A stretch of DNA of 64,000 bases from an uncultured Clostridia bacterium. GTDB taxonomy: Bacteria; Bacillota; Clostridia; Christensenellales; DTU072. The stretch lies in NCBI GenBank assembly GCA_944372095.1, contig CALVYG010000048.1, forward strand, positions 1 through 64,000, given 5' to 3'. Below the pieces are notes generated by a model. It saw nothing but the letters and a program-made list of their open reading frames with translations. It did not search any database and was not told the origin of the DNA. How positions within the stretch are numbered: the stretch's first letter is position 1; every line of letters starts with the position of its first letter. Below are positions 1 through 64,000 of the stretch, in pieces. The position numbers and the translations under genes were made by a program.

Positions 1-645
1 AGCACCATTGACGGCTAACTCAAGTTCTTCAATGTTCGTATAAAAATCTTGTTCATCATAAAAATCATAAGGAGTTCCGTCATCCGTAACTCCGACGACA
101 CCGGCTTCTTTCATTGATTCTATTGAAAATCCTTTTTCTTTTAGATGATTTATAAGGGAACTGTAATCCGTAGAATACCCTATACCAAATTTTGTTATGG
201 TTTCCTGTGTGAGTTGTCTTGAATACAAATATTCTAAAGCAATAAGTCCGTCGTTTGTTCTGAGATTGCTATGGTAAAATAATGCAGCGTCTCTGTTTAT
301 TGAATATATCTTTTCTAATAACTCTTTTTGTTTTTTATATTTTATATCTATGGTTCGCTCTGGAACTTCCATTCCGACTTTGCGGGCTAGTTTTTCCAAT
401 GCCTCATTGAATGAAAGTTTATCCATTTCCATAACAAAATTTATTACGTCGCCTTTTTTACCGCAACCGTAACAAACGTAGCACTGGTGAAAAGTTTTTA
501 CTTGAAATGAAGGAGTTTTTTCATTATGGAAAGGACAACAAGCCCAAAAATCTCTGCCTCTTCTTTGCAATGAAACATAGTCGCTTATCACATCGACTAT
601 GTTAATTTTGTCTTTTAATTGCTGAACAAAACTACCGGAATCCGT
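1..645 (-). CDS. dnaG: DNA primase DnaG, N-terminal part (cut by window edge)
   Basis: Primase that lays RNA primers for lagging-strand synthesis. About 215 codons are visible. The start reads FVQQLKDKINIVDVISDYV, the standard DnaG N-terminus. A CHC2 zinc finger follows, with ligands in CPFH and CYGC and the conserved EKTPSF between them, then the start of the catalytic-core N-domain (about residues 105-215). No ATG, GTG or TTG lies in frame between an in-frame TAA at 660-658 and the conserved region. The best-spaced codon is ACG at 645-643, eight bases after AAGGAG (659-654). Near the edge the protein departs from the usual YDRFRxRIMFPI stretch (it reads PYDFYDEQDF), so there may be an insertion. 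Family call is firm; the start is uncertain. Confidence 0.9.
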
Positions 646-668
646 CTCTATCTCTCCTTACGCTGATA

Positions 669-699
669 TTATTCGACAAATTTCGACGTGTATCCTAAA
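669..699 (-). promoter_or_regulatory. Sigma-H-like promoter before dnaG
   Basis: On the minus strand TTAGGATAC (-35 region) is followed after 12 bases by GTCGAATAA. This fits the Bacillus sigma-H consensus RnAGGAwWW-N11/12-RnnGAATww apart from the first base and one W of the -35 element. Transcription would begin just before the dnaG ribosome site at 659-654. The Bacillus sigA operon is known to carry a sigma-H promoter. The match is seen; its function is inferred. Confidence 0.5.
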
Positions 700-719
700 A
701 GTTTTATCTTAAAAGTGTA

Positions 720-1028
720 TTATTTTTTGAATTTTGCTCGCAAAGCTAAGTAAATTGAACTTAAATCAAGAATATATTTTGTTTTATTTTCATCGTTTAA
801 TTCGTTATATATTTCTTCGTCAATCATTTTTCCAAGCGGATTATAAACAAAATCATCGCTTGCAAGAACTTCTGCTATCATACTGTTTAGTCTGGCGATA
901 TCTTGTCTTGTTAGTTTTTGTGAATTAAGGTAAAATACTTCATCGTCTACCGGTTGAAATCTGCTTTGATTTAATCTGATTTTTGCTTCCTTAATGTACT
1001 TTTTCCATTCTTCGGTTCTTTTATTCAT
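720..1028 (-). CDS. Uncharacterised 102-residue protein upstream of dnaG
   Basis: I do not recognise this protein. The start MNKRTEEWKKY at 1028 is preceded by GGAGGT four to five bases away. A longer reading from 1112 has a hydrophobic, A+T-derived leader with no ribosome site and is not used. The product is hydrophilic and looks mainly helical, with no membrane segment and no cysteine motif. It ends in a basic RAKFKK tail. It lies 59 bases before the dnaG sigma-H-like promoter and diverges from rpsU, so it could be co-transcribed with dnaG. Coding is supported by the ribosome site and codon pattern; function is unknown. Confidence 0.75.
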   Translation of the reverse strand: MNKRTEEWKKYIKEAKIRLNQSRFQPVDDEVFYLNSQKLTRQDIARLNSMIAEVLASDDFVYNPLGKMIDEEIYNELNDENKTKYILDLSSIYLALRAKFKK

Positions 1029-1146
1029 ATGTACCTCCATAGATATATAAAAGTATAAATTAAAACAACATATTTCTGTATACGGAATGCAAAAAAGCAA
1101 ATATTTCGACATAAAAAGACATTTTTTTCGATGTGTATAAAATTAA

Positions 1147-1175
1147 TTGACATTGGTAAGAAAATAATATAAAAT
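1147..1175 (+). promoter_or_regulatory. Sigma-A promoter of rpsU
   Basis: TTGACA at 1147-1152 and TAAAAT at 1170-1175 are separated by 17 bases, about 40 bases before the rpsU start. Confidence 0.75.
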
Positions 1176-1212
1176 ACATAACGAAATCTTTCAGCGAGGA
1201 GGTGAAAACATA

Positions 1213-1386
1213 ATGGCAACTGTATACGTTAAAGAAAACGAATCCGTAGACAGCGCTTTCCGTCGCTGGAAAAGAAAATGTTCTAACGATGGGATTATCG
1301 GAGACCTTAAACGTCATGAGGTTTATGAGAAACCAAGCGTAAGAAGAAAGAAGAAAGCAGAAAACGCAAAAAAAAGAAAATATTAA
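1213..1386 (+). CDS. rpsU: Small ribosomal subunit protein bS21
   Basis: bS21 is a small basic protein of the 30S subunit near the anti-Shine-Dalgarno end of 16S rRNA. The 57-residue product begins MATVYVKENESVDSAFRRWKRK and ends in a lysine/arginine-rich tail (RRKKKAENAKKRKY), both typical of the family in length and pattern. AGGAGG sits seven to eight bases before the ATG. It has its own consensus promoter and is closed by a strong hairpin with a T tract. It points away from dnaG, whereas in many bacteria rpsU is co-oriented with dnaG and rpoD. Confidence 0.97.
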   Translation: MATVYVKENESVDSAFRRWKRKCSNDGIIGDLKRHEVYEKPSVRRKKKAENAKKRKY

Positions 1387-1417
1387 AAAATCGGCATATA
1401 AATGCCGATTTTTTTTA
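1385..1417. terminator. Bidirectional terminator between rpsU and the HIT gene
   Basis: A stem ATCGGCAT / ATGCCGAT with loop ATAA is flanked by an A run on the left and eight T on the right. It can terminate rpsU rightwards and the mtaB-HIT transcript leftwards. Confidence 0.9.
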
Positions 1418-1429
1418 GTTTAAAACTTT

Positions 1430-1765
1430 TTAACCCATTTTTTCTTCCAATTTTTCTCCGCCAAGCAAATGTATATGCAAATGTTTTATACTTTGACATC
1501 CGTTATCCCCTTGGTTTGTTATTAATCTGAATCCTTCTTCCAATCCTAATTTTTTAATCAACCCGGATATCGTAGTAAATATTCTTGCCAACAAATCCGG
1601 CGCTTTAATTGAAATTTCAGTTATGTTATCGAAATGTGTTTTCGGAATGACAAGATAGTGAAGTTTTGCCTGTGGCGCTATGTCTTTAATAATAACTATT
1701 TCTTCATTTTCAAATATTTTTTCTCCTTTCCCGTTTGCTATTTTGCAAAATAAACACTCGTTCAT
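1430..1765 (-). CDS. HIT-family nucleotide-binding hydrolase
   Basis: Histidine-triad protein of the Hint type, which hydrolyses nucleoside phosphoramidates or adenylates in vitro; the physiological substrate is usually unknown. The 111-residue product has the N-terminal CLFCKI motif and the triad HLHIHLL near residue 97. The start ATG at 1765 directly abuts the mtaB stop, with GGAGG inside the mtaB end, so the two are translated together. It is the last gene of the hrcA operon and is followed by the 1385-1417 terminator. This position at the end of a dnaK/mtaB cluster is common in Clostridia. Confidence 0.92.
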   Translation of the reverse strand: MNECLFCKIANGKGEKIFENEEIVIIKDIAPQAKLHYLVIPKTHFDNITEISIKAPDLLARIFTTISGLIKKLGLEEGFRLITNQGDNGCQSIKHLHIHLLGGEKLEEKMG

Positions 1766-3001
1766 TTACTTTACCTCCTTAAGTCCGTCTTTATATATTT
1801 CATTGGGTATGATTTTAACAATTTCTCCGTCATGTGTTGTGTATATTTTTATGTAATTCCTTGAATATCCGACGTTGATACCGTTTTTCTTTTCTTCGAT
1901 AAGTACCTCTTGTTCTATTCCTATGTTTTTAGATAGAAACTTTTTATGCAACTTTGATTTTTCATCTGTAATAATTTTTTTCCTATAATTAACGGTTTCA
2001 GACGGTAAAGGTTTAAGTAAAGCAGCCTTTGTTCCCTGTCTTGAAGAAAAAGGAAAAATATGTAAATCAGAAAAATTCGTATCTTTAACAAAAGATAATG
2101 TATTTTCAAAGGCGCTATCTGTTTCGGTCGGATATCCTATAATTATATCTGTTGTAATTGCCGCATTTGAATCGTATGTTCTTATCAAATCGATTTTTTT
2201 TCTGTACTCTTCTGCCGTATAATGCCTGTTCATATCTTTTAGTACATTATTGTCCCCGCTTTGCAAAGATAAATGAAAATGCGGGCAGAATTTTTTTAAT
2301 CTGAACATCGTGTCCAGTAATTTAGCGTCAATTTTTTCGGCATAAATCGACCCTAAGCGTATACGGATATCAATATCTTTTAATTTTAATAGTAATTCGT
2401 TTAACGAACTTCCGTTATCTTTTCCGTAAGCCATTAAATCTATTCCCGTTAAAACTATTTCATTTGTTTTATCGGCAAGAACATTGATTTCATTTATAAT
2501 GTTTTCAAGGCTACGGGAACGGCTCCTTCCGCGCAAATACGGAATTATACAGTATGAACAGAAATTATTACAACCGTCTTGAATTTTAACAAAGGCACGT
2601 GTTCTGTGCGGAAATTGCAAACAACCGTCTTCATATTTTTCTGCAACAGATAAATCAGTCATTGTAAAATCGTTATTATATATTTTTTCTACAACCGAAA
2701 ACTTATTTGTCGTGCCGGCGATATATATAACCCTGTTTTTCTTAAAAGAATCGGGAGAAATTTGCGAAGCGCATCCCAGAACGAATATCTTTGCATTTGG
2801 ATTGAGCTTAACACAGCGCGTTATTGCTTGTCTGGATTTTTTTTCCGCTTCCGCAGTTACTGCACATGTATTCAGAATATAGATATCCGCTTCGGTTAAT
2901 TCTTCCGTTACGTCATTGCCTGCATATGCGAGTTTTTCCGCAATTACATTACATTCGTATTGATTTACTTTACATCCAAGATTAAAAATTGCTATTTTCA
3001 C
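1766..3001 (-). CDS. mtaB: tRNA N6-threonylcarbamoyladenosine(37) methylthiotransferase MtaB
   Basis: Radical SAM enzyme that converts t6A37 to ms2t6A37 in tRNAs reading ANN codons. The N-terminal UPF0004 domain has cluster cysteines in LGCKVNQYE, NTCAVT and LGCAS. The radical SAM domain has the CxxxCxxC site in DGCNNFCSYCIIP. A TRAM-like C-terminus follows, giving 411 residues, slightly short for the family. The start is set at GTG 3001, which gives MKIAIFNLGCK; a TTG six bases earlier is possible. It overlaps the end of rsmE by 20 bases and abuts the HIT gene. Confidence 0.93.
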   Translation of the reverse strand: MKIAIFNLGCKVNQYECNVIAEKLAYAGNDVTEELTEADIYILNTCAVTAEAEKKSRQAITRCVKLNPNAKIFVLGCASQISPDSFKKNRVIYIAGTTNKFSVVEKIYNNDFTMTDLSVAEKYEDGCLQFPHRTRAFVKIQDGCNNFCSYCIIPYLRGRSRSRSLENIINEINVLADKTNEIVLTGIDLMAYGKDNGSSLNELLLKLKDIDIRIRLGSIYAEKIDAKLLDTMFRLKKFCPHFHLSLQSGDNNVLKDMNRHYTAEEYRKKIDLIRTYDSNAAITTDIIIGYPTETDSAFENTLSFVKDTNFSDLHIFPFSSRQGTKAALLKPLPSETVNYRKKIITDEKSKLHKKFLSKNIGIEQEVLIEEKKNGINVGYSRNYIKIYTTHDGEIVKIIPNEIYKDGLKEVK

Positions 3002-3710
3002 TTTCAATTTCCACCATTTTATCGTTAACCAATACGCATGCGGAGACTACTGCTGTGCTTACTCTCATTATACATTTACCAAGAGTGCAAATCTTTATTT
3101 TTTTGTCTTTGGCTAATTGAATTTCGTGTTGAGAAAATCCGCCTTCAGGTCCTATAAATAAGTTTATTTTTTTATAACCCGATAAATCTTTTTTTTCTAC
3201 TCTGTTTTGCTTTTCAAATTCGTAAAATAAAAAATTTTTATAATTTTCTGTACTTATAATAGCGTCTGAGAAAGAAACTATCTTATTTATAGCTATAAGT
3301 TTCGACCTTCCGCACTGCTTACTGCTTTCAAGAACAATTTTATTAAGCCTGTCATAATTAACATCTTTTACGTTGCAATGTTCTGAAATAAAGGGAGTTA
3401 TTGAAGAAACGCCTAACTCGGTTGCTTTCTGGACGACCGTATCCAAATCTTTGTTGTTTCCGATGTATAAATTGACTGAAAAATCGTTTTCAACATTATT
3501 TTTTTCGATTTTATCGATTTTAGCAGTTAAACTGTTTTTTGAAATATCGGTTATAGTACAATAATAATCGTATTCGCCGTTATCGCAAGCAATAAATTTA
3601 TATCCTATCTTATGACGTGTAACTTTTACCGCATGATAGAACTCGTCTCCATCCAGCGTAACATAATCCCCTGTAATTTTTTCATTACAAAAAAAACGTT
3701 TCAAGTCCAT
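2982..3710 (-). CDS. rsmE: 16S rRNA (uracil1498-N3)-methyltransferase RsmE
   Basis: SPOUT-fold methyltransferase that methylates U1498 in helix 44 of 16S rRNA. The N-terminal PUA-like region begins MDLKRFFCNEKITGDYV. The C-terminal SPOUT domain carries the SAM-binding knot motifs IGPEGGFSQHE and LGKCIMRVSTA. At 242 residues it has the normal length. The start is ATG 3710; an in-frame TTG two codons earlier overlaps the prmA stop. It lies between prmA and mtaB, the usual order after dnaJ in Bacillota, and is presumably transcribed from the hrcA promoter. Confidence 0.94.
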   Translation of the reverse strand: MDLKRFFCNEKITGDYVTLDGDEFYHAVKVTRHKIGYKFIACDNGEYDYYCTITDISKNSLTAKIDKIEKNNVENDFSVNLYIGNNKDLDTVVQKATELGVSSITPFISEHCNVKDVNYDRLNKIVLESSKQCGRSKLIAINKIVSFSDAIISTENYKNFLFYEFEKQNRVEKKDLSGYKKINLFIGPEGGFSQHEIQLAKDKKIKICTLGKCIMRVSTAVVSACVLVNDKMVEIESENSNF

Positions 3711-3712
3711 AT

Positions 3713-4627
3713 TCAAAAACTAAATTCAAGGGCGTCCCAATCGCCCATGGTTATTTCTTTTGATAAATCAAATCCTGATGAAGTAAACGCATCGATAACA
3801 TCCGCTTTCCTTTCATGAATAATTCCCGAACAAATAAGATATCCGTTTTTTCGAATATGTTTGATAAGGTCTTTACTTAACCGTATTAGAATATCGGCTG
3901 TGAGATTTGCTAAAATGTAATCGGCTGTTTTATCTTGTTGTGTAAGTAAATCCGCCGCTTCAATATAAACGTGTGTGTCTATATTATTAAGTAAAGCGTT
4001 TTCCTTTGCGGCTTTAACTGCTATACTGTCAATATCGCACATATAACAGTTTTTTGTTCCTTCCAATGCTGCCGCTATGCCCAATATTCCGCTGCCGGTT
4101 CCGACATCTATAACGTCTTTATTCTTAAAGCTGTGGTTACTCATCAAAGATAAGCACATTTTTGTCGATTCATGTTCTCCCGTTCCGAATGCCATCCCGG
4201 GGTCAATAAATATATTTATATAATTACCATCTCGTTCTTTTGGCAGCCATTTCGGAATTATTTTATATTTCCCGATAACTATCGGAGAGTAATATTTTTT
4301 CCAATTTTCGTACCAGCTTTCGTCATCGATTTCATTTATCGTGATTTCACCTGTAGCATAGCCGTGTAAATTTATTATTTCTTTTAACTCCGCTAGTTTT
4401 GAGGTTAATTCATCTTTACTGACAAATCCGCTTACTTTTGCAAAATCACTTTTATTAAATACATCTTCATCAACGTAATCCCACAAAAGATTGCTTTGAA
4501 GAATATCTATAACATCTTGCTTATCAATGATTTTTACACCGCCTTGACAACCGATACTGAAAAAAGCATCGGCGATTAAATCCGCGCTTTCCGAGTTAGT
4601 ATTAACCGTAATTTCATACCATTTCAT
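3713..4627 (-). CDS. prmA: Ribosomal protein L11 methyltransferase PrmA
   Basis: SAM-dependent enzyme that trimethylates lysines and the N-terminus of uL11. The 304-residue protein has the N-terminal substrate-binding domain ([10 protein letters not shown]) and a Rossmann methyltransferase domain. In the latter, PGMAFGTGEHEST and DVGTGSGILGIAA form the SAM site and ANLTADIL is the catalytic NLxA-type loop. Its ATG overlaps the dnaJ stop by one base, and its stop TGA lies next to the rsmE start. Both overlaps indicate translational coupling within the heat-shock operon. Confidence 0.95.
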   Translation of the reverse strand: MKWYEITVNTNSESADLIADAFFSIGCQGGVKIIDKQDVIDILQSNLLWDYVDEDVFNKSDFAKVSGFVSKDELTSKLAELKEIINLHGYATGEITINEIDDESWYENWKKYYSPIVIGKYKIIPKWLPKERDGNYINIFIDPGMAFGTGEHESTKMCLSLMSNHSFKNKDVIDVGTGSGILGIAAALEGTKNCYMCDIDSIAVKAAKENALLNNIDTHVYIEAADLLTQQDKTADYILANLTADILIRLSKDLIKHIRKNGYLICSGIIHERKADVIDAFTSSGFDLSKEITMGDWDALEFSF

Positions 4628-5783
4628 TAATTTATTTCCCGTAATTTCCTATTGAATTTTTCTATTTGCTCATATTTTGCTCTATTTAACTCTTCTTCCG
4701 CATTTTTAACTGCCGCTCTCTGTTTAATGTTAAGAGATTTCGGGACATCTACTATTATGTGAATATACATATCTCCGTAAGCGTCTTTCCTTAAATATTT
4801 AACGCCCTTTCCTTTTACTCTTATTACTGCACCGTGTTGAGTGCCTTCGGGAATATCTATAACTGTATTCCCGTCAAGAGTTGGTACAGTTATCCTTGCA
4901 CCGAGAGCGGCTTGGGTGATTGTTATAGGTAGTTCGTAACTGATATTTACCCCTTCACGTATGAATATCGGATGCTGCGCAACTTTGAAAATAAGAAAGA
5001 GATTTCCGTTCGCTCCCAAACCGTTTGGTGCGGCACAACCTTCTTTAGGGATAGTCATGCTGTTTCCGTTATCAACGCCGGCAGGAATATTTACCGTTAG
5101 CTTACGTTGTTTACGTACTATTCCTTTTCCGTAGCAATCCGGGCATTTATCTACAATTATTTTCCCTTCGCCGTTACATTGAGGACATGTCGTTCTTGTT
5201 TGCATAACTCCGAAAGGTGTACGTTGTTGCATTATTACGGTACCTGAACCGTTACACTTAGGACAAGTTTTCACGCCGGAAGCAGACTTCGACCCAGTAC
5301 CGTTGCAAGAAGTACATTTGTCCATTCGGCTAAAAACAATTTCCTTTCCCTTTACACCGAAACAAGCTTCTTTAAAAGATAGATTAACAACGTATTCTAT
5401 GTCGTCGCCGTCACGTTCGCGCCGAGTTTGTTGCGAATTTCTGCCGCCGCCGGTAAAGCCGCTGAATATATTGCTGAAAAGGTCTTCAAAACCGCCTCCG
5501 AAAGGATTTCCTTCACCGAAAGGATTTCCTCCTCCGGTAAAAGTCGGTCCGTCCTCACTGCCATATTGGTCATAAGCGGCTTTTTTTTGAGGGTCGCTTA
5601 ATACTTCATATGCATGAGTTATTTCTTTAAATTTAGATTCGGCATCTTTTTTTGTTTTTTCATCGGCTGTTGCAAAAACATCAGGATGATATTTTTTTGC
5701 CAAACGACGATATGCGGACTTAATTTCGTCCGCACTCGCCGTTTTTGCTACGCCTAAAATTTCATAATAATTTTTTTGCGCCA

Positions 5784-5784
<1 letters not shown>
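4627..5784 (-). CDS. dnaJ: Chaperone DnaJ (Hsp40)
   Basis: Co-chaperone that stimulates DnaK ATPase and delivers substrates. The 385-residue protein is a complete type I DnaJ. A J domain with HPD (residues 33-35) is followed by a glycine/phenylalanine region with [11 protein letters not shown]. Four CxxCxGxG zinc repeats come next ([32 protein letters not shown]), then the two C-terminal beta domains. It overlaps the dnaK stop by one base and prmA by one base. Expression should follow HrcA/CIRCE control from the promoter at 9252-9279. Confidence 0.97.
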
Positions 5785-7610
<1,826 letters not shown>

Positions 7611-7635
7611 TCATAATCTCCTTTATATTACATTA

Positions 7636-8169
7636 TTATTGTGCTACTTTAACCATACTGGCTCTGAGCACTTTATCTTTTCTTTTATAGCCTTTCTGAT
7701 AAACTTCGACAATTATATTGCTTTTCTCTTTATCTTCACATTGTGCTATGGCATGGTGGAATTTCGGGTCAAATTCTTTACCGAGAGCCTCAATTTCCAC
7801 AACGTCGAATTTTGATAATAAAGCAAGCATCTGCTTATATATCAATTCCATACCGCTTTTAGCCCTTTCATCTTCTACGGCGGCAATTCCGCGTTCAAAG
7901 TTGTCTAAAATTCCTAGCATAGAACATATAACGTCGTCAATTCCTTCATTTCTGGCAACTCTAACGCTTTCATTATTGCGTTTTCTGTAATTGTCAAACT
8001 CCGCTTGTAAGCGTTGCGCTATGTCTTTATATTCGTCTATTTTCTTTTGCGCTTCGGATTCTTCATCGGTTTCTATCACAATCGCTTCGGATTCTTCCGT
8101 AAGTTCCTGTTGTTTATTTTCTTCTGCTTCTTCTTTCGACGGATTATTTTTTTCGTCTTTTTTACTCAT
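7636..8169 (-). CDS. grpE: Nucleotide exchange factor GrpE
   Basis: GrpE releases ADP from DnaK. The N-terminal 50 residues are acidic and low in complexity, then a long coiled coil (about residues 50-110) leads to the C-terminal beta domain ending KVLRASMVKVAQ. Three ATGs are available. GGAGG at 8179-8175 overlaps the first (8181) and sits two bases from the second, but is five bases from the third (8169), so the product is taken to begin MSKKDEKNNPSKEE. The start overlaps the hrcA stop, so the two are coupled. Confidence 0.95.
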   Translation of the reverse strand: MSKKDEKNNPSKEEAEENKQQELTEESEAIVIETDEESEAQKKIDEYKDIAQRLQAEFDNYRKRNNESVRVARNEGIDDVICSMLGILDNFERGIAAVEDERAKSGMELIYKQMLALLSKFDVVEIEALGKEFDPKFHHAIAQCEDKEKSNIIVEVYQKGYKRKDKVLRASMVKVAQ

Positions 8170-9190
8170 CATTGCCTCCATCTAATCCGTTAAGAGTTTT
8201 TTTGATGTAATCAAGCACACTCATAACCTTTCCATAATTCATTCTTTCCGGGCCTATAACTCCCGCACAACCTATCTCTTTTCCGCGATAAGTATACCTT
8301 GCCGTTACAATTGCGCACTTATCGATTCCGCCTTTTTCATCTTTCCCGATTTTTACGTTAAATTCGAGTTCGGTATCCGAATCAACTATATCGGCTATCT
8401 TTTCTTTCGTGTCAATTACTTCCAGGAAGTTCTTTGCCGATACTAAATCCTGGTCAGGCGATTCAAGGAATTTGCTTTGACCTTCAAAATAGACATTGGA
8501 CGCCCCGTGTTCTGCATAATAAATAAGTATAGATACTATATTCTCGAACAATTCCTTAAAGTCGGCAAGTTCTGAATCGATGAGCTTTTCTTTTTCGGTA
8601 ATTTCACTTACACTTTTACCGGAAAAAATTTTATTTATTAAAGCATTTGCGTCGTTTACATAATTTGCGTCTATCGGCTGAGTCAAAGTGATAATCTTAT
8701 CTCTGATAATACCGCTGTCGGTAATTATCACAACCAACGCGCTGTGTTCGTCAAGTTCTACCAGTTTTACTGTCTTTATAACTACATCGTTTATGTTTTT
8801 CAGAACAATTACGGAGGTGTAGTTTGTAATATCGCTTATAACCTTTGCGGTATTTTTTACAAGGTCTTCGATTGCTCCGAAACGCTTATCGAATGAAGCC
8901 TCGATGAATGCAATTTCTTTTCTTGTCAAAGCCTGTTTCTTAATAAACTTATCCACATATAAAGCATAAGCTTTTTTTGACGGAACTCTTCCACTGGAAA
9001 TATGGGGTTGAATAAGATATCCCATTTCTTCCAAAGCAGACAACTCGTTTCTGATTGTGGCACTACTTATATCGTTAAAGTATTTTGCTTTAATTTCTCC
9101 GCTTGAAATCGGAGTAGCGCTCGCTATGAATTCGTCAACTACCGCTTTAAGTATTTTTTGTTTTCTTTCCGACAGTTTTTCTGCTGACAT
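8162..9190 (-). CDS. hrcA: Heat-inducible transcription repressor HrcA
   Basis: Repressor of class I heat-shock genes, stabilised by GroEL and binding CIRCE. The 342-residue protein has an N-terminal winged helix (KLSERKQKILKAVVDEF, then ATIRNELSALEEMGYL as the recognition region and PHISSGRVPSKKAY). GAF-like and dimerisation regions follow, with the C-terminal IGPERMNYGKVMSVLDYI motif. It is first in the operon with grpE, dnaK and dnaJ and lies 30 bases behind a CIRCE-like inverted repeat. Negative autoregulation is therefore expected. Confidence 0.97.
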   Translation of the reverse strand: MSAEKLSERKQKILKAVVDEFIASATPISSGEIKAKYFNDISSATIRNELSALEEMGYLIQPHISSGRVPSKKAYALYVDKFIKKQALTRKEIAFIEASFDKRFGAIEDLVKNTAKVISDITNYTSVIVLKNINDVVIKTVKLVELDEHSALVVIITDSGIIRDKIITLTQPIDANYVNDANALINKIFSGKSVSEITEKEKLIDSELADFKELFENIVSILIYYAEHGASNVYFEGQSKFLESPDQDLVSAKNFLEVIDTKEKIADIVDSDTELEFNVKIGKDEKGGIDKCAIVTARYTYRGKEIGCAGVIGPERMNYGKVMSVLDYIKKTLNGLDGGNDE

Positions 9191-9220
9191 ATTTCCTCTG
9201 GCAATTCCAATCGCACGTTG

Positions 9221-9247
9221 TTAGCAGTCGATATCTTTGATTGCTAA
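9221..9247 (-). promoter_or_regulatory. CIRCE operator (one mismatch)
   Basis: Nine-base arms TTAGCAGTC and GATTGCTAA flank a nine-base spacer. The consensus is TTAGCACTC-N9-GAGTGCTAA. The arms differ from perfect symmetry by one base pair. It lies just after the -10 box, over the expected transcription start, so HrcA binding would block initiation. Confidence 0.9.
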
Positions 9248-9251
9248 ATTT

Positions 9252-9279
9252 ATTATATCACTATTCTATCCTATGTCAA
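9252..9279 (-). promoter_or_regulatory. Sigma-A promoter of the hrcA operon
   Basis: On the minus strand TTGACA (9279-9274) and TATAAT (9257-9252), both exact consensus, are separated by 16 bases. The CIRCE element begins five bases downstream. Confidence 0.9.
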
Positions 9280-9299
9280 GCAAAAATATTCATTTTTTT

Positions 9300-9326
9300 T
9301 AAAATAAAAAAAGCCTTGCGGCTTTT
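9300..9326 (-). terminator. Terminator of the rpmF-plsX-rnc transcript
   Basis: Stem AAAAGCC / GGCTTTT with a GCAA tetraloop and a T run. The rnc stop codon TAA runs into the left arm of the stem. Confidence 0.9.
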
Positions 9327-10011
9327 AACGAATAAATTTATCGTAAAAAATTCGACAAGCTTCTCTTTCGGCGGTATGTTTACTCTTGCCTGTGCCTTCC
9401 GTTGCAACTTTTTCAGAAACAAAAAGTTTAGAAATAAAAATTATTTTTTTATTTTCGGATAAAGATTTTTCTGTTTCTATTTTACAAGGTAAGTGTTTTT
9501 TTGCACAATATTCCAACGTTTTTGACTTGTAATCAATATTATTGAAATCGAGAAACAATTCCAATCCTTTCCATATAAATTCTTTTGCATAGGTGAAATC
9601 ACCTTTACAATCAAGAACGATTGCCCCTACGATTGCCTCAAATAAATCGCATTTAACATTTTCCGAACATTTTACTTCGTCCGAAACTTGTCCCGAGCCT
9701 ACACGTAAATATTTGATTAAATCGTATTTGTCTATAACTTTCGATAAAATCTCAGCGCTTACCATAAAGGCGCGACGTTTAGACAATTCCCCTTCGTTTG
9801 CAGACGGATAATAAGAAAAAAGTCTTGCCCCGACAATATAACCTAAAACTGCGTCGCCGAGAAATTCAAGTCTTTGATAATCGGAAACATTTTTATGTTC
9901 GTTTGCATAGGAAGAATGAGTAAAAGCCGCAACAAGCAAACTTTTATCTTTAAAGGAATATCCGATAATTCTTTCTGCATCCGATAAATTACAATTATTT
10001 TCCGATGTCAT
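9325..10011 (-). CDS. rnc: Ribonuclease III
   Basis: Double-strand-specific endoribonuclease for rRNA processing and mRNA decay. The 228-residue protein has the catalytic motif RLEFLGDAVLGYIV near residue 45 and the second acidic site in DLFEAIVGAIVLD near residue 120. The C-terminal dsRNA-binding domain ends with the GKSKHTAEREAC pattern. ATG 10011 is preferred over TTG 10017 because GAGAAG then lies seven bases upstream. It overlaps the end of plsX by 17 bases. No acpP, fabD or fabG intervenes between plsX and rnc. Confidence 0.96.
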   Translation of the reverse strand: MTSENNCNLSDAERIIGYSFKDKSLLVAAFTHSSYANEHKNVSDYQRLEFLGDAVLGYIVGARLFSYYPSANEGELSKRRAFMVSAEILSKVIDKYDLIKYLRVGSGQVSDEVKCSENVKCDLFEAIVGAIVLDCKGDFTYAKEFIWKGLELFLDFNNIDYKSKTLEYCAKKHLPCKIETEKSLSENKKIIFISKLFVSEKVATEGTGKSKHTAEREACRIFYDKFIR

Positions 10012-10996
10012 TTTCAATCTTCTCGATTACTTTACCGTCGTAAAGACTCTTAACTTGTAAAATTGAATTTTTAATAGCTTTGGATTTTGAACTTCCGTGA
10101 GATTTTACAATTATTTTTTCCAGACCAAGTAAAACTGCACCGCCGTTATCGTTGTAATCCATTTTATTTTTTATTTGTTTGAAAACAGGTTTAAGTAGCA
10201 GATAACCCAGTTTAGTTTTTATGCCTCCCGCATAAATTCCGTCTTTTATCATAGAGAACATAGTTAATGCTGTCCCTTCACACGATTTAAGAGCAATATT
10301 TCCCGAATATCCGTCACAAACAACTACGTCAGCATTTCCCGAAAGGATATCTCTGCCTTCTATATTGCCAATGAAGTTTATTTTATTGCATTTTTTAAGC
10401 AATGGAAATGTTTCTTTATTTAAAGAATTTCCTTTCTTATCCTCTGCTCCGTTACTCAGCAAAGCAACTTTCGGATTATCGATATTCAGAACACAGCTTG
10501 AATATGCTGATGCCATAATTGCAAATTGAACTAAATTTATCGGTTTAGGGTCAACATTTGCTCCGCAATCCATCAATAATACTTTTTTATTGGTTACGGT
10601 AGGCAGAACAGGACATAATGCCGGTCTGTTAACACCTTTAATTCTTTTCAAAAGTAAAACCGAACCGGTAAGTACTGCCCCCGTGCTTCCCGCCGAAACC
10701 AAACCGACAGCATCACTGTTTTCGTTAAGATAATTTATTGCGGCAACCAACGACGAATTCGTTTTCTTCCTTACTGCTTCAGTCGGAATATCGTCGTTTG
10801 TAATTGTTTCCGGAGCATTTATTACAGTAATCCTGTTTCCATTATATTCTAATTGTTTAAGTAATGATTGAATTTCTTTTTCGTTACCGAAGAGAACAAG
10901 TTCAAATCCTGTATTTTCGGAAACAGCATCGACTGCGCCTTTTACAAGTTCATAAGGAGAAAAATCCCCGCCGTATACATCTAAAACAATTTTCAT
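9995..10996 (-). CDS. plsX: Phosphate acyltransferase PlsX
   Basis: Makes acyl-phosphate from acyl-ACP for PlsY in phosphatidic acid synthesis. The 333-residue product begins MKIVLDVYGGDFSPYELVKGA, where the family usually has DAMGGD; here DVYGGD replaces it. It retains the GLVSAGSTGAVL and MDCGANVDPKP motifs and VVCDGYSGNIALK. It sits between rpmF and rnc. The usual fabD-fabG-acpP neighbours are absent, so fatty acid synthesis genes must lie elsewhere. Confidence 0.96.
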   Translation of the reverse strand: MKIVLDVYGGDFSPYELVKGAVDAVSENTGFELVLFGNEKEIQSLLKQLEYNGNRITVINAPETITNDDIPTEAVRKKTNSSLVAAINYLNENSDAVGLVSAGSTGAVLTGSVLLLKRIKGVNRPALCPVLPTVTNKKVLLMDCGANVDPKPINLVQFAIMASAYSSCVLNIDNPKVALLSNGAEDKKGNSLNKETFPLLKKCNKINFIGNIEGRDILSGNADVVVCDGYSGNIALKSCEGTALTMFSMIKDGIYAGGIKTKLGYLLLKPVFKQIKNKMDYNDNGGAVLLGLEKIIVKSHGSSKSKAIKNSILQVKSLYDGKVIEKIENDIGK

Positions 10997-11025
10997 TATC
11001 TATACCTCATTTTTTATACAAGAAA

Positions 11026-11045
11026 CAGAGGAACAATGTCCTCTG
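11026..11045 (-). other. Short hairpin between rpmF and plsX
   Basis: A seven-base stem CAGAGGA / TCCTCTG with a six-base loop CATTGT lies in the 89-base gap. No T tract follows, so partial attenuation or processing is possible but unproven. Confidence 0.35.
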
Positions 11046-11085
11046 CTCTATAAACTAAAATCAGCAATACGAAACTCAATAATAG

Positions 11086-11274
11086 TTATTTGTTTTCCGT
11101 ATCGTTTACAACAACAGGTTTGCCGTCGTAATATCCGCATTTGGGGCATACTTCATGAGATTTTTTCAACTCATGGCATTGTGCACATTCGACAAGATTA
11201 AGCGGTTTAAGCTTCCAGTTAGCAAAACGCGAATTACCTCTTTTTTTAGATACTTTGGACTTCGGTACAGCCAT
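11086..11274 (-). CDS. rpmF: Large ribosomal subunit protein bL32
   Basis: Small 50S protein. The 62-residue product has the MAVPKSKVSKKRGNSRFANWK N-terminus and a four-cysteine zinc ribbon (CAQC, CPKC), the zinc-binding form of bL32. GGAGGTG lies eight bases before the ATG and a near-perfect promoter lies about 45 bases upstream. In many bacteria rpmF leads the plsX operon, and the same order holds here (rpmF, plsX, rnc). Confidence 0.97.
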   Translation of the reverse strand: MAVPKSKVSKKRGNSRFANWKLKPLNLVECAQCHELKKSHEVCPKCGYYDGKPVVVNDTENK

Positions 11275-11315
11275 TTTCCCGCACCTCCTCTGTTTTAAAT
11301 TTTCTTATCTTTGAA

Positions 11316-11344
11316 ATTATATAGAAAAAAATTTTTTATGTCAA
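11316..11344 (-). promoter_or_regulatory. Sigma-A promoter of rpmF-plsX-rnc
   Basis: TTGACA (11344-11339) and TATAAT (11321-11316) on the minus strand, both exact consensus, 17 bases apart. Confidence 0.9.
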
Positions 11345-11370
11345 CTTTTTTCCCACTAATTTATATTTTG

Positions 11371-12570
11371 TTATTTTATCTCGCTTAATCTTACGGCATC
11401 TCTCGCTATAACCAATTCTTCATTTGTAGGCATTACTACAACCTTAACTTTTGAAGTAGGTTTATTCAATACTGCAAATTTACCTCTCGGAGAAGTATCG
11501 TTTACTTCAAAATCGAAATCAATACCGAAATGCTCCATGCCATTCATTATCATTGCGCGAACTTCTTTACTGTTTTCACCGATTCCGCCTGTAAAAACAA
11601 GACAATCCAGACCTCCGAGGGCAGCATAATAACTTCCTATATATTTTTTTATTCTGTATGCAAACATATCCAAGGCAAGTTTTGAAAATTCGTCGCCTTC
11701 CGCTGCGCCTTTACATAGGTCTCTACAATCGCTTTTTCCCGCTATTCCCTTAAATCCGCTTTCTTTATTAAGAATAGTAAGACATTCATGAACATTAATT
11801 TTTTTGCAATCGCACATAAACTCGACAACGGCAGGGTCAAGGTCACCGCTTCTTGTTCCCATAATCAATCCTTCAAGCGGAGTAAGTCCCATTGTCGTGT
11901 CGATACATTTCCCGTTTTTAACGGCAGCAATGCTGCTTCCGTTGCCTAAATGGCATGTAATCATTTTTTCACAGACAGATTCACCGAATTTTTCTCTTAC
12001 CGCTCCGCTGACAAATTTATGAGATGTTCCGTGGAACCCGTATTTTCTGATTTTGAATTTTTCATAGTCAGAATAAGGAATGCCATACATATAAGCATAT
12101 TTGGGCATTGTAAGATGAAAACCCGTATCGAATACGGCAACCATTGGAGTGCCGGGCATTACTTCCCTGCAAGATTCTATACATGCAATATTTGCAGGCA
12201 TATGCAAAGGTCCTAGTACTTTGTTTTTCTTGCAAATTGCAATTACGGTATCGTCAATTAAAACGCTGTCCGTAAAATCTTCTCCGCTATGTAGTACTCT
12301 GTGTCCTACGGCTTTAATTTCATCTACATTTTTTATTACGCCGTGATTAACATCCAATAATGCTTTAAGCACAAGTTTCAAAGCCTCGGTATGATTTGCA
12401 ATAGGAGTAATAAATTCGTATTCGGATTTTCCTTCCGGTTCATGGACAAGACGGGCGTTTTTTTCTCCTATTCTCTCAACGACTCCTTTGCATAAACGGG
12501 ATTCGTTATCCATTTCTATAATTTGGTATTTAAGAGAACTGCTTCCGGCGTTAATAACAAGAACTTTCAT
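11371..12570 (-). CDS. ackA: Acetate kinase
   Basis: Converts acetyl phosphate and ADP to acetate and ATP, the energy-yielding step of acetate fermentation. The 399-residue protein begins MKVLVINAGSSSLKYQII, which includes the phosphate-1 motif. It has GHRVLHSG, FDTGFH, the HLGNGSS motif and FTGGIGENS. The start at 12570 is chosen because AGGAGG lies six bases upstream; the longer frame to 12606 runs into the intergenic region. It follows pta by 10 bases in one operon. Confidence 0.97.
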   Translation of the reverse strand: MKVLVINAGSSSLKYQIIEMDNESRLCKGVVERIGEKNARLVHEPEGKSEYEFITPIANHTEALKLVLKALLDVNHGVIKNVDEIKAVGHRVLHSGEDFTDSVLIDDTVIAICKKNKVLGPLHMPANIACIESCREVMPGTPMVAVFDTGFHLTMPKYAYMYGIPYSDYEKFKIRKYGFHGTSHKFVSGAVREKFGESVCEKMITCHLGNGSSIAAVKNGKCIDTTMGLTPLEGLIMGTRSGDLDPAVVEFMCDCKKINVHECLTILNKESGFKGIAGKSDCRDLCKGAAEGDEFSKLALDMFAYRIKKYIGSYYAALGGLDCLVFTGGIGENSKEVRAMIMNGMEHFGIDFDFEVNDTSPRGKFAVLNKPTSKVKVVVMPTNEELVIARDAVRLSEIK

Positions 12571-12580
12571 AATAACCCTC

Positions 12581-13582
12581 CTAGCATTGCAATGCGGTAA
12601 CCGCAACTACGCCTACGACGTCTTCAACAGAACATCCTCTGCTCAAATCATTTACAGGCTTTGCAAACCCTTGACAAACCGGACCGATAGCTTCCGCTCC
12701 GGAAAATCTTTGTACAAGTTTATATCCGATATTTCCGGATTGCAAATCCGGGAAAATAAGAACATTCGCTTTACCTGCGACTTTACTTCCGGGAGCTTTT
12801 AATTTTGCAACGGATTCTACAAGTGCTGCGTCAAGTTGAAGTTCACCGTCACAAGAAAGCTCGGGTTGTTTTTTATGAACAATTTTTACTGCTTCCGTTA
12901 CTTTATCTACATTTTCGTGTTTTGCGCTTCCTTTTGTGCTGAAACTGAGTAGTGCAACTTCGGGGTCGCTGATTCCTGCAATATTGACTGCACTGTCCGC
13001 ACTGGCGATAGCTATATCGGCAAGTTGCTCGGATGTGGGTAAAATATTTACCGCACAATCACCGAAAACCAATACGCCGTTTTGTCCGTAAATATGTCCC
13101 GTTGCCGATTCGGGCATTGACATTATAAAGCAACTGCTTACCGTATTCACACCGGTTTTTGTTTTGATAATTTGCAGTGCGGGACGAAGAACATCGCCTG
13201 TCGAACGCACGGAACCGCCGACCATTCCGTCCGCATCGCCCGATTTTACCATAAGACAACCATAATATAAATTATCCGTCATAACAAGCTTTTCGGCATT
13301 TTCTCGAGTCATACCTTTGGCTTTTCTTAATTCGTAAAGCAAATCTATATATTTTGAAGTTTTCGGACTTACCGACGGGTCAATGATTTCTATATCGCAT
13401 AAATCGCAACCTGCTTTTTCTTTAATTACTTTTTCTCGACCGATAAGTGTAATTTTTGCTATTCTACGCTCGGTTATTGCCTTTGCAGCATTTATAATTC
13501 TCTCTTCTTCTCCTTCCGGTAAAACGATGTGTTTGTAAAGCGACTTCGCTTTATCATAAATCGAATCCATCAATTTTGACAC
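12581..13582 (-). CDS. pta: Phosphate acetyltransferase
   Basis: Converts acetyl-CoA and phosphate to acetyl phosphate, supplying AckA. The 333-residue protein is the short, single-domain form (no DRTGG or N-terminal P-loop domain), as in most Bacillota. Recognisable parts are IVLPEGEEERI at the N-terminus, MVGGSVRSTGDVLRPALQII, and near the C-terminus VLIFPDLQSGNIGYK and the GPVCQGFAKPVNDLSRG motif. The GTG start at 13582 has GGAGG five bases upstream. It is first in pta-ackA with its own promoter. Confidence 0.97.
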   Translation of the reverse strand: MSKLMDSIYDKAKSLYKHIVLPEGEEERIINAAKAITERRIAKITLIGREKVIKEKAGCDLCDIEIIDPSVSPKTSKYIDLLYELRKAKGMTRENAEKLVMTDNLYYGCLMVKSGDADGMVGGSVRSTGDVLRPALQIIKTKTGVNTVSSCFIMSMPESATGHIYGQNGVLVFGDCAVNILPTSEQLADIAIASADSAVNIAGISDPEVALLSFSTKGSAKHENVDKVTEAVKIVHKKQPELSCDGELQLDAALVESVAKLKAPGSKVAGKANVLIFPDLQSGNIGYKLVQRFSGAEAIGPVCQGFAKPVNDLSRGCSVEDVVGVVAVTALQC

Positions 13583-13648
13583 GACAACCTCCGAAAAATG
13601 CTTTATTTTTTATTTTTTTTTTATTATAATGTTTTTAATATTATTTTA

Positions 13649-13676
13649 ATTATATTACATTTAAAAAATAAAGCAA
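13649..13676 (-). promoter_or_regulatory. Promoter of pta-ackA
   Basis: TTGCTT (13676-13671), a 16-base spacer and TATAAT (13654-13649) on the minus strand, in the divergent gap with tmcAL. Confidence 0.6.
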
Positions 13677-13693
13677 GTAAAAAAGGAATTTTT

Positions 13694-14890
13694 ATGAGAA
13701 CAACGGCAATTATATGTGAATATAATCCATTTACATACGGGCATATGCGCCATCTTGAATCAGCAAGAAAAGAAACGGATGCGGACACAATAATTTGTGT
13801 TATGAGCGGTTCTTTTACCCAAAGAGGTGAAGCTGCAATTCTTGACCGTTACCAAAGAGCAGAATTGGCAACACGTTTAGGAGCGGATATGGTGGTTGAA
13901 CTTCCGCTTATTTATGCAATTTCGCCTGCCGATAATTTTGCATACGGCGCGCTGAAAACCGTTTCCGTTTTACCGAATGTGGAATATCTTAGTTTCGGCA
14001 GCGAATGCGGTGATATTGATATTTTAACTAAAACGGCTGATTTCGTCGATAATGAACCCGAAGAATTCAAGAAAATACTTTCAGATAAAATAGCGGAAGG
14101 GAACAATTATCCGAAAGCATATAGTTCTTCTATTGATATTTATGCAGAAAAGTATTCCGATTTCAGCCAACTTAAAGGTATATTTAATTATCCGAATAAC
14201 TGTTTAGGTATATGCTATATACGGGCGGCTAAAAAATTGGGATTAAATATAAAATTTCACACAATTAAACGTGAAGATAACGACAACAGCAATGAATTAA
14301 GCGGTGAATTCCCTTCTGCAGCCGCAATCCGATACGCTTTAAGACATGAACGATTTGAAGAAATACAAAAATATGTACATCCATACTGTTACAATTATCT
14401 TAAAAACATAAAAAGTGACGGGCTTGCTTTAAATGATTTATGTCTTTTTAAGATGAAATCAATAAGCGGATACGATTTAGAAAAATATTATGACATAGAC
14501 GTTGCAGGCGGATTGCATAACCGTCTTAAACTTGCTGCAGCGGAATCGGTAACGTTTAACGAGTTTCTTGAAAAGGCAAAAACAAAAAAATATACTATGG
14601 CAAGAATTAAACGTATATGCCTGTATGCATTGTTTGATATTACAAACGAAATGTATGATAATGCGGTAAAATGTCCTCCTCATGTATATGTTCTTTCTGT
14701 AAACAAATTGCGAAAAGACATATTGTCTGAATTATATAAATCCTGCGAAAATGTTTTAATTCGTTATTCGGATATGAGTAAAGTCGATAAATCGCTACGT
14801 TTTTTAATTAAGCTTGATTTTCAGGCACATGGAACACTTAACCTAATTAATCGTTCACAAAATTTTAATAAATCTGTGATATTTGTATAA
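13694..14890 (+). CDS. tmcAL: tRNA(Met) cytidine acetate ligase TmcAL
   Basis: Nucleotidyltransferase-like enzyme (YlbM family) that makes N4-acetylcytidine at the wobble position of elongator tRNA(Met) from acetate and ATP. The 398-residue protein begins MRTTAIICEYNPFTYGHMRHL; the T/HxGH adenylate site reads TYGH. VMSGSFTQRGEAAI follows. AAAGGAA precedes ATG 13694; the upstream in-frame extension is an A+T run. It stands back to back with pta-ackA, and because acetate is the substrate of TmcAL the pairing may be more than chance. Its own terminator follows. Confidence 0.9.
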   Translation: MRTTAIICEYNPFTYGHMRHLESARKETDADTIICVMSGSFTQRGEAAILDRYQRAELATRLGADMVVELPLIYAISPADNFAYGALKTVSVLPNVEYLSFGSECGDIDILTKTADFVDNEPEEFKKILSDKIAEGNNYPKAYSSSIDIYAEKYSDFSQLKGIFNYPNNCLGICYIRAAKKLGLNIKFHTIKREDNDNSNELSGEFPSAAAIRYALRHERFEEIQKYVHPYCYNYLKNIKSDGLALNDLCLFKMKSISGYDLEKYYDIDVAGGLHNRLKLAAAESVTFNEFLEKAKTKKYTMARIKRICLYALFDITNEMYDNAVKCPPHVYVLSVNKLRKDILSELYKSCENVLIRYSDMSKVDKSLRFLIKLDFQAHGTLNLINRSQNFNKSVIFV

Positions 14891-14922
14891 AAAAAGCAAC
14901 TCGATCTGAGTTGCTTTTTTTA
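14889..14922. terminator. Bidirectional terminator between tmcAL and the GT-C gene
   Basis: Stem AGCAACTC / GAGTTGCT with loop GATCT, flanked by A and T runs, serving the two convergent genes. Confidence 0.92.
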
Positions 14923-14928
14923 TTACTA

Positions 14929-17127
14929 TTATTTACGTTGTAATTTAATAATTGTTTTATAATAACCTTTTTTAATACGGCGCCCTAAATTCGATAGCCA
15001 TTGACTGTAAGTAAGTTGCATCGGTAATATTTTTCGCACTTTTCTCGAAACAACAATATCATATACTATATAGATATAATATAAAACCATAATTAAGTTT
15101 ATAGCTGAGAAGACGTACATTACAGGATCTTTTCCTATTGTTCCGATTGCAGAGGAAGTATATTCAATAAATAATTCCGAATAACTTACATTGATAAACA
15201 TCAAGACAGCAAATACGACAAAACTGAAATAAATTCTTTTTTCCTTGTTTATTATTGCATAAATCAGCATTAATGCAAGGGAAATATACATTGAAATCGG
15301 GTTCATATTATTCCCGAAAACAAACAGCATATTTATAAATGCCGTTGCCATAAGAACAAGATTCATTCTGTTTTTGAATTTGAAATACGCTAAACCTATA
15401 AGAGTCAATAAGAAGACAATAAATATTGCCGTAACAACAACGGATGCCGTGCTTATTGCAGCAAAGTTATTTCCCAATAAACTCTGAAAATTAAACGCGT
15501 TTCTGACATATACGGCACCGGAGTAAAGTTCTGCCCAGGTTTTTTCAAAACAATAAAATACTTTGCCGTCATTGATATAATTTATATCAATAGATGCGTT
15601 CAAGGCGTAGAATACAAAGAATGCCAGAACAAAAATAATGGAAGCAGGTATGACTTTTTTAATATCAATTATGCATTGCATCACGGTATAGAATATAATT
15701 AACGGAGCAATAAACAATGCCGTTAACGAGAACATGCATGCTACAAAATAGGTAATCGCTGTTCCGATATAATTGTTTTTAAGCATAAAGTACACAGTCA
15801 ATACAATTAAAAATACCGTTACACTGTCAGTGTACCCCCAAATTGAACTTGTGGCAAAAATAACAGGCAATATTGCGTATAATCCCGCAACAATGATTGC
15901 ACCAATATTTCCTGCTGATTTTCTTATAAGCAAATATATGATAATAACTGTTCCTATATCTGCAAGTGAACATAAGAATCTTATAAAGAAAAGCGTAGCC
16001 GGATAAGCATTGCCTCCGCTTTCAAAAATTCGTCCCAAAAGACCGCATAATCCGAGGAAGTATACTTGTAAAGGCGATGAAGAAACCGAACCGTATGTCA
16101 ATCCGTTATCCGTTGCAAATTCCGACAAGTATAACCCTAAGTCTTTGGGACCGAATTTGGAGATAAACATTGCCTGAGTCGTTAAGCTTTCAAGGTTATA
16201 ACCCATAATCGAATACAGATAATCTGATGAAACAGCAGTTGAAACGATATCTGAAATCAATCGCAGAATCAATGCAATTGCGGTAACCATAATTATCCCT
16301 AAATATTTACTTTCCGATAATTTAGCAAAAAAACCGGTATAACCGTGTTCGGGAGTATTAAGATGTAAATGTCTTTGATATGCAAAGTAAGCGAAATAAC
16401 AAAGAACAATCATTACGATTGCACCCATTACAATGTAAAAAATATTAAAATCAGATTGAAGTCCGTAATAATCCGAACCATAGGAACCTGCATCGTTAGT
16501 TGCAGTTATTGCGGATTTATCGACTCTTTCCAAAGTGAATTTTTTCAGAGTAACGTTAATAGACGCCGGATAATCTTTAGTCCCCACATTCAATACAATT
16601 GTAGCATTCCCACCGGATTTCGCTTTAAACCCTACTACATACTCGCCGCTGCCTGTTTCCAGTTGCATAAGAGATTCATCGGCAACGCCGGCAGAAGCAT
16701 CATTATTATAATTGAAATTCTCATCTTCAAGAAAAGAAACAAAAACACCGTCATAGTTATTTCCGCTTGTAAAAGCTGAAATTTTTGAAATATCTACGCT
16801 GTAAGTTATTTTATAATATTGTCCCTGTGTAAGTTTTACTTCTTGCCCTACATATGCCCATCCGCTGTCAGCAGTATTTATGGTTAAGGAATAAGAATCG
16901 TCTTCCTCATCGGCGTTCATGGTAAAAACATCACTGTCTTCCGTAATGCTGTCCGCTGTTTTCAGTATCCAATCATTTTTAAGTTCCGTTAGCGATGAAT
17001 ATTTGAAAATGCCGTTATCATTATTAAGCATATTCTCGTTTTTCTTTGTGCAACCCGATAATACTACTACTAAAACTGTAATGCAGAGTAAAATGAGAAC
17101 GCAAGTTAAAAACTTTTTATTTCGCAT
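14929..17127 (-). CDS. Lipoprotein-like GT-C membrane glycosyltransferase
   Basis: A 732-residue protein with three parts. Residues 1-26 form a signal ending in LSGC, a lipobox. Residues about 30-215 form a soluble region rich in beta pattern (GWAYVGQEVKLTQGQYYKITY), resembling a carbohydrate-binding sandwich. From about residue 225 there are ten or more membrane helices. These contain features of the PMT/ArnT-type GT-C superfamily: a short acidic loop after the second helix, FIRFLCSLADIGT, and SSIWGYTDSVTVFLIVL. Such enzymes use lipid-linked sugars at the outer membrane face; donor and acceptor are unknown. It is a single-gene unit with a basic cytoplasmic tail. The fold is fairly sure, the specific function is not. 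Confidence 0.7.
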   Translation of the reverse strand: MRNKKFLTCVLILLCITVLVVVLSGCTKKNENMLNNDNGIFKYSSLTELKNDWILKTADSITEDSDVFTMNADEEDDSYSLTINTADSGWAYVGQEVKLTQGQYYKITYSVDISKISAFTSGNNYDGVFVSFLEDENFNYNNDASAGVADESLMQLETGSGEYVVGFKAKSGGNATIVLNVGTKDYPASINVTLKKFTLERVDKSAITATNDAGSYGSDYYGLQSDFNIFYIVMGAIVMIVLCYFAYFAYQRHLHLNTPEHGYTGFFAKLSESKYLGIIMVTAIALILRLISDIVSTAVSSDYLYSIMGYNLESLTTQAMFISKFGPKDLGLYLSEFATDNGLTYGSVSSSPLQVYFLGLCGLLGRIFESGGNAYPATLFFIRFLCSLADIGTVIIIYLLIRKSAGNIGAIIVAGLYAILPVIFATSSIWGYTDSVTVFLIVLTVYFMLKNNYIGTAITYFVACMFSLTALFIAPLIIFYTVMQCIIDIKKVIPASIIFVLAFFVFYALNASIDINYINDGKVFYCFEKTWAELYSGAVYVRNAFNFQSLLGNNFAAISTASVVVTAIFIVFLLTLIGLAYFKFKNRMNLVLMATAFINMLFVFGNNMNPISMYISLALMLIYAIINKEKRIYFSFVVFAVLMFINVSYSELFIEYTSSAIGTIGKDPVMYVFSAINLIMVLYYIYIVYDIVVSRKVRKILPMQLTYSQWLSNLGRRIKKGYYKTIIKLQRK

Positions 17128-17160
17128 ATTTTTTACCTCATATCATCTATTTAAGCGAAT

Positions 17161-17190
17161 ACAACCATTCCGATATTTCCGGAACGGTTG
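17161..17190 (-). terminator. Hairpin after rplS
   Basis: A 12-base stem ACAACCGTTCCG / CGGAATGGTTGT with a single mismatched or wobble pair lies 24 bases past the rplS stop. The T tract is weak, so terminator activity is probable rather than certain. Confidence 0.55.
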
Positions 17191-17213
17191 TATGAAGTTT
17201 TATATTTAAAAAA

Positions 17214-17567
17214 CTATTCGTGACGACCTGCCTGTTTAATTTTTGCGGCCCTTCCGGTACGTCCTCTCAAATAATACAGTTTAGCTCTTCTTACTTTACC
17301 CTTTCTTACTATATCTATATGGTCGATTTTGGGCGAATGGAGCGGAAAAGTTCTCTCAACTCCGATGCCGAAAGACATTCTTCTTACGGTAAATGTTTCT
17401 CTGATTGAACCGTTTTTACGAGCAATGACTATACCCTCAAACGCTTGCAACCTTTCTCTTGTTCCCTCAACGACTTTAACGAAAACCTTAACGGTATCGC
17501 CTACTCTGAAATCCGGAAGGTCTTTTCTTAATCCTTCGGATTCGATTACATCAATGATATTTGCCAT
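17214..17567 (-). CDS. rplS: Large ribosomal subunit protein bL19
   Basis: bL19 lies at the 30S-50S interface. The 117-residue product shows the family blocks [56 protein letters not shown] and a basic C-terminus [13 protein letters not shown]. The gene stands downstream of yraN with its own promoter and a leader of about 110 bases. In many Bacillota it lies between trmD and rbgA. AGGTAAG precedes the ATG. Confidence 0.97.
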
Positions 17568-17676
17568 GACTTACCTCCATTGTATTTGAACGACATTCGT
17601 ACAAGGCATAAATTAAACGCTGAACCCAATAAAAATTTATAAACAAGCGTTCTCTTGCATAGGACTGTCGCAAGTC
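17568..17676 (-). promoter_or_regulatory. rplS 5' leader
   Basis: About 109 bases of untranslated RNA lie between the promoter and rplS. Short complementary pairs are visible near the 5' end (TTGC/GCAA and CAAG/CTTG). Ribosomal protein leaders for L19 are known in Bacillota, but I could not fold this or match it to that family. An autoregulatory role is a guess from position and length. Confidence 0.35.
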
Positions 17677-17682
17677 TAGTCT

Positions 17683-17711
17683 ATGATACCAAATATTAAA
17701 AAAAATATCAA
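17683..17711 (-). promoter_or_regulatory. Promoter of rplS
   Basis: TTGATA (17711-17706), 17-base spacer, TATCAT (17688-17683) on the minus strand, just after the end of yraN. Confidence 0.65.
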
Positions 17712-17756
17712 GTAATTTTTCTTAAATATTTTATATTAAATATTATAACCGCTTTT

Positions 17757-18113
17757 TCAATTCCATCGTGCATAAAATGCATTTTCTATGTGAGTAATTT
17801 TATCGTACAAAATGCCGATTACGTCGTATCTGTAACCTTGACAAGATATTTTATGTTCTGAAAGATATTTTCTGCTTGTATTGACAATTTTTTTTATTTT
17901 TGCCTTAGTAATTGTTTCAAGCGGATTACCGAAAATGTTATCTGTTCTTGTCCTTACTTCAACAAATACTAGAATGTTGCCGTCTTTTGCTATTATATCG
18001 ATTTCTCCGATATTCGGATAAAATATGTTTTGCGCGACTATTGCGTATCCCTTTGCTTGAAGGAATTCTTTTGCTATTTCTTCTCCTTTGACACCCGATG
18101 CATACTTATCCAT
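17757..18113 (-). CDS. UPF0102 family endonuclease-like protein YraN
   Basis: Small protein of the UPF0102 (YraN) family with a restriction-endonuclease-like fold; its cellular role is not settled. The 118-residue product shows the family pattern: GVKGEEIAKEFLQAKGY, then NIGEIDIIAKDGNILVFVEVRTR with the acidic/lysine-type E-D-EVR motif, and RYDVIGI. It follows rnhB by three bases and ends the rpsP operon. The pairing with rnhB is conserved in many Bacillota. Confidence 0.9.
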   Translation of the reverse strand: MDKYASGVKGEEIAKEFLQAKGYAIVAQNIFYPNIGEIDIIAKDGNILVFVEVRTRTDNIFGNPLETITKAKIKKIVNTSRKYLSEHKISCQGYRYDVIGILYDKITHIENAFYARWN

Positions 18114-18116
18114 AAT

Positions 18117-18725
18117 TTATTTGAAGAAATTTTTTATAAACGTTTTACGGTGGATTGGACACGGACCGTATTTTTTTAACATTTCTATATGCAATTTTGT
18201 TCCGTAACCTTTATGCTTTTCAAATCCGTATTCGGGATAAAGTTCAGCATATTTTTTCATTAAATCATCACGATGTACTTTTGCAAGAATTGACGCTGCC
18301 GCTATCGAATAACTTAATGCGTCACCGTGTATCAACGATAGCGATGGAACTCCGAAATTATCTTTAACGGCATCTATAAATATAATTTCGGGTTTAATAG
18401 CAAGATTTCCGCTCGCAATTTTCATTGCTTTCTTTGTCGCTTCAAGTATATTTATTTCATCAATAATATTGTTATCGATATCTGCTATACGGTATGAAAA
18501 AGCATTATCTGTAATTGAATTAAACAGTACTTCTCTTTTTTTTCCGGGGATTTTTTTACTGTCATTAATACCTGATATAATATGAGATAAATCCATTATA
18601 CAACATGCGGCAGTAACGGGTCCTGCAAGAGGACCTCTTCCTGCTTCGTCCATTCCCGCAATAAATTTATATCCTTTTTCAAGATATTGTTTTTCATAAA
18701 AAAGCAAATCTAATTTATCATTCAT
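18117..18725 (-). CDS. rnhB: Ribonuclease HII
   Basis: Cleaves RNA in RNA-DNA hybrids and single ribonucleotides in DNA. The 202-residue protein has the metal-binding motif GMDEAGRGPLAGPV, a further catalytic aspartate in IFIDAVKD, and SIAAASILAKVHRDDLM. The C-terminal HKGYGTKLH block is also present. It overlaps the rbgA stop by four bases. The gene order trmD-rbgA-rnhB-yraN matches the conserved Bacillota cluster. Confidence 0.96.
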   Translation of the reverse strand: MNDKLDLLFYEKQYLEKGYKFIAGMDEAGRGPLAGPVTAACCIMDLSHIISGINDSKKIPGKKREVLFNSITDNAFSYRIADIDNNIIDEINILEATKKAMKIASGNLAIKPEIIFIDAVKDNFGVPSLSLIHGDALSYSIAAASILAKVHRDDLMKKYAELYPEYGFEKHKGYGTKLHIEMLKKYGPCPIHRKTFIKNFFK

Positions 18726-19561
18726 AATTTTTCTAATATAATTTTTCCGAAAGAATTTTTCCTAAAATCCTGAATAACGGATTTTGCAGTGCGTTCAATA
18801 TCCGGCGCACCTCCTTTAAGCAAAAATCCTTTTTTTCTTGATATGGTATTTAATAATTCGTTATCGTCAAAAGGAATATCGGTGAGATTATATTTTTTAA
18901 TCAAATTTTCTTTATAATTTGTTTTTAATTCATTTAATATTGCCATCGATAGTTCCGAAACATCGATAATATCGTCTTTTATACTGCCTACCATTGCAAG
19001 ATGTACGGCTTTATTCTGATCTGAAAAGTCAGGATAAAGTGTTCCGGGAGTATCAAGTAAATCAATATATTTATCAACACTTACCCATTGCTTTCCTCTT
19101 GTAACACCCGGTTTATTTCCGGTAACGGCTCTTTTTTTACCTGTCAGACTGTTAATAAGAGTACTTTTCCCGCAATTAGGGATACCGATTACCATTGCTC
19201 TTACTGTCTTTTTTACGCCTTTAAGCGCATAACGTTCCATCAACGGTGCAACAAGGCTTCTCAATGCCGATATGAAAGCTTTATTCCCGCCGTTAATCGT
19301 TGAATTTGCCGTAATACATTTACTGTTATTATCGGAAAAATATTCTTGCCATTTAACAAGTTCGTTTTGTGGAACCAAATCGGCTTTATTCAGAACATAT
19401 AATCTAGGTTTATCCGAAAAAATTATATCATATGACGGATTAACCGACGATAAAGGAATTCTGGCATCAAGCACATAAACGATGGAGTCTACTTTTGACG
19501 CATCTGCTTCCATTTCTCTTAATGCTTTTGTCATATGCCCGGGAAACCAGTGAATAAACAT
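18722..19561 (-). CDS. rbgA: Ribosome biogenesis GTPase RbgA (YlqF)
   Basis: Circularly permuted GTPase needed for late 50S assembly. In the 279-residue protein the G4 motif NKAD comes first (about residue 57), then the G1 P-loop GIPNCGKSTLIN (about residue 130) and G3 DTPGT (about residue 174). The N-terminus IHWFPGHMTKALREM is the YlqF signature. It overlaps trmD by one base and rnhB by four. Assembly of uL16 depends on RbgA in Bacillus subtilis. Confidence 0.96.
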   Translation of the reverse strand: MFIHWFPGHMTKALREMEADASKVDSIVYVLDARIPLSSVNPSYDIIFSDKPRLYVLNKADLVPQNELVKWQEYFSDNNSKCITANSTINGGNKAFISALRSLVAPLMERYALKGVKKTVRAMVIGIPNCGKSTLINSLTGKKRAVTGNKPGVTRGKQWVSVDKYIDLLDTPGTLYPDFSDQNKAVHLAMVGSIKDDIIDVSELSMAILNELKTNYKENLIKKYNLTDIPFDDNELLNTISRKKGFLLKGGAPDIERTAKSVIQDFRKNSFGKIILEKL

Positions 19562-20241
19562 TAACTGTTCCTCCCGTCAATCAAATCGGGGCGCAATTTT
19601 TTCGTAAGAAGTATGCTTTGTTCTTTTCTCCATTCGGCAACAGCGGAATGGTCTCCGCCGATTAAAATATCAGGAACGCATAAGCCTTCAAATTCATACG
19701 GCCTGGTATAATGCGGATATTCAAGTAAACCGTCGGCAAAAGATTCTTCATCCGTACTCTCTTCACTGCCGAGCACACCCTTAACGTATCGCGATACGGC
19801 ATTTATTAAAACCATTGACGCTAAATCTCCGCTGGTCAATACATAATCGCCTATTGAAATTTCCTCATCGATGTCTAAATCGATTATTCTCTGGTCTATT
19901 CCTTCGTAGCTTCCGTTAAAAAGTAAAATGTTTTCTACTTTTGAAAGTGTTTCAACTTTTTTTTGATTGAGAGTTTTTCCTTTCGGACTCAAATAAATTC
20001 TGTAAAATACGTGATTCGGGTCAACCGAATTAATCGCGTCATGCGCCGGTTGAGGAGTCATTACCATTCCCGCACCTCCGCCGTACGGATAATCGTCACA
20101 ACGTTTGTGTTTATCTTTTGAATAATCTCTTATATTGATAATTTCTAAATCGAATATTTCTTTTTCAATTGCTTTGCCGATAACTCCCGATTTCAAACTT
20201 TCATACATTTCCGGGAATAAAGTCAATACTTTAATTTTCAT
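19561..20241 (-). CDS. trmD: tRNA (guanine37-N1)-methyltransferase TrmD
   Basis: Makes m1G37 in tRNAs reading CNN/GG codons, preventing +1 frameshifting. The 226-residue protein has the N-terminus MKIKVLTLFPEMYE, the SPOUT knot segments YGGGAGMVMTPQP and NGSYEGIDQRIIDLDIDEEISIGDYVLTSGD, and the LLEYPHYTRP block. It overlaps the end of rimM by 11 bases. It acts in the same operon as rimM and rpsP, as in most bacteria. Confidence 0.97.
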   Translation of the reverse strand: MKIKVLTLFPEMYESLKSGVIGKAIEKEIFDLEIINIRDYSKDKHKRCDDYPYGGGAGMVMTPQPAHDAINSVDPNHVFYRIYLSPKGKTLNQKKVETLSKVENILLFNGSYEGIDQRIIDLDIDEEISIGDYVLTSGDLASMVLINAVSRYVKGVLGSEESTDEESFADGLLEYPHYTRPYEFEGLCVPDILIGGDHSAVAEWRKEQSILLTKKLRPDLIDGRNS

Positions 20242-20728
20242 AAAGTACCACCTCTGAAAGTTTCTCGCTGTTTACAAAAAAAAGTTTTGATTGAATGTCA
20301 ACTTTAACATTCAATGCCCGAATCCACGGAAACATAATTCTTTGTCCCTTTTTCTCTGCGACAATAACGTCTGCACTTCCGTATTGAAGTATATCGGTTA
20401 TTTTCCCGTAGTCGTTTATTCCGTCATAAACTTTACATCCGATAATGTCTGAAACATAAAATCTGCCTTTATCTGGGACAGGCAATTCCGTTTGTTCACA
20501 CGAAAGTTCTTTCCCCCTCAAAGTTTCGGCGCTGTTCATATCGTTTATTCCGACAAATTTAAGCAAAACAAAATTACCGAAAATTTTGAAATTTTCGACC
20601 GAATATTTTTTTCCGTCTATATAAAAATATTTAATACAGCTAAAACAATCGGGGGAGTCCATAAAGCATTCGGCTTTAACGTCTCCCCTGATTCCGTGCG
20701 CTTTTAAAATTTTGCCGACAACAAGCAT
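20231..20728 (-). CDS. rimM: Ribosome maturation factor RimM
   Basis: 30S assembly factor binding uS19 near the 16S head. The 165-residue product has the N-terminal barrel with VGKILKAHGIRGDVKAE and a C-terminal PRC-like barrel (KGRFYVSDIIGCKVYD, then KITDILQYGSADV and FPWIRA). The length is normal. The ATG follows the khpA stop directly, and its own end overlaps trmD by 11 bases. Confidence 0.95.
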   Translation of the reverse strand: MLVVGKILKAHGIRGDVKAECFMDSPDCFSCIKYFYIDGKKYSVENFKIFGNFVLLKFVGINDMNSAETLRGKELSCEQTELPVPDKGRFYVSDIIGCKVYDGINDYGKITDILQYGSADVIVAEKKGQRIMFPWIRALNVKVDIQSKLFFVNSEKLSEVVLYEN

Positions 20729-20959
20729 TTAACGCTCCTCGACATATACACCGTATGATTTGTCGGTTTTGTGTCCGGCGCTTCTGACAAGAGTTCGGAT
20801 TGCCTTTGCTATTTTACCGCCTTTGCCTATCACGGCATTAACGGCATCTTTATCGACAAGAACTTTTATATCCGCTTTGTCTCCGTCTTCCACGATAACC
20901 AGTTCGTATTTAGACTTATCAATTAATGAACCGACAATAAAGTCAACTAGTTCGTACAT
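20729..20959 (-). CDS. khpA: KH-domain RNA-binding protein KhpA (YlqC)
   Basis: Small KH protein that partners with KhpB (Jag) and binds many RNAs in Gram-positive bacteria. The 76-residue product carries the GxxG loop IGKGGKIAKAIR at about residue 45, preceded by VLVDKDAVNAV. GGAG precedes the ATG. It lies between rpsP and rimM, the conserved ylqC place; the ylqD gene seen in Bacillus is absent. Confidence 0.93.
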   Translation of the reverse strand: MYELVDFIVGSLIDKSKYELVIVEDGDKADIKVLVDKDAVNAVIGKGGKIAKAIRTLVRSAGHKTDKSYGVYVEER

Positions 20960-20967
20960 TTTTTCTC

Positions 20968-21219
20968 CTATTTCTTTTCTATGATTCCGTTTTTAATAAA
21001 CAAATCACGAACCGTATCGGTAGGCTGAGCCCCGTACGCAAGCCATTTTTTAGCGATTTCTGCGTCTATTTTTACATCAGCAGGTTCTGTAACGGGGTTG
21101 TAGTACCCTATTTGTTCGATATACTGTCCGTCTCTTGCTTTTCTTGAATCCGTTGCTACGATGCGATAGAAAGGAGCTTTTTTTGCACCCATTCTTGTAA
21201 GTCTGATTTTTACTGCCAT
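20968..21219 (-). CDS. rpsP: Small ribosomal subunit protein bS16
   Basis: 30S assembly and structural protein. The 83-residue product begins [31 protein letters not shown] and continues IEQIGYYNP and the [21 protein letters not shown] motif. The start at 21219 is set by GGAGG; the longer frame to 21258 reads into the ffh stop region. It lies 28 bases after ffh and eight before khpA. Confidence 0.97.
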
Positions 21220-21247
21220 TTTATCCTCCAAAAAAGTAATTTTTTTA

Positions 21248-22570
21248 TTAAAATCCAAACGGGAACTTCATTTTTCCCGAATTGAGTTTTTTCATCATAT
21301 CTTTTGTTTGATTAAATTGATTTATAAGTTTATTTACGTCCTGAACGGTCGTGCCGCTTCCCGATGCTATCCTCTTCCTTCTGGAAGCGTTAAGAATTTC
21401 CGGTTTGGCACGTTCTTTCGGCGTCATCGATTGTATTATGGCTTTTGTTTTATCCAACTGCTTTTCATCGACATTCAGATTGGCACCTTTTAATTTATTG
21501 CTCATTCCGGGAAGCATATTAATCATTTCAGACAAATTGCCCATTTTCTTTACACCGGAAAGCTGATTAAGATAATCCTCCAAATCAAAAGAATTTTCCT
21601 TAATACGCTTTGCAAGTTTTTTCGCGTCTTCTTCGGTTATTGCTTGTTCTGCTTTTTCAATTAAAGTAAGAACGTCTCCCATCCCGAGAATTCTTGATGC
21701 CATTCTGTCCGGGTGAAAAGGCTCAATTTCTGTGATTTTTTCGCCTGTTCCGCAATATTTAATCGGTTTACCGAGGATTGCTTTTATGCTTAATGCCGCA
21801 CCGCCTCTTGTATCGCCGTCAAGTTTAGTCAGAATCACACCAGTAATATCAATTTTTGAATTAAATGTTCCGGCTACATTGACACTGTCCTGACCGAGCA
21901 TTGCATCGACTACCAATAAAATTTCAGACGGATTCACGGCTTTTTTTATATCGGTAAGCTCCTGCATCAATGCTTCGTCGACATGTAAACGACCCGCCGT
22001 ATCGATTATCACTACGTCGTAACCGTTTTTCTTTGCAAATTCAATTCCGCTTTTTGCAATTGCAACGGGGTTAGTCTGTCCTTTTTCAAAAACGGCAACA
22101 TCGGCTTTCTGCCCGACTACCTGCAACTGTTTAATTGCTGCGGGCCTGTAAATATCCCCTGCCACCAATAAAGGTTTTTTACCTTGTTTTTTCAGCATAG
22201 CGGCGAGTTTACCGCACATGGTGGTTTTTCCCGCCCCTTGTAACCCGCACATAAGTATAACTGTCGGAGGCGTATCGCTGAATTGAAGTCTTGAATGAGT
22301 CGACCCCATTAACTTTACAAGTTCTTCGTTTACGATTTTGATTACTTGCTGAGACGGGTCAAGACCTTTAAGTATATCTTCTCCGAGAGCTCTTTCGCTT
22401 ACCGAATTTATAAAGCTTTTAACAACATTAAAATTAACGTCGGCTTCAAGTAATGCAATCCGAACGTCGCGCATCGCACTTTTTATTTCAAGTTCGGTTA
22501 AAGCGCCTTTATTTCTTAATTTTGAAAAGGCATGGTTAAGTTTCTCACTCAAAGAACCGAAAGTTGCCAC
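21248..22570 (-). CDS. ffh: Signal recognition particle protein Ffh (SRP54)
   Basis: GTPase that binds signal peptides and 4.5S RNA for co-translational membrane targeting. The 440-residue protein has the N domain, the G domain with P-loop GLQGAGKTT (about residue 108), DTAGRLHVD and [14 protein letters not shown]. The methionine-rich M domain has [17 protein letters not shown] for RNA binding and ends KMKFPFGF. It abuts ylxM with no gap, a conserved pair. Confidence 0.97.
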
Positions 22571-22915
22571 TTATATCTCCTTTATGTCATTCACAATTTT
22601 AATTAAAGCCGAACGTTGTTCGTTACTGCAATTTCCGTTTTCGATAAAATTTTCGATACTAACGATAATTCTTTTTATTTTGCTTACAAGTCCGAGCTTG
22701 CGTTCATAATCGGATAACTTTTTTAATGACCTTACTATTATATCTCTTACGCCTTGCCTCGTTATTCCCGATATTTCGCTTATTTCCGATAGACTCATAT
22801 CGCAATCATAATATAAACGCATTACTTCATGCTGATGCTCGTTCAATAGTCCGCCGTAATATGCGTATAAAATTCCGTCATATATTTTATCTTTCATAAT
22901 GCAACTGTAAAGCAT
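22571..22915 (-). CDS. ylxM: SRP-associated helix-turn-helix protein YlxM
   Basis: Small UPF0122 family protein encoded before ffh in Gram-positives; the Streptococcus homologue binds Ffh and 4.5S RNA. The 114-residue product resembles sigma-70 region 4: MRLYYDCDMSLSEISEISGITRQGVRDIIVR forms the helix-turn-helix (written here only as a family pattern, residues about 28-60). AAAGG lies four bases before ATG 22915, giving MLYSCIMKD; an ATG at 22897 is the homologue-like start but has no clear ribosome site. It is first in the operon. Confidence 0.9.
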   Translation of the reverse strand: MLYSCIMKDKIYDGILYAYYGGLLNEHQHEVMRLYYDCDMSLSEISEISGITRQGVRDIIVRSLKKLSDYERKLGLVSKIKRIIVSIENFIENGNCSNEQRSALIKIVNDIKEI

Positions 22916-22933
22916 TGAACCTTTACAGTAAGG

Positions 22934-22962
22934 ATTATTTCATATTTCCCTTGTCTTGTCAA
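22934..22962 (-). promoter_or_regulatory. Promoter of ylxM-ffh-rpsP operon
   Basis: TTGACA (22962-22957), 17 bases, AATAAT (22939-22934) on the minus strand, with a leader of only about 15 bases. Confidence 0.75.
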
Positions 22963-23008
22963 GCATTTTTAAACAATAAGGTTAAAAAATTAGTAAAAAA
23001 TCAATAGA

Positions 23009-23030
23009 ATAAAATTGAAAATAATTTTAT
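23009..23030. repeat. Inverted repeat upstream of the RHH-clpB promoter
   Basis: Perfect eight-base arms ATAAAATT and AATTTTAT with a six-base spacer end ten bases before the -35 box of the RHH gene. It could be an operator, but the region is very A+T-rich so chance is possible. Confidence 0.35.
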
Positions 23031-23039
23031 ATAAAATGC

Positions 23040-23068
23040 TTTACATTTTTTACAAATGAAGATATAAT
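23040..23068 (+). promoter_or_regulatory. Promoter of the RHH regulator-clpB operon
   Basis: TTTACA at 23040-23045, 17 bases, TATAAT at 23063-23068, about 30 bases before the ATG. No CIRCE or CtsR-type heptad repeat is visible here. Confidence 0.75.
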
Positions 23069-23099
23069 AAAGAAAGACAAAAAAGGGAAAGATAAAAAG

Positions 23100-23735
23100 A
23101 TGAAAAAAAGTTTATACAGTCTTATTCTGAGTGATGAAGTTGTCAAAAGAATAGATGCCACGGCTGAACAAATGGGAACAAACAGAAGTAATCTTGTAAA
23201 CCAGATAATTGCCGATTATGTTGCTTATATTACGCCTGAAATGCGTATAAAACATATATTTGAACGTATATTTACAATCCTTACTCCTGCAAACCTTATT
23301 CCCTATACAGAGAGCAGCGACAAAATGATATCAATTAAAACTTCGCTGGAGATGAAATACAAGCCTACAATAAGATATAGCATTCAATTATACGAAATAA
23401 CGGATGATTCAATAGGTAAATTAAAAGTTTTCTACCGTACACATTCGGAAGAATTAATATATAATATTCATTCATATTTATCCGAACTGATTCATTTGGA
23501 AAAAAAATATAATTTGAATAAAATTGTTTACGACATAAGCGAAGGAAAATTTATTAGAAATTTTATGATTCCCGAAGGAAGACAATATTCCCAGGAAGAA
23601 ATAGCAAGAGGAATCAGCGACTATGTAAAGAATTTTGATTATATGATGAAAAAATATCTTTGCGGAAAGTACAGTGAAAACTCTTCACTCGAATATGACT
23701 ATAAAATATATATATCTAAATCTATCCTTATATAA
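23100..23735 (+). CDS. Ribbon-helix-helix DNA-binding protein upstream of clpB
   Basis: A 211-residue protein. Residues 1-45 fit a CopG/Arc-type ribbon-helix-helix: a short strand KSLYSLILSD, helix EVVKRIDATAEQ, the MGTNRSNLV turn and a second helix into NQIIADYVAYI. The remaining 160 residues are charged and not recognised; they may form an effector or oligomerisation domain. GGGAAAG precedes the ATG. The stop is 15 bases before clpB, with only a ribosome site between, so the two form an operon. By context it may regulate clpB. The DNA-binding fold is likely; the target is inferred. Confidence 0.7.
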   Translation: MKKSLYSLILSDEVVKRIDATAEQMGTNRSNLVNQIIADYVAYITPEMRIKHIFERIFTILTPANLIPYTESSDKMISIKTSLEMKYKPTIRYSIQLYEITDDSIGKLKVFYRTHSEELIYNIHSYLSELIHLEKKYNLNKIVYDISEGKFIRNFMIPEGRQYSQEEIARGISDYVKNFDYMMKKYLCGKYSENSSLEYDYKIYISKSILI

Positions 23736-23750
23736 TGTAGGAGGCAAAAA

Positions 23751-26369
23751 ATGAACATACAAAAATTGACACAAAAATCGCAAGAAGCATTGAGGAACGC
23801 ACAAACATATGCCCAAAACAATAATAATCAAATGATAGAGCCATGCCATATTGCTCTCGCCTTGGTATCAGATTCCTACGGTCTTATTCCGTCAGTTATA
23901 TCAAAATGCGCAGGCAACAGAACAGCCATAATAAAAGAACTGACGTCGATGATATCCTCTCTTCCGAAAGTTAAGATGCAATCGTCGGATAATTCACAGA
24001 TTTATGTATCTCAAGATACAGAAAAAGTACTAAATATTGCAGAATCCGCCGCACAAAAAAACGGTGACGAGTATGTTAGCGTAGAACATATTATGTCTGC
24101 AATTTATAAAGTAGATTCTAAAATCTCAAAAATAATGGATAATAACGGCGTTTCGGAAAAAAAGTTCAATGCGGAAATATCGGCTATAAAAAAGGACAGA
24201 AAAGTTACGGGAGATAATCCGGAAGAAACTTATGAGGCGCTGAAAAAATACGGTTCCGACCTGACTGAAAGGGCTCGGAATCACAAACTTGACCCTGTTA
24301 TAGGTCGTGATAACGAAATACGTAACGTAATACGGATTTTAAGCCGTAAAACGAAAAACAATCCTGTCCTTATCGGTGAACCGGGCGTAGGTAAGACGGC
24401 AATTGCCGAAGGACTTGCACAACGTATTGTTGCAGGAGACGTTCCGGAAAGCCTTAAAGATAAAACTGTATTTTCTCTTGACATGGGAGCACTTATTGCA
24501 GGAGCAAAATACCGCGGCGAATTTGAAGAACGACTTAAAGCCGTTTTGAATGAGGTTAAAGACAGCGAAGGTAGAATTTTGCTTTTTATTGACGAACTTC
24601 ATACAATAGTAGGCGCAGGGAAAACCGATTCCGCGATGGATGCAGGAAATCTTCTTAAACCTCTCCTTGCCCGCGGAGAACTTCACTGTATAGGTGCCAC
24701 TACGCTTGACGAATATCGCAAATACATTGAAAAGGACGCAGCGCTCGAAAGGCGTTTTCAACCTGTTATGGTTGACGAACCAACTGTTGAAGATACAATA
24801 GCGATTTTAAGAGGATTAAAGGAGCGCTATGAAATTTTCCACGGAGTTCAGATACAGGATAACGCTCTCGTTGCCGCCGCTACTCTCAGTGACAGATACA
24901 TTACCGACAGATTTCTTCCGGATAAGGCAATAGACCTCGTAGACGAAGCTTGCGCTATGATTAGAACGGAAATAGATTCTATGCCGACGGAAATGGATGA
25001 AATTAACCGTAAAATTATTCAGCTTCAAATCGAAGAAATGGCGTTAAAAAACGAAACCGATACCCTTTCGGCTGAACGTCTGAATTCTATCCATAAAGAA
25101 CTTGCCGAACTTAAAGAAAAGTTTGATTCTATGAAACTTCGCCTTGACAGCGAAAAAGCCGGTATCAACTCTGTGCAGCAAATCAAACAAAAGATAGACG
25201 AAATAAATGCCCAAATCGAAACAGCTCAACGTTCGTTCGATTATGAAAAAGCCGCAAAGTTAAGATACGGCGAACTTCCTGCACTCGAAAAAAGATTGAA
25301 AGAGCTTGAAGAACATCCTTCCGAAGTCAGTGAAAATAAACTTTTACGTAATAAAGTAACTGAAGAAGAAATTTCTAAAATCGTTTCGCGTTGGACAGGA
25401 ATTCCCATTTCAAAACTTATGGAAGGAGAAAGAGAAAAAATTATAAATCTTCCAACTCTACTGCACAAACGTGTTGTCGGACAGGATGAAGCCGTAAATT
25501 TAATTAGCGACGCAATAATGCGTTCTCGTGCAGGCATTTCCGATATCAACCGCCCTATCGGCAGTTTCTTGTTTCTTGGTCCGACCGGCGTGGGAAAAAC
25601 AGAGCTTGCAAAAGCGCTTGCCGAATGTCTTTTTGACGATGAACACAATATCGTAAGAATCGATATGAGCGAATATATGGAAAAATTCAGCGTTTCAAGA
25701 CTGATAGGTGCTCCTCCGGGATATGTGGGATACGATGAAGGCGGACAACTGACAGAAGCCGTAAGAAGACACCCTTATTCAGTTGTACTTTTCGATGAAA
25801 TTGAAAAAGCGCATCCCGATGTATTCAATATTCTCCTTCAAGTGTTAGACGACGGAAGAATTACGGATTCACAAGGAAGAACGGTAAACTTCAAAAACTG
25901 CATAATTATCATGACAAGTAATCTCGGTTCAGAATATTTGCTTGACGGTATAGATTCCGCCGGTAATATTACGGAAAACGCGCGTAAACAAACGGAAGCA
26001 TTACTGAAAAGAAGTTTCAGACCCGAATTCCTTAACAGACTTGACGAAATTATTATGTTCAAGCCTTTAACAATGGAAAATATGATAAAAATAGTAGAAC
26101 TTATTTTATCTAAACTTGATAAACGGCTTGAAGAAAAGCATTTGAAATTGTCAGTCACAGATGAGGCTAAAAAAGCATTAGTGAAATTAAGTTATAATCC
26201 TCAATTCGGTGCAAGACCGATTAAAAGATTTACACAGGCGAAAATCGAAACGGTTATAGCCAAAACTATACTTTCCGAAAACCTTAAACAAGGTGATACA
26301 ATAAAAATTGATTATAATCCTGAAAATAATTTTTATGTTACAATTATAAATTCAAAACAGAACGGATAA
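23751..26369 (+). CDS. clpB: ATP-dependent disaggregase ClpB
   Basis: Hsp100 chaperone that pulls proteins out of aggregates with DnaK. The 872-residue protein is complete. It has an N domain of two Clp repeats, AAA-1 with GEPGVGKTA and [11 protein letters not shown], and a coiled-coil M domain (about residues 395-530). AAA-2 follows with [20 protein letters not shown] and sensor residues in FLNRLDEII. The M domain distinguishes it from ClpC/ClpA and supports disaggregase activity. AGGAGG lies seven bases before the ATG. It overlaps the convergent hemW by 26 bases. Confidence 0.97.
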
Positions 26370-27456
26370 TTTCATTCTGTACCAAAAAATATTTCGGAAG
26401 AATACTTACATTATTTTCTGAAAATAACAAGTATTCTTCCGCTTTTTTAATTCCGATATTATAATCTGATAAGAATTCAGTGCCGAATTTTTCTTTATAA
26501 TATTTATAATTTATTCCTTTAACCGTTCTCAATCTGAGCATAACATACTCAAATTTGTCTTCAAAAATGCTTTTTTTTCTTTCCGAAATTTGTAAATCGT
26601 TTCCTGAATGATTTCCGTTAATATATTTTTCTAAATTTGCCACGTTAAAATATCGTTCGCCGTTAAAATACGAATGAGCCCCTGCACCGATACCCAGATA
26701 TGGTGTCAAATTCCAATAGGAAGAGTTATGTTTACTTTCAAAACCTTCCTTACAAAAATTACTTGTTTCATATCGGTTAATACCGTATTTTGCCAGCTTG
26801 TTCAGTAAAGCTTCATATTGGTTTATCGTTTCATCGTCATCTGCAACAAAAATTTTTCTTTCAGCAATATCTTTTTGTAATTTTGTCCCATCTTCAACGG
26901 TAAGCATATAAGCTGAAAGATGTTGAATATAAGGAACTATTCTTTCTGCGTCTTTTTCGGGGCTTTGAGATTTATCTATTCCGATAATTAAATCTACGCT
27001 TACATTATTAAAATATTTTGCTGCTTTCTCCAATGTAGCTAATCCCAGTTCGGCACTATGTAATCTTCCGAGTTTTTTCAAAAAAACATCATTTAGCGTT
27101 TGTATTCCTATGCTGATACGGTTGATTCCGAATGACGGATATTTTTCTATATCAATTGAAGAATTAGGATTTATTTCTATCGTTATCTCCGGATTATCCA
27201 ATATAAAAAAAGAATTTATTTTGTCAAAAATAAGTTCCATATCGTATAATGTAAGTAAAGACGGAGTTCCCCCTCCGATATATATTGTTTTAATTTTTAA
27301 GTTTTTATTTTTTTTACCTAAAAGAGTAATTTCATTTAATATTTCTTCTATATACTTATTTTTTACTGTTTCATCGATAATGCTAGAAAAAAAGCTGCAA
27401 TAGGCACATCTTTTTTCACAAAAAGGTATATGAATATAAAGTCCGCACTCAATCAT
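26344..27456 (-). CDS. hemW: HemW-type radical SAM protein (coproporphyrinogen oxidase-like)
   Basis: HemW proteins are heme-binding radical SAM proteins thought to be heme chaperones; they lack the HemN catalytic features. The 370-residue product begins [20 protein letters not shown] with the CxxxCxxC cluster site, then SFF, and has [23 protein letters not shown] and the SVDLIIGI strand. It overlaps lepA by four bases, the usual lepA-hemW order in Bacillota, and runs 26 bases into the 3' end of clpB on the opposite strand. Confidence 0.92.
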
Positions 27457-29264
27457 TTGTTATCGTTATCGAATTGAAGTATGGACATAAAAGCTTCGCT
27501 TGGAATCTGAACGCTACCTATTTGTCTCATACGTTTTTTTCCTTCTTTTTGCTTTTCAAGAAGTTTTTTCTTCCTTGTTATATCGCCTCCGTAACATTTT
27601 GCAAGTACGTCTTTTCTGAGTGCTTTGACAGTTTCTCTTGCAATTATTTTATTTCCTATCGCTGCCTGTATGGGAATTTCAAACATTTGACGAGGAATAA
27701 CATCTTTTAATTTTTCGGCAATCATCCTTCCTCTTGCGTAGGCCTTTTCTCTATGGACAATCAAACTTAACGCATCGCAAACTTCGCCGTTAAGAAGGAA
27801 ATCCAATTTAACAAGGTCATCGGCTGAGTATCCGTCAAGTTCATAATCCAAACTCGCATATCCGCGTGTCCTGGATTTCAGATTATCGAAAAAATCATAT
27901 ACGATTTCGCTTAAAGGCATTTTATATTCTATTTTCACTCTGCCTGTATCAATGTATGTTAAATTAACAAAAACTCCCCGTTTATCCTGGCACAATTCCA
28001 TTATCGACCCCACGTATTCAGGCGGAGTGTAAATAAACGCTTTTACAATGGGTTCCTCAATAGTCTCTATTTCTGTAACCGGAGGCAGATGTGACGGATT
28101 GTCAACCGTTATACATTCTCCGTTTGTTTTTTTGACGATATACGAAACGCTCGGAGCAGTTGTAATCAAGTCAAGGTCAAATTCTCTTTCCAAACGTTCT
28201 TCGATTATCTCCATATGCAATAATCCGAGAAATCCGCATCTGAACCCGAAACCCAAGGCAGTTGAAGTTTCAGGCTCAAAAATCAAAGATGCATCGTTAA
28301 GATTTAGTTTTTCAAGTGCATCTCGCACATCGTTATATTTACTTCCGTCGGCAGGGTATATGCCTGCAAAAACCATTGGATTGACTTTTTTATACCCTTT
28401 AAGCGGTTCTTTTGCAGGATTTCTCGCATCGGTAATCGTATCTCCTACCGAGGTGTCTTTTACATTTTTTATACTTGCACAAATATATCCGACATCACCT
28501 GCTTTAAGTTCTTTTACCGGAACCATTGACGGAGAAAAAATACCTGTTTCGGTTACGTCAAATTCTTTACCGTTGCTCATAAATTTAATTCTGTCACCTG
28601 AGGACACTTTCCCTTCTTTAATTCTTACATTGCAAATTGCACCTTTATAATTGTCATACATTGAATCAAAAATCAAAGCTTTAAGCGGTGCATTTTCATC
28701 TCCTTTCGGTGAAGGTAATTTTTCTATTATCTGTTCAATTACCTGTTCAATATTTATACCCTCTTTTGCACTTATTAGCGGTGCATCGGATGCATCCAAA
28801 CCTATTACATCTTCTATTTCTTTTTTTACTTCGTCCGGATTGGCCGACGGCAAATCTATTTTATTTATAACGGGAATTATTTCCAAATCATTGTCGAGCG
28901 CTAAATACACATTAGTCAAAGTTTGCGCTTCTATTCCTTGCGTCGCATCGACAATTAAAATTGCACCTTCACAAGCAGCAAGAGAACGACTTACTTCGTA
29001 TGTAAAGTCAACGTGCCCCGGGGTATCAATTAAATTCAATGTATATTCGTCGCCTTTATATTTATAAAACATTCTTACAGGTGTAAGTTTTATTGTAATG
29101 CCTCTTTCCCTTTCTATATCCATACTGTCCAGAAGCTGATTTTTCATTTCACGTTCACTTACTTGACCTGTTTTTTCCATTATTCTGTCAGCTAAAGTGC
29201 TTTTGCCATGGTCGATATGCGCCACTATGCAAAAATTTCTTATAAATTTCTGTCTGTCATCCAT
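27453..29264 (-). CDS. lepA: Elongation factor 4 (LepA)
   Basis: Translational GTPase linked to ribosome assembly or back-translocation under stress. The 603-residue protein has G1 [14 protein letters not shown]3 [16 protein letters not shown] and G4 [11 protein letters not shown]-like domains II, III and V follow, with the LepA-specific C-terminus ending [13 protein letters not shown]. It shares ATGA with hemW downstream. The promoter at 29303-29331 lies about 40 bases upstream. Confidence 0.97.
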
Positions 29265-29302
29265 TTAATCCGATAACTCCGATTTTATGATTGTTATGAC
29301 TA

Positions 29303-29331
29303 ATTATATAAAAAAAAATAAAAATTAGCAA
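29303..29331 (-). promoter_or_regulatory. Promoter of lepA-hemW
   Basis: TTGCTA (29331-29326), 17 bases, TATAAT (29308-29303) on the minus strand in the divergent gap with the LUD gene. Confidence 0.65.
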
Positions 29332-29388
29332 TAAAATTTCAATTAGGGTATTTATTTTTTTTATAATATAATGTATAATATAAACATT

Positions 29389-30003
29389 ATGGATGCAAAA
29401 TTTGATATTTTAAAGTCTAACTTTATTAAGCGTGGATATAATTTTTCCTATTTTAATACATCGGCAGAAGCAATACAATATATTTTGTCATTGATTCCTA
29501 AAAATAAAAGCATAGGGTTCGGCGGAAGCGTCACCGTAAAAGAAAGCGGATTGCTTGATGCTCTAATCGATTCGCAAAATTACAAATTGCTTCATAGGGA
29601 TATCTGCCCCGAAATCCCACAGGAAGAATTGTACTCGCTTATGCATAATGCAGATTGGTATATAGCAAGCACAAACGCATTATGTATGACAGGCGATTTA
29701 GTAAACATTGACGGCAGAGCAAATCGGGTTGCCGCAATGCTTAACGGGCCGAAGAACGTAATAATAGTTTGCGGAGTTAATAAGATAGTCAATGATATAC
29801 AAGCCGGTATAGACCGCACACGTAACGTTGCGTCTCCTCCTAACTGCCGCAGATTAAACAAAAAAACACCATGCGCGGTAACCGGTGTATGTTCGTATTG
29901 TAACAGCCCCGATACTATATGTAAAGCTACTTTAATTCAACATCATCCGACAACCGGTTCTTCGGTCTATATCGTGCTGATAAATCAAAACTTAGGATAT
30001 TAA
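29389..30003 (+). CDS. LUD-domain protein (LutC/DUF162 family)
   Basis: A 204-residue stand-alone LUD domain. The family takes part in lactate utilisation (LutB/LutC), but many single-domain members have no assigned role. Features are KSIGFGGSVTVKESGLLDAL, the nucleotide-site-like TGDLVNIDGRANRVAAML, NVIIVCGVNKIV, and a C-terminal cysteine cluster (Cys in PPNCRR, PCAVTGVCSYC, TIC) that could bind metal. ATG 29389 is used because the upstream ATG 29371 overlaps a TATAAT box at 29374-29379. No ribosome site is seen, so a leaderless message is possible. GDPD follows 14 bases later. Confidence 0.8.
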   Translation: MDAKFDILKSNFIKRGYNFSYFNTSAEAIQYILSLIPKNKSIGFGGSVTVKESGLLDALIDSQNYKLLHRDICPEIPQEELYSLMHNADWYIASTNALCMTGDLVNIDGRANRVAAMLNGPKNVIIVCGVNKIVNDIQAGIDRTRNVASPPNCRRLNKKTPCAVTGVCSYCNSPDTICKATLIQHHPTTGSSVYIVLINQNLGY

Positions 30004-30017
30004 ATTTGGAGGTAAAA

Positions 30018-30746
30018 ATGTGGTTATTTGAAAAACCTATCGCACACAGAGGTCTTCACAACAAAGAATTTACGGAAAATTCTATGGGCTCGTTCCGCAA
30101 TGCAATTGAGCACGGCTATAATATTGAAACAGACGTGCATCTTCTTAAAAGCGGAGAAGTCGTTGTTTTCCACGATAATTCTTTAAAAAGAGTCTGCGGA
30201 AAAAACGTTAAAATCGAAGACCTTACATATGATGATATTAAAGGTGAAAATTATCTTCTTCCCTGCGGCGAACACATTCCGCTTTTCAGCGAAATGTTGG
30301 AATTAGTTAACGGACAGGTCGGAATTCTGCTTGAATTAAAATTTGCTGGTTTAGGAAATTATAAACTTGAAGAAGAGGTTTTAAAACTTATAAAAGGAAA
30401 AGAGAGCTGGATAGCAGTTCAGGCGTTTAATCCATATACAATTCAATGGTTTGCAAAAAATGCTCCTGAATTTAAGCGCGGTTTGCTTTCATTAGGCGTA
30501 CTTGCGATTGACGTTTATCTCCATATGAAAAAAATGAATCCCGACTTTATATCTTTTAATTTACCTGATGTCGGAATGATAAAAAATTATGTCAAGAAAA
30601 AAGATAAAGCTCTTTTGGTTTGGACCGTGCGTACACCTAAAGCGGTAGAAAAAGCAATAAGCTGCGGTGCAAATAATATAATTTTTGAGAAAGTAGATTT
30701 AAACTCGGTTAACTTTACAATGGATTCTCTTGAAAAAGTGAAATAA
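30018..30746 (+). CDS. Glycerophosphodiester phosphodiesterase family protein
   Basis: Cleaves glycerophosphodiesters to an alcohol and glycerol 3-phosphate. The 242-residue protein has AHRGLHNKEFTENSMGSF with the catalytic HRG and EN, ETDVHLLKSGEVVVFHD with the metal-binding ExD and second catalytic histidine, and LLELKF. A central strand-helix order fits the TIM barrel. There is no signal peptide, so it acts in the cytoplasm. GGAGGT sits before ATG 30018. It is co-transcribed with the LUD gene by spacing. Confidence 0.9.
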   Translation: MWLFEKPIAHRGLHNKEFTENSMGSFRNAIEHGYNIETDVHLLKSGEVVVFHDNSLKRVCGKNVKIEDLTYDDIKGENYLLPCGEHIPLFSEMLELVNGQVGILLELKFAGLGNYKLEEEVLKLIKGKESWIAVQAFNPYTIQWFAKNAPEFKRGLLSLGVLAIDVYLHMKKMNPDFISFNLPDVGMIKNYVKKKDKALLVWTVRTPKAVEKAISCGANNIIFEKVDLNSVNFTMDSLEKVK

Positions 30747-30765
30747 AACCAAACATTACCAAAAT

Positions 30766-30803
30766 AAACCTCCGCTTATACCACATACTATAAGCGGAGG
30801 TTT
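30766..30803 (+). promoter_or_regulatory. Perfect 15-bp hairpin covering the ribosome site of the 38-residue ORF
   Basis: Arms AAACCTCCGCTTATA (30766-30780) and TATAAGCGGAGGTTT (30789-30803) are exact complements with an eight-base loop CCACATAC. The GGAGG ribosome site at 30796-30800 lies inside the right arm and CCTCC pairs with it. A T run suited to termination is lacking (TTTCATTTATG follows), so a translational switch is as plausible as a terminator. Confidence 0.75.
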
Positions 30804-30808
30804 CATTT

Positions 30809-30925
30809 ATGAAAAAAGGATTGATAATAGGTATGGCACTCGGCGTTGTCGGAACGGTTACAGCCATTCAGAAAAATAAACATATCGCAAAAATGGTTAC
30901 CAAAAGTACTAAAATGGGTGGCTAA
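30809..30925 (+). CDS. 38-residue single-span membrane peptide
   Basis: A short ORF starting MKKGLIIGMALGVVGTVTAIQ, a probable membrane helix with Gly/Ala small-residue spacing, followed by a basic tail with KNKHIAKMVTKSTKMGG. GGAGG lies eight bases before the ATG, good spacing, but is held in the perfect hairpin at 30766-30803. The stop overlaps the stop of the convergent HAD gene. I do not recognise a named family; YtxH-like short peptides have a similar look. Coding is likely from the ribosome site and composition. Confidence 0.6.
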   Translation: MKKGLIIGMALGVVGTVTAIQKNKHIAKMVTKSTKMGG

Positions 30926-31563
30926 ACCAAATCCAACAACTCCTGCGGAGCGTCGATGATTTCCTTCGCTCCGCAATCAATTAGCTGTTGTTTTTCTGAA
31001 AATCCCCATGTAACGAATATACCGTCTATACCCGAATTTTCCGCTGTTTTTATATCTACCTTGGAGTCACCTACGTAAACGGCATCTTTTTTATCTACGA
31101 TGAGTTTTTTTAGAGCATACTCAACCATATCCGGTGCGGGCTTGGGCATAAGATTTTCACTTTCTCCAAGATAGAAATCTATTTTATTTATAAAATATTT
31201 ATTAAACAGTTTTTCTAGAAATATTCTGTTTTTATTTGATACTAATGCAGTTTTATATCCTGATTCTTTCAATCTGTCAAGCAAATCTAAAATTCCGTTA
31301 TACGGTGAGGTATAATCTGCAAAATGCTGACCGTAGTATTGCTTGAAATAATCGAGAGCTTTTTCCATTAGATATTTTCCGCTTTCAGGTAAAGCTCTCT
31401 CAACCAAAGCTTTTATCCCGTTACCTACCATTTTCAGCGTATCACTTTCGGTCTGCGGTTGAAATCCCGTTTTTTCTAGCGCATAGTTCACGGCATTAGT
31501 TAAATCTTTTATTGTATTTAGCAACGTTCCGTCACAATCAAATATTATTGCTTTATATTTCAT
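30922..31563 (-). CDS. HAD-superfamily phosphatase, phosphoglycolate phosphatase-like
   Basis: A 213-residue HAD hydrolase with an alpha-helical cap. Motif I is FDCDGTLLNT with the nucleophile Asp and acid/base Asp, motif II is VSNKNR, motif III is the lysine in MPKPAPDM, and motif IV is YVGDSKVDIKTAENSGI. The overall pattern and length match the Gph/PpaX group, which act on phosphoglycolate or pyrophosphate; the substrate cannot be fixed from sequence. It lies 66 bases after pnp, separated by a hairpin. Confidence 0.85.
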   Translation of the reverse strand: MKYKAIIFDCDGTLLNTIKDLTNAVNYALEKTGFQPQTESDTLKMVGNGIKALVERALPESGKYLMEKALDYFKQYYGQHFADYTSPYNGILDLLDRLKESGYKTALVSNKNRIFLEKLFNKYFINKIDFYLGESENLMPKPAPDMVEYALKKLIVDKKDAVYVGDSKVDIKTAENSGIDGIFVTWGFSEKQQLIDCGAKEIIDAPQELLDLV

Positions 31564-31573
31564 GATTTTAATT

Positions 31574-31603
31574 AAGGCGGGAACTTGAATAAGTTTCCGC
31601 CTT
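31574..31603. other. Intergenic hairpin between pnp and the HAD gene
   Basis: Arms GGCGGGAACTT and AAGTTTCCGCC with loop GAAT, one non-Watson-Crick position. On the minus strand it follows pnp without a long T run; on the plus strand it is followed by T-rich sequence. It may terminate or protect either transcript. Confidence 0.45.
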
Positions 31604-31629
31604 TTCTCCTTTATTTATCTGTATTAAAA

Positions 31630-33711
31630 TTAAAGTTTTTTAATAAGTTTAAGGTCAATCCCTTTATCGCTTATTTTTATTACTTTCGCTTTAACCATAT
31701 CTCCGATATTTACAACGTCTTCAACTTTTTCAACCTTTTCTTTTGAAAGTTTTGAAATATGAATCATACCGTTTTTATTCGGAGCAATTTCAACAAAAGC
31801 GCCGAAAGTCATAATCCTGACAACAGGCCCTATTATTTCATCTCCGACTTCCGGGTCTTTGGCTATTGCCATTACAATACGCTTAGCTTTATCGCTCATT
31901 TCAGAATCTACGCTTGCAATAAATACTTTTCCGCTGTCGTCAATATCAATTTTAACACCCGTTTCTTCAATAATTTTGTTAATAACTTTGCCGCCGCTCC
32001 CTATTACTTCTCTGATTTTGTCTGGGTCTATATTAAAGCTTATAATTTTAGGTGCCCATTTACTCAGTTCTTTTCTGGGTTCAGGAAGAACTTCGGTTAT
32101 TTTTTTCAAAATAAACAATCTTCCTTCTCTTGCCTGTGCAAGCGCTGTGCGAAGAATCTGCTCATCTATACCTTTGATTTTAATATCCATTTGTATAGCA
32201 GTAATACCTTCGCTTGTCCCGGCAACTTTAAAGTCCATATCTCCATAAAAATCTTCCAATCCCTGAATATCGCTCATTATAGATATTCTTTGATGTTCCT
32301 CATCCTTTATAAGACCCATTGCAATACCTGCAACCGGAGCTTTAATCGGTACGCCCGCATCCATCAAAGCAAGCGTAGAACCGCATACACTTGCTTGAGA
32401 AGTCGAACCGTTGCTTGAAATAACTTCACTTACAGTTCTTATCGCATAAGGAAAACACTCTTCACTGGGCAATACAGGTTCTAGAGCTCTTTCCGCAAGC
32501 GCACCGTGTCCTATTTCTCTTCTTCCCGGTGATTTTAAAGGTTTAGCTTCTCCCGTTGAATAAGGAGGCATATTATAATGATGCATATATCTTTTGAATA
32601 TATCGTCATCCAATCCTTCCAATTTCTGTACCTCGGTAATGGTTCCGAGGGTAAGAGTAGTCAAAACCTGAGTTTGTCCTCTTGTAAAAACACCGGAACC
32701 GTGTACGCGCGGTAAAATTCCCGCTTCGCACCATATAGGACGAATATCTTTTAAACCTCTTCCGTCAGGTCTTACTCCTTCTTCACTTATTCTTTTACGA
32801 ACATATGCTTTTTTCATAGCATATATAACGTCTGCGACATATCCCATTTCATCCGGATAAACAGAAGAAAAATGTTCCATTATCTCATTTGATATTATTT
32901 CTTCATTCTTTTCTCTTTCCGCTCTGTCAAAAGTTGAAAAAATAGAAGCTATTTTTTCTTCCGAATACGCCTTAACCGCAGCCTCTAATTCTTCCGGAAC
33001 ATGGCGAAGATTTATATCGAGTTTAGGTTTTCCTACTTCTTTGACGATTTCTTCAATCCAAGCAACTATTTTCTTGATTTCTTCATGTCCGAAAAGAATA
33101 GCTCCGAGCATTTCTTCTTCTGAAATTTCCTGAGCTCCTGCTTCAACCATCATAACAGCGTCCTTTGTTCCGCTGAGAGATAAATGCAATTTACTTTTTT
33201 CCCTCTGCTCGTTATCCGGATTAATAACATATTTTCCGTCAACCATTCCTACCACTACACTGCCCGTAGGTCCGTTCCAAGGAATATCGGAAACACTTAG
33301 AGCAATACTGCTCCCAAGCATACCGAACACTTCCGGAGGAATATTGGTATCGACGCTTAGCGCTGTTGCGACGACAGCCACGTCATTAAAAAGTCCTTTC
33401 GGAAAAAGCGGACGAATAGGACGGTCTATAAGTCTTGACGTCAAAATAGCTTTATCGCTCGGACGCCCTTCTCTTTTTTTGAACCCTCCGGGTATTTTGC
33501 CGACGGCATACATTTTTTCTTCAAAATCTACTCCTAGAGGAAAGAAATCTATTCCGTCCCTTGGCGCTTTTGCCATCGTAACATTAGTTAAAACAACAGT
33601 ATCCCCACATCTTATAAGGCACTCCCCGTTACTGTGCGAACAATATCCGCCTATTTCAACGGTAACTTCGCGTCCGCCGATATTGGTAGCAAAAATTCTG
33701 CTCTCCTTCAT
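31630..33711 (-). CDS. pnp: Polyribonucleotide nucleotidyltransferase (PNPase)
   Basis: Phosphorolytic 3'-5' exoribonuclease of RNA decay. The 693-residue protein has two RNase PH domains (SGECLIRCGDTVVL in the first; GSGVFTRGQTQVLTTLTLG, FPYAIRTVSEV and SDIQGLEDFYGDMDFKVAGT in the second). A linking helical region and a KH domain (IREVIGSGGKVINKIIEETG) follow, then a C-terminal S1 domain (IGPVVRIMTFGAFVEI). It is slightly shorter than most, without an acidic tail. It lies 102 bases after rpsO, a near-universal pair. Confidence 0.97.
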   Translation of the reverse strand: MKESRIFATNIGGREVTVEIGGYCSHSNGECLIRCGDTVVLTNVTMAKAPRDGIDFFPLGVDFEEKMYAVGKIPGGFKKREGRPSDKAILTSRLIDRPIRPLFPKGLFNDVAVVATALSVDTNIPPEVFGMLGSSIALSVSDIPWNGPTGSVVVGMVDGKYVINPDNEQREKSKLHLSLSGTKDAVMMVEAGAQEISEEEMLGAILFGHEEIKKIVAWIEEIVKEVGKPKLDINLRHVPEELEAAVKAYSEEKIASIFSTFDRAEREKNEEIISNEIMEHFSSVYPDEMGYVADVIYAMKKAYVRKRISEEGVRPDGRGLKDIRPIWCEAGILPRVHGSGVFTRGQTQVLTTLTLGTITEVQKLEGLDDDIFKRYMHHYNMPPYSTGEAKPLKSPGRREIGHGALAERALEPVLPSEECFPYAIRTVSEVISSNGSTSQASVCGSTLALMDAGVPIKAPVAGIAMGLIKDEEHQRISIMSDIQGLEDFYGDMDFKVAGTSEGITAIQMDIKIKGIDEQILRTALAQAREGRLFILKKITEVLPEPRKELSKWAPKIISFNIDPDKIREVIGSGGKVINKIIEETGVKIDIDDSGKVFIASVDSEMSDKAKRIVMAIAKDPEVGDEIIGPVVRIMTFGAFVEIAPNKNGMIHISKLSKEKVEKVEDVVNIGDMVKAKVIKISDKGIDLKLIKKL

Positions 33712-33772
33712 CTGAAATCCTCCTTATCCGTCACCCGACGGATTACATATATATAAATTTTGATAAATCCTT

Positions 33773-33806
33773 AAAAAAGTAATACGGGATTGCAAAAGCA
33801 ACCCCG
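33773..33806 (-). terminator. Terminator or attenuator between rpsO and pnp
   Basis: On the minus strand CGGGGTTGC / GCAATCCCG with a TTTT loop (one G-T pair) is followed by TATTACTTTTTT. It lies eight bases past the rpsO stop. Partial read-through would feed pnp. Confidence 0.75.
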
Positions 33807-33813
33807 CCGCAAG

Positions 33814-34077
33814 TTATTTTCTCAAATTCAATGCTGCAATCAAGGCTCTGTAACGCTCTATATCTTTGTCTTTGAGATATCCTAAAAGATTTCTTCTTTT
33901 ACCAATCATTTTTAACAGTCCGCGACGTGAATGATGGTCCTTAGGATGCTCGGACAGATGAGCGTTCAGATGCTCTATTCTTTGAGTAAGCAATGCTACC
34001 TGAACTTCAGGAGAACCCGTATCTCCTTCCGAGCGTGCAAATTTCTTTATTATTTCCGATTTTGTCAATGTATCCAT
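33814..34077 (-). CDS. rpsO: Small ribosomal subunit protein uS15
   Basis: uS15 binds the 16S central domain early in assembly. The 87-residue product shows [34 protein letters not shown], then [26 protein letters not shown] (described here as family blocks at residues 8-40 and 43-68). GGAGGAG precedes the ATG. A 100-base leader with a long hairpin and its own promoter lies upstream; rpsO leaders often bind uS15 for feedback control. Confidence 0.97.
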
Positions 34078-34114
34078 TTTTTACTCCTCCTAAACGAATA
34101 TTGATTTGCCAAAA

Positions 34115-34157
34115 GCAAAGAAAATATCTTAATTTAGGGAGAAGATAATATCTTTGC
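34115..34157 (-). promoter_or_regulatory. Long hairpin in the rpsO leader
   Basis: Sixteen-base arms (34115-34130 and 34142-34157) pair at 14 of 16 positions around an 11-base loop; outer bases are GCAAAGA / TCTTTGC. A TTTGGCAAA-type sequence occurs at both ends of the leader (34105-34113 and 34153-34161). This may be a uS15 autoregulatory element, inferred from position. Confidence 0.55.
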
Positions 34158-34183
34158 CAAAGGTATGATTTATTGACTAAAAA

Positions 34184-34212
34184 ATAATATCATATTTTTT
34201 TTTAAATGTAAA
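34184..34212 (-). promoter_or_regulatory. Promoter of rpsO
   Basis: TTTACA (34212-34207), 17 bases, TATTAT (34189-34184) on the minus strand. Confidence 0.65.
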
Positions 34213-34252
34213 CTTATTTTTACCTAAAAAAACATTTTTTATACTTTATATT

Positions 34253-34897
34253 TTATGGAAGTAAATCCAGATAATCTGTGCTGCTTTCTCCTATCAGGTA
34301 TGAATCCGGAACCGCGCCGGGCAACAATGTTTCCGCAAGAATAATTTCTTGTGTAACTTTTACATTTTGAGCAGTTAAAGGCACAGTGACATCTGCAATA
34401 ACTTCTGTATATAAAATTAATCTGTGAAGAGTCTGATTGATTCCGGAATGAATAAGTTCGGATTTATATGTGATTGCACAATTAGAGACTACACGTGCGT
34501 TTATTTCTAATTCACGACCATATTGAGAAAGTAAAGCGCTTCCGGTGATTGCTCCTGCCGAAAGTTTTATATTTAACATTCTTATACTGTTCAGGCGATT
34601 TTGTATTTCAGTATTCCAAATTAAAGTTATCTGATTTATTAAACCGGTATTTGCCATTATTGCTGACAGATTATCATTTTTATCATACATCAATGTAAAG
34701 TAATCCGAATAAAAAACGTCAAGTCGCATTACAATATCATTTGATTCGTTAATAAGGTTATTTATAATTGCGTTGACTTCCGTAGAACATATTTCGCCTA
34801 TAATATTTGCACCTGCAAAAATAAGATATATAATAGCACTTAACAGAAGCAATATAATTAAACAAACAGCGATTTTTTTCTTGGTTATATTTCGCAT
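34253..34897 (-). CDS. yunB: Sporulation protein YunB homologue
   Basis: YunB is a sigma-E-controlled spore protein in Bacillus subtilis whose exact role is unknown. The 214-residue product begins with a basic stretch and one membrane helix (AVCLIILLLLSAIIYLIF). An outer domain follows with the family features EVNAIINNLINE, GINQTLHRLILYTEVIADVTVPL and the terminal LAETLLPGAVPDSYL. It lies 20 bases after the TIM-barrel gene and its frame starts without a clear ribosome site. It is the one sporulation-specific gene in the window. Confidence 0.8.
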   Translation of the reverse strand: MRNITKKKIAVCLIILLLLSAIIYLIFAGANIIGEICSTEVNAIINNLINESNDIVMRLDVFYSDYFTLMYDKNDNLSAIMANTGLINQITLIWNTEIQNRLNSIRMLNIKLSAGAITGSALLSQYGRELEINARVVSNCAITYKSELIHSGINQTLHRLILYTEVIADVTVPLTAQNVKVTQEIILAETLLPGAVPDSYLIGESSTDYLDLLP

Positions 34898-34917
34898 ATA
34901 TTATTATATGCTTACTT

Positions 34918-35772
34918 TTATTTGGTGTTACCGTAAAATAATTCTTTCATAAAAATAGCATCTTCTGCCTGTGTTCCGTCAGATTCACAAATAATAACCG
35001 GTTCAAGGTTATATTCTTTTATTACTAATGCCAAAGGGAAAAATTCAGGTCCGAAAATATTATCCGAAAAAGTAAGATGCTTTATTTCTCCTGCCGAACC
35101 GTACATTATCTTACTGAAATGTATGTGCATTCTGTTTACTTTTTCGAATGGAAGATTGTCCAACATAAAATCTATTATTCTGCGATAATCGTCTGAACTT
35201 TTCAATCCGCCCATTGTCCTTGCATTTATATGTCCGAAATCTATGCAGGGAAAATAAAACGGAGCTATTTTACAAAAATTTATTATTTCTTCAACTGTTC
35301 CGATTTGTGCGAGTTTCCCCATCGTTTCAAGACATATTTTTTTATCGGAAAATCCTTGCTGAACTACATTTTCCGCAAGTAGCGATAAGTTTTTGTAAGT
35401 GAGTTCTACTGCTTCATTTCTCATTAATTTACCTTGCGTTGCGGGATGAAGTATTACTCTTTCACCCCAGTTAAACTCTTTTAATTTTGTTAATGATTGG
35501 AAAACATAGTTTATGCTTGAATTAATTTTATTACTTTCGGGATTGGCAAAATTTATGTAATAAGGGGCGTGAACAGATAAGTCAACATTATACAATCGAA
35601 AAAAATTTCCTATTTGCCGAGCGGTGCTTTCCGTCATTCTTACGCCCTTTCCGAAAGAATATTCAAATACATCTATCCCTTTTTCTGCACACCACTTGGC
35701 TGCCTCATATGTATGTTTATTCCCTTCCGCATAAAAGCTTAAACTGTTTCCTGCCACACCGAATTTAATCAC
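34918..35772 (-). CDS. Endonuclease IV-like TIM-barrel protein
   Basis: A 284-residue AP_endonuc_2-type barrel. Several metal-ligand positions of endonuclease IV can be seen: His in SVHAPYYINFA, His in VILHPATQGK, Glu in ICLETMGK, Asp and His in CIDFGHINA, His in MHIHFSKI, and Glu in IICESDGT. The DxH site of true Nfo (HLNDSK) is replaced by HIHFSK, so substrate may differ; a DNA repair role is possible, a sugar isomerase less so. It overlaps ribF by four bases at the end of the infB operon. Confidence 0.75.
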   Translation of the reverse strand: MIKFGVAGNSLSFYAEGNKHTYEAAKWCAEKGIDVFEYSFGKGVRMTESTARQIGNFFRLYNVDLSVHAPYYINFANPESNKINSSINYVFQSLTKLKEFNWGERVILHPATQGKLMRNEAVELTYKNLSLLAENVVQQGFSDKKICLETMGKLAQIGTVEEIINFCKIAPFYFPCIDFGHINARTMGGLKSSDDYRRIIDFMLDNLPFEKVNRMHIHFSKIMYGSAGEIKHLTFSDNIFGPEFFPLALVIKEYNLEPVIICESDGTQAEDAIFMKELFYGNTK

Positions 35773-36638
35773 TTAGTTACCTCTTTCGCATAAATTATAT
35801 CTTTTTTTATTTGTTTTGCCAAATCTTCTTTTGAAATAAAATGTTTTATCCCTCTTATGTAGCTATAAAATTCCACCTTTATATCTGTTCCGTATATAAT
35901 GCCGGGATTTCCGATAATATGTGTTTCGACATTAAACGTATTGTCATTAAAAGTCGGATGTGCTCCTACGTTTGTCACCGATAGATATTTTTCATTTTCA
36001 ACTGTTGTTTCAGTTACGTATACTCCGCTTTTAATTTTGATTTTTTCACTCGGAATATCGATATTCAATGTGGGAAATCCGATTTTATGCCCGTCTGTTC
36101 TTCCGTGTTTTACCTTTCCGCTATAAAAAAATTTTTGACCTAATAAATTTTCTGCCTTATCGGTTTTTCCGTTTTTCAATAAATCCCTTATTTCACTGGA
36201 CGAGACTTTATTTCCGTTAATTTCTAAAAGATTCTCTATATATACTTCGATATTATTTTGTTCTGAAAAATAAACTAAATCCTGTATCGTTCCTTCAGCA
36301 TTTTTCCCGAAACGATAGTCTGTTCCGCATATAAAAAAACTTGGCGTTTGACTAATTAAATAAATAAGGAAATCGTCTTTGCCTTTGGATAAAAAATCTT
36401 TATCGGTAGGTAAGACGATTAAGTCATTTATTCCGATTGTATTCAATATTTTTTTTCTTTCCTCTAATAAAAATATTTCCTCTTCACGTCGTCCGAGCAC
36501 ACTTAAAAAATTATCGTTAAAAGTTACAACGTATAACTTTGCATTATTTTGTTGTGCGATTCTCATTCCTTCACGAAGAAGTGCTCTGTGTCCTATATGT
36601 ATTGAATCAAAATAACCTAGAGCAAAAATTTTATTCAT
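35769..36638 (-). CDS. ribF: Bifunctional riboflavin kinase / FAD synthetase
   Basis: Makes FMN then FAD. The 289-residue protein has an N-terminal nucleotidyltransferase (LGYFDSIHIGHRALL with HxGH; FFICGTDYRFGKNAEG; SSSEIRDLLKNG) and a C-terminal kinase barrel (KVKHGRTDGHKIGFPTLNI, then VGAHPTFND and VETHIIG). The ATG at 36638 overlaps the truB stop as ATGA, so it is preferred over GTG 36647. The length is a little under the usual 305-315. The pairing truB-ribF is conserved. Confidence 0.95.
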   Translation of the reverse strand: MNKIFALGYFDSIHIGHRALLREGMRIAQQNNAKLYVVTFNDNFLSVLGRREEEIFLLEERKKILNTIGINDLIVLPTDKDFLSKGKDDFLIYLISQTPSFFICGTDYRFGKNAEGTIQDLVYFSEQNNIEVYIENLLEINGNKVSSSEIRDLLKNGKTDKAENLLGQKFFYSGKVKHGRTDGHKIGFPTLNIDIPSEKIKIKSGVYVTETTVENEKYLSVTNVGAHPTFNDNTFNVETHIIGNPGIIYGTDIKVEFYSYIRGIKHFISKEDLAKQIKKDIIYAKEVTK

Positions 36639-37516
36639 ATCAACCACGTCTTAACCTTCAAAAATTTATTTCCGTCGCATTCTCCTATTCCGATTAATTC
36701 GCCTTCACAAAATAAGCTCACAAAATTATTAAAATTGTAATCTGTTTTTAATTTTACCCCGTTTAGAAGGCATTTTTTTTGCAAATCGGAAATATTCAGC
36801 CTTTGAAATTCACATACAAATTTTTCAATGGGAATAAAATTTTTTAATATGATATCAGGAAATTTTTCTATATCATTCAAAGATAATGAATCGTTTAAAG
36901 AAAAAATCCCGCTCTGTTTTCTTATAAGTTTACACATCACGGCAGAAGTGTTAAGAAATTTAGCTAAATCTCTCCCTAATGCCCTTATGTACGTGCCTCC
37001 GCCGCATTTAATTTCAAGACTGATTTTATTTTCATTTCTATTGACATTTAAAAGTTTAATTTCATAAATAATTACTTTTTTAGGATTAAGGGAAACGGTT
37101 TCGCCGCTGCGAGCGATTTTATAAGCACGAATTCCTCCGACAGATTTAGCGCTGTATTGCGGCGGTTCCTGCAAAATTTCTCCCGTAAGTTTCGAGAGCA
37201 TTTCTCTAATCAATTCAGTTTCCGGAAAAGAAAAAGGTAAATAAGTTACTTCCGTGTCCGTGTCCAGGCTTGCTGAAATTGCACCGAAAATAAATTCAGC
37301 CTCATACACCTTAATCTTATCCAGAGAATAATTAAACAATCTTGTAGCACGTCCTAAAGCAACAGGCAATACCCCCGATGCAAGCGGGTCTAATGTTCCC
37401 ATATGACCAACTTTTTCCGAAATATTAAGTTCCCTGAGTGAATGTTTAAGAATCCCCAATGCCTTATTAGAGGATATCCCTGACGGCTTATTCAGATTAA
37501 TAAATCCGTTAATCAT
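36635..37516 (-). CDS. truB: tRNA pseudouridine55 synthase TruB
   Basis: Forms pseudouridine 55 in the T loop of tRNAs. The 293-residue protein has GFINLNKPSGISSNKAL, the catalytic segment KVGHMGTLDPLASGVLPVALG (Asp in TLDP), YEAEFIFGAISASLDTD and the QEPPQYSAKSVGGIRAY block. GGGTYIRALGRDLA completes the fold. It overlaps nrnA by eight bases and ribF by four. Confidence 0.96.
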   Translation of the reverse strand: MINGFINLNKPSGISSNKALGILKHSLRELNISEKVGHMGTLDPLASGVLPVALGRATRLFNYSLDKIKVYEAEFIFGAISASLDTDTEVTYLPFSFPETELIREMLSKLTGEILQEPPQYSAKSVGGIRAYKIARSGETVSLNPKKVIIYEIKLLNVNRNENKISLEIKCGGGTYIRALGRDLAKFLNTSAVMCKLIRKQSGIFSLNDSLSLNDIEKFPDIILKNFIPIEKFVCEFQRLNISDLQKKCLLNGVKLKTDYNFNNFVSLFCEGELIGIGECDGNKFLKVKTWLI

Positions 37517-38492
37517 ATTTTAACATTTCCACACATACATCTAAAATTTTCCGATATACGTCTTCAAAATATCCGTAAACTCTGCACCCAGCTGCTCTGA
37601 TATGTCCACCGCCGCCGAAGCATTTCGCGCATGCCGCAGCATTAATCTCATTCGCCGTTCTGAAACTTACTTTAAATTTTTTATCACCGATTTCCGCAAT
37701 AGAAACTGCCAAATCGACTCCCTCGACATCTCTTACATAATTTACTATACCGTCGGTATCAGCTTCACATGTTCCGGTCGATTCGAAATCTTCTGTTCTG
37801 AATACAATAATACCTATCTTTCCGTTTTCATAAAATTTTGTTTTACTTAATACAGAGTTTCTGAGCCTAAAAACCTCTTTTGATACTCTTTTTAACAGTC
37901 TTTCGCATATTTCACTGTGATTTATTCCGTATGAAACAAGCTCCGAGGCAATAGAATATGTTTCAGAGGAACAATTTTCAAATGTAAAGCCACCTGAATC
38001 GGTAACCATTCCGGCATAAAGCAATGTTGCTATATTTTTATCAATAAGAGCAGAATTATATTCTTTAAATATCTTATAAAGTATTTGTGTTGTACTTGCC
38101 GAATCGGATTCTCTTAAAGTATTTTTGGAAAAATCTTCATGAATTTCGTGATGGTCTATAACTATATTCTTTTTTATTTTAGAAAATTTTTTAAAAGCAG
38201 TTTCGCCCAATCTGCCGACATCACCGGTATCGACAGCAACTGCTAAATCGTAATCAAAATTTGATTCGCAATTAAATTTACTAAAATACGGTAAAAAAGA
38301 ATATTTATCGGAAATCATTCCGATTGTTTTAAGGTCAGGCGAAAAGAAGCATGAATTTTTCCCGTCATTTTGCAGAAAAGCACTTAAAGCAATTGCCGAG
38401 CCTATACAATCGCAATCAGGGTTGATATGCATAAATATTGCAATATTTGTTGCTTTTTTCAGAATATTTATGATTTCACCATATTTATTCAT
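37509..38492 (-). CDS. nrnA: DHH/DHHA1 phosphoesterase NrnA (nanoRNase / pAp phosphatase)
   Basis: Degrades very short RNAs and dephosphorylates pAp in Bacillota. The 327-residue protein has the DHH motifs FMHINPDCDCIGSAIAL, AVDTGDVGRLG, the DHH triplet in VIDHHEIHEDF, and VTDSGGFTFENC. The DHHA1 C-terminal GGGGHIRAAGC binds nucleic acid. NPDCDC replaces the common NPDGDC. It overlaps rbfA and truB by eight bases each. It sits in the infB-rbfA-nrnA-truB-ribF run. Confidence 0.93.
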   Translation of the reverse strand: MNKYGEIINILKKATNIAIFMHINPDCDCIGSAIALSAFLQNDGKNSCFFSPDLKTIGMISDKYSFLPYFSKFNCESNFDYDLAVAVDTGDVGRLGETAFKKFSKIKKNIVIDHHEIHEDFSKNTLRESDSASTTQILYKIFKEYNSALIDKNIATLLYAGMVTDSGGFTFENCSSETYSIASELVSYGINHSEICERLLKRVSKEVFRLRNSVLSKTKFYENGKIGIIVFRTEDFESTGTCEADTDGIVNYVRDVEGVDLAVSIAEIGDKKFKVSFRTANEINAAACAKCFGGGGHIRAAGCRVYGYFEDVYRKILDVCVEMLKYD

Positions 38493-38856
38493 TATTATCC
38501 TTTTCCTCGTTTAATTCTCCGCTTTCACGCATCTTTCTGATAATGCTTTCTATTTTAAATCCCCGTTCAAAAGAGTTATCTTCAACAAAAACAAGATGCG
38601 GAACTAACCTTATTTTTATACGTTCAAATAATTGCCCTCTTATAAAGGATGAAGCGCTGTTTAAAGCTTTAATCGCATCATTGACTTTATCATTATCCAT
38701 TATACTTACAAAAACTTTTGAAGTTTTTAAGTCTTTTGAAGTTTCGACATCTGTAACGTTTATTAAAGTTTCTAAACGCGGGTCTTTCATTTCATGCGCA
38801 ATTATTTCATTAATAATTTTACGAAGTTCGTCATCAACACGCTCCATTTTGGGCAT
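38485..38856 (-). CDS. rbfA: Ribosome-binding factor A
   Basis: KH-fold 30S maturation factor that frees the 5' end of 16S rRNA. The 123-residue product has the features MERVDDELRKIINEIIAHEMKDPR, VTDVETSKDLKTSKVFVSIM, and the family FIRGQLFERIKIRLVPHLVFVED (seen as consecutive blocks in residues 4-105). The C-terminus is charged. It overlaps infB by one base and nrnA by eight. Confidence 0.95.
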   Translation of the reverse strand: MPKMERVDDELRKIINEIIAHEMKDPRLETLINVTDVETSKDLKTSKVFVSIMDNDKVNDAIKALNSASSFIRGQLFERIKIRLVPHLVFVEDNSFERGFKIESIIRKMRESGELNEEKDNNE

Positions 38857-41321
38857 TATCTGGCTTCCTCCTCCATTATAAATGCTTCGATAATATCGTC
38901 TACATGTATATCGTTATATTTTTCCAATCCTATACCGCAATCATACCCTGAAACAACTTCTTTTACGTCATCTTTCATCCTTCTTAACGATGCAACTGCT
39001 GTCTCTGTTACCACTGCTCCGTTTCTGATAAGACGGACTTTTGCGTTTCTCGTGATTTTACCGTCTTTAACCATACAGCCCGCAATAGTTCCGACACTGG
39101 AAATTTTATAAATTTGTCTGACTTCTGCTCTTCCGAGATATACTTCCGAATAAGTAGGCGCCAGCATACCTTTTATAGCTTTCTCTACATCGTTTATAGC
39201 ATCGTATATAACTCTGTAAAGCCTTATATCTACGCCGCTTTTTTCCGCCGACACTCTTGCATTTTGGTCTGGTCGTACGTTAAAACCGATAATTATTGCA
39301 TCGGCAGTAAAAGCAAGCCCGACATCAGAATCGTTTATTGCTCCGACTCCGCTGTGAACGACGTGTACCTTTACTTCTTCGTTGCTTAATTTCACCAAAG
39401 ACTGTTTAACGGCTTCTACACTTCCCTGAACATCTGCTTTTAAAATAATATTAAGGTCCTTTAATTTGCCTTCTTCAATTCTCGAAAAGACATCTTCAAG
39501 AGACGCTTTTTTAATTTGCTGTCTTTCGATTTTTTCTCTTGTTTTTCTTTCTTCAGCGACCTCTCTTGAAAGTTTTTCGTCTTTAACAACCATCATCTGG
39601 TCGCCGGCATTGGGAACTTCTTGTAATCCTAAAATGGCGACAGGAGTACTCGGAGTTGCCGCCTTAACCTGCTTGCCTTTGTCATCGAACATTGCTCTCA
39701 CTCTTCCCGTTGCCGTACCTGCAACCATAAAATCTCCTACTCTTAATGTTCCGTTCTGCACAAGGACAGTAGCGACAGGTCCTTTACCTTTATCAAGTCT
39801 AGCTTCAATTATTGTTCCTTTTGCGCTTCTGTCAGGATTTGCTTTTAATTCGCTTATCTCTGCTGTTGCAAGGATATTTTCAAGCAAAGCGTCTATATTC
39901 ATACCTGTTTTTGCGCTTACTCTTACGGTTGGTGTATCTCCCATCCATTCCTCGGAAACAAGCCCGTTATCTGCTAATTGTTGAAGTACTCTGTCAGGAT
40001 TTGCACCGACTTTATCCATTTTGTTTATGGCAACTATTATCGGAACCTTCGCTGCTTTTGCGTGATTTATAGCCTCAATTGTTTGCGGCATAATACCGTC
40101 ATCGGCAGCAACCACTATTACAACAATATCTGTTATATTTGCCCCGCGCGCTCTCATTGCAGTAAACGCTTCATGTCCAGGAGTATCCAAAAAAGTTATA
40201 GATTTATTTTGACCTTCATAAGGAACATTTATCGTATAAGCGCCTATATGTTGAGTTATACCTCCGGCTTCTCCTTGTGCCACATTTGCTTTTCTTATAT
40301 AGTCCAGGATTGAAGTTTTACCATGGTCGACATGCCCCATAATCGTGACAATCGGAGGACGTTCTTTAAGCATTGATGGGTCATCGGCCGTTTCGTCGTT
40401 GTGAAACGATATTAATTTTTCTTCACTTGTTTGCTCAACTTTCAGTTCCAAAGTTATATTAAATGTTGCCGCAATCAACTCCGCGGTATCAAAATCGATA
40501 TTATCGTTAATTGTTTTATTTGTAATTCCGAGTTCAAGGAATAGTTTTTTTATTATTTCAGGCGCAGATTTTCCGATTTTTTCGCTTAACTGTTTTATCG
40601 TTAAATTTTCTGAATTTATTACTGCGTGGGTTATAACCATTTGGGCAGGCGTTTTATTTTGTTTTTTCTTATCTTTATCTCCTGATTTACGAACTCTTAC
40701 CTTCATTATTTCGCCGCTGAGTTCATCATACTCTACACTTGAATAATTTTGTTCATAACCTTTTTTAATTCTTTCCTTTTTATTAAGCGGTTTTTTCTCT
40801 TCAAAATTACGCTTTTTGAAATTCTTATCGTTTTGTATAGATGTTTTTTTCTTTGAAAAATTATCTTCCGGCTTATTTGTCGGTTGAGGCTTTTCGTACG
40901 TTTTAACTATTGTATAATTGTTCTTTTTAGCTTTAGGCGCTCCAATAAAATCTTCAACGGTAAAACTGGGTATTTCTTCCAATCCGGGCTTTTCTTCTTC
41001 CGCATTTTGTTCTATCTTTTCCTCATAACCCGAAGGCTTAACATCCTCTGTCGATGTCAATACGTTATCCTCAAGCTCGTCGCTTGATTTCTGCATCTTC
41101 GCCAATGCCGCCTCTTCCGCTTTTTTAATTGCTTTCTCTTCTTCAAGTTTATCCAAAAATATTTTTTTATGCATATTAAAATCTGCACGAAGTGACTCGA
41201 TAGCCCCGATGCTCGTTTTCATTTTTTCAATAAGAGTTTTGACCGATTCTTCCTTATCGGCAATTGTTTTTCCTATATTGACCATATCATAACTTTTTGC
41301 CGTAGGTTTATTTTCACTCAT
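38856..41321 (-). CDS. infB: Translation initiation factor IF-2
   Basis: GTPase that places fMet-tRNA on the 30S subunit and promotes subunit joining. The 821-residue protein has a long charged, low-complexity N-terminal region (about residues 30-220), an IF2N helix ([20 protein letters not shown]) and the G domain. The G motifs are G1 [11 protein letters not shown] near residue 327, G3 [15 protein letters not shown] and G4 NKMDK. Domains II, III and IV ([14 protein letters not shown]-type C-terminus) follow. It overlaps ylxQ by eight bases. Confidence 0.97.
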
Positions 41322-41613
41322 TTATGTCACTCTCCTTCATTACATTAATAATTGCTGACGCAAGATTTCTATCCGTTATTCCCAATACTTTACAATTTCT
41401 TGACGGATAATATTCTTCCACGTTTACGCAATAACCTTTTACCGATGTTCTACTCATATAGGTATTAAGTTTTTCCATACTGTTTTTGCCGAGACTTTTA
41501 TCAAAAAGAATGACAAAACTTTTTTTATTTGAGACAATATTTTCCAATCCGATTAATATATGCCTGGATTTTATGGCAAAGCCTATATAACTGTTAAGTG
41601 CATTTTTTTTCAT
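41314..41613 (-). CDS. ylxQ: L7Ae/eL30-like RNA-binding protein YlxQ
   Basis: Small kink-turn-type RNA-binding protein of the Bacillota nusA operon. The 99-residue product begins [21 protein letters not shown], with the positions usually rich in glycine (GFARRAGKL) altered to [17 protein letters not shown] and [16 protein letters not shown] follow. It overlaps ylxR by 20 bases and infB by eight. It is co-expressed with nusA and infB; its RNA partners are unknown. Confidence 0.85.
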
Positions 41614-41875
41614 AAGCCTCCGAAATAGAATTGTATAATTCTTCTGACAATTCCTTTTTGAAAACTTTATTCAGAATTTTTTTCTTAATGCAGCTTGTAA
41701 CACAATCCGGATTATTGCAAACATATGCGCCTCTGCCATTTGCTTTACCTGTATAATCGATAAAAACCTCCCCGTTTTTATCAACAACTATACGCAACAA
41801 ATTCTTTTTAGGCACCATTTCTTTACATACAACGCACATTCTCAGCGGCGTTGATTTAATTTTTTCAGTTTTCAT
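41594..41875 (-). CDS. ylxR: YlxR / RnpM (RNase P-modulating RNA-binding protein)
   Basis: DUF448 protein. In Bacillus subtilis YlxR, renamed RnpM, binds RNase P RNA and lowers RNase P activity. The 93-residue product has the signature PLRMCVVCKEMVPKKNLLRIV, then DYTGKANGRGAYVCNNPDC with the GRGAY loop, and a basic C-terminus with the KKKILNKVFK motif. It overlaps nusA by 11 bases. The rnpB gene lies in the same window at 63859, about 22 kb away. Confidence 0.9.
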   Translation of the reverse strand: MKTEKIKSTPLRMCVVCKEMVPKKNLLRIVVDKNGEVFIDYTGKANGRGAYVCNNPDCVTSCIKKKILNKVFKKELSEELYNSISEAYEKKCT

Positions 41876-42941
41876 TTCCTTCGTTTGAATTCTCCGTAAC
41901 CGAACTGAAAGATTTTATATCGAGTTTGACCCCCGTAAGTCTTGCCGCAAGTTTTGCATTCATACCGCCTCTTCCGATAGCAAGGGATAATTTGTCGTCG
42001 GCGACAACAACTTGTGCCCTTTTTGCGTCTTCGTCGATTTTTAGGCTTATAACGCTCTTTAACGGATTAAGACATCTTATAATGTACTCTTCCAAATTAG
42101 AAGTATACAAGATTATATCGATTTTTTCACCGTTTAATTCTCTTACGATATTATTTACTCTTTCCCCTTTCATTCCGATACAACATGAAAGCGCATCAAT
42201 ATTCGGGTCATCGGAATAAACTGCCATTTTTGTTCTGTTCCCGGCCTCTCTCACAATATTCTTCACTTTTACAAGACCGATACGAAGTTCCGGAACTTCC
42301 AATTCAAATAATTTTTTGACGAATCCTGCGCAACTTCTGCTTACAATTACCTGCGTCCCGCCACGTACCGTTTCGCGAAGTTTTTTTACATAAACTTTTA
42401 TTATATCCCCGACATTGTACTTCTCACCGTAAACCTGGTCGCTTAATGACATTATCCCTTCCATTTGCGAATTAGTAATTTCCACATATACAGTATTATT
42501 TTCTATTCTGCGTACTATTGCAGTAACCAATTCTCCGGCTTTATCGTTCATTTCGTCTGCTATTTGCTTTCTCACAGCTTCATTTATCCTCTGCATAATC
42601 ACTTGCTTTGCTGTTTGGGCGGCGATTCTGCTGAGTTGAACCGGTGTAATATCCTCTCCGATAATATCGCCGACTTTTGCATCTTTTTTTATGTCCTGGG
42701 CTTCTTCAAGCGATAACTGGTTATCCTCGGTTGGTTCTCCGTCCACGACTACTTGATATGCAAAAAACTGTACTTTCCCGGTCTCTTCATTCAGTTTTGC
42801 CGATACCGCACGGCTTTCTCCCATTTCCTTTTTATACGCCGAAGCCAAGCCTGCTTCAATAGAAGAAATGAGCATCTCTTTATTAAGTTTTCTCTCTTTT
42901 TCCAATTGGTCCAATGCCAGGAAAAATTCTCTGTTAAACAT
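41865..42941 (-). CDS. nusA: Transcription termination/antitermination protein NusA
   Basis: RNA polymerase-bound factor that modulates pausing, termination and rRNA antitermination. The 358-residue protein has the N-terminal RNAP-binding domain (MFNREFFLALDQLEKERKL), an S1 domain (LVTAIVRRIENNTVYVEI) and two KH domains (IGMKGERVNNIVRELNGEK; AIGRGGMNAKLAARLTG). As in most Bacillota it lacks the C-terminal acidic repeats of E. coli NusA. The usual RSHPGLV segment reads RSCAGFV. It overlaps ylxR by 11 bases. Confidence 0.96.
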   Translation of the reverse strand: MFNREFFLALDQLEKERKLNKEMLISSIEAGLASAYKKEMGESRAVSAKLNEETGKVQFFAYQVVVDGEPTEDNQLSLEEAQDIKKDAKVGDIIGEDITPVQLSRIAAQTAKQVIMQRINEAVRKQIADEMNDKAGELVTAIVRRIENNTVYVEITNSQMEGIMSLSDQVYGEKYNVGDIIKVYVKKLRETVRGGTQVIVSRSCAGFVKKLFELEVPELRIGLVKVKNIVREAGNRTKMAVYSDDPNIDALSCCIGMKGERVNNIVRELNGEKIDIILYTSNLEEYIIRCLNPLKSVISLKIDEDAKRAQVVVADDKLSLAIGRGGMNAKLAARLTGVKLDIKSFSSVTENSNEGNEN

Positions 42942-42979
42942 TTTTTCCGATTCCTCCTTGAATTATCGTGGAAAATTTA

Positions 42980-43447
42980 TTATTTAAAATTTAAATATGG
43001 TCTTACCATACTAAGTGAACGCTTTTCATAAGTAACGCTTTTTCCTTTTTCTTCAATAGTAATATTTTCTACATCGTATGAAATGAGTTTCCCATGAATT
43101 TTTTTCTTTTTAGGCGCATACTCCGGAAGAAAAATAACTTCTATGTCTTCGCCTAGACTTCTTCTGTAATCGTCGTCTGAAATTATAGGCCTGTCGAGTC
43201 CGAGCGAAGAAACATTGAGGTAATAAAACTCACCTCGGGATACGTCGTTTTCATCCAATACAGAATCAACCGCCTTTGAAACCGTCTCACAATCATCTAT
43301 CGTTATCCCGCCTTTCTTATAGATGTAAAAAGTAAGATTATTCTCTCCGTAATTTTTCTTGTAAGATGTTTCAACAAGTTCATAGCCGAGGTTTTCTATA
43401 ATCGGTTTACATAATTCTTCGGCTATTGTTTCGATTTCATTACTCAA
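42980..43447 (-). CDS. rimP: Ribosome maturation factor RimP
   Basis: 30S assembly factor acting before uS5/uS12 joining. The 155-residue product has the N-terminal domain with ELVETSYKKNYGENNLTFYI and IDDCETVSKAVDSVLDEND, YLNVSSLGLDRPI, and a C-terminal Sm-like barrel. The start is TTG at 43447; no ATG or GTG is in frame nearby, and GGAG is a long 11 bases upstream. It is the first gene of the nusA-infB transcript with a promoter and a palindromic leader. Confidence 0.93.
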   Translation of the reverse strand: MSNEIETIAEELCKPIIENLGYELVETSYKKNYGENNLTFYIYKKGGITIDDCETVSKAVDSVLDENDVSRGEFYYLNVSSLGLDRPIISDDDYRRSLGEDIEVIFLPEYAPKKKKIHGKLISYDVENITIEEKGKSVTYEKRSLSMVRPYLNFK

Positions 43448-43485
43448 CTTTATTTATTCTCCTTTATAAAACACACCTTTATGCA

Positions 43486-43513
43486 AGAAAGTGGCTGATA
43501 TCAGCCACTTTCT
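43486..43513 (-). promoter_or_regulatory. 28-bp perfect palindrome in the rimP-nusA leader
   Basis: AGAAAGTGGCTGAT is followed directly by its exact reverse complement, centred on GATATC. It lies about 25 bases after the promoter -10 and 39 bases before rimP. Neither side has a T tract, so it is not a plain terminator. It could form a strong RNA hairpin or a cruciform or dimer binding site. Confidence 0.7.
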
Positions 43514-43538
43514 AGAAATTATCTATAAAGTTTATTTA

Positions 43539-43567
43539 ATCATATCATATTATTATCTTTTTGTCCA
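43539..43567 (-). promoter_or_regulatory. Promoter of rimP-nusA-infB
   Basis: TGGACA (43567-43562), 17 bases, TATGAT (43544-43539) on the minus strand, starting just past the stop of the polC-like gene. Confidence 0.65.
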
Positions 43568-43574
43568 CTATTTT

Positions 43575-45125
43575 TCATTTATTTTTTAATTTCATTAATT
43601 TAAGGAAAACCTGCGCATTTGCTGCGACGTCATTTATTGCTCTGTGCGCACCTACGAGATTTACATTCAGGGCAGAACATACATCCCCTAGTTTGTATTT
43701 GGAGAGTTTAAGTTTATTTTTTGCCAAAACCAATGTATCGATAAAATTATTATCGAATTCATATTTAACTTTTGCAGACTGTGCATTCAATAAAGGGATA
43801 TCAAATGTACTTATATTATGTCCGACAAGAGTACAATCTTTAACAAAACGATAAAAATCAGGAATAACTTCACTTAATTTAGGTGCATCCGCCACTGTTT
43901 CGTCATCAATATGCGTAATTTCGGTTATTCTTTTAGGTATGGAATTTTCAGGCTTTACAAAAGTTGAAAATTTTTCGGTGAACTGCCCGTCAACTATTTT
44001 TATTGCGGCAATTTCTATAATCTCGTCACTCTCGGTATTAAGTCCTGTTGTTTCCAGGTCGAATACGACATATACGCTTCCTTCGAACAATTTTAAATCG
44101 GTCATATCCACATCAAAAAAATCGTCTTGCGCAACATCTGTAAACGGTTCGGGCAAAACATACATATATCTTCCGTAATCTATATTGAAATTACTTTTCT
44201 TATTAATCGAGGCAAAGTTTATTTCGGCTTCCGCAACGGCATTTGCAATAAAGCAAAATCTGTTTTCAAAATTATCGTATTTATACGCTCCCGACATTAT
44301 AAGTTTTGCGTTATCAATGAAAACGTCGCTCCAAAGAAATTCCTTTTTCGGTCTGGCAAAAAATTTGCATTTTACACTCGCCGTAGTATCATTTAATAAA
44401 AAAGTAAAAAGCTCTTTTTCCGTTTCTCTTCCGCGCGAATCTTTTTTTACAATTCTCCGACTTTTAATGTCTGAAATAAAACCGCATAAAGTTAAAGAAT
44501 TATCTTCTTTCTCCTTTTCAATAACGTCAGAAATATATCTTGGATAATTCATTATGCCTTTTGCATAATACTTTATAATCTGAGTATCTATTACTCTTGT
44601 AGAAGAAACGAAAAACTTTTCAGGAAGCGCTTCCTTTTCGTCTGTGTTAGGCGTTTCAATAAAAGCTACTTCTACTTCTTCCATAAATTCTGTGTCAAGA
44701 TATTCTTGAATTTCTTTTGAAAGATTTATTCCTCGCACATATTCGCATACATATTTTTCCAAAGTTACGGAAACCGAACAATAATCAGATTCGGCATCAA
44801 ATATGTACTTTGCCGCGGCAAAAATGGGATATACAGATTGGTGTTCTTTGAAAATATATTCTATGATTTTATTTATTACCGAACTTTCATCCGCACTGGT
44901 CTTATAAAATCTTATATTCAAGCTAATATCGCTCGGAATTACGGATGACGCTACCGCTTTTATTTTATTTTTTAATCGCTCATCAAGAAATTTATCGTAA
45001 TCCGATGCTCTCACCATTAAAACGACATCGAGATAATGTCCGTTCAATTCTGCGGATTTAAACTTAAAAATTCTCTCTTCCGGATTTAATTTTTCGGAAA
45101 GCAGTCTGCAAAATTCGTTATCCAT
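43575..45125 (-). CDS. PolC-derived protein: N-terminal, OB and 3'-5' exonuclease domains only
   Basis: A 516-residue protein at the polC position (ispG, polC, rimP, nusA). Residues 1-200 resemble the PolC N-terminal domain. Residues about 205-300 form the OB fold (LCGFISDIKSRRI, FTFLLNDTTASVKCKFFAR). Residues about 345-510 are a DEDDh exonuclease with all four acidic positions and the histidine: FDLETTG, EIIEIAAIKI, HNISTFDIPLL and GAHRAINDVAAN. The PHP and polymerase domains, about 800-900 residues in normal PolC, are absent, and only 127 bases separate its stop from rimP. The start ATG 45125 has GGAG seven bases upstream; it overlaps the ispG stop. It could proofread in trans; a frameshift is not seen. 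Confidence 0.85.
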   Translation of the reverse strand: MDNEFCRLLSEKLNPEERIFKFKSAELNGHYLDVVLMVRASDYDKFLDERLKNKIKAVASSVIPSDISLNIRFYKTSADESSVINKIIEYIFKEHQSVYPIFAAAKYIFDAESDYCSVSVTLEKYVCEYVRGINLSKEIQEYLDTEFMEEVEVAFIETPNTDEKEALPEKFFVSSTRVIDTQIIKYYAKGIMNYPRYISDVIEKEKEDNSLTLCGFISDIKSRRIVKKDSRGRETEKELFTFLLNDTTASVKCKFFARPKKEFLWSDVFIDNAKLIMSGAYKYDNFENRFCFIANAVAEAEINFASINKKSNFNIDYGRYMYVLPEPFTDVAQDDFFDVDMTDLKLFEGSVYVVFDLETTGLNTESDEIIEIAAIKIVDGQFTEKFSTFVKPENSIPKRITEITHIDDETVADAPKLSEVIPDFYRFVKDCTLVGHNISTFDIPLLNAQSAKVKYEFDNNFIDTLVLAKNKLKLSKYKLGDVCSALNVNLVGAHRAINDVAANAQVFLKLMKLKNK

Positions 45126-46137
45126 TGATTTTCTCCGCAATAAGCTCAATCAAAGCATTTTCTATTTCGGAATTATTTACTGTTTTAAGTTTTTCGCCGT
45201 TTTTAAAAATAACGCTCCTGTATTTACCTCCCGCAACCCCGAAATCAGCACCTTTGGATTCTCCTATTCCGTTCACTGTACAACCCATAACTGCAATTTT
45301 TATAGGAATAGTATAATTTTCAGTGATTTTTTCGATTTTTTCCGCTAAACCTACTACATCTATCTGCGTGCGAGCGCAAGTCGGACAGGCTACTACTTCT
45401 ACAAAATTCTTATCCAATCCGACCGCTTGTAAAATTTGCTTTGCGGCATAAACCTCTTTTACCGGATTTGCAGTTAAACTGACTCTGATAGTATCTCCTA
45501 TCCCTTCAAGAAGTAAACTGCCTATCGCAATAGCCGATTTAACCAATCCGTACTTTTCGGTTCCCGCCTCAGTTAAACCAATATGTAAGGGATAATCGGT
45601 AATTTCATTTAATGTTCTATATGCTTCAACCGTTTCCCTTACATCACTGCTCTTTACCGCCAAAACAATTTTATCCCAACCCATATCTTCAATTAAATGG
45701 GCACAGTCCAAAGCAGAAACAGCCAATTCTCTCGGCGTTTTCAAATCTTTTGCCGAACCTTTATTTACACCTACCCGAATCGGAACTGAAAATTCAGCAC
45801 ATTTTTTTACAACTGCGCTTAATTCCTTTTTATTCATATTGTAAGGATTTATTCTGATTTTTGAAACACCGTTTTCAATTGCAATAATAGCAGGTTCGGA
45901 AGAATAGTGAATGTCTGCTATTATCGGAACAGGCGTTAAATTTACAATTTCTTTTAAGGCAAACGCACTTTCCTTATCCGGTACCGATACTCTTACCAAC
46001 TCGGCGCCCGCTTTTGCTAATTCTTTCACTTGTGCAACCGTACTTTCAATGTCTTTTGTTATTGTGTTTGTCATTGACTGTATAACGATATTCCCGGCGC
46101 CTAATTTAACTTTTCCTATGTTTATAATTTTTTTCAC
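45118..46137 (-). CDS. ispG: 4-hydroxy-3-methylbut-2-en-1-yl diphosphate synthase IspG (GcpE)
   Basis: Iron-sulfur enzyme of the non-mevalonate isoprenoid pathway that makes HMBPP. The 339-residue protein has the N-terminal TIM barrel (NIVIQSMTNTITKDI, ADIHYSSEPAI, RINPYN) and a C-terminal domain with the cluster cysteines in CPTCARTQID and MGCTVNGIGES. It overlaps rseP by four bases and the polC-like gene by eight. dxr in the same run supplies an earlier step. Confidence 0.96.
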   Translation of the reverse strand: MKKIINIGKVKLGAGNIVIQSMTNTITKDIESTVAQVKELAKAGAELVRVSVPDKESAFALKEIVNLTPVPIIADIHYSSEPAIIAIENGVSKIRINPYNMNKKELSAVVKKCAEFSVPIRVGVNKGSAKDLKTPRELAVSALDCAHLIEDMGWDKIVLAVKSSDVRETVEAYRTLNEITDYPLHIGLTEAGTEKYGLVKSAIAIGSLLLEGIGDTIRVSLTANPVKEVYAAKQILQAVGLDKNFVEVVACPTCARTQIDVVGLAEKIEKITENYTIPIKIAVMGCTVNGIGESKGADFGVAGGKYRSVIFKNGEKLKTVNNSEIENALIELIAEKING

Positions 46138-47249
46138 GATAAAAATTGAAATACATCAGCAAGAATAGCAACTCCGAAAAGAACAATTATTCCTACAAAA
46201 TGTATCATTCCCTCCACTTTTCTGCTTATAGGTTTTTTACGAATCCATTCAATCACAGTAAATACCATTCTTGCACCGTCAAGAGCAGGAAGCGGCAGAA
46301 GATTCATTACCGCGAGGTTAGCGCTTATCAGACAAACTATATAACATAATATTCCCCAACCGCTTTTAACTGCATTACTCATTGTAGAAATAATGGTTAT
46401 CGGCCCGCCTGCGCTTTCGGTAAAACTGATAGCACCGGTAAACAGCTGTCCTATTGACCACAAAATTTTATAAACCATAAAAAAGCAGTAACCGAAAGAA
46501 CGTCCCAGCGCACTGAAAAAATTCAGTTTGACATAACTTAACGATACGTTAAATCCGAAAGCTTTATAAGTCTTCGGAGTACCGTCGTCATTGTAAATTA
46601 TTTCACCGTTCTCATCTCTCTGAAAAACTTCGCTCCGTTTCACCGTCACTTTAATTGTTTCACCGTTTCTTAATACGGTAAATGTTCCGCCGTCTTCACC
46701 GATTTTATTAAAAGCCGAAGATAAGTCTTCTTGCATTAAAATATTTATTTGTTTCCCGTTAACCGATAAAATCACGTCGCCTTCTTTTAATAGCTGGTTT
46801 TGTCCGATATAGCTTTCTTCGTATATCGTTCCGACGGTCGGCAAAATCTGTCCGAAAAAAGTAAATACCAATGTAATTAAAATAATTGCGCTGAGAAAAT
46901 TAAAAAAAGCACCGTTAAATAAAACTATCAGCCTTTTCCACGGTTTTTGGTTATTGAAAGCCCCCGGATTATTTTCGGCGTCAAGTTCGTCGTCTTCGCC
47001 TTCAAACTGACAAAAACCGCCGAGCGGAATCGGACGAATCGAAAAAATTTCTCCGTTTTTCTTATTTGTAATTTTAAGAATTCTCGGACCGAATCCTATA
47101 GCGAATTCGTTAATCTTAAACCCTAAAAGTTTGCCCGCAATATAATGGCCGAACTCATGAACGACCACCATAAACATAAGACACAATAAAGCTACTAAAA
47201 TGTAACCTATCGTAGTCATAACATCAGCAAAACTTGCGCATATAAGCAT
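46134..47249 (-). CDS. rseP: Site-2 intramembrane zinc metalloprotease RseP (RasP)
   Basis: Membrane protease that cleaves anti-sigma factors and remnant signal peptides. The 371-residue protein has HEFGHYIAGKLLGF with the HExxH site on the first membrane helix, a PDZ domain (about residues 130-230, GDVILSVNGKQI), and the second zinc site NLLPLPALDGARM on a later helix. GAGGG precedes the ATG, which overlaps the dxr stop as TAATG. Its place in dxr-rseP-ispG is conserved. Confidence 0.95.
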   Translation of the reverse strand: MLICASFADVMTTIGYILVALLCLMFMVVVHEFGHYIAGKLLGFKINEFAIGFGPRILKITNKKNGEIFSIRPIPLGGFCQFEGEDDELDAENNPGAFNNQKPWKRLIVLFNGAFFNFLSAIILITLVFTFFGQILPTVGTIYEESYIGQNQLLKEGDVILSVNGKQINILMQEDLSSAFNKIGEDGGTFTVLRNGETIKVTVKRSEVFQRDENGEIIYNDDGTPKTYKAFGFNVSLSYVKLNFFSALGRSFGYCFFMVYKILWSIGQLFTGAISFTESAGGPITIISTMSNAVKSGWGILCYIVCLISANLAVMNLLPLPALDGARMVFTVIEWIRKKPISRKVEGMIHFVGIIVLFGVAILADVFQFLS

Positions 47250-48370
47250 TATCGGCCCTCAATACTCTTCAAAGTATATTCCTTTACATCACTATGTATG
47301 CGGAATACTTCTTCGGTTGAATCTATTGTACCCGTCAAACCGAATTTTTGCAAGGCGTTTTCTATACAATCGCTTATTCCGTAAAAATCAAGCTCGTTTT
47401 TAAGATATTTTTCAACAACAATTTCATTTGCCGAGTTTAGTACGGTTCCTGCATAATCTCCGTAATCGGAAACTTTTTTGCATATACCGAAACACGGAAA
47501 TCTCTTTTCATCGATTTGACTGAAAGTCAATTTGCCTAGTGACAGTAAATCCAGCCTTTTTACACCCGTTTCTTTTCTTATAGGATATGTTAATGCATAC
47601 TGTATAGGTATTTCCATATCAGGATTTGATAAACCCGCAATCATCGTTCCGTCATCCATTTCAACAAGAGAATGAATTATACTTTCCCTGTGAATAACAG
47701 CTTCAACATCGTTTATTCCGAACAATCTTTTTGCTTCAATAATTTCCAATCCTTTATTCATTAAAGTTGCGCAATCAACGGTAATTTTTTTACCCATAAT
47801 CCAATTCGGGTGCTTCAATGCGTCGATTGCTTGCGCATTTTTGAGCGCATCAAGCGATAAATCACGAAAAGCCCCGCCGGAAGCGGTCAGAATAATTCTC
47901 TTTGCGTTATGTTTTTCTCCCAAACATTGCCATATCGTTGAGTGCTCACTGTCAATCGGACGCAAACTACCGTTAAGATTATCGGAAATCTTATTTATAT
48001 AATTCCCTGCGCAAACAATGCTTTCCTTATTTGCTGTAGCCAGTATTTTTTTTGCATAAAGTGCCGCAATAGTAGGCTTTAAGCCGTCTAACCCGCCTAT
48101 TCCGTTCAAAACAATATCCGCTTCTTTATATGTTTCGGGATAAGAGAGCAACTTTTCATCGAATTTTTCTTCGACGCCGTTTTTTACCGATATTCCGCTT
48201 CCGCAAAAGAAATTTTTTACATCAAGGGCTTGGGCTTGAAGGAATAATTCCTTTTTATTGCTTTTATTGGCAAGGAAAACGACCTGAAAAAGCTCAGGAT
48301 GATTTTTAACAACTTTTATCGCCGTTTTTCCGATAGAACCGGTTGAGCCTAAAATAGCAAGTTTAATCAT
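47249..48370 (-). CDS. dxr: 1-deoxy-D-xylulose 5-phosphate reductoisomerase
   Basis: NADPH-dependent first committed step of the MEP isoprenoid pathway. The 373-residue protein has the nucleotide fold LGSTGSIGKTAIKVV, the LATANKESIVCAG block, the DSEHSTIWQCL metal/active site, TASGGAFRDL and KITVDCATLMNKGLE. It overlaps cdsA by four bases and rseP by one. Together with ispG it shows the organism makes isoprenoids by this route. Confidence 0.97.
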   Translation of the reverse strand: MIKLAILGSTGSIGKTAIKVVKNHPELFQVVFLANKSNKKELFLQAQALDVKNFFCGSGISVKNGVEEKFDEKLLSYPETYKEADIVLNGIGGLDGLKPTIAALYAKKILATANKESIVCAGNYINKISDNLNGSLRPIDSEHSTIWQCLGEKHNAKRIILTASGGAFRDLSLDALKNAQAIDALKHPNWIMGKKITVDCATLMNKGLEIIEAKRLFGINDVEAVIHRESIIHSLVEMDDGTMIAGLSNPDMEIPIQYALTYPIRKETGVKRLDLLSLGKLTFSQIDEKRFPCFGICKKVSDYGDYAGTVLNSANEIVVEKYLKNELDFYGISDCIENALQKFGLTGTIDSTEEVFRIHSDVKEYTLKSIEGR

Positions 48371-49281
48371 ATATTAACACACGCCGCTATTATTTCCATA
48401 ATAATACCCATTGCGGCTACCGAAAAAAGAATTGAGTCAATTCTATCCATAATTCCGCCGTGAGACCCTAGAATTTTACCGTAATCCTTAATCCCAATCT
48501 GTCTTTTAATACGGCTTGCAGCAAGGTCACCTATTTCAGAAAAAACTGCCATAATTGCACCGATAAACGCGTATAAAAGAATTACCGCCCATTGTACTCC
48601 GTTAAGTAAGTCTGTAAATGTGAAAGTAACATATGTAGGAAATTTTGCCAGCTCAAATATCAGGTAAACAACAATTCCGCCCAATGCTCCGCCTAATACT
48701 CCTCCGATACAACCGGCATAAGTTTTTTTCGGACTTATTTTGGGAAATATTTTTTTCTTCCCCAAAGCAGATCCGATAAAATAAGCCGCGGCATCGCTTA
48801 CTGTGCTTATCCCGACAGCAAGCAGTACGGGAATCATGCCGTAGTTCTTATTCATTATGAATACTATTGCAAGCAAAGTCACAGGATAAAGAATCGTAAA
48901 AACATTTACGGCAAAATCAGTAAATGTTTTCTTTTCGTCAAAGATAAATATAACGAAAGCCGTCAATACCGCTATTATAAAACTATAAAAAAGCCCGCTA
49001 TAATCAAAAAAATAACACAAAGGATATACGGTAACAGCAGATAAGAGAATGGAAATAATACTGACATTATATTTTTTCGTTTCCGAAATTTCTTGGCAGG
49101 ATTCATCATCAATTTTTTTAATTATTTCGCCTTTTTTGACCGCAGAATAAACTTCGTAAGCGGCAATGAAAGCAACTATAAGAACCAGTCCGTCAAAAAC
49201 AAAATGTGAAAAGCTTGTAAGCCAAATTATTAAAAACAAAAAACCGGCCATAACAATTCCGGTAACCGTCCTTTTAATCAT
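48367..49281 (-). CDS. cdsA: Phosphatidate cytidylyltransferase CdsA
   Basis: Makes CDP-diacylglycerol for phospholipids. The 304-residue protein has about eight membrane helices and the signature GDLAASRIKRQIGIKDYGKIL followed by GSHGGIMDRIDSILF. An extra segment of about 25 polar residues (KKGEIIKKIDDESCQEISE) sits after the second helix. It overlaps uppS by eight bases. The frr-uppS-cdsA-dxr order is the classic one. Confidence 0.95.
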   Translation of the reverse strand: MIKRTVTGIVMAGFLFLIIWLTSFSHFVFDGLVLIVAFIAAYEVYSAVKKGEIIKKIDDESCQEISETKKYNVSIISILLSAVTVYPLCYFFDYSGLFYSFIIAVLTAFVIFIFDEKKTFTDFAVNVFTILYPVTLLAIVFIMNKNYGMIPVLLAVGISTVSDAAAYFIGSALGKKKIFPKISPKKTYAGCIGGVLGGALGGIVVYLIFELAKFPTYVTFTFTDLLNGVQWAVILLYAFIGAIMAVFSEIGDLAASRIKRQIGIKDYGKILGSHGGIMDRIDSILFSVAAMGIIMEIIAACVNI

Positions 49282-49948
49282 TTAATCCTCCGAATTTTCT
49301 TTTTATCTTTCCAAACTGTTCAATTATAAATAAAATATCAGATTTATCGTATTCAGGCCAGAATTTATTAATAAAAAACAATTCAGAATATATCGTTTGC
49401 AACGGTAAAAAATTACTTAATCGTTTTTCTCCTCCATATCTCAAAACAGCGTCGGGAAAAGGCAAACCGCAAGTATCAAGATTATCCTTAATTATTTCTT
49501 CCGTAATAAAATTTATTTTTTTTGCCTGAATTTTATTAACAGCACGACAAACCTCATCAAGTCCGCCGTAATTCAACGCAATCACTATTATTTTACTATC
49601 GGAATCAAAAACAGGAGCCGAAACTATAATTTTATGAAAATATTCAGGCAACGAATATATATCGCCGATAAACTTTACGGTAACGTTGTTTTCTCGTGCA
49701 ATTTTATATACCTTATTTTCTAAAAAAGTTGCAATAATTTTTAGAATACTATTAACTTCATCTTTCGGTCTTTTATAGTTTTCGGTACTGAAAGCGTAAA
49801 CCGTAATTATTTCCAACGGCAAAAGCGGAAAGTCACGAACAAGGGTCACAAATGCTTCCGCACCCATAAAATGACCTTGCTTACGTTCCAATCCGCGTTG
49901 CTCGGCATATCTGCCGTTACCGTCCATTATTACGGCAAGATGTTTCAT
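49274..49948 (-). CDS. uppS: Isoprenyl transferase / undecaprenyl diphosphate synthase UppS
   Basis: cis-Prenyltransferase that makes the undecaprenyl carrier for peptidoglycan. The 224-residue product is a little short for the family. It has HLAVIMDGNGRYAEQRG with the catalytic Asp, GHFMGAEAF, YAFSTENYKRP, the NYGGLDEV block and DAVLRYGGEKRLSNFLPLQ with the RxGxxxRxSNF-type motif. It overlaps frr by one base and cdsA by eight. Confidence 0.95.
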   Translation of the reverse strand: MKHLAVIMDGNGRYAEQRGLERKQGHFMGAEAFVTLVRDFPLLPLEIITVYAFSTENYKRPKDEVNSILKIIATFLENKVYKIARENNVTVKFIGDIYSLPEYFHKIIVSAPVFDSDSKIIVIALNYGGLDEVCRAVNKIQAKKINFITEEIIKDNLDTCGLPFPDAVLRYGGEKRLSNFLPLQTIYSELFFINKFWPEYDKSDILFIIEQFGKIKRKFGGLND

Positions 49949-50523
49949 TATACTTTAAGTATTTCCTGTTCTTTTTCTGCGGAAATCTTATCTATTTCGT
50001 TGATTTTTTCCGAAACATTTTTTTCCACGTCGGATTCATAATTCTTTACCATATCTTCGCTTATAATTTTATTTTTTTCAAGCGATTTAAGTTCGGCTAG
50101 TGCATCTCTGCGAATATTTCTGACTGCGACCTTGCAAGCTTCGCCTTTGGTTTTCACCTCTTTAACAAGTGCACGTCTTCTTTCCTCGGTAGGCTCCGGG
50201 AAAATCAATCTTATATTTTTTCCGTCATTATTAGGCGTAATTCCGAGATTTGCATCAATCAAGGCTTTTTCCACCTTTTTTATTATACTGTTATCCCAAA
50301 CCGTAATCATTATCATCCGTGCTTCCGGAATTGTGATATTGGCAACTTGATTAAGGGGCGTATCAACGCCGTAATACTCAACCGTCACATCGTCAAGAAT
50401 ATGAATATTGGCTCTTCCCGCACGCATATTATTTAATTCTGAAACATAATTTGACACTGATTTTTTCATTCTGTCTTTCAAATCGTCAAAAATCAATTCA
50501 ACTTCAATTATATCATAAGCCAT
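49948..50523 (-). CDS. frr: Ribosome recycling factor
   Basis: Splits post-termination ribosomes with EF-G. The 191-residue protein has MKKSVSNYVSELNNMRAGRA, VEYYGVDTPLNQVANITIPEARM and the C-terminal helical segment RRDALAELKSLEKNKIISED. It is a few residues longer at the N-terminus than usual (MAYDIIEVELIFDD); GAGG is ten bases before this ATG. A promoter is visible in the 86-base gap after pyrH, so the frr-uppS-cdsA run can be expressed separately. Confidence 0.95.
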   Translation of the reverse strand: MAYDIIEVELIFDDLKDRMKKSVSNYVSELNNMRAGRANIHILDDVTVEYYGVDTPLNQVANITIPEARMIMITVWDNSIIKKVEKALIDANLGITPNNDGKNIRLIFPEPTEERRRALVKEVKTKGEACKVAVRNIRRDALAELKSLEKNKIISEDMVKNYESDVEKNVSEKINEIDKISAEKEQEILKV

Positions 50524-50554
50524 ATAAACTATACCTCACTATTTTAATAGTAAT

Positions 50555-50583
50555 AATATAACATAATAAGAAAGTGTTTTCAA
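50555..50583 (-). promoter_or_regulatory. Promoter of frr-uppS-cdsA
   Basis: TTGAAA (50583-50578), 17 bases, TATATT (50560-50555) on the minus strand. A small GTTTTCA / TGAAAAC hairpin at 50576-50594 overlaps it. Confidence 0.5.
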
Positions 50584-50609
50584 TAGCTGAAAACAAAATA
50601 TTTGACGAA

Positions 50610-51397
<788 letters not shown>

Positions 51398-51407
51398 ACA
51401 GCTTATT

Positions 51408-52079
51408 TTATTTTGCCGCATTTGCTTGTGCTTTTGCAACCTCAGCACTTATTTCGTCTGCAAAATTCTCCGACTTCTTTTCAAGCCCTTCTCCCATTTC
51501 AAACCTTGCAAATCTTCTTATATTTATTTTTTCACCGATTGACCCTACTGCCTCGGTAACTAACTGCCCGATTGTTTTAGAAGGGTCTTTAACGAAATCC
51601 TGTTCGACAAGGCAAACGTCCTTATAAAATTTCTGAACTCTGCCTTCGACCATTTTATCAACTATTGCGGCGGGTTTTCCTTCGTTCAATGCCTGCGCTT
51701 TAAGTATTTCCTTTTCATGCTCAACTTCCGCAGCGGGTACTTCTTCTTTATTTACATATAAAGGTTTAGCTGCTGCAATTTGCAAAGCAATATCGTGTGC
51801 GAGTTCATGGAATTTAGCGCTGTTTGCAACGAAATCTGTTTCACAGTTAACTTCAACCATTACTCCGATTTTACCGTTCATATGAACATAAGTCTCAACA
51901 ATACCTTCGCTTGCAATTTTACCTGCACGCTTAACTGCCGTTGCAATTCCTTTCTCTCTCAGAAATTCAATAGCTTTTTCCATATCCCCGTTAGTTTCAA
52001 CGAGCGCTTTTTTGCAATCCATCATTCCGACGCCGGTTTTTTCTCTCAGCGCCTGTACATCCTTAGCTGTAAATGCCAT
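51408..52079 (-). CDS. tsf: Elongation factor Ts
   Basis: Nucleotide exchange factor for EF-Tu. The 223-residue protein has the N-terminal UBA-like domain with [21 protein letters not shown] and the [14 protein letters not shown] block. The core has [16 protein letters not shown], the TDFV loop that contacts EF-Tu. The length matches the short form found in many Bacillota. It lies 26 bases after rpsB and before a strong terminator. Confidence 0.97.
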
Positions 52080-52105
52080 AATATTCTACCTCCGGATTTT
52101 TATAA

Positions 52106-52864
52106 TTATTCGGCAACCTGTTCAGTTTCTTCCGATTTTTCGGAAATAATTTCTGCCTCGGTTTCTTCTTTAACTTCCTGTTTTCCTTCTTTCGCTTCAA
52201 TTACCGCATCCGCAATTACGCTTGCGATAAGTTTAATAGCCCTTATAGCGTCGTCATTCCCGGGTATCGGATAAGTGACTTCTTCCGGGTCACAATTCGT
52301 ATCTACAAGACCGACAATAGGTATTCCGAGACTTCTTGCTTCTTTTACTGCCAGATGCTCAACTTTAAGGTCGACGACAAAGAGCGCTCCCGGAAGTTCG
52401 CGCATATTTTTAATACCGCCGAGGTTTGTCTCCAAAACATCTCTCTCTGCTTTAAGTTTAATTACCTCTTTCTTCGGAAGAAGGTCGAATTCACCTATTG
52501 CTTCCATTTGATTAAGCTTATTGAGTTTATCAATTCTTGTGCGGATTGTGGCAAAATTGGTCAAAGTTCCGCCAAGCCATCTTTGACACATATAAAATTG
52601 CCCGCAACGAACGGCTTCCTGTTGAATTGCTTCTTTAGCCTGTTTCTTCTTGCCGACAAAAAGAATTGATTTACCGCTTGCCGCCATATCACGAATAAAA
52701 GCATAGGCACTTTCAAGAGCTTCAACTGTTTGTTCAAGATTAATGATATGAACGCCGTTACGGGAATCGAAGATATATTTCTTCATTTTAGGGTTCCATT
52801 TCGTTGTCTGATGTCCGAAATGCACACCCGCTTCCAAAAGTTGTTTCATTGAAATTACTGACAT
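52106..52864 (-). CDS. rpsB: Small ribosomal subunit protein uS2
   Basis: uS2 sits on the 30S back near the platform and is assembled late. The 252-residue product has [47 protein letters not shown]-like [21 protein letters not shown] and [10 protein letters not shown], then [14 protein letters not shown] glutamate-rich acidic tail of about 25 residues follows. AGGAGG precedes the ATG. A leader of about 100 bases lies upstream. Confidence 0.97.
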
Positions 52865-52960
52865 TAAAAAAACCTCCTTGTTTATATCTCCCCGACAGTC
52901 ATCGAAAGGGAAAATTCCTTATCGGACAACAATCCTTTCTCATATCGGTTCGTAATTTCT
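52865..52960 (-). promoter_or_regulatory. rpsB 5' leader
   Basis: About 95 untranslated bases, with GTCCGATAAGG and GACTGTCGGGG segments able to pair (CCGA / TCGG core). Leaders of rpsB are autoregulated by uS2 in some bacteria; the same here is inferred from position only. Confidence 0.4.
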
Positions 52961-52965
52961 GATTT

Positions 52966-52994
52966 AGTTTACCACAGACAATTATTTTTGGCAA
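52966..52994 (-). promoter_or_regulatory. Promoter of rpsB-tsf
   Basis: TTGCCA (52994-52989), 17 bases, TAAACT (52971-52966) on the minus strand. Confidence 0.65.
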
Positions 52995-53031
52995 TTATTT
53001 TTTACATTTTTTCATCTTAAACATAAAAAAT

Positions 53032-53325
53032 TTATTCTTTTTCGATTTCGCTGTTAAGTAAATCGACCAATTTATTAAGTAATTCTTCGTCTTCTACCGG
53101 CAAAAGCACTTCTTCTCCGTTCTCATCTTCCGCTTCCTCGTAAACCAAGACCTCGCCTTCTTCATAATCGTCCGGAGGGTCAACGGGTTCGAGATAAATA
53201 TACCATTTTCCTTCATAGTCAAGTTCTGCCAGATTATAAAAATTTTCGCTTGTCCCGTCTTCGTATGTCATTGTTATCAATTCGTCGTTTTCGTCAATAA
53301 AAGTTTTATCCTTTTGGTCAGTCAT
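53032..53325 (-). CDS. DUF1292 family protein (YrzB-like)
   Basis: Small acidic protein of unknown function. The 97-residue product is very rich in Glu and Asp and shows the DUF1292 layout: ELITMTYEDGTSENFYNLAELDYEGKWYIYLEP, then DYEEGEVLVYEEAEDENGEE and LLPVEDEELLNKLVDLL (three blocks, residues 14-92). In Bacillus yrzB follows yrrK (ruvX), the same order as here with a 21-base gap. It lies downstream of the ABC exporter genes. Confidence 0.88.
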   Translation of the reverse strand: MTDQKDKTFIDENDELITMTYEDGTSENFYNLAELDYEGKWYIYLEPVDPPDDYEEGEVLVYEEAEDENGEEVLLPVEDEELLNKLVDLLNSEIEKE

Positions 53326-53346
53326 TATATTAGCTCCTTAAATTGT

Positions 53347-53760
53347 TTAATGTATTCTGTCAAGGTATGTCTGCAATATAATTGTTGCAGCGACCTTATC
53401 AATTACTTTTTTTCTTTTATCTCTGCGGACCGAACTTTCTATAAGCATCTTTTCAGCGCTTACGGTGCTCCATCTTTCATCTTGGAAATCTATCTTTAAC
53501 GGAAAATATTCAGTCAGCTTTTCGGCAAAAAATCTGATTTCACGAACTTTTTCTCCTTCCGTACCATCCATATTAAGAGGTAATCCGATCACAATGGTAT
53601 CGCATTCTTTCCGCTTCGCAAGATTTGCTAAATATTCTAAATCGAAATCGATATCTCCGCTTCTTGTATAAGTTTCATATCCGCTTGCGATTATACCCAT
53701 AGGGTCACTTGTTGCAATCCCTATTCTTACCGTTCCTATGTCCAATGCCATTTTTCTCAT
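53347..53760 (-). CDS. ruvX: Holliday junction resolvase-like / pre-16S rRNA nuclease RuvX (YqgF)
   Basis: RNase H-fold protein; the E. coli homologue matures the 5' end of 16S rRNA. The 137-residue protein begins MRKMALDIGTVRIGIATSDP with the first catalytic Asp. It has IVIGLPLNMDGTEGEK, FQDERWSTVSAEKML with the central Glu, and DKVAATIILQTYLD with the last Asp. GAGG lies six bases before ATG 53760; the longer reading to 53775 runs into the permease end. It precedes DUF1292 as in Bacillus. Confidence 0.93.
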   Translation of the reverse strand: MRKMALDIGTVRIGIATSDPMGIIASGYETYTRSGDIDFDLEYLANLAKRKECDTIVIGLPLNMDGTEGEKVREIRFFAEKLTEYFPLKIDFQDERWSTVSAEKMLIESSVRRDKRKKVIDKVAATIILQTYLDRIH

Positions 53761-53768
53761 AAACCACC

Positions 53769-55490
53769 TCAGCATTCAATTTTTGTGAAAAGTAATTCTT
53801 TGTTTTTCCATAGCACAACAAAAGCCAGTCCGGCAAAAGTAAAAGATACAACTGCAAAAACAATAAAATAGATGCTGAAAGCAAGAATAATCTTATCAAC
53901 CAGGAGTATTCCGAAAAGTATAGCCGCAACAAGGTACAATATGCCAACTCCCATTGCTATAAGCATAGGTTTTACCACACGGAAATTATTTTTAGTTAAT
54001 TTTTGCATATTTTCCCATATCAGCGTAGGCTTCTTTAAATCATTATATAATCCGTAACAAGTCATACCGAATCCGAATACAAAAATTATAAAAGCATTTA
54101 ACAGCGCAATGAGCGGTCCGTATTGAATTTTTGAAATTATTGCTCCTACAATGAAAAATTCAACCGATAAAATCAAATTATAAAGATTGGATACCAGAAG
54201 TTTACATTTAACGAAGTCTGTGATTTTAATAGGTAAAGTCTTAATCAGTGCAAAATTTCTGCCTTCCAAAGAAACTCCTAAAAGAGCATCGTAGTTGGTT
54301 GCGCACATCATCACAACTGTAAAATATGACATAAAGCCCAAAGAATAAAGTTCACACGAATAAATGTTATCGGAAAATCCGCTGAACATTGACCCGCTTC
54401 CTATAAACATAAAAACGGGAATAAGGACTATTCCGAGAGCCATAGACATAAGAAGAGTTGGCTCGGATAAAATAACTTTAACGTCTTTTTTGAAAAAAGA
54501 AACAATAAAAGAATTTTCTTTAATGTTTTTCTGTGTTCTTATCTTTTTATTACGGGAAATTCCTTCCTCTAAACTGAAAGATACTGCCTTTTTATAAACA
54601 AACTTGTTTAACAGAATAATAAAAATAATAGCTCCGATTAAACACAGACAATAGTATAAAGTGTTCAGGAAAACCGAGTTTCCGACCATAGCTTCAAGCC
54701 AAAAATAATTTAACAAAGCAAATTTAGCAATTGAATTTATAGCCGAAGGTAATTCCGTGATAGTTCCCGTATCCGAATAGTCCATTCCCGTTGTAGAAAA
54801 TATAAAAACAAAATATATGGCGAGAAACGATAAAGAAAGGGCTATCGTAAAAATTTTCTTTGCAAGCTCTCTGTTTTTTGCCAAAGACATAAGATACATG
54901 ACAGGAACAGAAATCAAAGCAACCCCAAGCATAGGAATAAGCGGCGCAACAAAAGGCGTAATGATTGCGTAAACGTAATATCCAACAAATAACTCAACGC
55001 CTGCCTGGCTTGCAACAACGCCGAAAGTAACCAAAGACGGCATTAAAAGAAGTACTGAAATAAAGAGTTGAGATAAGTACGCCACAGTAAATTTTGCAGC
55101 AAAAACCGTAGCCTCGGATACAGGTAAACTTTGCAAGAGCACATTATCAGTACTGAAATACAAAATATTGAAAATTGCTCCGGTTCCGAGAAAAATTACA
55201 AGCAGTTGCCCCATCCCAACAATAAAATATGGAATTTCGGATAACGAATTATTGATTATTGCAGACTGAGTAAGTACGACTATCATCATAACCAGATATG
55301 CAATTAAAATAGCGCATACTGCCACAGACAGTAAAATTTTTAATATTTTTTTTGTGTTTGAAGACAGAGATGCGGAAATTCCGTTACTTACCGGTTTATT
55401 ACGATTTCTGTAACTCGTAAACGAATTTAACGTATCGATTAGGAGCGCCTTAACAAGTAATTTATAATGAGAGAAATTAAATATTTTCAC
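53769..55490 (-). CDS. ABC-2-type exporter permease
   Basis: A 573-residue integral membrane protein with about twelve to fourteen hydrophobic helices, long for a single ABC-2 permease and suggesting two fused six-helix halves. A polar loop (ISRNKKIRTQKNIKEN) divides them. It starts at GTG 55490, overlapping the ATPase gene by 14 bases, with GGAG nine bases upstream. It resembles the putative ABC exporter permeases paired with Ecs/Ytr-type ATPases in Bacillota. The substrate is unknown; lipid, peptide or protein-secretion roles are all possible. Confidence 0.82.
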   Translation of the reverse strand: MKIFNFSHYKLLVKALLIDTLNSFTSYRNRNKPVSNGISASLSSNTKKILKILLSVAVCAILIAYLVMMIVVLTQSAIINNSLSEIPYFIVGMGQLLVIFLGTGAIFNILYFSTDNVLLQSLPVSEATVFAAKFTVAYLSQLFISVLLLMPSLVTFGVVASQAGVELFVGYYVYAIITPFVAPLIPMLGVALISVPVMYLMSLAKNRELAKKIFTIALSLSFLAIYFVFIFSTTGMDYSDTGTITELPSAINSIAKFALLNYFWLEAMVGNSVFLNTLYYCLCLIGAIIFIILLNKFVYKKAVSFSLEEGISRNKKIRTQKNIKENSFIVSFFKKDVKVILSEPTLLMSMALGIVLIPVFMFIGSGSMFSGFSDNIYSCELYSLGFMSYFTVVMMCATNYDALLGVSLEGRNFALIKTLPIKITDFVKCKLLVSNLYNLILSVEFFIVGAIISKIQYGPLIALLNAFIIFVFGFGMTCYGLYNDLKKPTLIWENMQKLTKNNFRVVKPMLIAMGVGILYLVAAILFGILLVDKIILAFSIYFIVFAVVSFTFAGLAFVVLWKNKELLFTKIEC

Positions 55491-56217
55491 CGCTAAACAC
55501 TCCTGTAATTTTTAAGAAAAATTCTTCGAGTCCCATTTCTCCGCTTTTTTCTTGTAATTCTTCAGCGGTACATTCAGTAATAATTTTCCCTTTATTTATG
55601 ATTACGACCTTGTGACACAATTTTTCCACAACCTCGAGAACATGCGAGGAAAATAAAACGGAATTGCCCTTTTCCGCATGTTCTTTCATCAATTTTTTCA
55701 ATTCAAAACTGGCCTTGGGGTCTAATCCGGTCATCGGCTCGTCGAGTATCCACACTTTCGGCTCATGAATCAATCCGGCTATAATGCTGATTTTTTGCTT
55801 CATTCCGTGAGAATACGAACTTATTTTATCTCCCAATTTATCGGACATATCGAAAAGATTTGAATATTTATCCGTCCTTTCATCTCTTATTTTTTTTTCA
55901 ACACCGAAAATATCAGCTATAAGACTTATGTATTGCTTACCGGTTAATCCGTTGTACAATATATTCTCGTCGGCAACATAAGCCATATTTCGCTTAGCAT
56001 CAACGGGCTGAATACCGATATCTTTATCACAAATCGTTATTCTGCCTTCTTCAAACGGTAAAATTCCCGTTATACATTTTATTGTAGTACTTTTGCCTGC
56101 TCCGTTCGGCCCGACAAATCCGACTATTTCTCCGGGATTTACCGAAAACGAAACTCCGTCAACCGCTTTGATTTCACTCCCTGCATAAGTTTTTGTCAGA
56201 TGCTCGATTTTTATCAT
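55477..56217 (-). CDS. ABC transporter ATP-binding protein
   Basis: A 246-residue ATPase for the adjoining permease. Walker A is GPNGAGKSTTIK near residue 38, the Q-loop region follows, and the signature is YSHGMKQKISI rather than LSGGQ, as common in drug/Nat-type exporters. Walker B is VWILDEPMTGLDP and the switch histidine is in SSHVLEV. No membrane helices. The ribosome site is weak. A consensus promoter at 56326-56354 drives it, so the pair, ruvX and the DUF1292 gene may share a transcript. Confidence 0.92.
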   Translation of the reverse strand: MIKIEHLTKTYAGSEIKAVDGVSFSVNPGEIVGFVGPNGAGKSTTIKCITGILPFEEGRITICDKDIGIQPVDAKRNMAYVADENILYNGLTGKQYISLIADIFGVEKKIRDERTDKYSNLFDMSDKLGDKISSYSHGMKQKISIIAGLIHEPKVWILDEPMTGLDPKASFELKKLMKEHAEKGNSVLFSSHVLEVVEKLCHKVVIINKGKIITECTAEELQEKSGEMGLEEFFLKITGVFSGENI

Positions 56218-56325
56218 TTTTTTTTACCGTTATCTTTTCAGATTCCTTTACAATTTTTTCTTCTCCGTATTTACTCTTTTCTAAAAACAGAAAAAACTCT
56301 ATTGGAGAATAAGTTTGTATTGCTT

Positions 56326-56354
56326 ATTATAAATTTTCGGCAAACTTTTGTCAA
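56326..56354 (-). promoter_or_regulatory. Sigma-A promoter of the ABC exporter-ruvX operon
   Basis: TTGACA (56354-56349) and TATAAT (56331-56326), both exact, 17 bases apart on the minus strand, giving a leader of about 100 bases before the ATPase gene. Confidence 0.85.
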
Positions 56355-56366
56355 ATATTTCCATAA

Positions 56367-59300
56367 TCAGCACCCGGTTTCCACCAATATTTTTTTTCTT
56401 ACGTTTTCTCCGAGCTTTATCTTATCGCAAACTATGCCGTCAATAATTATTTTTTTCAATAATCCGGTTTGAAATTCTATAACATAGCTACTGTTTTTAT
56501 ATCTGTAAACAATTACTGAACCACGCAATTTTTTAGGCAAAGAAGGCTCAATATAAAGCTCATCGCCTTTCCTTTTAAGTCCGTAAAAATATTCTGTTAC
56601 AAGTTTATATGCCCATCCCGCACTTCCGGTATACCAACTCCATCCGCCGTGCCCCGGATTATCTTTGTTGGAATAGATATCACCGCATAATACATAAGGT
56701 TCACACATATATTTATCGTTTTGTTCCTTAGTCCTGCATTTTTCAACAGGGTTAATCATCTGAAACAGTTCAAATGCGTCATCTTGTCTTCCCACCATAA
56801 CAAGAGCTATCAGATACCACATTGCGGCGTGAGTATATTGTCCGCCGTTTTCTCTGATTCCTTTCGGATAATCGGAAATATATCCGAGGTAATCGTTTTC
56901 TGTTAATGAAGGACTCAGAAGTTTAATAAGTCCGTGCTCTCTGTCGATAAGTTTTTCAGCTGTTTCCAAACAAATTCTGGCTCTTTCACCGTCTGCGATA
57001 TCGGAAATAACCGCAAAAGCCTGAACTAGTAAATCAAGTTTTAACGTTTCCGACCTTTCGCTGCCTAACCAACGTCCGTCGTCGCTGAAAAGTCTTTTAT
57101 ATCTGTCTGTCTCATATGCGTAAATATTTATTGCATTTTTCAAATCAACTGCTATTGAATTCATTTCATTTTTCAAATCGTCCGGGCAGTGTTCGGAAAA
57201 CATACGAAGCACCATATAGCAAAACATACTGTTAAAAACGCTTTCTCCTCTTCCTTTGGAACAAATTTCATCCATACCGTCGTTCCAATCGCCCTTTCCC
57301 ATTACGAGTAAACGGTGTTCACCGTATCTTAAAGATGACCTGATTGCTCTTAAACAATGTGTAAATACCGTTTCTTTATATGAAGTATAAGTCGGATTTT
57401 CGAATCTGTCTTTTTCCCATGGCTGCAACTCGGAGGAAGACAGATACGGATATTCTTCTTTAAGAAAATCGGTATCACCGCTATATTCGATATATTTGCA
57501 AACCGCATAAGGTAAAAAAAGTTTATCGTCCGTAATTCTTGTTCTGAGTCCGAAATTCGGTTCGTGCCACCAATGCATAACGTCGCCCGCCTCATATTGA
57601 TGAATACATGCGGCAATTATACGTTCTTTAATGATTTCCGGACGTGTAAAAAACGCCAAAGAGTCCTGCAACTGGTCCCTGAATCCTATCGCTCCTCCTA
57701 CCTGATAAAATCCTGATTTGGCATTTAATCTTGAAGATAAAATCTGATAAGGAAGATAGGAAACAAGATAATCAAAACTTTTTTCCGGACTGTTTATATC
57801 TATATCGTTGATTTTTGAAAAATATTCAAAACTTGCAGATTTCAGAACCGGAATATTGCTTTCTGTTAAAGAATGTATCAACGATAAATCATTTGAAGAA
57901 ACAATCGTGATTTTTTCTTCACTGTTTTCACAGAATAATTCAAAATAAGGTATATTTTCTTTATCTGAAAAAACTGATAGATTTTCAGGCTTTACTCCTA
58001 AAATTTTAACATAAAATCCTTTATTGGTAGCGATATTGTATACTCTTATCAGGTTTCCTGTCTGTGAAAAAGCTGTATACATCGGTTCATATCTCCAGCC
58101 TGCAACAGGATAAAAACAATAAAGGTATTCAAGATAACAAGGAAATTTTTTTACAATTTTTGTTTCGGTATATTTAACCTCACCGTCACAAAGCACTCCG
58201 ACGCAAGTTTCGGCTGAAAAGACGTCGGTATCTACATTATAAATAAATTTTCCTTTATCGATAACAGAATACGCATTTTCTTTTGTTCCGCCCAAAATAT
58301 TTACATATCCCGAAATTGTTTTAACATAAATTTTTTCGCCTCCCGCATTTCCTATACTGTCATTGTCAAATCTTACGCACTTATCCTCTCTCGAATTTCT
58401 GAAATAATAAAAGCCGTCGCCGTCCGCTGTTATAATCACTCCGCCATGTTTATGCCCTATTACGTTACAATAAGGCATAAGAGTTTTCTTGCTTACAATA
58501 TATCGCCCGCAAGAATCATATCCTCCGTTTCCGGTAAAGAAAACAATTTCAGGAAGTTTGCTTACGGAACCGGTGGGCTTTAATAAATTTCTGTCGGCAA
58601 TAAAAATTTTTGATAGATTCAACGGTTTATCTGTAAAACTCATATCAGATTGAAGTTCAATCGACGCCCAATATTTTTCATCACATATCCCGTCTATAAA
58701 TTTGTATCTTATTATCCTATTTTCATCAAGAGCATTTTTAATATATCTAGCCGTATTTTCAGGTAATTTTTTATGCGAATATATTGATACAAATACCTCA
58801 ATACCGAAAACTCTTATTTGGGAAATTATTTCGATAAACTTAAAAACATTCTCAGGCATATTTTCGTCAAAAATGTACTGAACAACTTTTTTCATATCTG
58901 AATATTTTTTATAAATATCAATTTTACCGCTTTCCACAATATTACACAATGTTTTCATAGGATTAGGCGCATAAATTATCTGCCCGAGCAATGCCTGAGC
59001 ACGTTCATCGGCGACGAAACTTTTTACCGATTGTCTGGCATACCTGTACATATCTTCAGGCATTGAAGCAAGCGTCTGCAGCAAAATCTTTTCATCTTTA
59101 CCGTATAGCACCGTAACCTGACAATTATTTTTTATCCCCGTAAATTCAGCCTTAAACCCAATACAAGGCGTAAGCACGTCACCGATAGAAGAATAATTCC
59201 TTTCATAATTTTCCGAGAAAAGAAAATCGGCATTGAACAAAAAATTCCCTCTGCCAATAAAATTTAATTTATTACATTCCCATTCAATGTTTTTCACACC

Positions 59301-62300
59301 TTCAACGCGTATAGCCAAATACGAATATAAACCTTTTGTCCCGGGCATACGTTTCGTAACAAGTACGGTATTATGCGACACAATTTTTATGTTACAGAAA
59401 AGATTGCGGAATGAAGGATGCGAATCAAAAGCCTCGGCAGAATCGATACAAGGCTCAAAGTAAAAAGCCACACGCGAAAATTTTTCATCGGCTGAAAAAC
59501 GTCTGACCTCGCCTCCTACGGATGACAATAAAGAAACAGAAGTACCCAGACCATCGGAAGAAGAATAAAAAACTTCTTCCCCGGAATAAGCGAAATTAAA
59601 TTTAGAATCCGAACGTCCGAAAGGAAGAAAAGTAGGCGTTCTCCAAACATTATCTTTTTGGTCGGCAAAAAAGAACATACCGTTATTTTCTTCATACACA
59701 CCTGAGAATCGGTTAATATACACCCCGTCTGTTTTAGAAAGACCTCCGCCTAGAGCATTACAAATAACTGTATACTGAGAGTCGGTAAGACCTGCAACGC
59801 TATAATATTGTTCTAAATTATCAATATTTTTATAATAATTATTTTTATTATCGTTATATTTTCGATGTTTTTCATACTTTTTAGCAGAAATCCTGTATGT
59901 CGGCCGAACATCGTTAAAATAGCTAATCACAGCTTTTATCTTCGGGGATTTCCCTAATGTATCAGATAAAATATCGGCGTTAAGGTAATTCGTAATTGCT
60001 GCCAATATCATTCCCTGATGATGCGTCATAGCAGAACAAACGGTCCTTTCCGTTTCCGTAAAATCTATACTTTCATATAATCCGTATTCAAAACCCAATC
60101 CAAGCGAATACAGTTTTTCGATATTTTTTAATACTTGCCTTGGAGCAAACCTAAGCGCAAGTACAGATGCATACGGAGAAACGACTCTGTCTTTAACATC
60201 ACTCGATAAAGCGAGTTCTTTAATTCCGAAAGGTCCGTATTGATATTTTAATTCCGAATCGAAAGCATAATATCCGCTCTCGCTTATTCCCCATACCCCT
60301 TTCCTTGAATTCTTTATTTGCCTTTTAACATTAAACTTTTCACTTTCAAACAAGACCGACCCGCGTGGCGGCATAAAAAATATATCCGCCATCAACATCT
60401 CAAACATCGTCCCGCTCCAACTCAGTAAAACGTTACCGCCTGCTCCGGTATAATCTTTTTGCAGACATGCATAGTGAACATAATCATTATATAAAGCAAT
60501 ATAAACAAAGCTCAAAATACGCGATTCGGACGCAAGCAAATCATAATGTCCGCAATATTCTTTTCCGTCATATCCGATATAAAATAAATTTTTAGATTTA
60601 TCATATAATTTATCAATCTGCATATCTTTAACAATTTTTTCCGCCTTTAATGCCAACAGGCTTTCCCCTCTCTCTTTCAAATACTCCGACGCAAGCATAA
60701 GCACCGCTATCAGATTTCCGTTATCAACGCTTGAAACAAATTCGTTAAGATTTTTAGCGTTATCAATGTTATACCAATTATAGAGATTTCCGTTCCATTT
60801 GGGAAGTTCATCTATAACGTTAATTTTAGCAGTCAGATTAAAAACACATTCTTCAAACGAAATAAATTTCAATTCATTTGCGCATATTTCTGCCAAAATC
60901 CCGAATGCAATATTTGTCGGCGAGGTTGATTTTTCTATCCCCTTATATGGTTTTATTTGCAAATTATCCCCTATTAATCCTTTCTTATTTCTCATAAAAC
61001 AAAAATATTTATAGGTACATTGCGCTAAATCCTCTATTTTTTTTCTATAAAAATCAGGAATATCTCTTTCATTCAAATATATAACCGACGATAAATATAA
61101 TGAAAAATACATTAAAAATGTTGCTAAAAGATAAATGAAAACAGGCATCATTACAAAACCTAGACCCCACAAAACCGCTGAAATCCCGGTAAGAATTAAT
61201 GTAGGAATACTGAATTCTCTTATATATGCCGTAAATTCTCTTGCCTTTTGCGATGAATAATAGGTTTTCCACTCCAACAAGTTCTTTTTAAAAAGCATTT
61301 TACCCGATGTCGTTAACAAAACAATAAGGTTATCAATAGCATAATATCCCAACATAAAGAAGTCTTCAACCATAAAAATAATATTTTCCGCAGTCTTCTT
61401 TAATATGCTTCCGACATTTTCACTACTCACCATACGTCGTAAAATTTTAATTTGATTCAAAATATATGGAAAGACAAAAATTCCTGCGGCAGTTATTAAA
61501 AACCATTGTCCCAAGCATAGCCCTGCAATAAACATTGTTAATATACAAGCATCTTTTACGACTGAAAAAATATTTTTAGTGATAACGAATCTTCCTAGCG
61601 AAGAAATCTGAGTTCTGCATTTTTTCTTTCCGTCATTTTTCCATAAACCGAAAAGAAAAGGAAACAATTGAATATCACCGCGCTGCCAACGCTTTCTCCG
61701 TTCTCTGTCAGATAGAAAATTTTCCGGTGCATCTTCAAAGCATAAACCGCCGCAACCTGTTTTAAGAATACTACCTTCCAATACATCGTGTGAAAGGATT
61801 TTTCCTGAAGGCAGTATTTCTTCCAACTTATTATAAAATTTTTCCAATCTGAAAATTCCCTTTCCTGAAAAAATATCTTGTCCGAATAATTTATAATATA
61901 ATCCTGAGTAATTAGGATATGTTTCAAATCCACTTTCACTTACGAATTTAGATGAAAACAAATTTTTTATAGAATATAATCTTTTTCTTCTCTTCATTGC
62001 GAGCAAATCGTATTTCTTATTGTAAGGATGCGCCATCATATTTACCATTCTGATAACTTCACCCGGCAAAACAGAGTTATCCGCGTCCAAGGTAAGAATA
62101 TAATTCGGAGTAATAAAATTTTTATTCTTTATATATAAGAATTCAAAATCTTCATGCATTATCAAAAGTTTGGCCAACGCCATAATTGCCCCTCTTTTTC
62201 TCTCTTTTGATATAAATCTGTTGCCTGAGAAACATTTTTTGCGTAAAAAAACGTTTATATTTTCTTTTAAATTTACATTTGAAACATAATCTATTATCTC

Positions 62301-63761
62301 TCTGTCCAGGTCGGTAACAGGTATATTTTCCCCTTTGGTATCAAGAAGCAATCCCACTGAAATATTTTCGTCTTTGTTCCCTTCTATAAGTGTTTCGGCA
62401 TGTATAATGCTTTCTTTAAGCTGTTCGATACTTGTTATAAATTCACTTACGACAATCATAACGGAATGTTCATACGGTACTTTTTTATAATTCATTGCAG
62501 GCGATTCAAATCCGTATTTAAGATGCGATAATAAATAATTAACAATGTTTTCCGCAATAAAAAAAACAGGGACAAATGATAATATTCCGAAAAGCACGCT
62601 CCTCAAAACAATACCCAAAGATATAGATGCGATTACGGATACTCCGAAAATCAATATAGAATATATTATCTCTTTGATTTCTTTTTTTGGTGTAAGTTTT
62701 ACTGTTTCTTCGTTTTTTACGAATTTTTTCAATGCAAAATAATAATCGAAAAGTACAGTTGAAATGTCTTTTCCGTTATATTCAGCCAAATCATTAAGTT
62801 TCTTTGCAACAAAATCTTCGCTTACCTTTGTTCTTTCCGCTATTTTTTCTATTCTGGCAAAGTATTCGCAAAGCGTTTCCGGCTTTATATTTTCCAAATT
62901 TCTTTTTTCAGATAAAATCGTATATGCTCCGAGACATTTTAATCCGACATTAAGAGGCGCAAAGGAATTAAGGTTCATTAGTGCCCCGAACAATGTTTCC
63001 GCCATCATTGTATTACGCATCATTACAAAATTGTAATTCATCAAAACGTTATTTTTTTCTATCCCCAATCTATCCAATTTTTTTATTGATTCACTATTTA
63101 CATTTTTATTTTGTAGCAAATGATACAAATACACGTCTCTCGATATATAACGCTTATTGAATTTACCGTTCTTCGCCAATTTCTTGCATTCGTTATTGTA
63201 ATTAAGCCTTTCGGAAAGAATATAAATTTGTTCAATCAGCGCTATTCCGATTGCGTTATTAAACTCTCTGAGTTCTTTGTAAGTAAAGGAAAATGCTTCT
63301 TTGATTTTTCCGAGAATATATCTGACTCTTGCGGCATCCAAATCACCTAACGAATTATCTACTATTATTCTTGCCAGACAAATTATTCTGGGCTCACCGT
63401 TAATATGAGGCAAATCTCTCATATCTTTTTCCCCGGAAAAAACAAACCTGTAAACAAGATAAAAGTTTTCATAAAACCATTTTTCACTGTCACTTAACGG
63501 CTGTCTGGATTCAACTTTTTTTTCAATGATATAATTAGCTCTTACTATTTCACGGTAAAATCCGTCACAACGTATTCCGTTACCGCCGTTTTCGTATGTT
63601 CGCATCGATTTTGCATTTTCAATGATTATTGCAATCAATTCATCTTTTGGACATTCTCGCATACGTCTTTTTTCTATTACAGTAAGCGGCTTATTCGCAA
63701 AATACGCCGAAAAAGCCAACATTGCACATAAAACCGACAAAATAATTACCATTTGAATCAT
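56367..63761 (-). CDS. Cyclic beta-glucan synthase-type glycosyltransferase/phosphorylase (NdvB-like)
   Basis: A 2464-residue multidomain membrane enzyme. In order: one N-terminal helix; a helical region; two to three membrane helices (about 365-430); a GT84-type domain with LTLDADN near 557 and the RRKRWQRGD motif near 690; four to six helices (about 770-960). A GAM-like domain (about 1000-1290) contains LLSWSGTMFEM and MTHHQGM. Two beta-sandwich regions follow, then a GH94-like (alpha/alpha)6 domain with FRDQLQD near 2025 and GDWNDGMDE near 2155. This is the layout of cyclic beta-1,2-glucan synthases: chain growth, cyclisation by the GAM-like (GH189) domain and trimming by GH94. ATG 63761 has GAGG six bases upstream; the frame open to 63905 overlaps rnpB and is rejected. 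The exact linkage is inferred. Confidence 0.88.
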   Translation of the reverse strand: MIQMVIILSVLCAMLAFSAYFANKPLTVIEKRRMRECPKDELIAIIIENAKSMRTYENGGNGIRCDGFYREIVRANYIIEKKVESRQPLSDSEKWFYENFYLVYRFVFSGEKDMRDLPHINGEPRIICLARIIVDNSLGDLDAARVRYILGKIKEAFSFTYKELREFNNAIGIALIEQIYILSERLNYNNECKKLAKNGKFNKRYISRDVYLYHLLQNKNVNSESIKKLDRLGIEKNNVLMNYNFVMMRNTMMAETLFGALMNLNSFAPLNVGLKCLGAYTILSEKRNLENIKPETLCEYFARIEKIAERTKVSEDFVAKKLNDLAEYNGKDISTVLFDYYFALKKFVKNEETVKLTPKKEIKEIIYSILIFGVSVIASISLGIVLRSVLFGILSFVPVFFIAENIVNYLLSHLKYGFESPAMNYKKVPYEHSVMIVVSEFITSIEQLKESIIHAETLIEGNKDENISVGLLLDTKGENIPVTDLDREIIDYVSNVNLKENINVFLRKKCFSGNRFISKERKRGAIMALAKLLIMHEDFEFLYIKNKNFITPNYILTLDADNSVLPGEVIRMVNMMAHPYNKKYDLLAMKRRKRLYSIKNLFSSKFVSESGFETYPNYSGLYYKLFGQDIFSGKGIFRLEKFYNKLEEILPSGKILSHDVLEGSILKTGCGGLCFEDAPENFLSDRERRKRWQRGDIQLFPFLFGLWKNDGKKKCRTQISSLGRFVITKNIFSVVKDACILTMFIAGLCLGQWFLITAAGIFVFPYILNQIKILRRMVSSENVGSILKKTAENIIFMVEDFFMLGYYAIDNLIVLLTTSGKMLFKKNLLEWKTYYSSQKAREFTAYIREFSIPTLILTGISAVLWGLGFVMMPVFIYLLATFLMYFSLYLSSVIYLNERDIPDFYRKKIEDLAQCTYKYFCFMRNKKGLIGDNLQIKPYKGIEKSTSPTNIAFGILAEICANELKFISFEECVFNLTAKINVIDELPKWNGNLYNWYNIDNAKNLNEFVSSVDNGNLIAVLMLASEYLKERGESLLALKAEKIVKDMQIDKLYDKSKNLFYIGYDGKEYCGHYDLLASESRILSFVYIALYNDYVHYACLQKDYTGAGGNVLLSWSGTMFEMLMADIFFMPPRGSVLFESEKFNVKRQIKNSRKGVWGISESGYYAFDSELKYQYGPFGIKELALSSDVKDRVVSPYASVLALRFAPRQVLKNIEKLYSLGLGFEYGLYESIDFTETERTVCSAMTHHQGMILAAITNYLNADILSDTLGKSPKIKAVISYFNDVRPTYRISAKKYEKHRKYNDNKNNYYKNIDNLEQYYSVAGLTDSQYTVICNALGGGLSKTDGVYINRFSGVYEENNGMFFFADQKDNVWRTPTFLPFGRSDSKFNFAYSGEEVFYSSSDGLGTSVSLLSSVGGEVRRFSADEKFSRVAFYFEPCIDSAEAFDSHPSFRNLFCNIKIVSHNTVLVTKRMPGTKGLYSYLAIRVEGVKNIEWECNKLNFIGRGNFLFNADFLFSENYERNYSSIGDVLTPCIGFKAEFTGIKNNCQVTVLYGKDEKILLQTLASMPEDMYRYARQSVKSFVADERAQALLGQIIYAPNPMKTLCNIVESGKIDIYKKYSDMKKVVQYIFDENMPENVFKFIEIISQIRVFGIEVFVSIYSHKKLPENTARYIKNALDENRIIRYKFIDGICDEKYWASIELQSDMSFTDKPLNLSKIFIADRNLLKPTGSVSKLPEIVFFTGNGGYDSCGRYIVSKKTLMPYCNVIGHKHGGVIITADGDGFYYFRNSREDKCVRFDNDSIGNAGGEKIYVKTISGYVNILGGTKENAYSVIDKGKFIYNVDTDVFSAETCVGVLCDGEVKYTETKIVKKFPCYLEYLYCFYPVAGWRYEPMYTAFSQTGNLIRVYNIATNKGFYVKILGVKPENLSVFSDKENIPYFELFCENSEEKITIVSSNDLSLIHSLTESNIPVLKSASFEYFSKINDIDINSPEKSFDYLVSYLPYQILSSRLNAKSGFYQVGGAIGFRDQLQDSLAFFTRPEIIKERIIAACIHQYEAGDVMHWWHEPNFGLRTRITDDKLFLPYAVCKYIEYSGDTDFLKEEYPYLSSSELQPWEKDRFENPTYTSYKETVFTHCLRAIRSSLRYGEHRLLVMGKGDWNDGMDEICSKGRGESVFNSMFCYMVLRMFSEHCPDDLKNEMNSIAVDLKNAINIYAYETDRYKRLFSDDGRWLGSERSETLKLDLLVQAFAVISDIADGERARICLETAEKLIDREHGLIKLLSPSLTENDYLGYISDYPKGIRENGGQYTHAAMWYLIALVMVGRQDDAFELFQMINPVEKCRTKEQNDKYMCEPYVLCGDIYSNKDNPGHGGWSWYTGSAGWAYKLVTEYFYGLKRKGDELYIEPSLPKKLRGSVIVYRYKNSSYVIEFQTGLLKKIIIDGIVCDKIKLGENVRKKILVETGC

Positions 63762-63850
63762 ATAATACCTCGGAATAATTATTATCAAAATATTTATCCA
63801 TATACAGTAAAGATTATTCTTCTTGATTTTTATAATTTTAAGTGATAAAC

Positions 63851-63856
63851 TATAAT
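63851..63856 (+). promoter_or_regulatory. -10 box of rnpB
   Basis: TATAAT lies six to twelve bases before the expected 5' end of the RNase P RNA. No good -35 element is seen at 16-18 bases; TTGATT at 63823 is 22 bases away. Confidence 0.45.
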
Positions 63857-63858
63857 AA

Positions 63859-64000
63859 GTTAGTCGATTGGTCGCATCGAAAGATGAGGAAAGTCCGAGC
63901 ATCAAAGGGTAGAGTGGCGGGTAACGCCCGCTGAAGGCGACTTTAAGGATAGTGCAACAGAAATAAACCGCGGTTTAACCGTAAGGGTGGAAAGGTGCGG
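63859..64000 (+). ncRNA. rnpB: RNase P RNA, type A, 5' part (cut by window edge)
   Basis: Catalytic RNA that trims tRNA 5' leaders. The conserved GAGGAAAGTCCGAGC is at 63886-63900. It is followed by AGGGTAGAGTGGCGGGTAACGCCCGC-type P5-P9 sequence (described, not quoted in full), AGTGCAACAG with AAATAAACCGC, and GTAAGGGTGGAAAGGTGCGG at the edge. A short AUC-GAAA-GAU stem replaces the long P3 of E. coli. The pattern is type A, not the Bacillus type B. The 5' end is approximate; about 140 bases are visible. Confidence 0.9.

Follow-up and report, generated by a model that had tools for sequence, protein, structure and literature searches.

A predicted PolC remnant without polymerase domains at the polC locus of uncultured Clostridia

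The locus ahead of rimP and nusA is the position of polC in many Bacillota. Three replicase systems have been described, DnaE1 alone, PolC with DnaE1 and PolC with DnaE3 (PMC12926913), and Timinskas and colleagues reported some Clostridia with DnaE1 only, as well as some clostridial PolCs without an exonuclease (PMC3919608). Subdomains of the PolC N-terminal domain (NTD) are related to domain V of tau, and a clamp-loader role has been proposed for them (PMC12926913, PMC3919608), whilst data from B. subtilis suggest that the PolC exonuclease corrects errors made by DnaE (PMC11890065, PMC12926913). The 2026 survey of these systems is based on complete genomes, and its text mentions neither a polymerase-less PolC nor any name beginning Christensenell- (PMC12926913). 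We found no description of a PolC reduced to exonuclease and NTD, in a search that left out most subscription papers and preprints.

The window, the whole 64,000-nucleotide stretch analysed here (from contig CALVYG010000048.1 of an uncultured Clostridia bacterium), carries at the polC position an intact open-reading frame of 516 aa (ATG at 45125) which, judged from its sequence, is a PolC remnant: it has the KH-like, tau-V-like NTD pair, the OB domain and a PolC-type exonuclease, and is without PHP and polymerase core. The features of the locus are as follows.

45118..46137, minus strand: ispG, upstream neighbour, preceded by rasP, dxr, cdsA and uppS
43575..45125, minus strand: PolC remnant gene (P0001), 516 aa, NTD, OB, linker with clamp-type motif and DEDDh exonuclease
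44652..45125, minus strand: N-terminal domain (residues 1-158), predicted to form a pair of beta-beta-alpha-alpha-beta units, the arrangement expected of NI/NII in PolC
44220..44585, minus strand: OB domain (residues 181-302), profile match to PolC OB, E 6e-13
44115..44129, minus strand: QDDFF (residues 333-337), beta-clamp-binding-type sequence motif in the OB-exonuclease linker
43605..44069, minus strand: DEDDh 3'-5' exonuclease domain, predicted catalytic residues D356, E358, D442, H494 and D499
43448..43574, no strand: intergenic gap between remnant and rimP, 127 bp, with a 28-bp perfect palindrome
42980..43447, minus strand: rimP, downstream neighbour, with nusA next

The gene order in the window is uppS-cdsA-dxr-rasP-ispG-[PolC remnant]-rimP-nusA-ylxR-ylxQ-infB; as the initial annotation had placed it, the remnant lies between ispG, which overlaps its start, and rimP, 127 bp downstream. 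That annotation also put a promoter and a palindrome in the 127-base gap: the gap and a perfect 28-bp palindrome (43486-43513) are there, but the promoter is no better than chance, with 7 promoter-like sites observed in the region vs 7.6 expected. A pattern scan found no terminator-like site in the gap, palindrome included. The order rasP-ispG-remnant-rimP-nusA is kept among relatives; at seven loci (L083, L084, L086, L087, L089, L094 and L095) rasP stands directly before the remnant and neither ispG nor dxr was found nearby, and these MEP isoprenoid genes may have been lost or relocated there with the remnant kept. In G018:C35 (L026, L069) the remnant is immediately followed, on its downstream side, by another PolC-type exonuclease match, perhaps a tandem duplication. 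Positions 63856-64000 hold the beginning of a class A bacterial RNase P RNA that the end of the window truncates.

The three domains were recognised with unequal ease. The exonuclease matches Pfam RNase_T (E 4e-38), has PolC models as its best curated matches (PRK00448, E 4.5e-48; TIGR01405) and clusters with PolC exonucleases in a tree, with modest support. Pfam OB models match 25 of 26 homologues, and the remnant-family profile matches the OB domain of the G. kaustophilus PolC structure 3f2b. Pfam gave no match to the N-terminal domain, which was related to PolC NTDs by profile-profile comparison of truncated forms from all families (prob 93.5, E 2e-7; 50 column shuffles scored no higher than 13.4, the real comparison 47.8); family f1 alone gave a marginal result (prob 11), clear only with all families included, and VIA-align was uninformative on the NTD, the matches listed being almost only to the exonuclease. 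An hhalign alignment (E 8e-62) has the whole remnant family collinear with the NTD, OB and exonuclease of PolC and the PHP halves as deletions, and PHP, palm, thumb and fingers, and the C-terminal clamp motif (QLSLF) are all absent from the gene; Pfam, curated models and profile comparison thus bear out the composition first assigned to it. An AlphaFold model of the window protein (mean pLDDT 86.6, pTM 0.49) contains a tandem pair of beta-beta-alpha-alpha-beta units along with an OB barrel and a DnaQ fold, although at this pTM the arrangement of the domains is uncertain; Foldseek ranks the PolC structure 9qpc as its best match and DnaQ domains of PolC next. The DEDDh residues are invariant across 26 aligned members, in agreement with the maintained frame and catalytic site described at the outset, and dN/dS is 0.04-0.07 among close pairs of active remnants with measurable dS. 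The exonuclease is the best conserved domain in f1 (identity 0.51 vs 0.33-0.35 for the others), so that catalysis is evidently under selection in the window organism.

The organism's own genome, 1.8 Mb in size and 95% complete, yielded no PolC polymerase part, nor did those of 39 family relatives; its single match is a 1162-aa DnaE adjoining whiA, and the family as a whole gives the same picture. A PF07733 match at C18:22786 was rejected as a weak chance match within a hypothetical open-reading frame. The truncated form is present in 40/40 genomes of the window's family (11 genera) and in about 161 of 297 sampled genomes of the order (matches below 1e-70), almost always at the same locus, and full PolC is absent from every truncated-form genome of family and order. 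These counts bear on whether the gene is a decaying relic, an assembly error or one piece of a split PolC whose polymerase half lies elsewhere: PHP and polymerase are truly missing, as such accounts require, yet one architecture recurs throughout the family and most of the order, the open-reading frames are intact with dN/dS of about 0.05, and no polymerase half was found, leaving this explanation with next to no credibility. The initial annotation had itself offered a split or relocated polymerase half, which is rejected for want of any match in own genome or family; it had also named two observations that would undo it, a full PolC elsewhere with this copy decayed in relatives, which is contradicted by the conservation of the truncated gene family- and order-wide, and a loss of about 2.6 kb in assembly, which is excluded because the same error could not recur in 40 genomes.

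Full PolC persists elsewhere in the order, with a match below 1e-60 in 94/297 genomes, 90 above the curated cut-off. At the 1e-60 threshold, a class sample of 393 genomes had 29 without a PolC match, and 19 of the 20 listed of these 29 belong to the window's order; outside it about 10 of about 369 genomes lacked a match. No remnant of this type was recognised outside the order at 1e-66, since the class-sample matches below that value there are all full-length PolCs of 1419-1456 aa. The relatives that named collections contain are MAGs of Clostridia, Candidatus Coproplasma, Gallimonas and an 'uncultured Christensenella' among them; the order is inferred to be GTDB Christensenellales. In the NCBI taxonomy Coproplasma belongs to Eubacteriales, and Gallimonas stands among the Clostridia incertae sedis. 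In a DnaE tree of 28 rows, whose root is not fixed by an outgroup, a 100/100 branch has the six full-PolC genomes on one side, so a single loss of the polymerase half suffices. We assume a loss and not a gain, since nearly all of the remaining class has full PolC.

Each genome sampled carries a DnaE, which from its PHP signature and the clostridial setting is assigned to DnaE1, and a DnaE-type replicase with the PolC exonuclease acting in trans, another of the histories first proposed, fits all the data, its function being inferred. The PHP site of DnaE1 (HHDHEHCDH) is intact in 28/28 sampled genomes, which rules out an inactivated PHP as the reason for keeping the exonuclease; DnaE1 may then proofread for itself, and the exonuclease need not serve it. 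As regards a loss of tau as the reason for the NTD, DnaX is present in 30/30 genomes checked, with open-reading frames mostly of 490-620 aa and no clear difference. The window organism's DnaE (G000:C27, L007:2059-5547) has an unusual clamp-type motif, GQFFFDFM, instead of the GQxSLFD or close variant found in most relatives, and one genome (G016:C10) has a second DnaE-like frame of 858 aa beside the normal DnaE.

The linker between OB and exonuclease carries the pattern Qxx[LMIFV][FLYW] in 58/65 active homologues, whilst residue shuffles of these linkers gave a mean of 5 and a maximum of 12; of the seven members without Q, the majority retain the hydrophobic pair behind a different first residue. 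The beta-clamp-binding consensus is QL[S/D]LF, positions 1, 4 and 5 being the most important (PMC3919608). The motif occupies the site of the first PHP half of full PolC, and full PolCs of the order have theirs at the C-terminus (QLSLF) and none in the OB-exonuclease linker. We read it as a newly gained motif of putative clamp-binding type; clamp binding itself is inferred, and there are no binding data.

Three lineages depart from the active form at the same locus: the DEDDh residues are missing in f16, in all but one genus of f19 and in a single genus of f29, and the open-reading frame, NTD, OB, locus and predicted DnaQ fold are kept (an f19 model has pLDDT 81 and matches to PolC DnaQ domains). 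A Qxx[LMIF] core is present in 15/15 dead forms against 5.6 expected by shuffling; their dN/dS was unusable as dS was saturated. Three changes are needed on the tree, and well-supported branches force at least two. Separate DnaQ-like proteins of 203-232 aa in G142, G153 and G244 (f29) and G057 (f19) might replace the lost activity, and a Pfam search found no RNase_T protein in G082, G289, G297, G249 or G210, five genomes whose remnant is a dead form. As the dead relatives keep the protein, proofreading alone does not explain its conservation, and its retention in three lineages makes a second, non-nuclease role as a clamp-bound part of the replisome likely, most economically that of an adaptor acting through NTD and OB, the interactions being inferred. 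The same forms, together with the genomes devoid of RNase_T proteins and a DnaE1 PHP site intact throughout the sample, would also support a main conserved role that is structural, a replisome adaptor binding clamp, single-stranded DNA and perhaps tau, with the exonuclease secondary or historical; against this, the exonuclease is the best conserved domain in other families, as the f1 identities illustrate, and we hold this possible but rather doubtful.

We consider it somewhat probable that the remnant serves a DnaE1 replisome as an accessory subunit tethered to the clamp, which proofreads in trans in the majority of lineages and has a second, non-nuclease role. The ancestor of a large clade in the order (probably Christensenellales) would have lost PHP and polymerase from its PolC, moved to DnaE1 as sole replicase and retained the NTD-OB-exonuclease part where polC had been, now as a protein of its own, whose linker would have gained a sliding-clamp-binding motif at the former first PHP half. 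In the window organism the remnant would most likely act in the manner of epsilon: QDDFF would tether it to the beta clamp, its tau-V-like N-terminal domains would perhaps hold it also to the clamp loader or polymerase and OB would perhaps contact single-stranded DNA, and it would excise mismatched 3' ends left by DnaE1; the NTD partner, DnaE binding and every other physical interaction are inferred, as is the proofreading activity. Strong purifying selection on intact catalysis in relatives, the clamp-type motif and the B. subtilis precedent make proofreading of DnaE1 in trans the best single explanation, against which stand the dispensable nuclease activity in the dead forms and a clamp motif that is only a short linear one, without its Q in 7/65 active members. 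The remnant might instead have left the fork as a general DNA-repair or RNA-processing nuclease, DEDDh nucleases being functionally versatile and a PHP-proficient DnaE1 not strictly needing an external proofreader; this is unlikely, as OB, PolC-type NTD and the newly gained motif are all kept together and P0001 is the only RNase_T-family and the only DEDDh protein found in the genome. More tentatively, and at slightly less than an even chance, half of PolC became a clamp-tethered subunit with a role beyond proofreading, three lineages of pseudo-exonuclease adaptors followed, some with no recognisable DEDDh nuclease left, and replicase turned stepwise into accessory.

Nature has provided, at one locus, a series of domain deletions that runs from full PolC through the active to the dead remnant, and on it the roles of PolC NTD, OB and exonuclease in trans can be tested directly. 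The PolC inhibitor ibezapolstat is described to act on the enzyme of low-G+C Bacillota (PMC13003532), and we predict that remnant-bearing bacteria lack the target of such inhibitors. Among known systems, the remnant resembles full PolC (B. subtilis, C. difficile) in the NTD-OB-exonuclease order, in homology over all three and in its position before rimP-nusA, but has no PHP, polymerase core, HhH or C-terminal QLSLF, and its clamp-type motif lies between OB and exonuclease. It resembles DnaQ/epsilon of E. coli Pol III, which carries its own clamp-binding motif, as a separate protein with an intact DEDDh site and a clamp-binding-type motif (known here from the letters only) in a DnaE1 system, but it is PolC-derived, with NTD and OB, its motif precedes the nuclease where that of epsilon follows it, and binding to the DnaE PHP has not been shown. 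Mycobacterial DnaQ is non-canonical and stands beside a PHP-active DnaE1 (PMC12926913), a comparable pairing of a DEDDh nuclease with an intact PHP proofreader, although it has no PolC NTD or OB and another origin. PolX-like proteins without the polymerase region exist (PMC12926913) and likewise belong to a polymerase family, have lost the polymerase and kept a nuclease part, but they are of the X family, with a PHP nuclease, and not chromosomal replicases. Next to the three described replicase systems, the clade as a whole shows a fourth, which combines DnaE1 with a PolC remnant.
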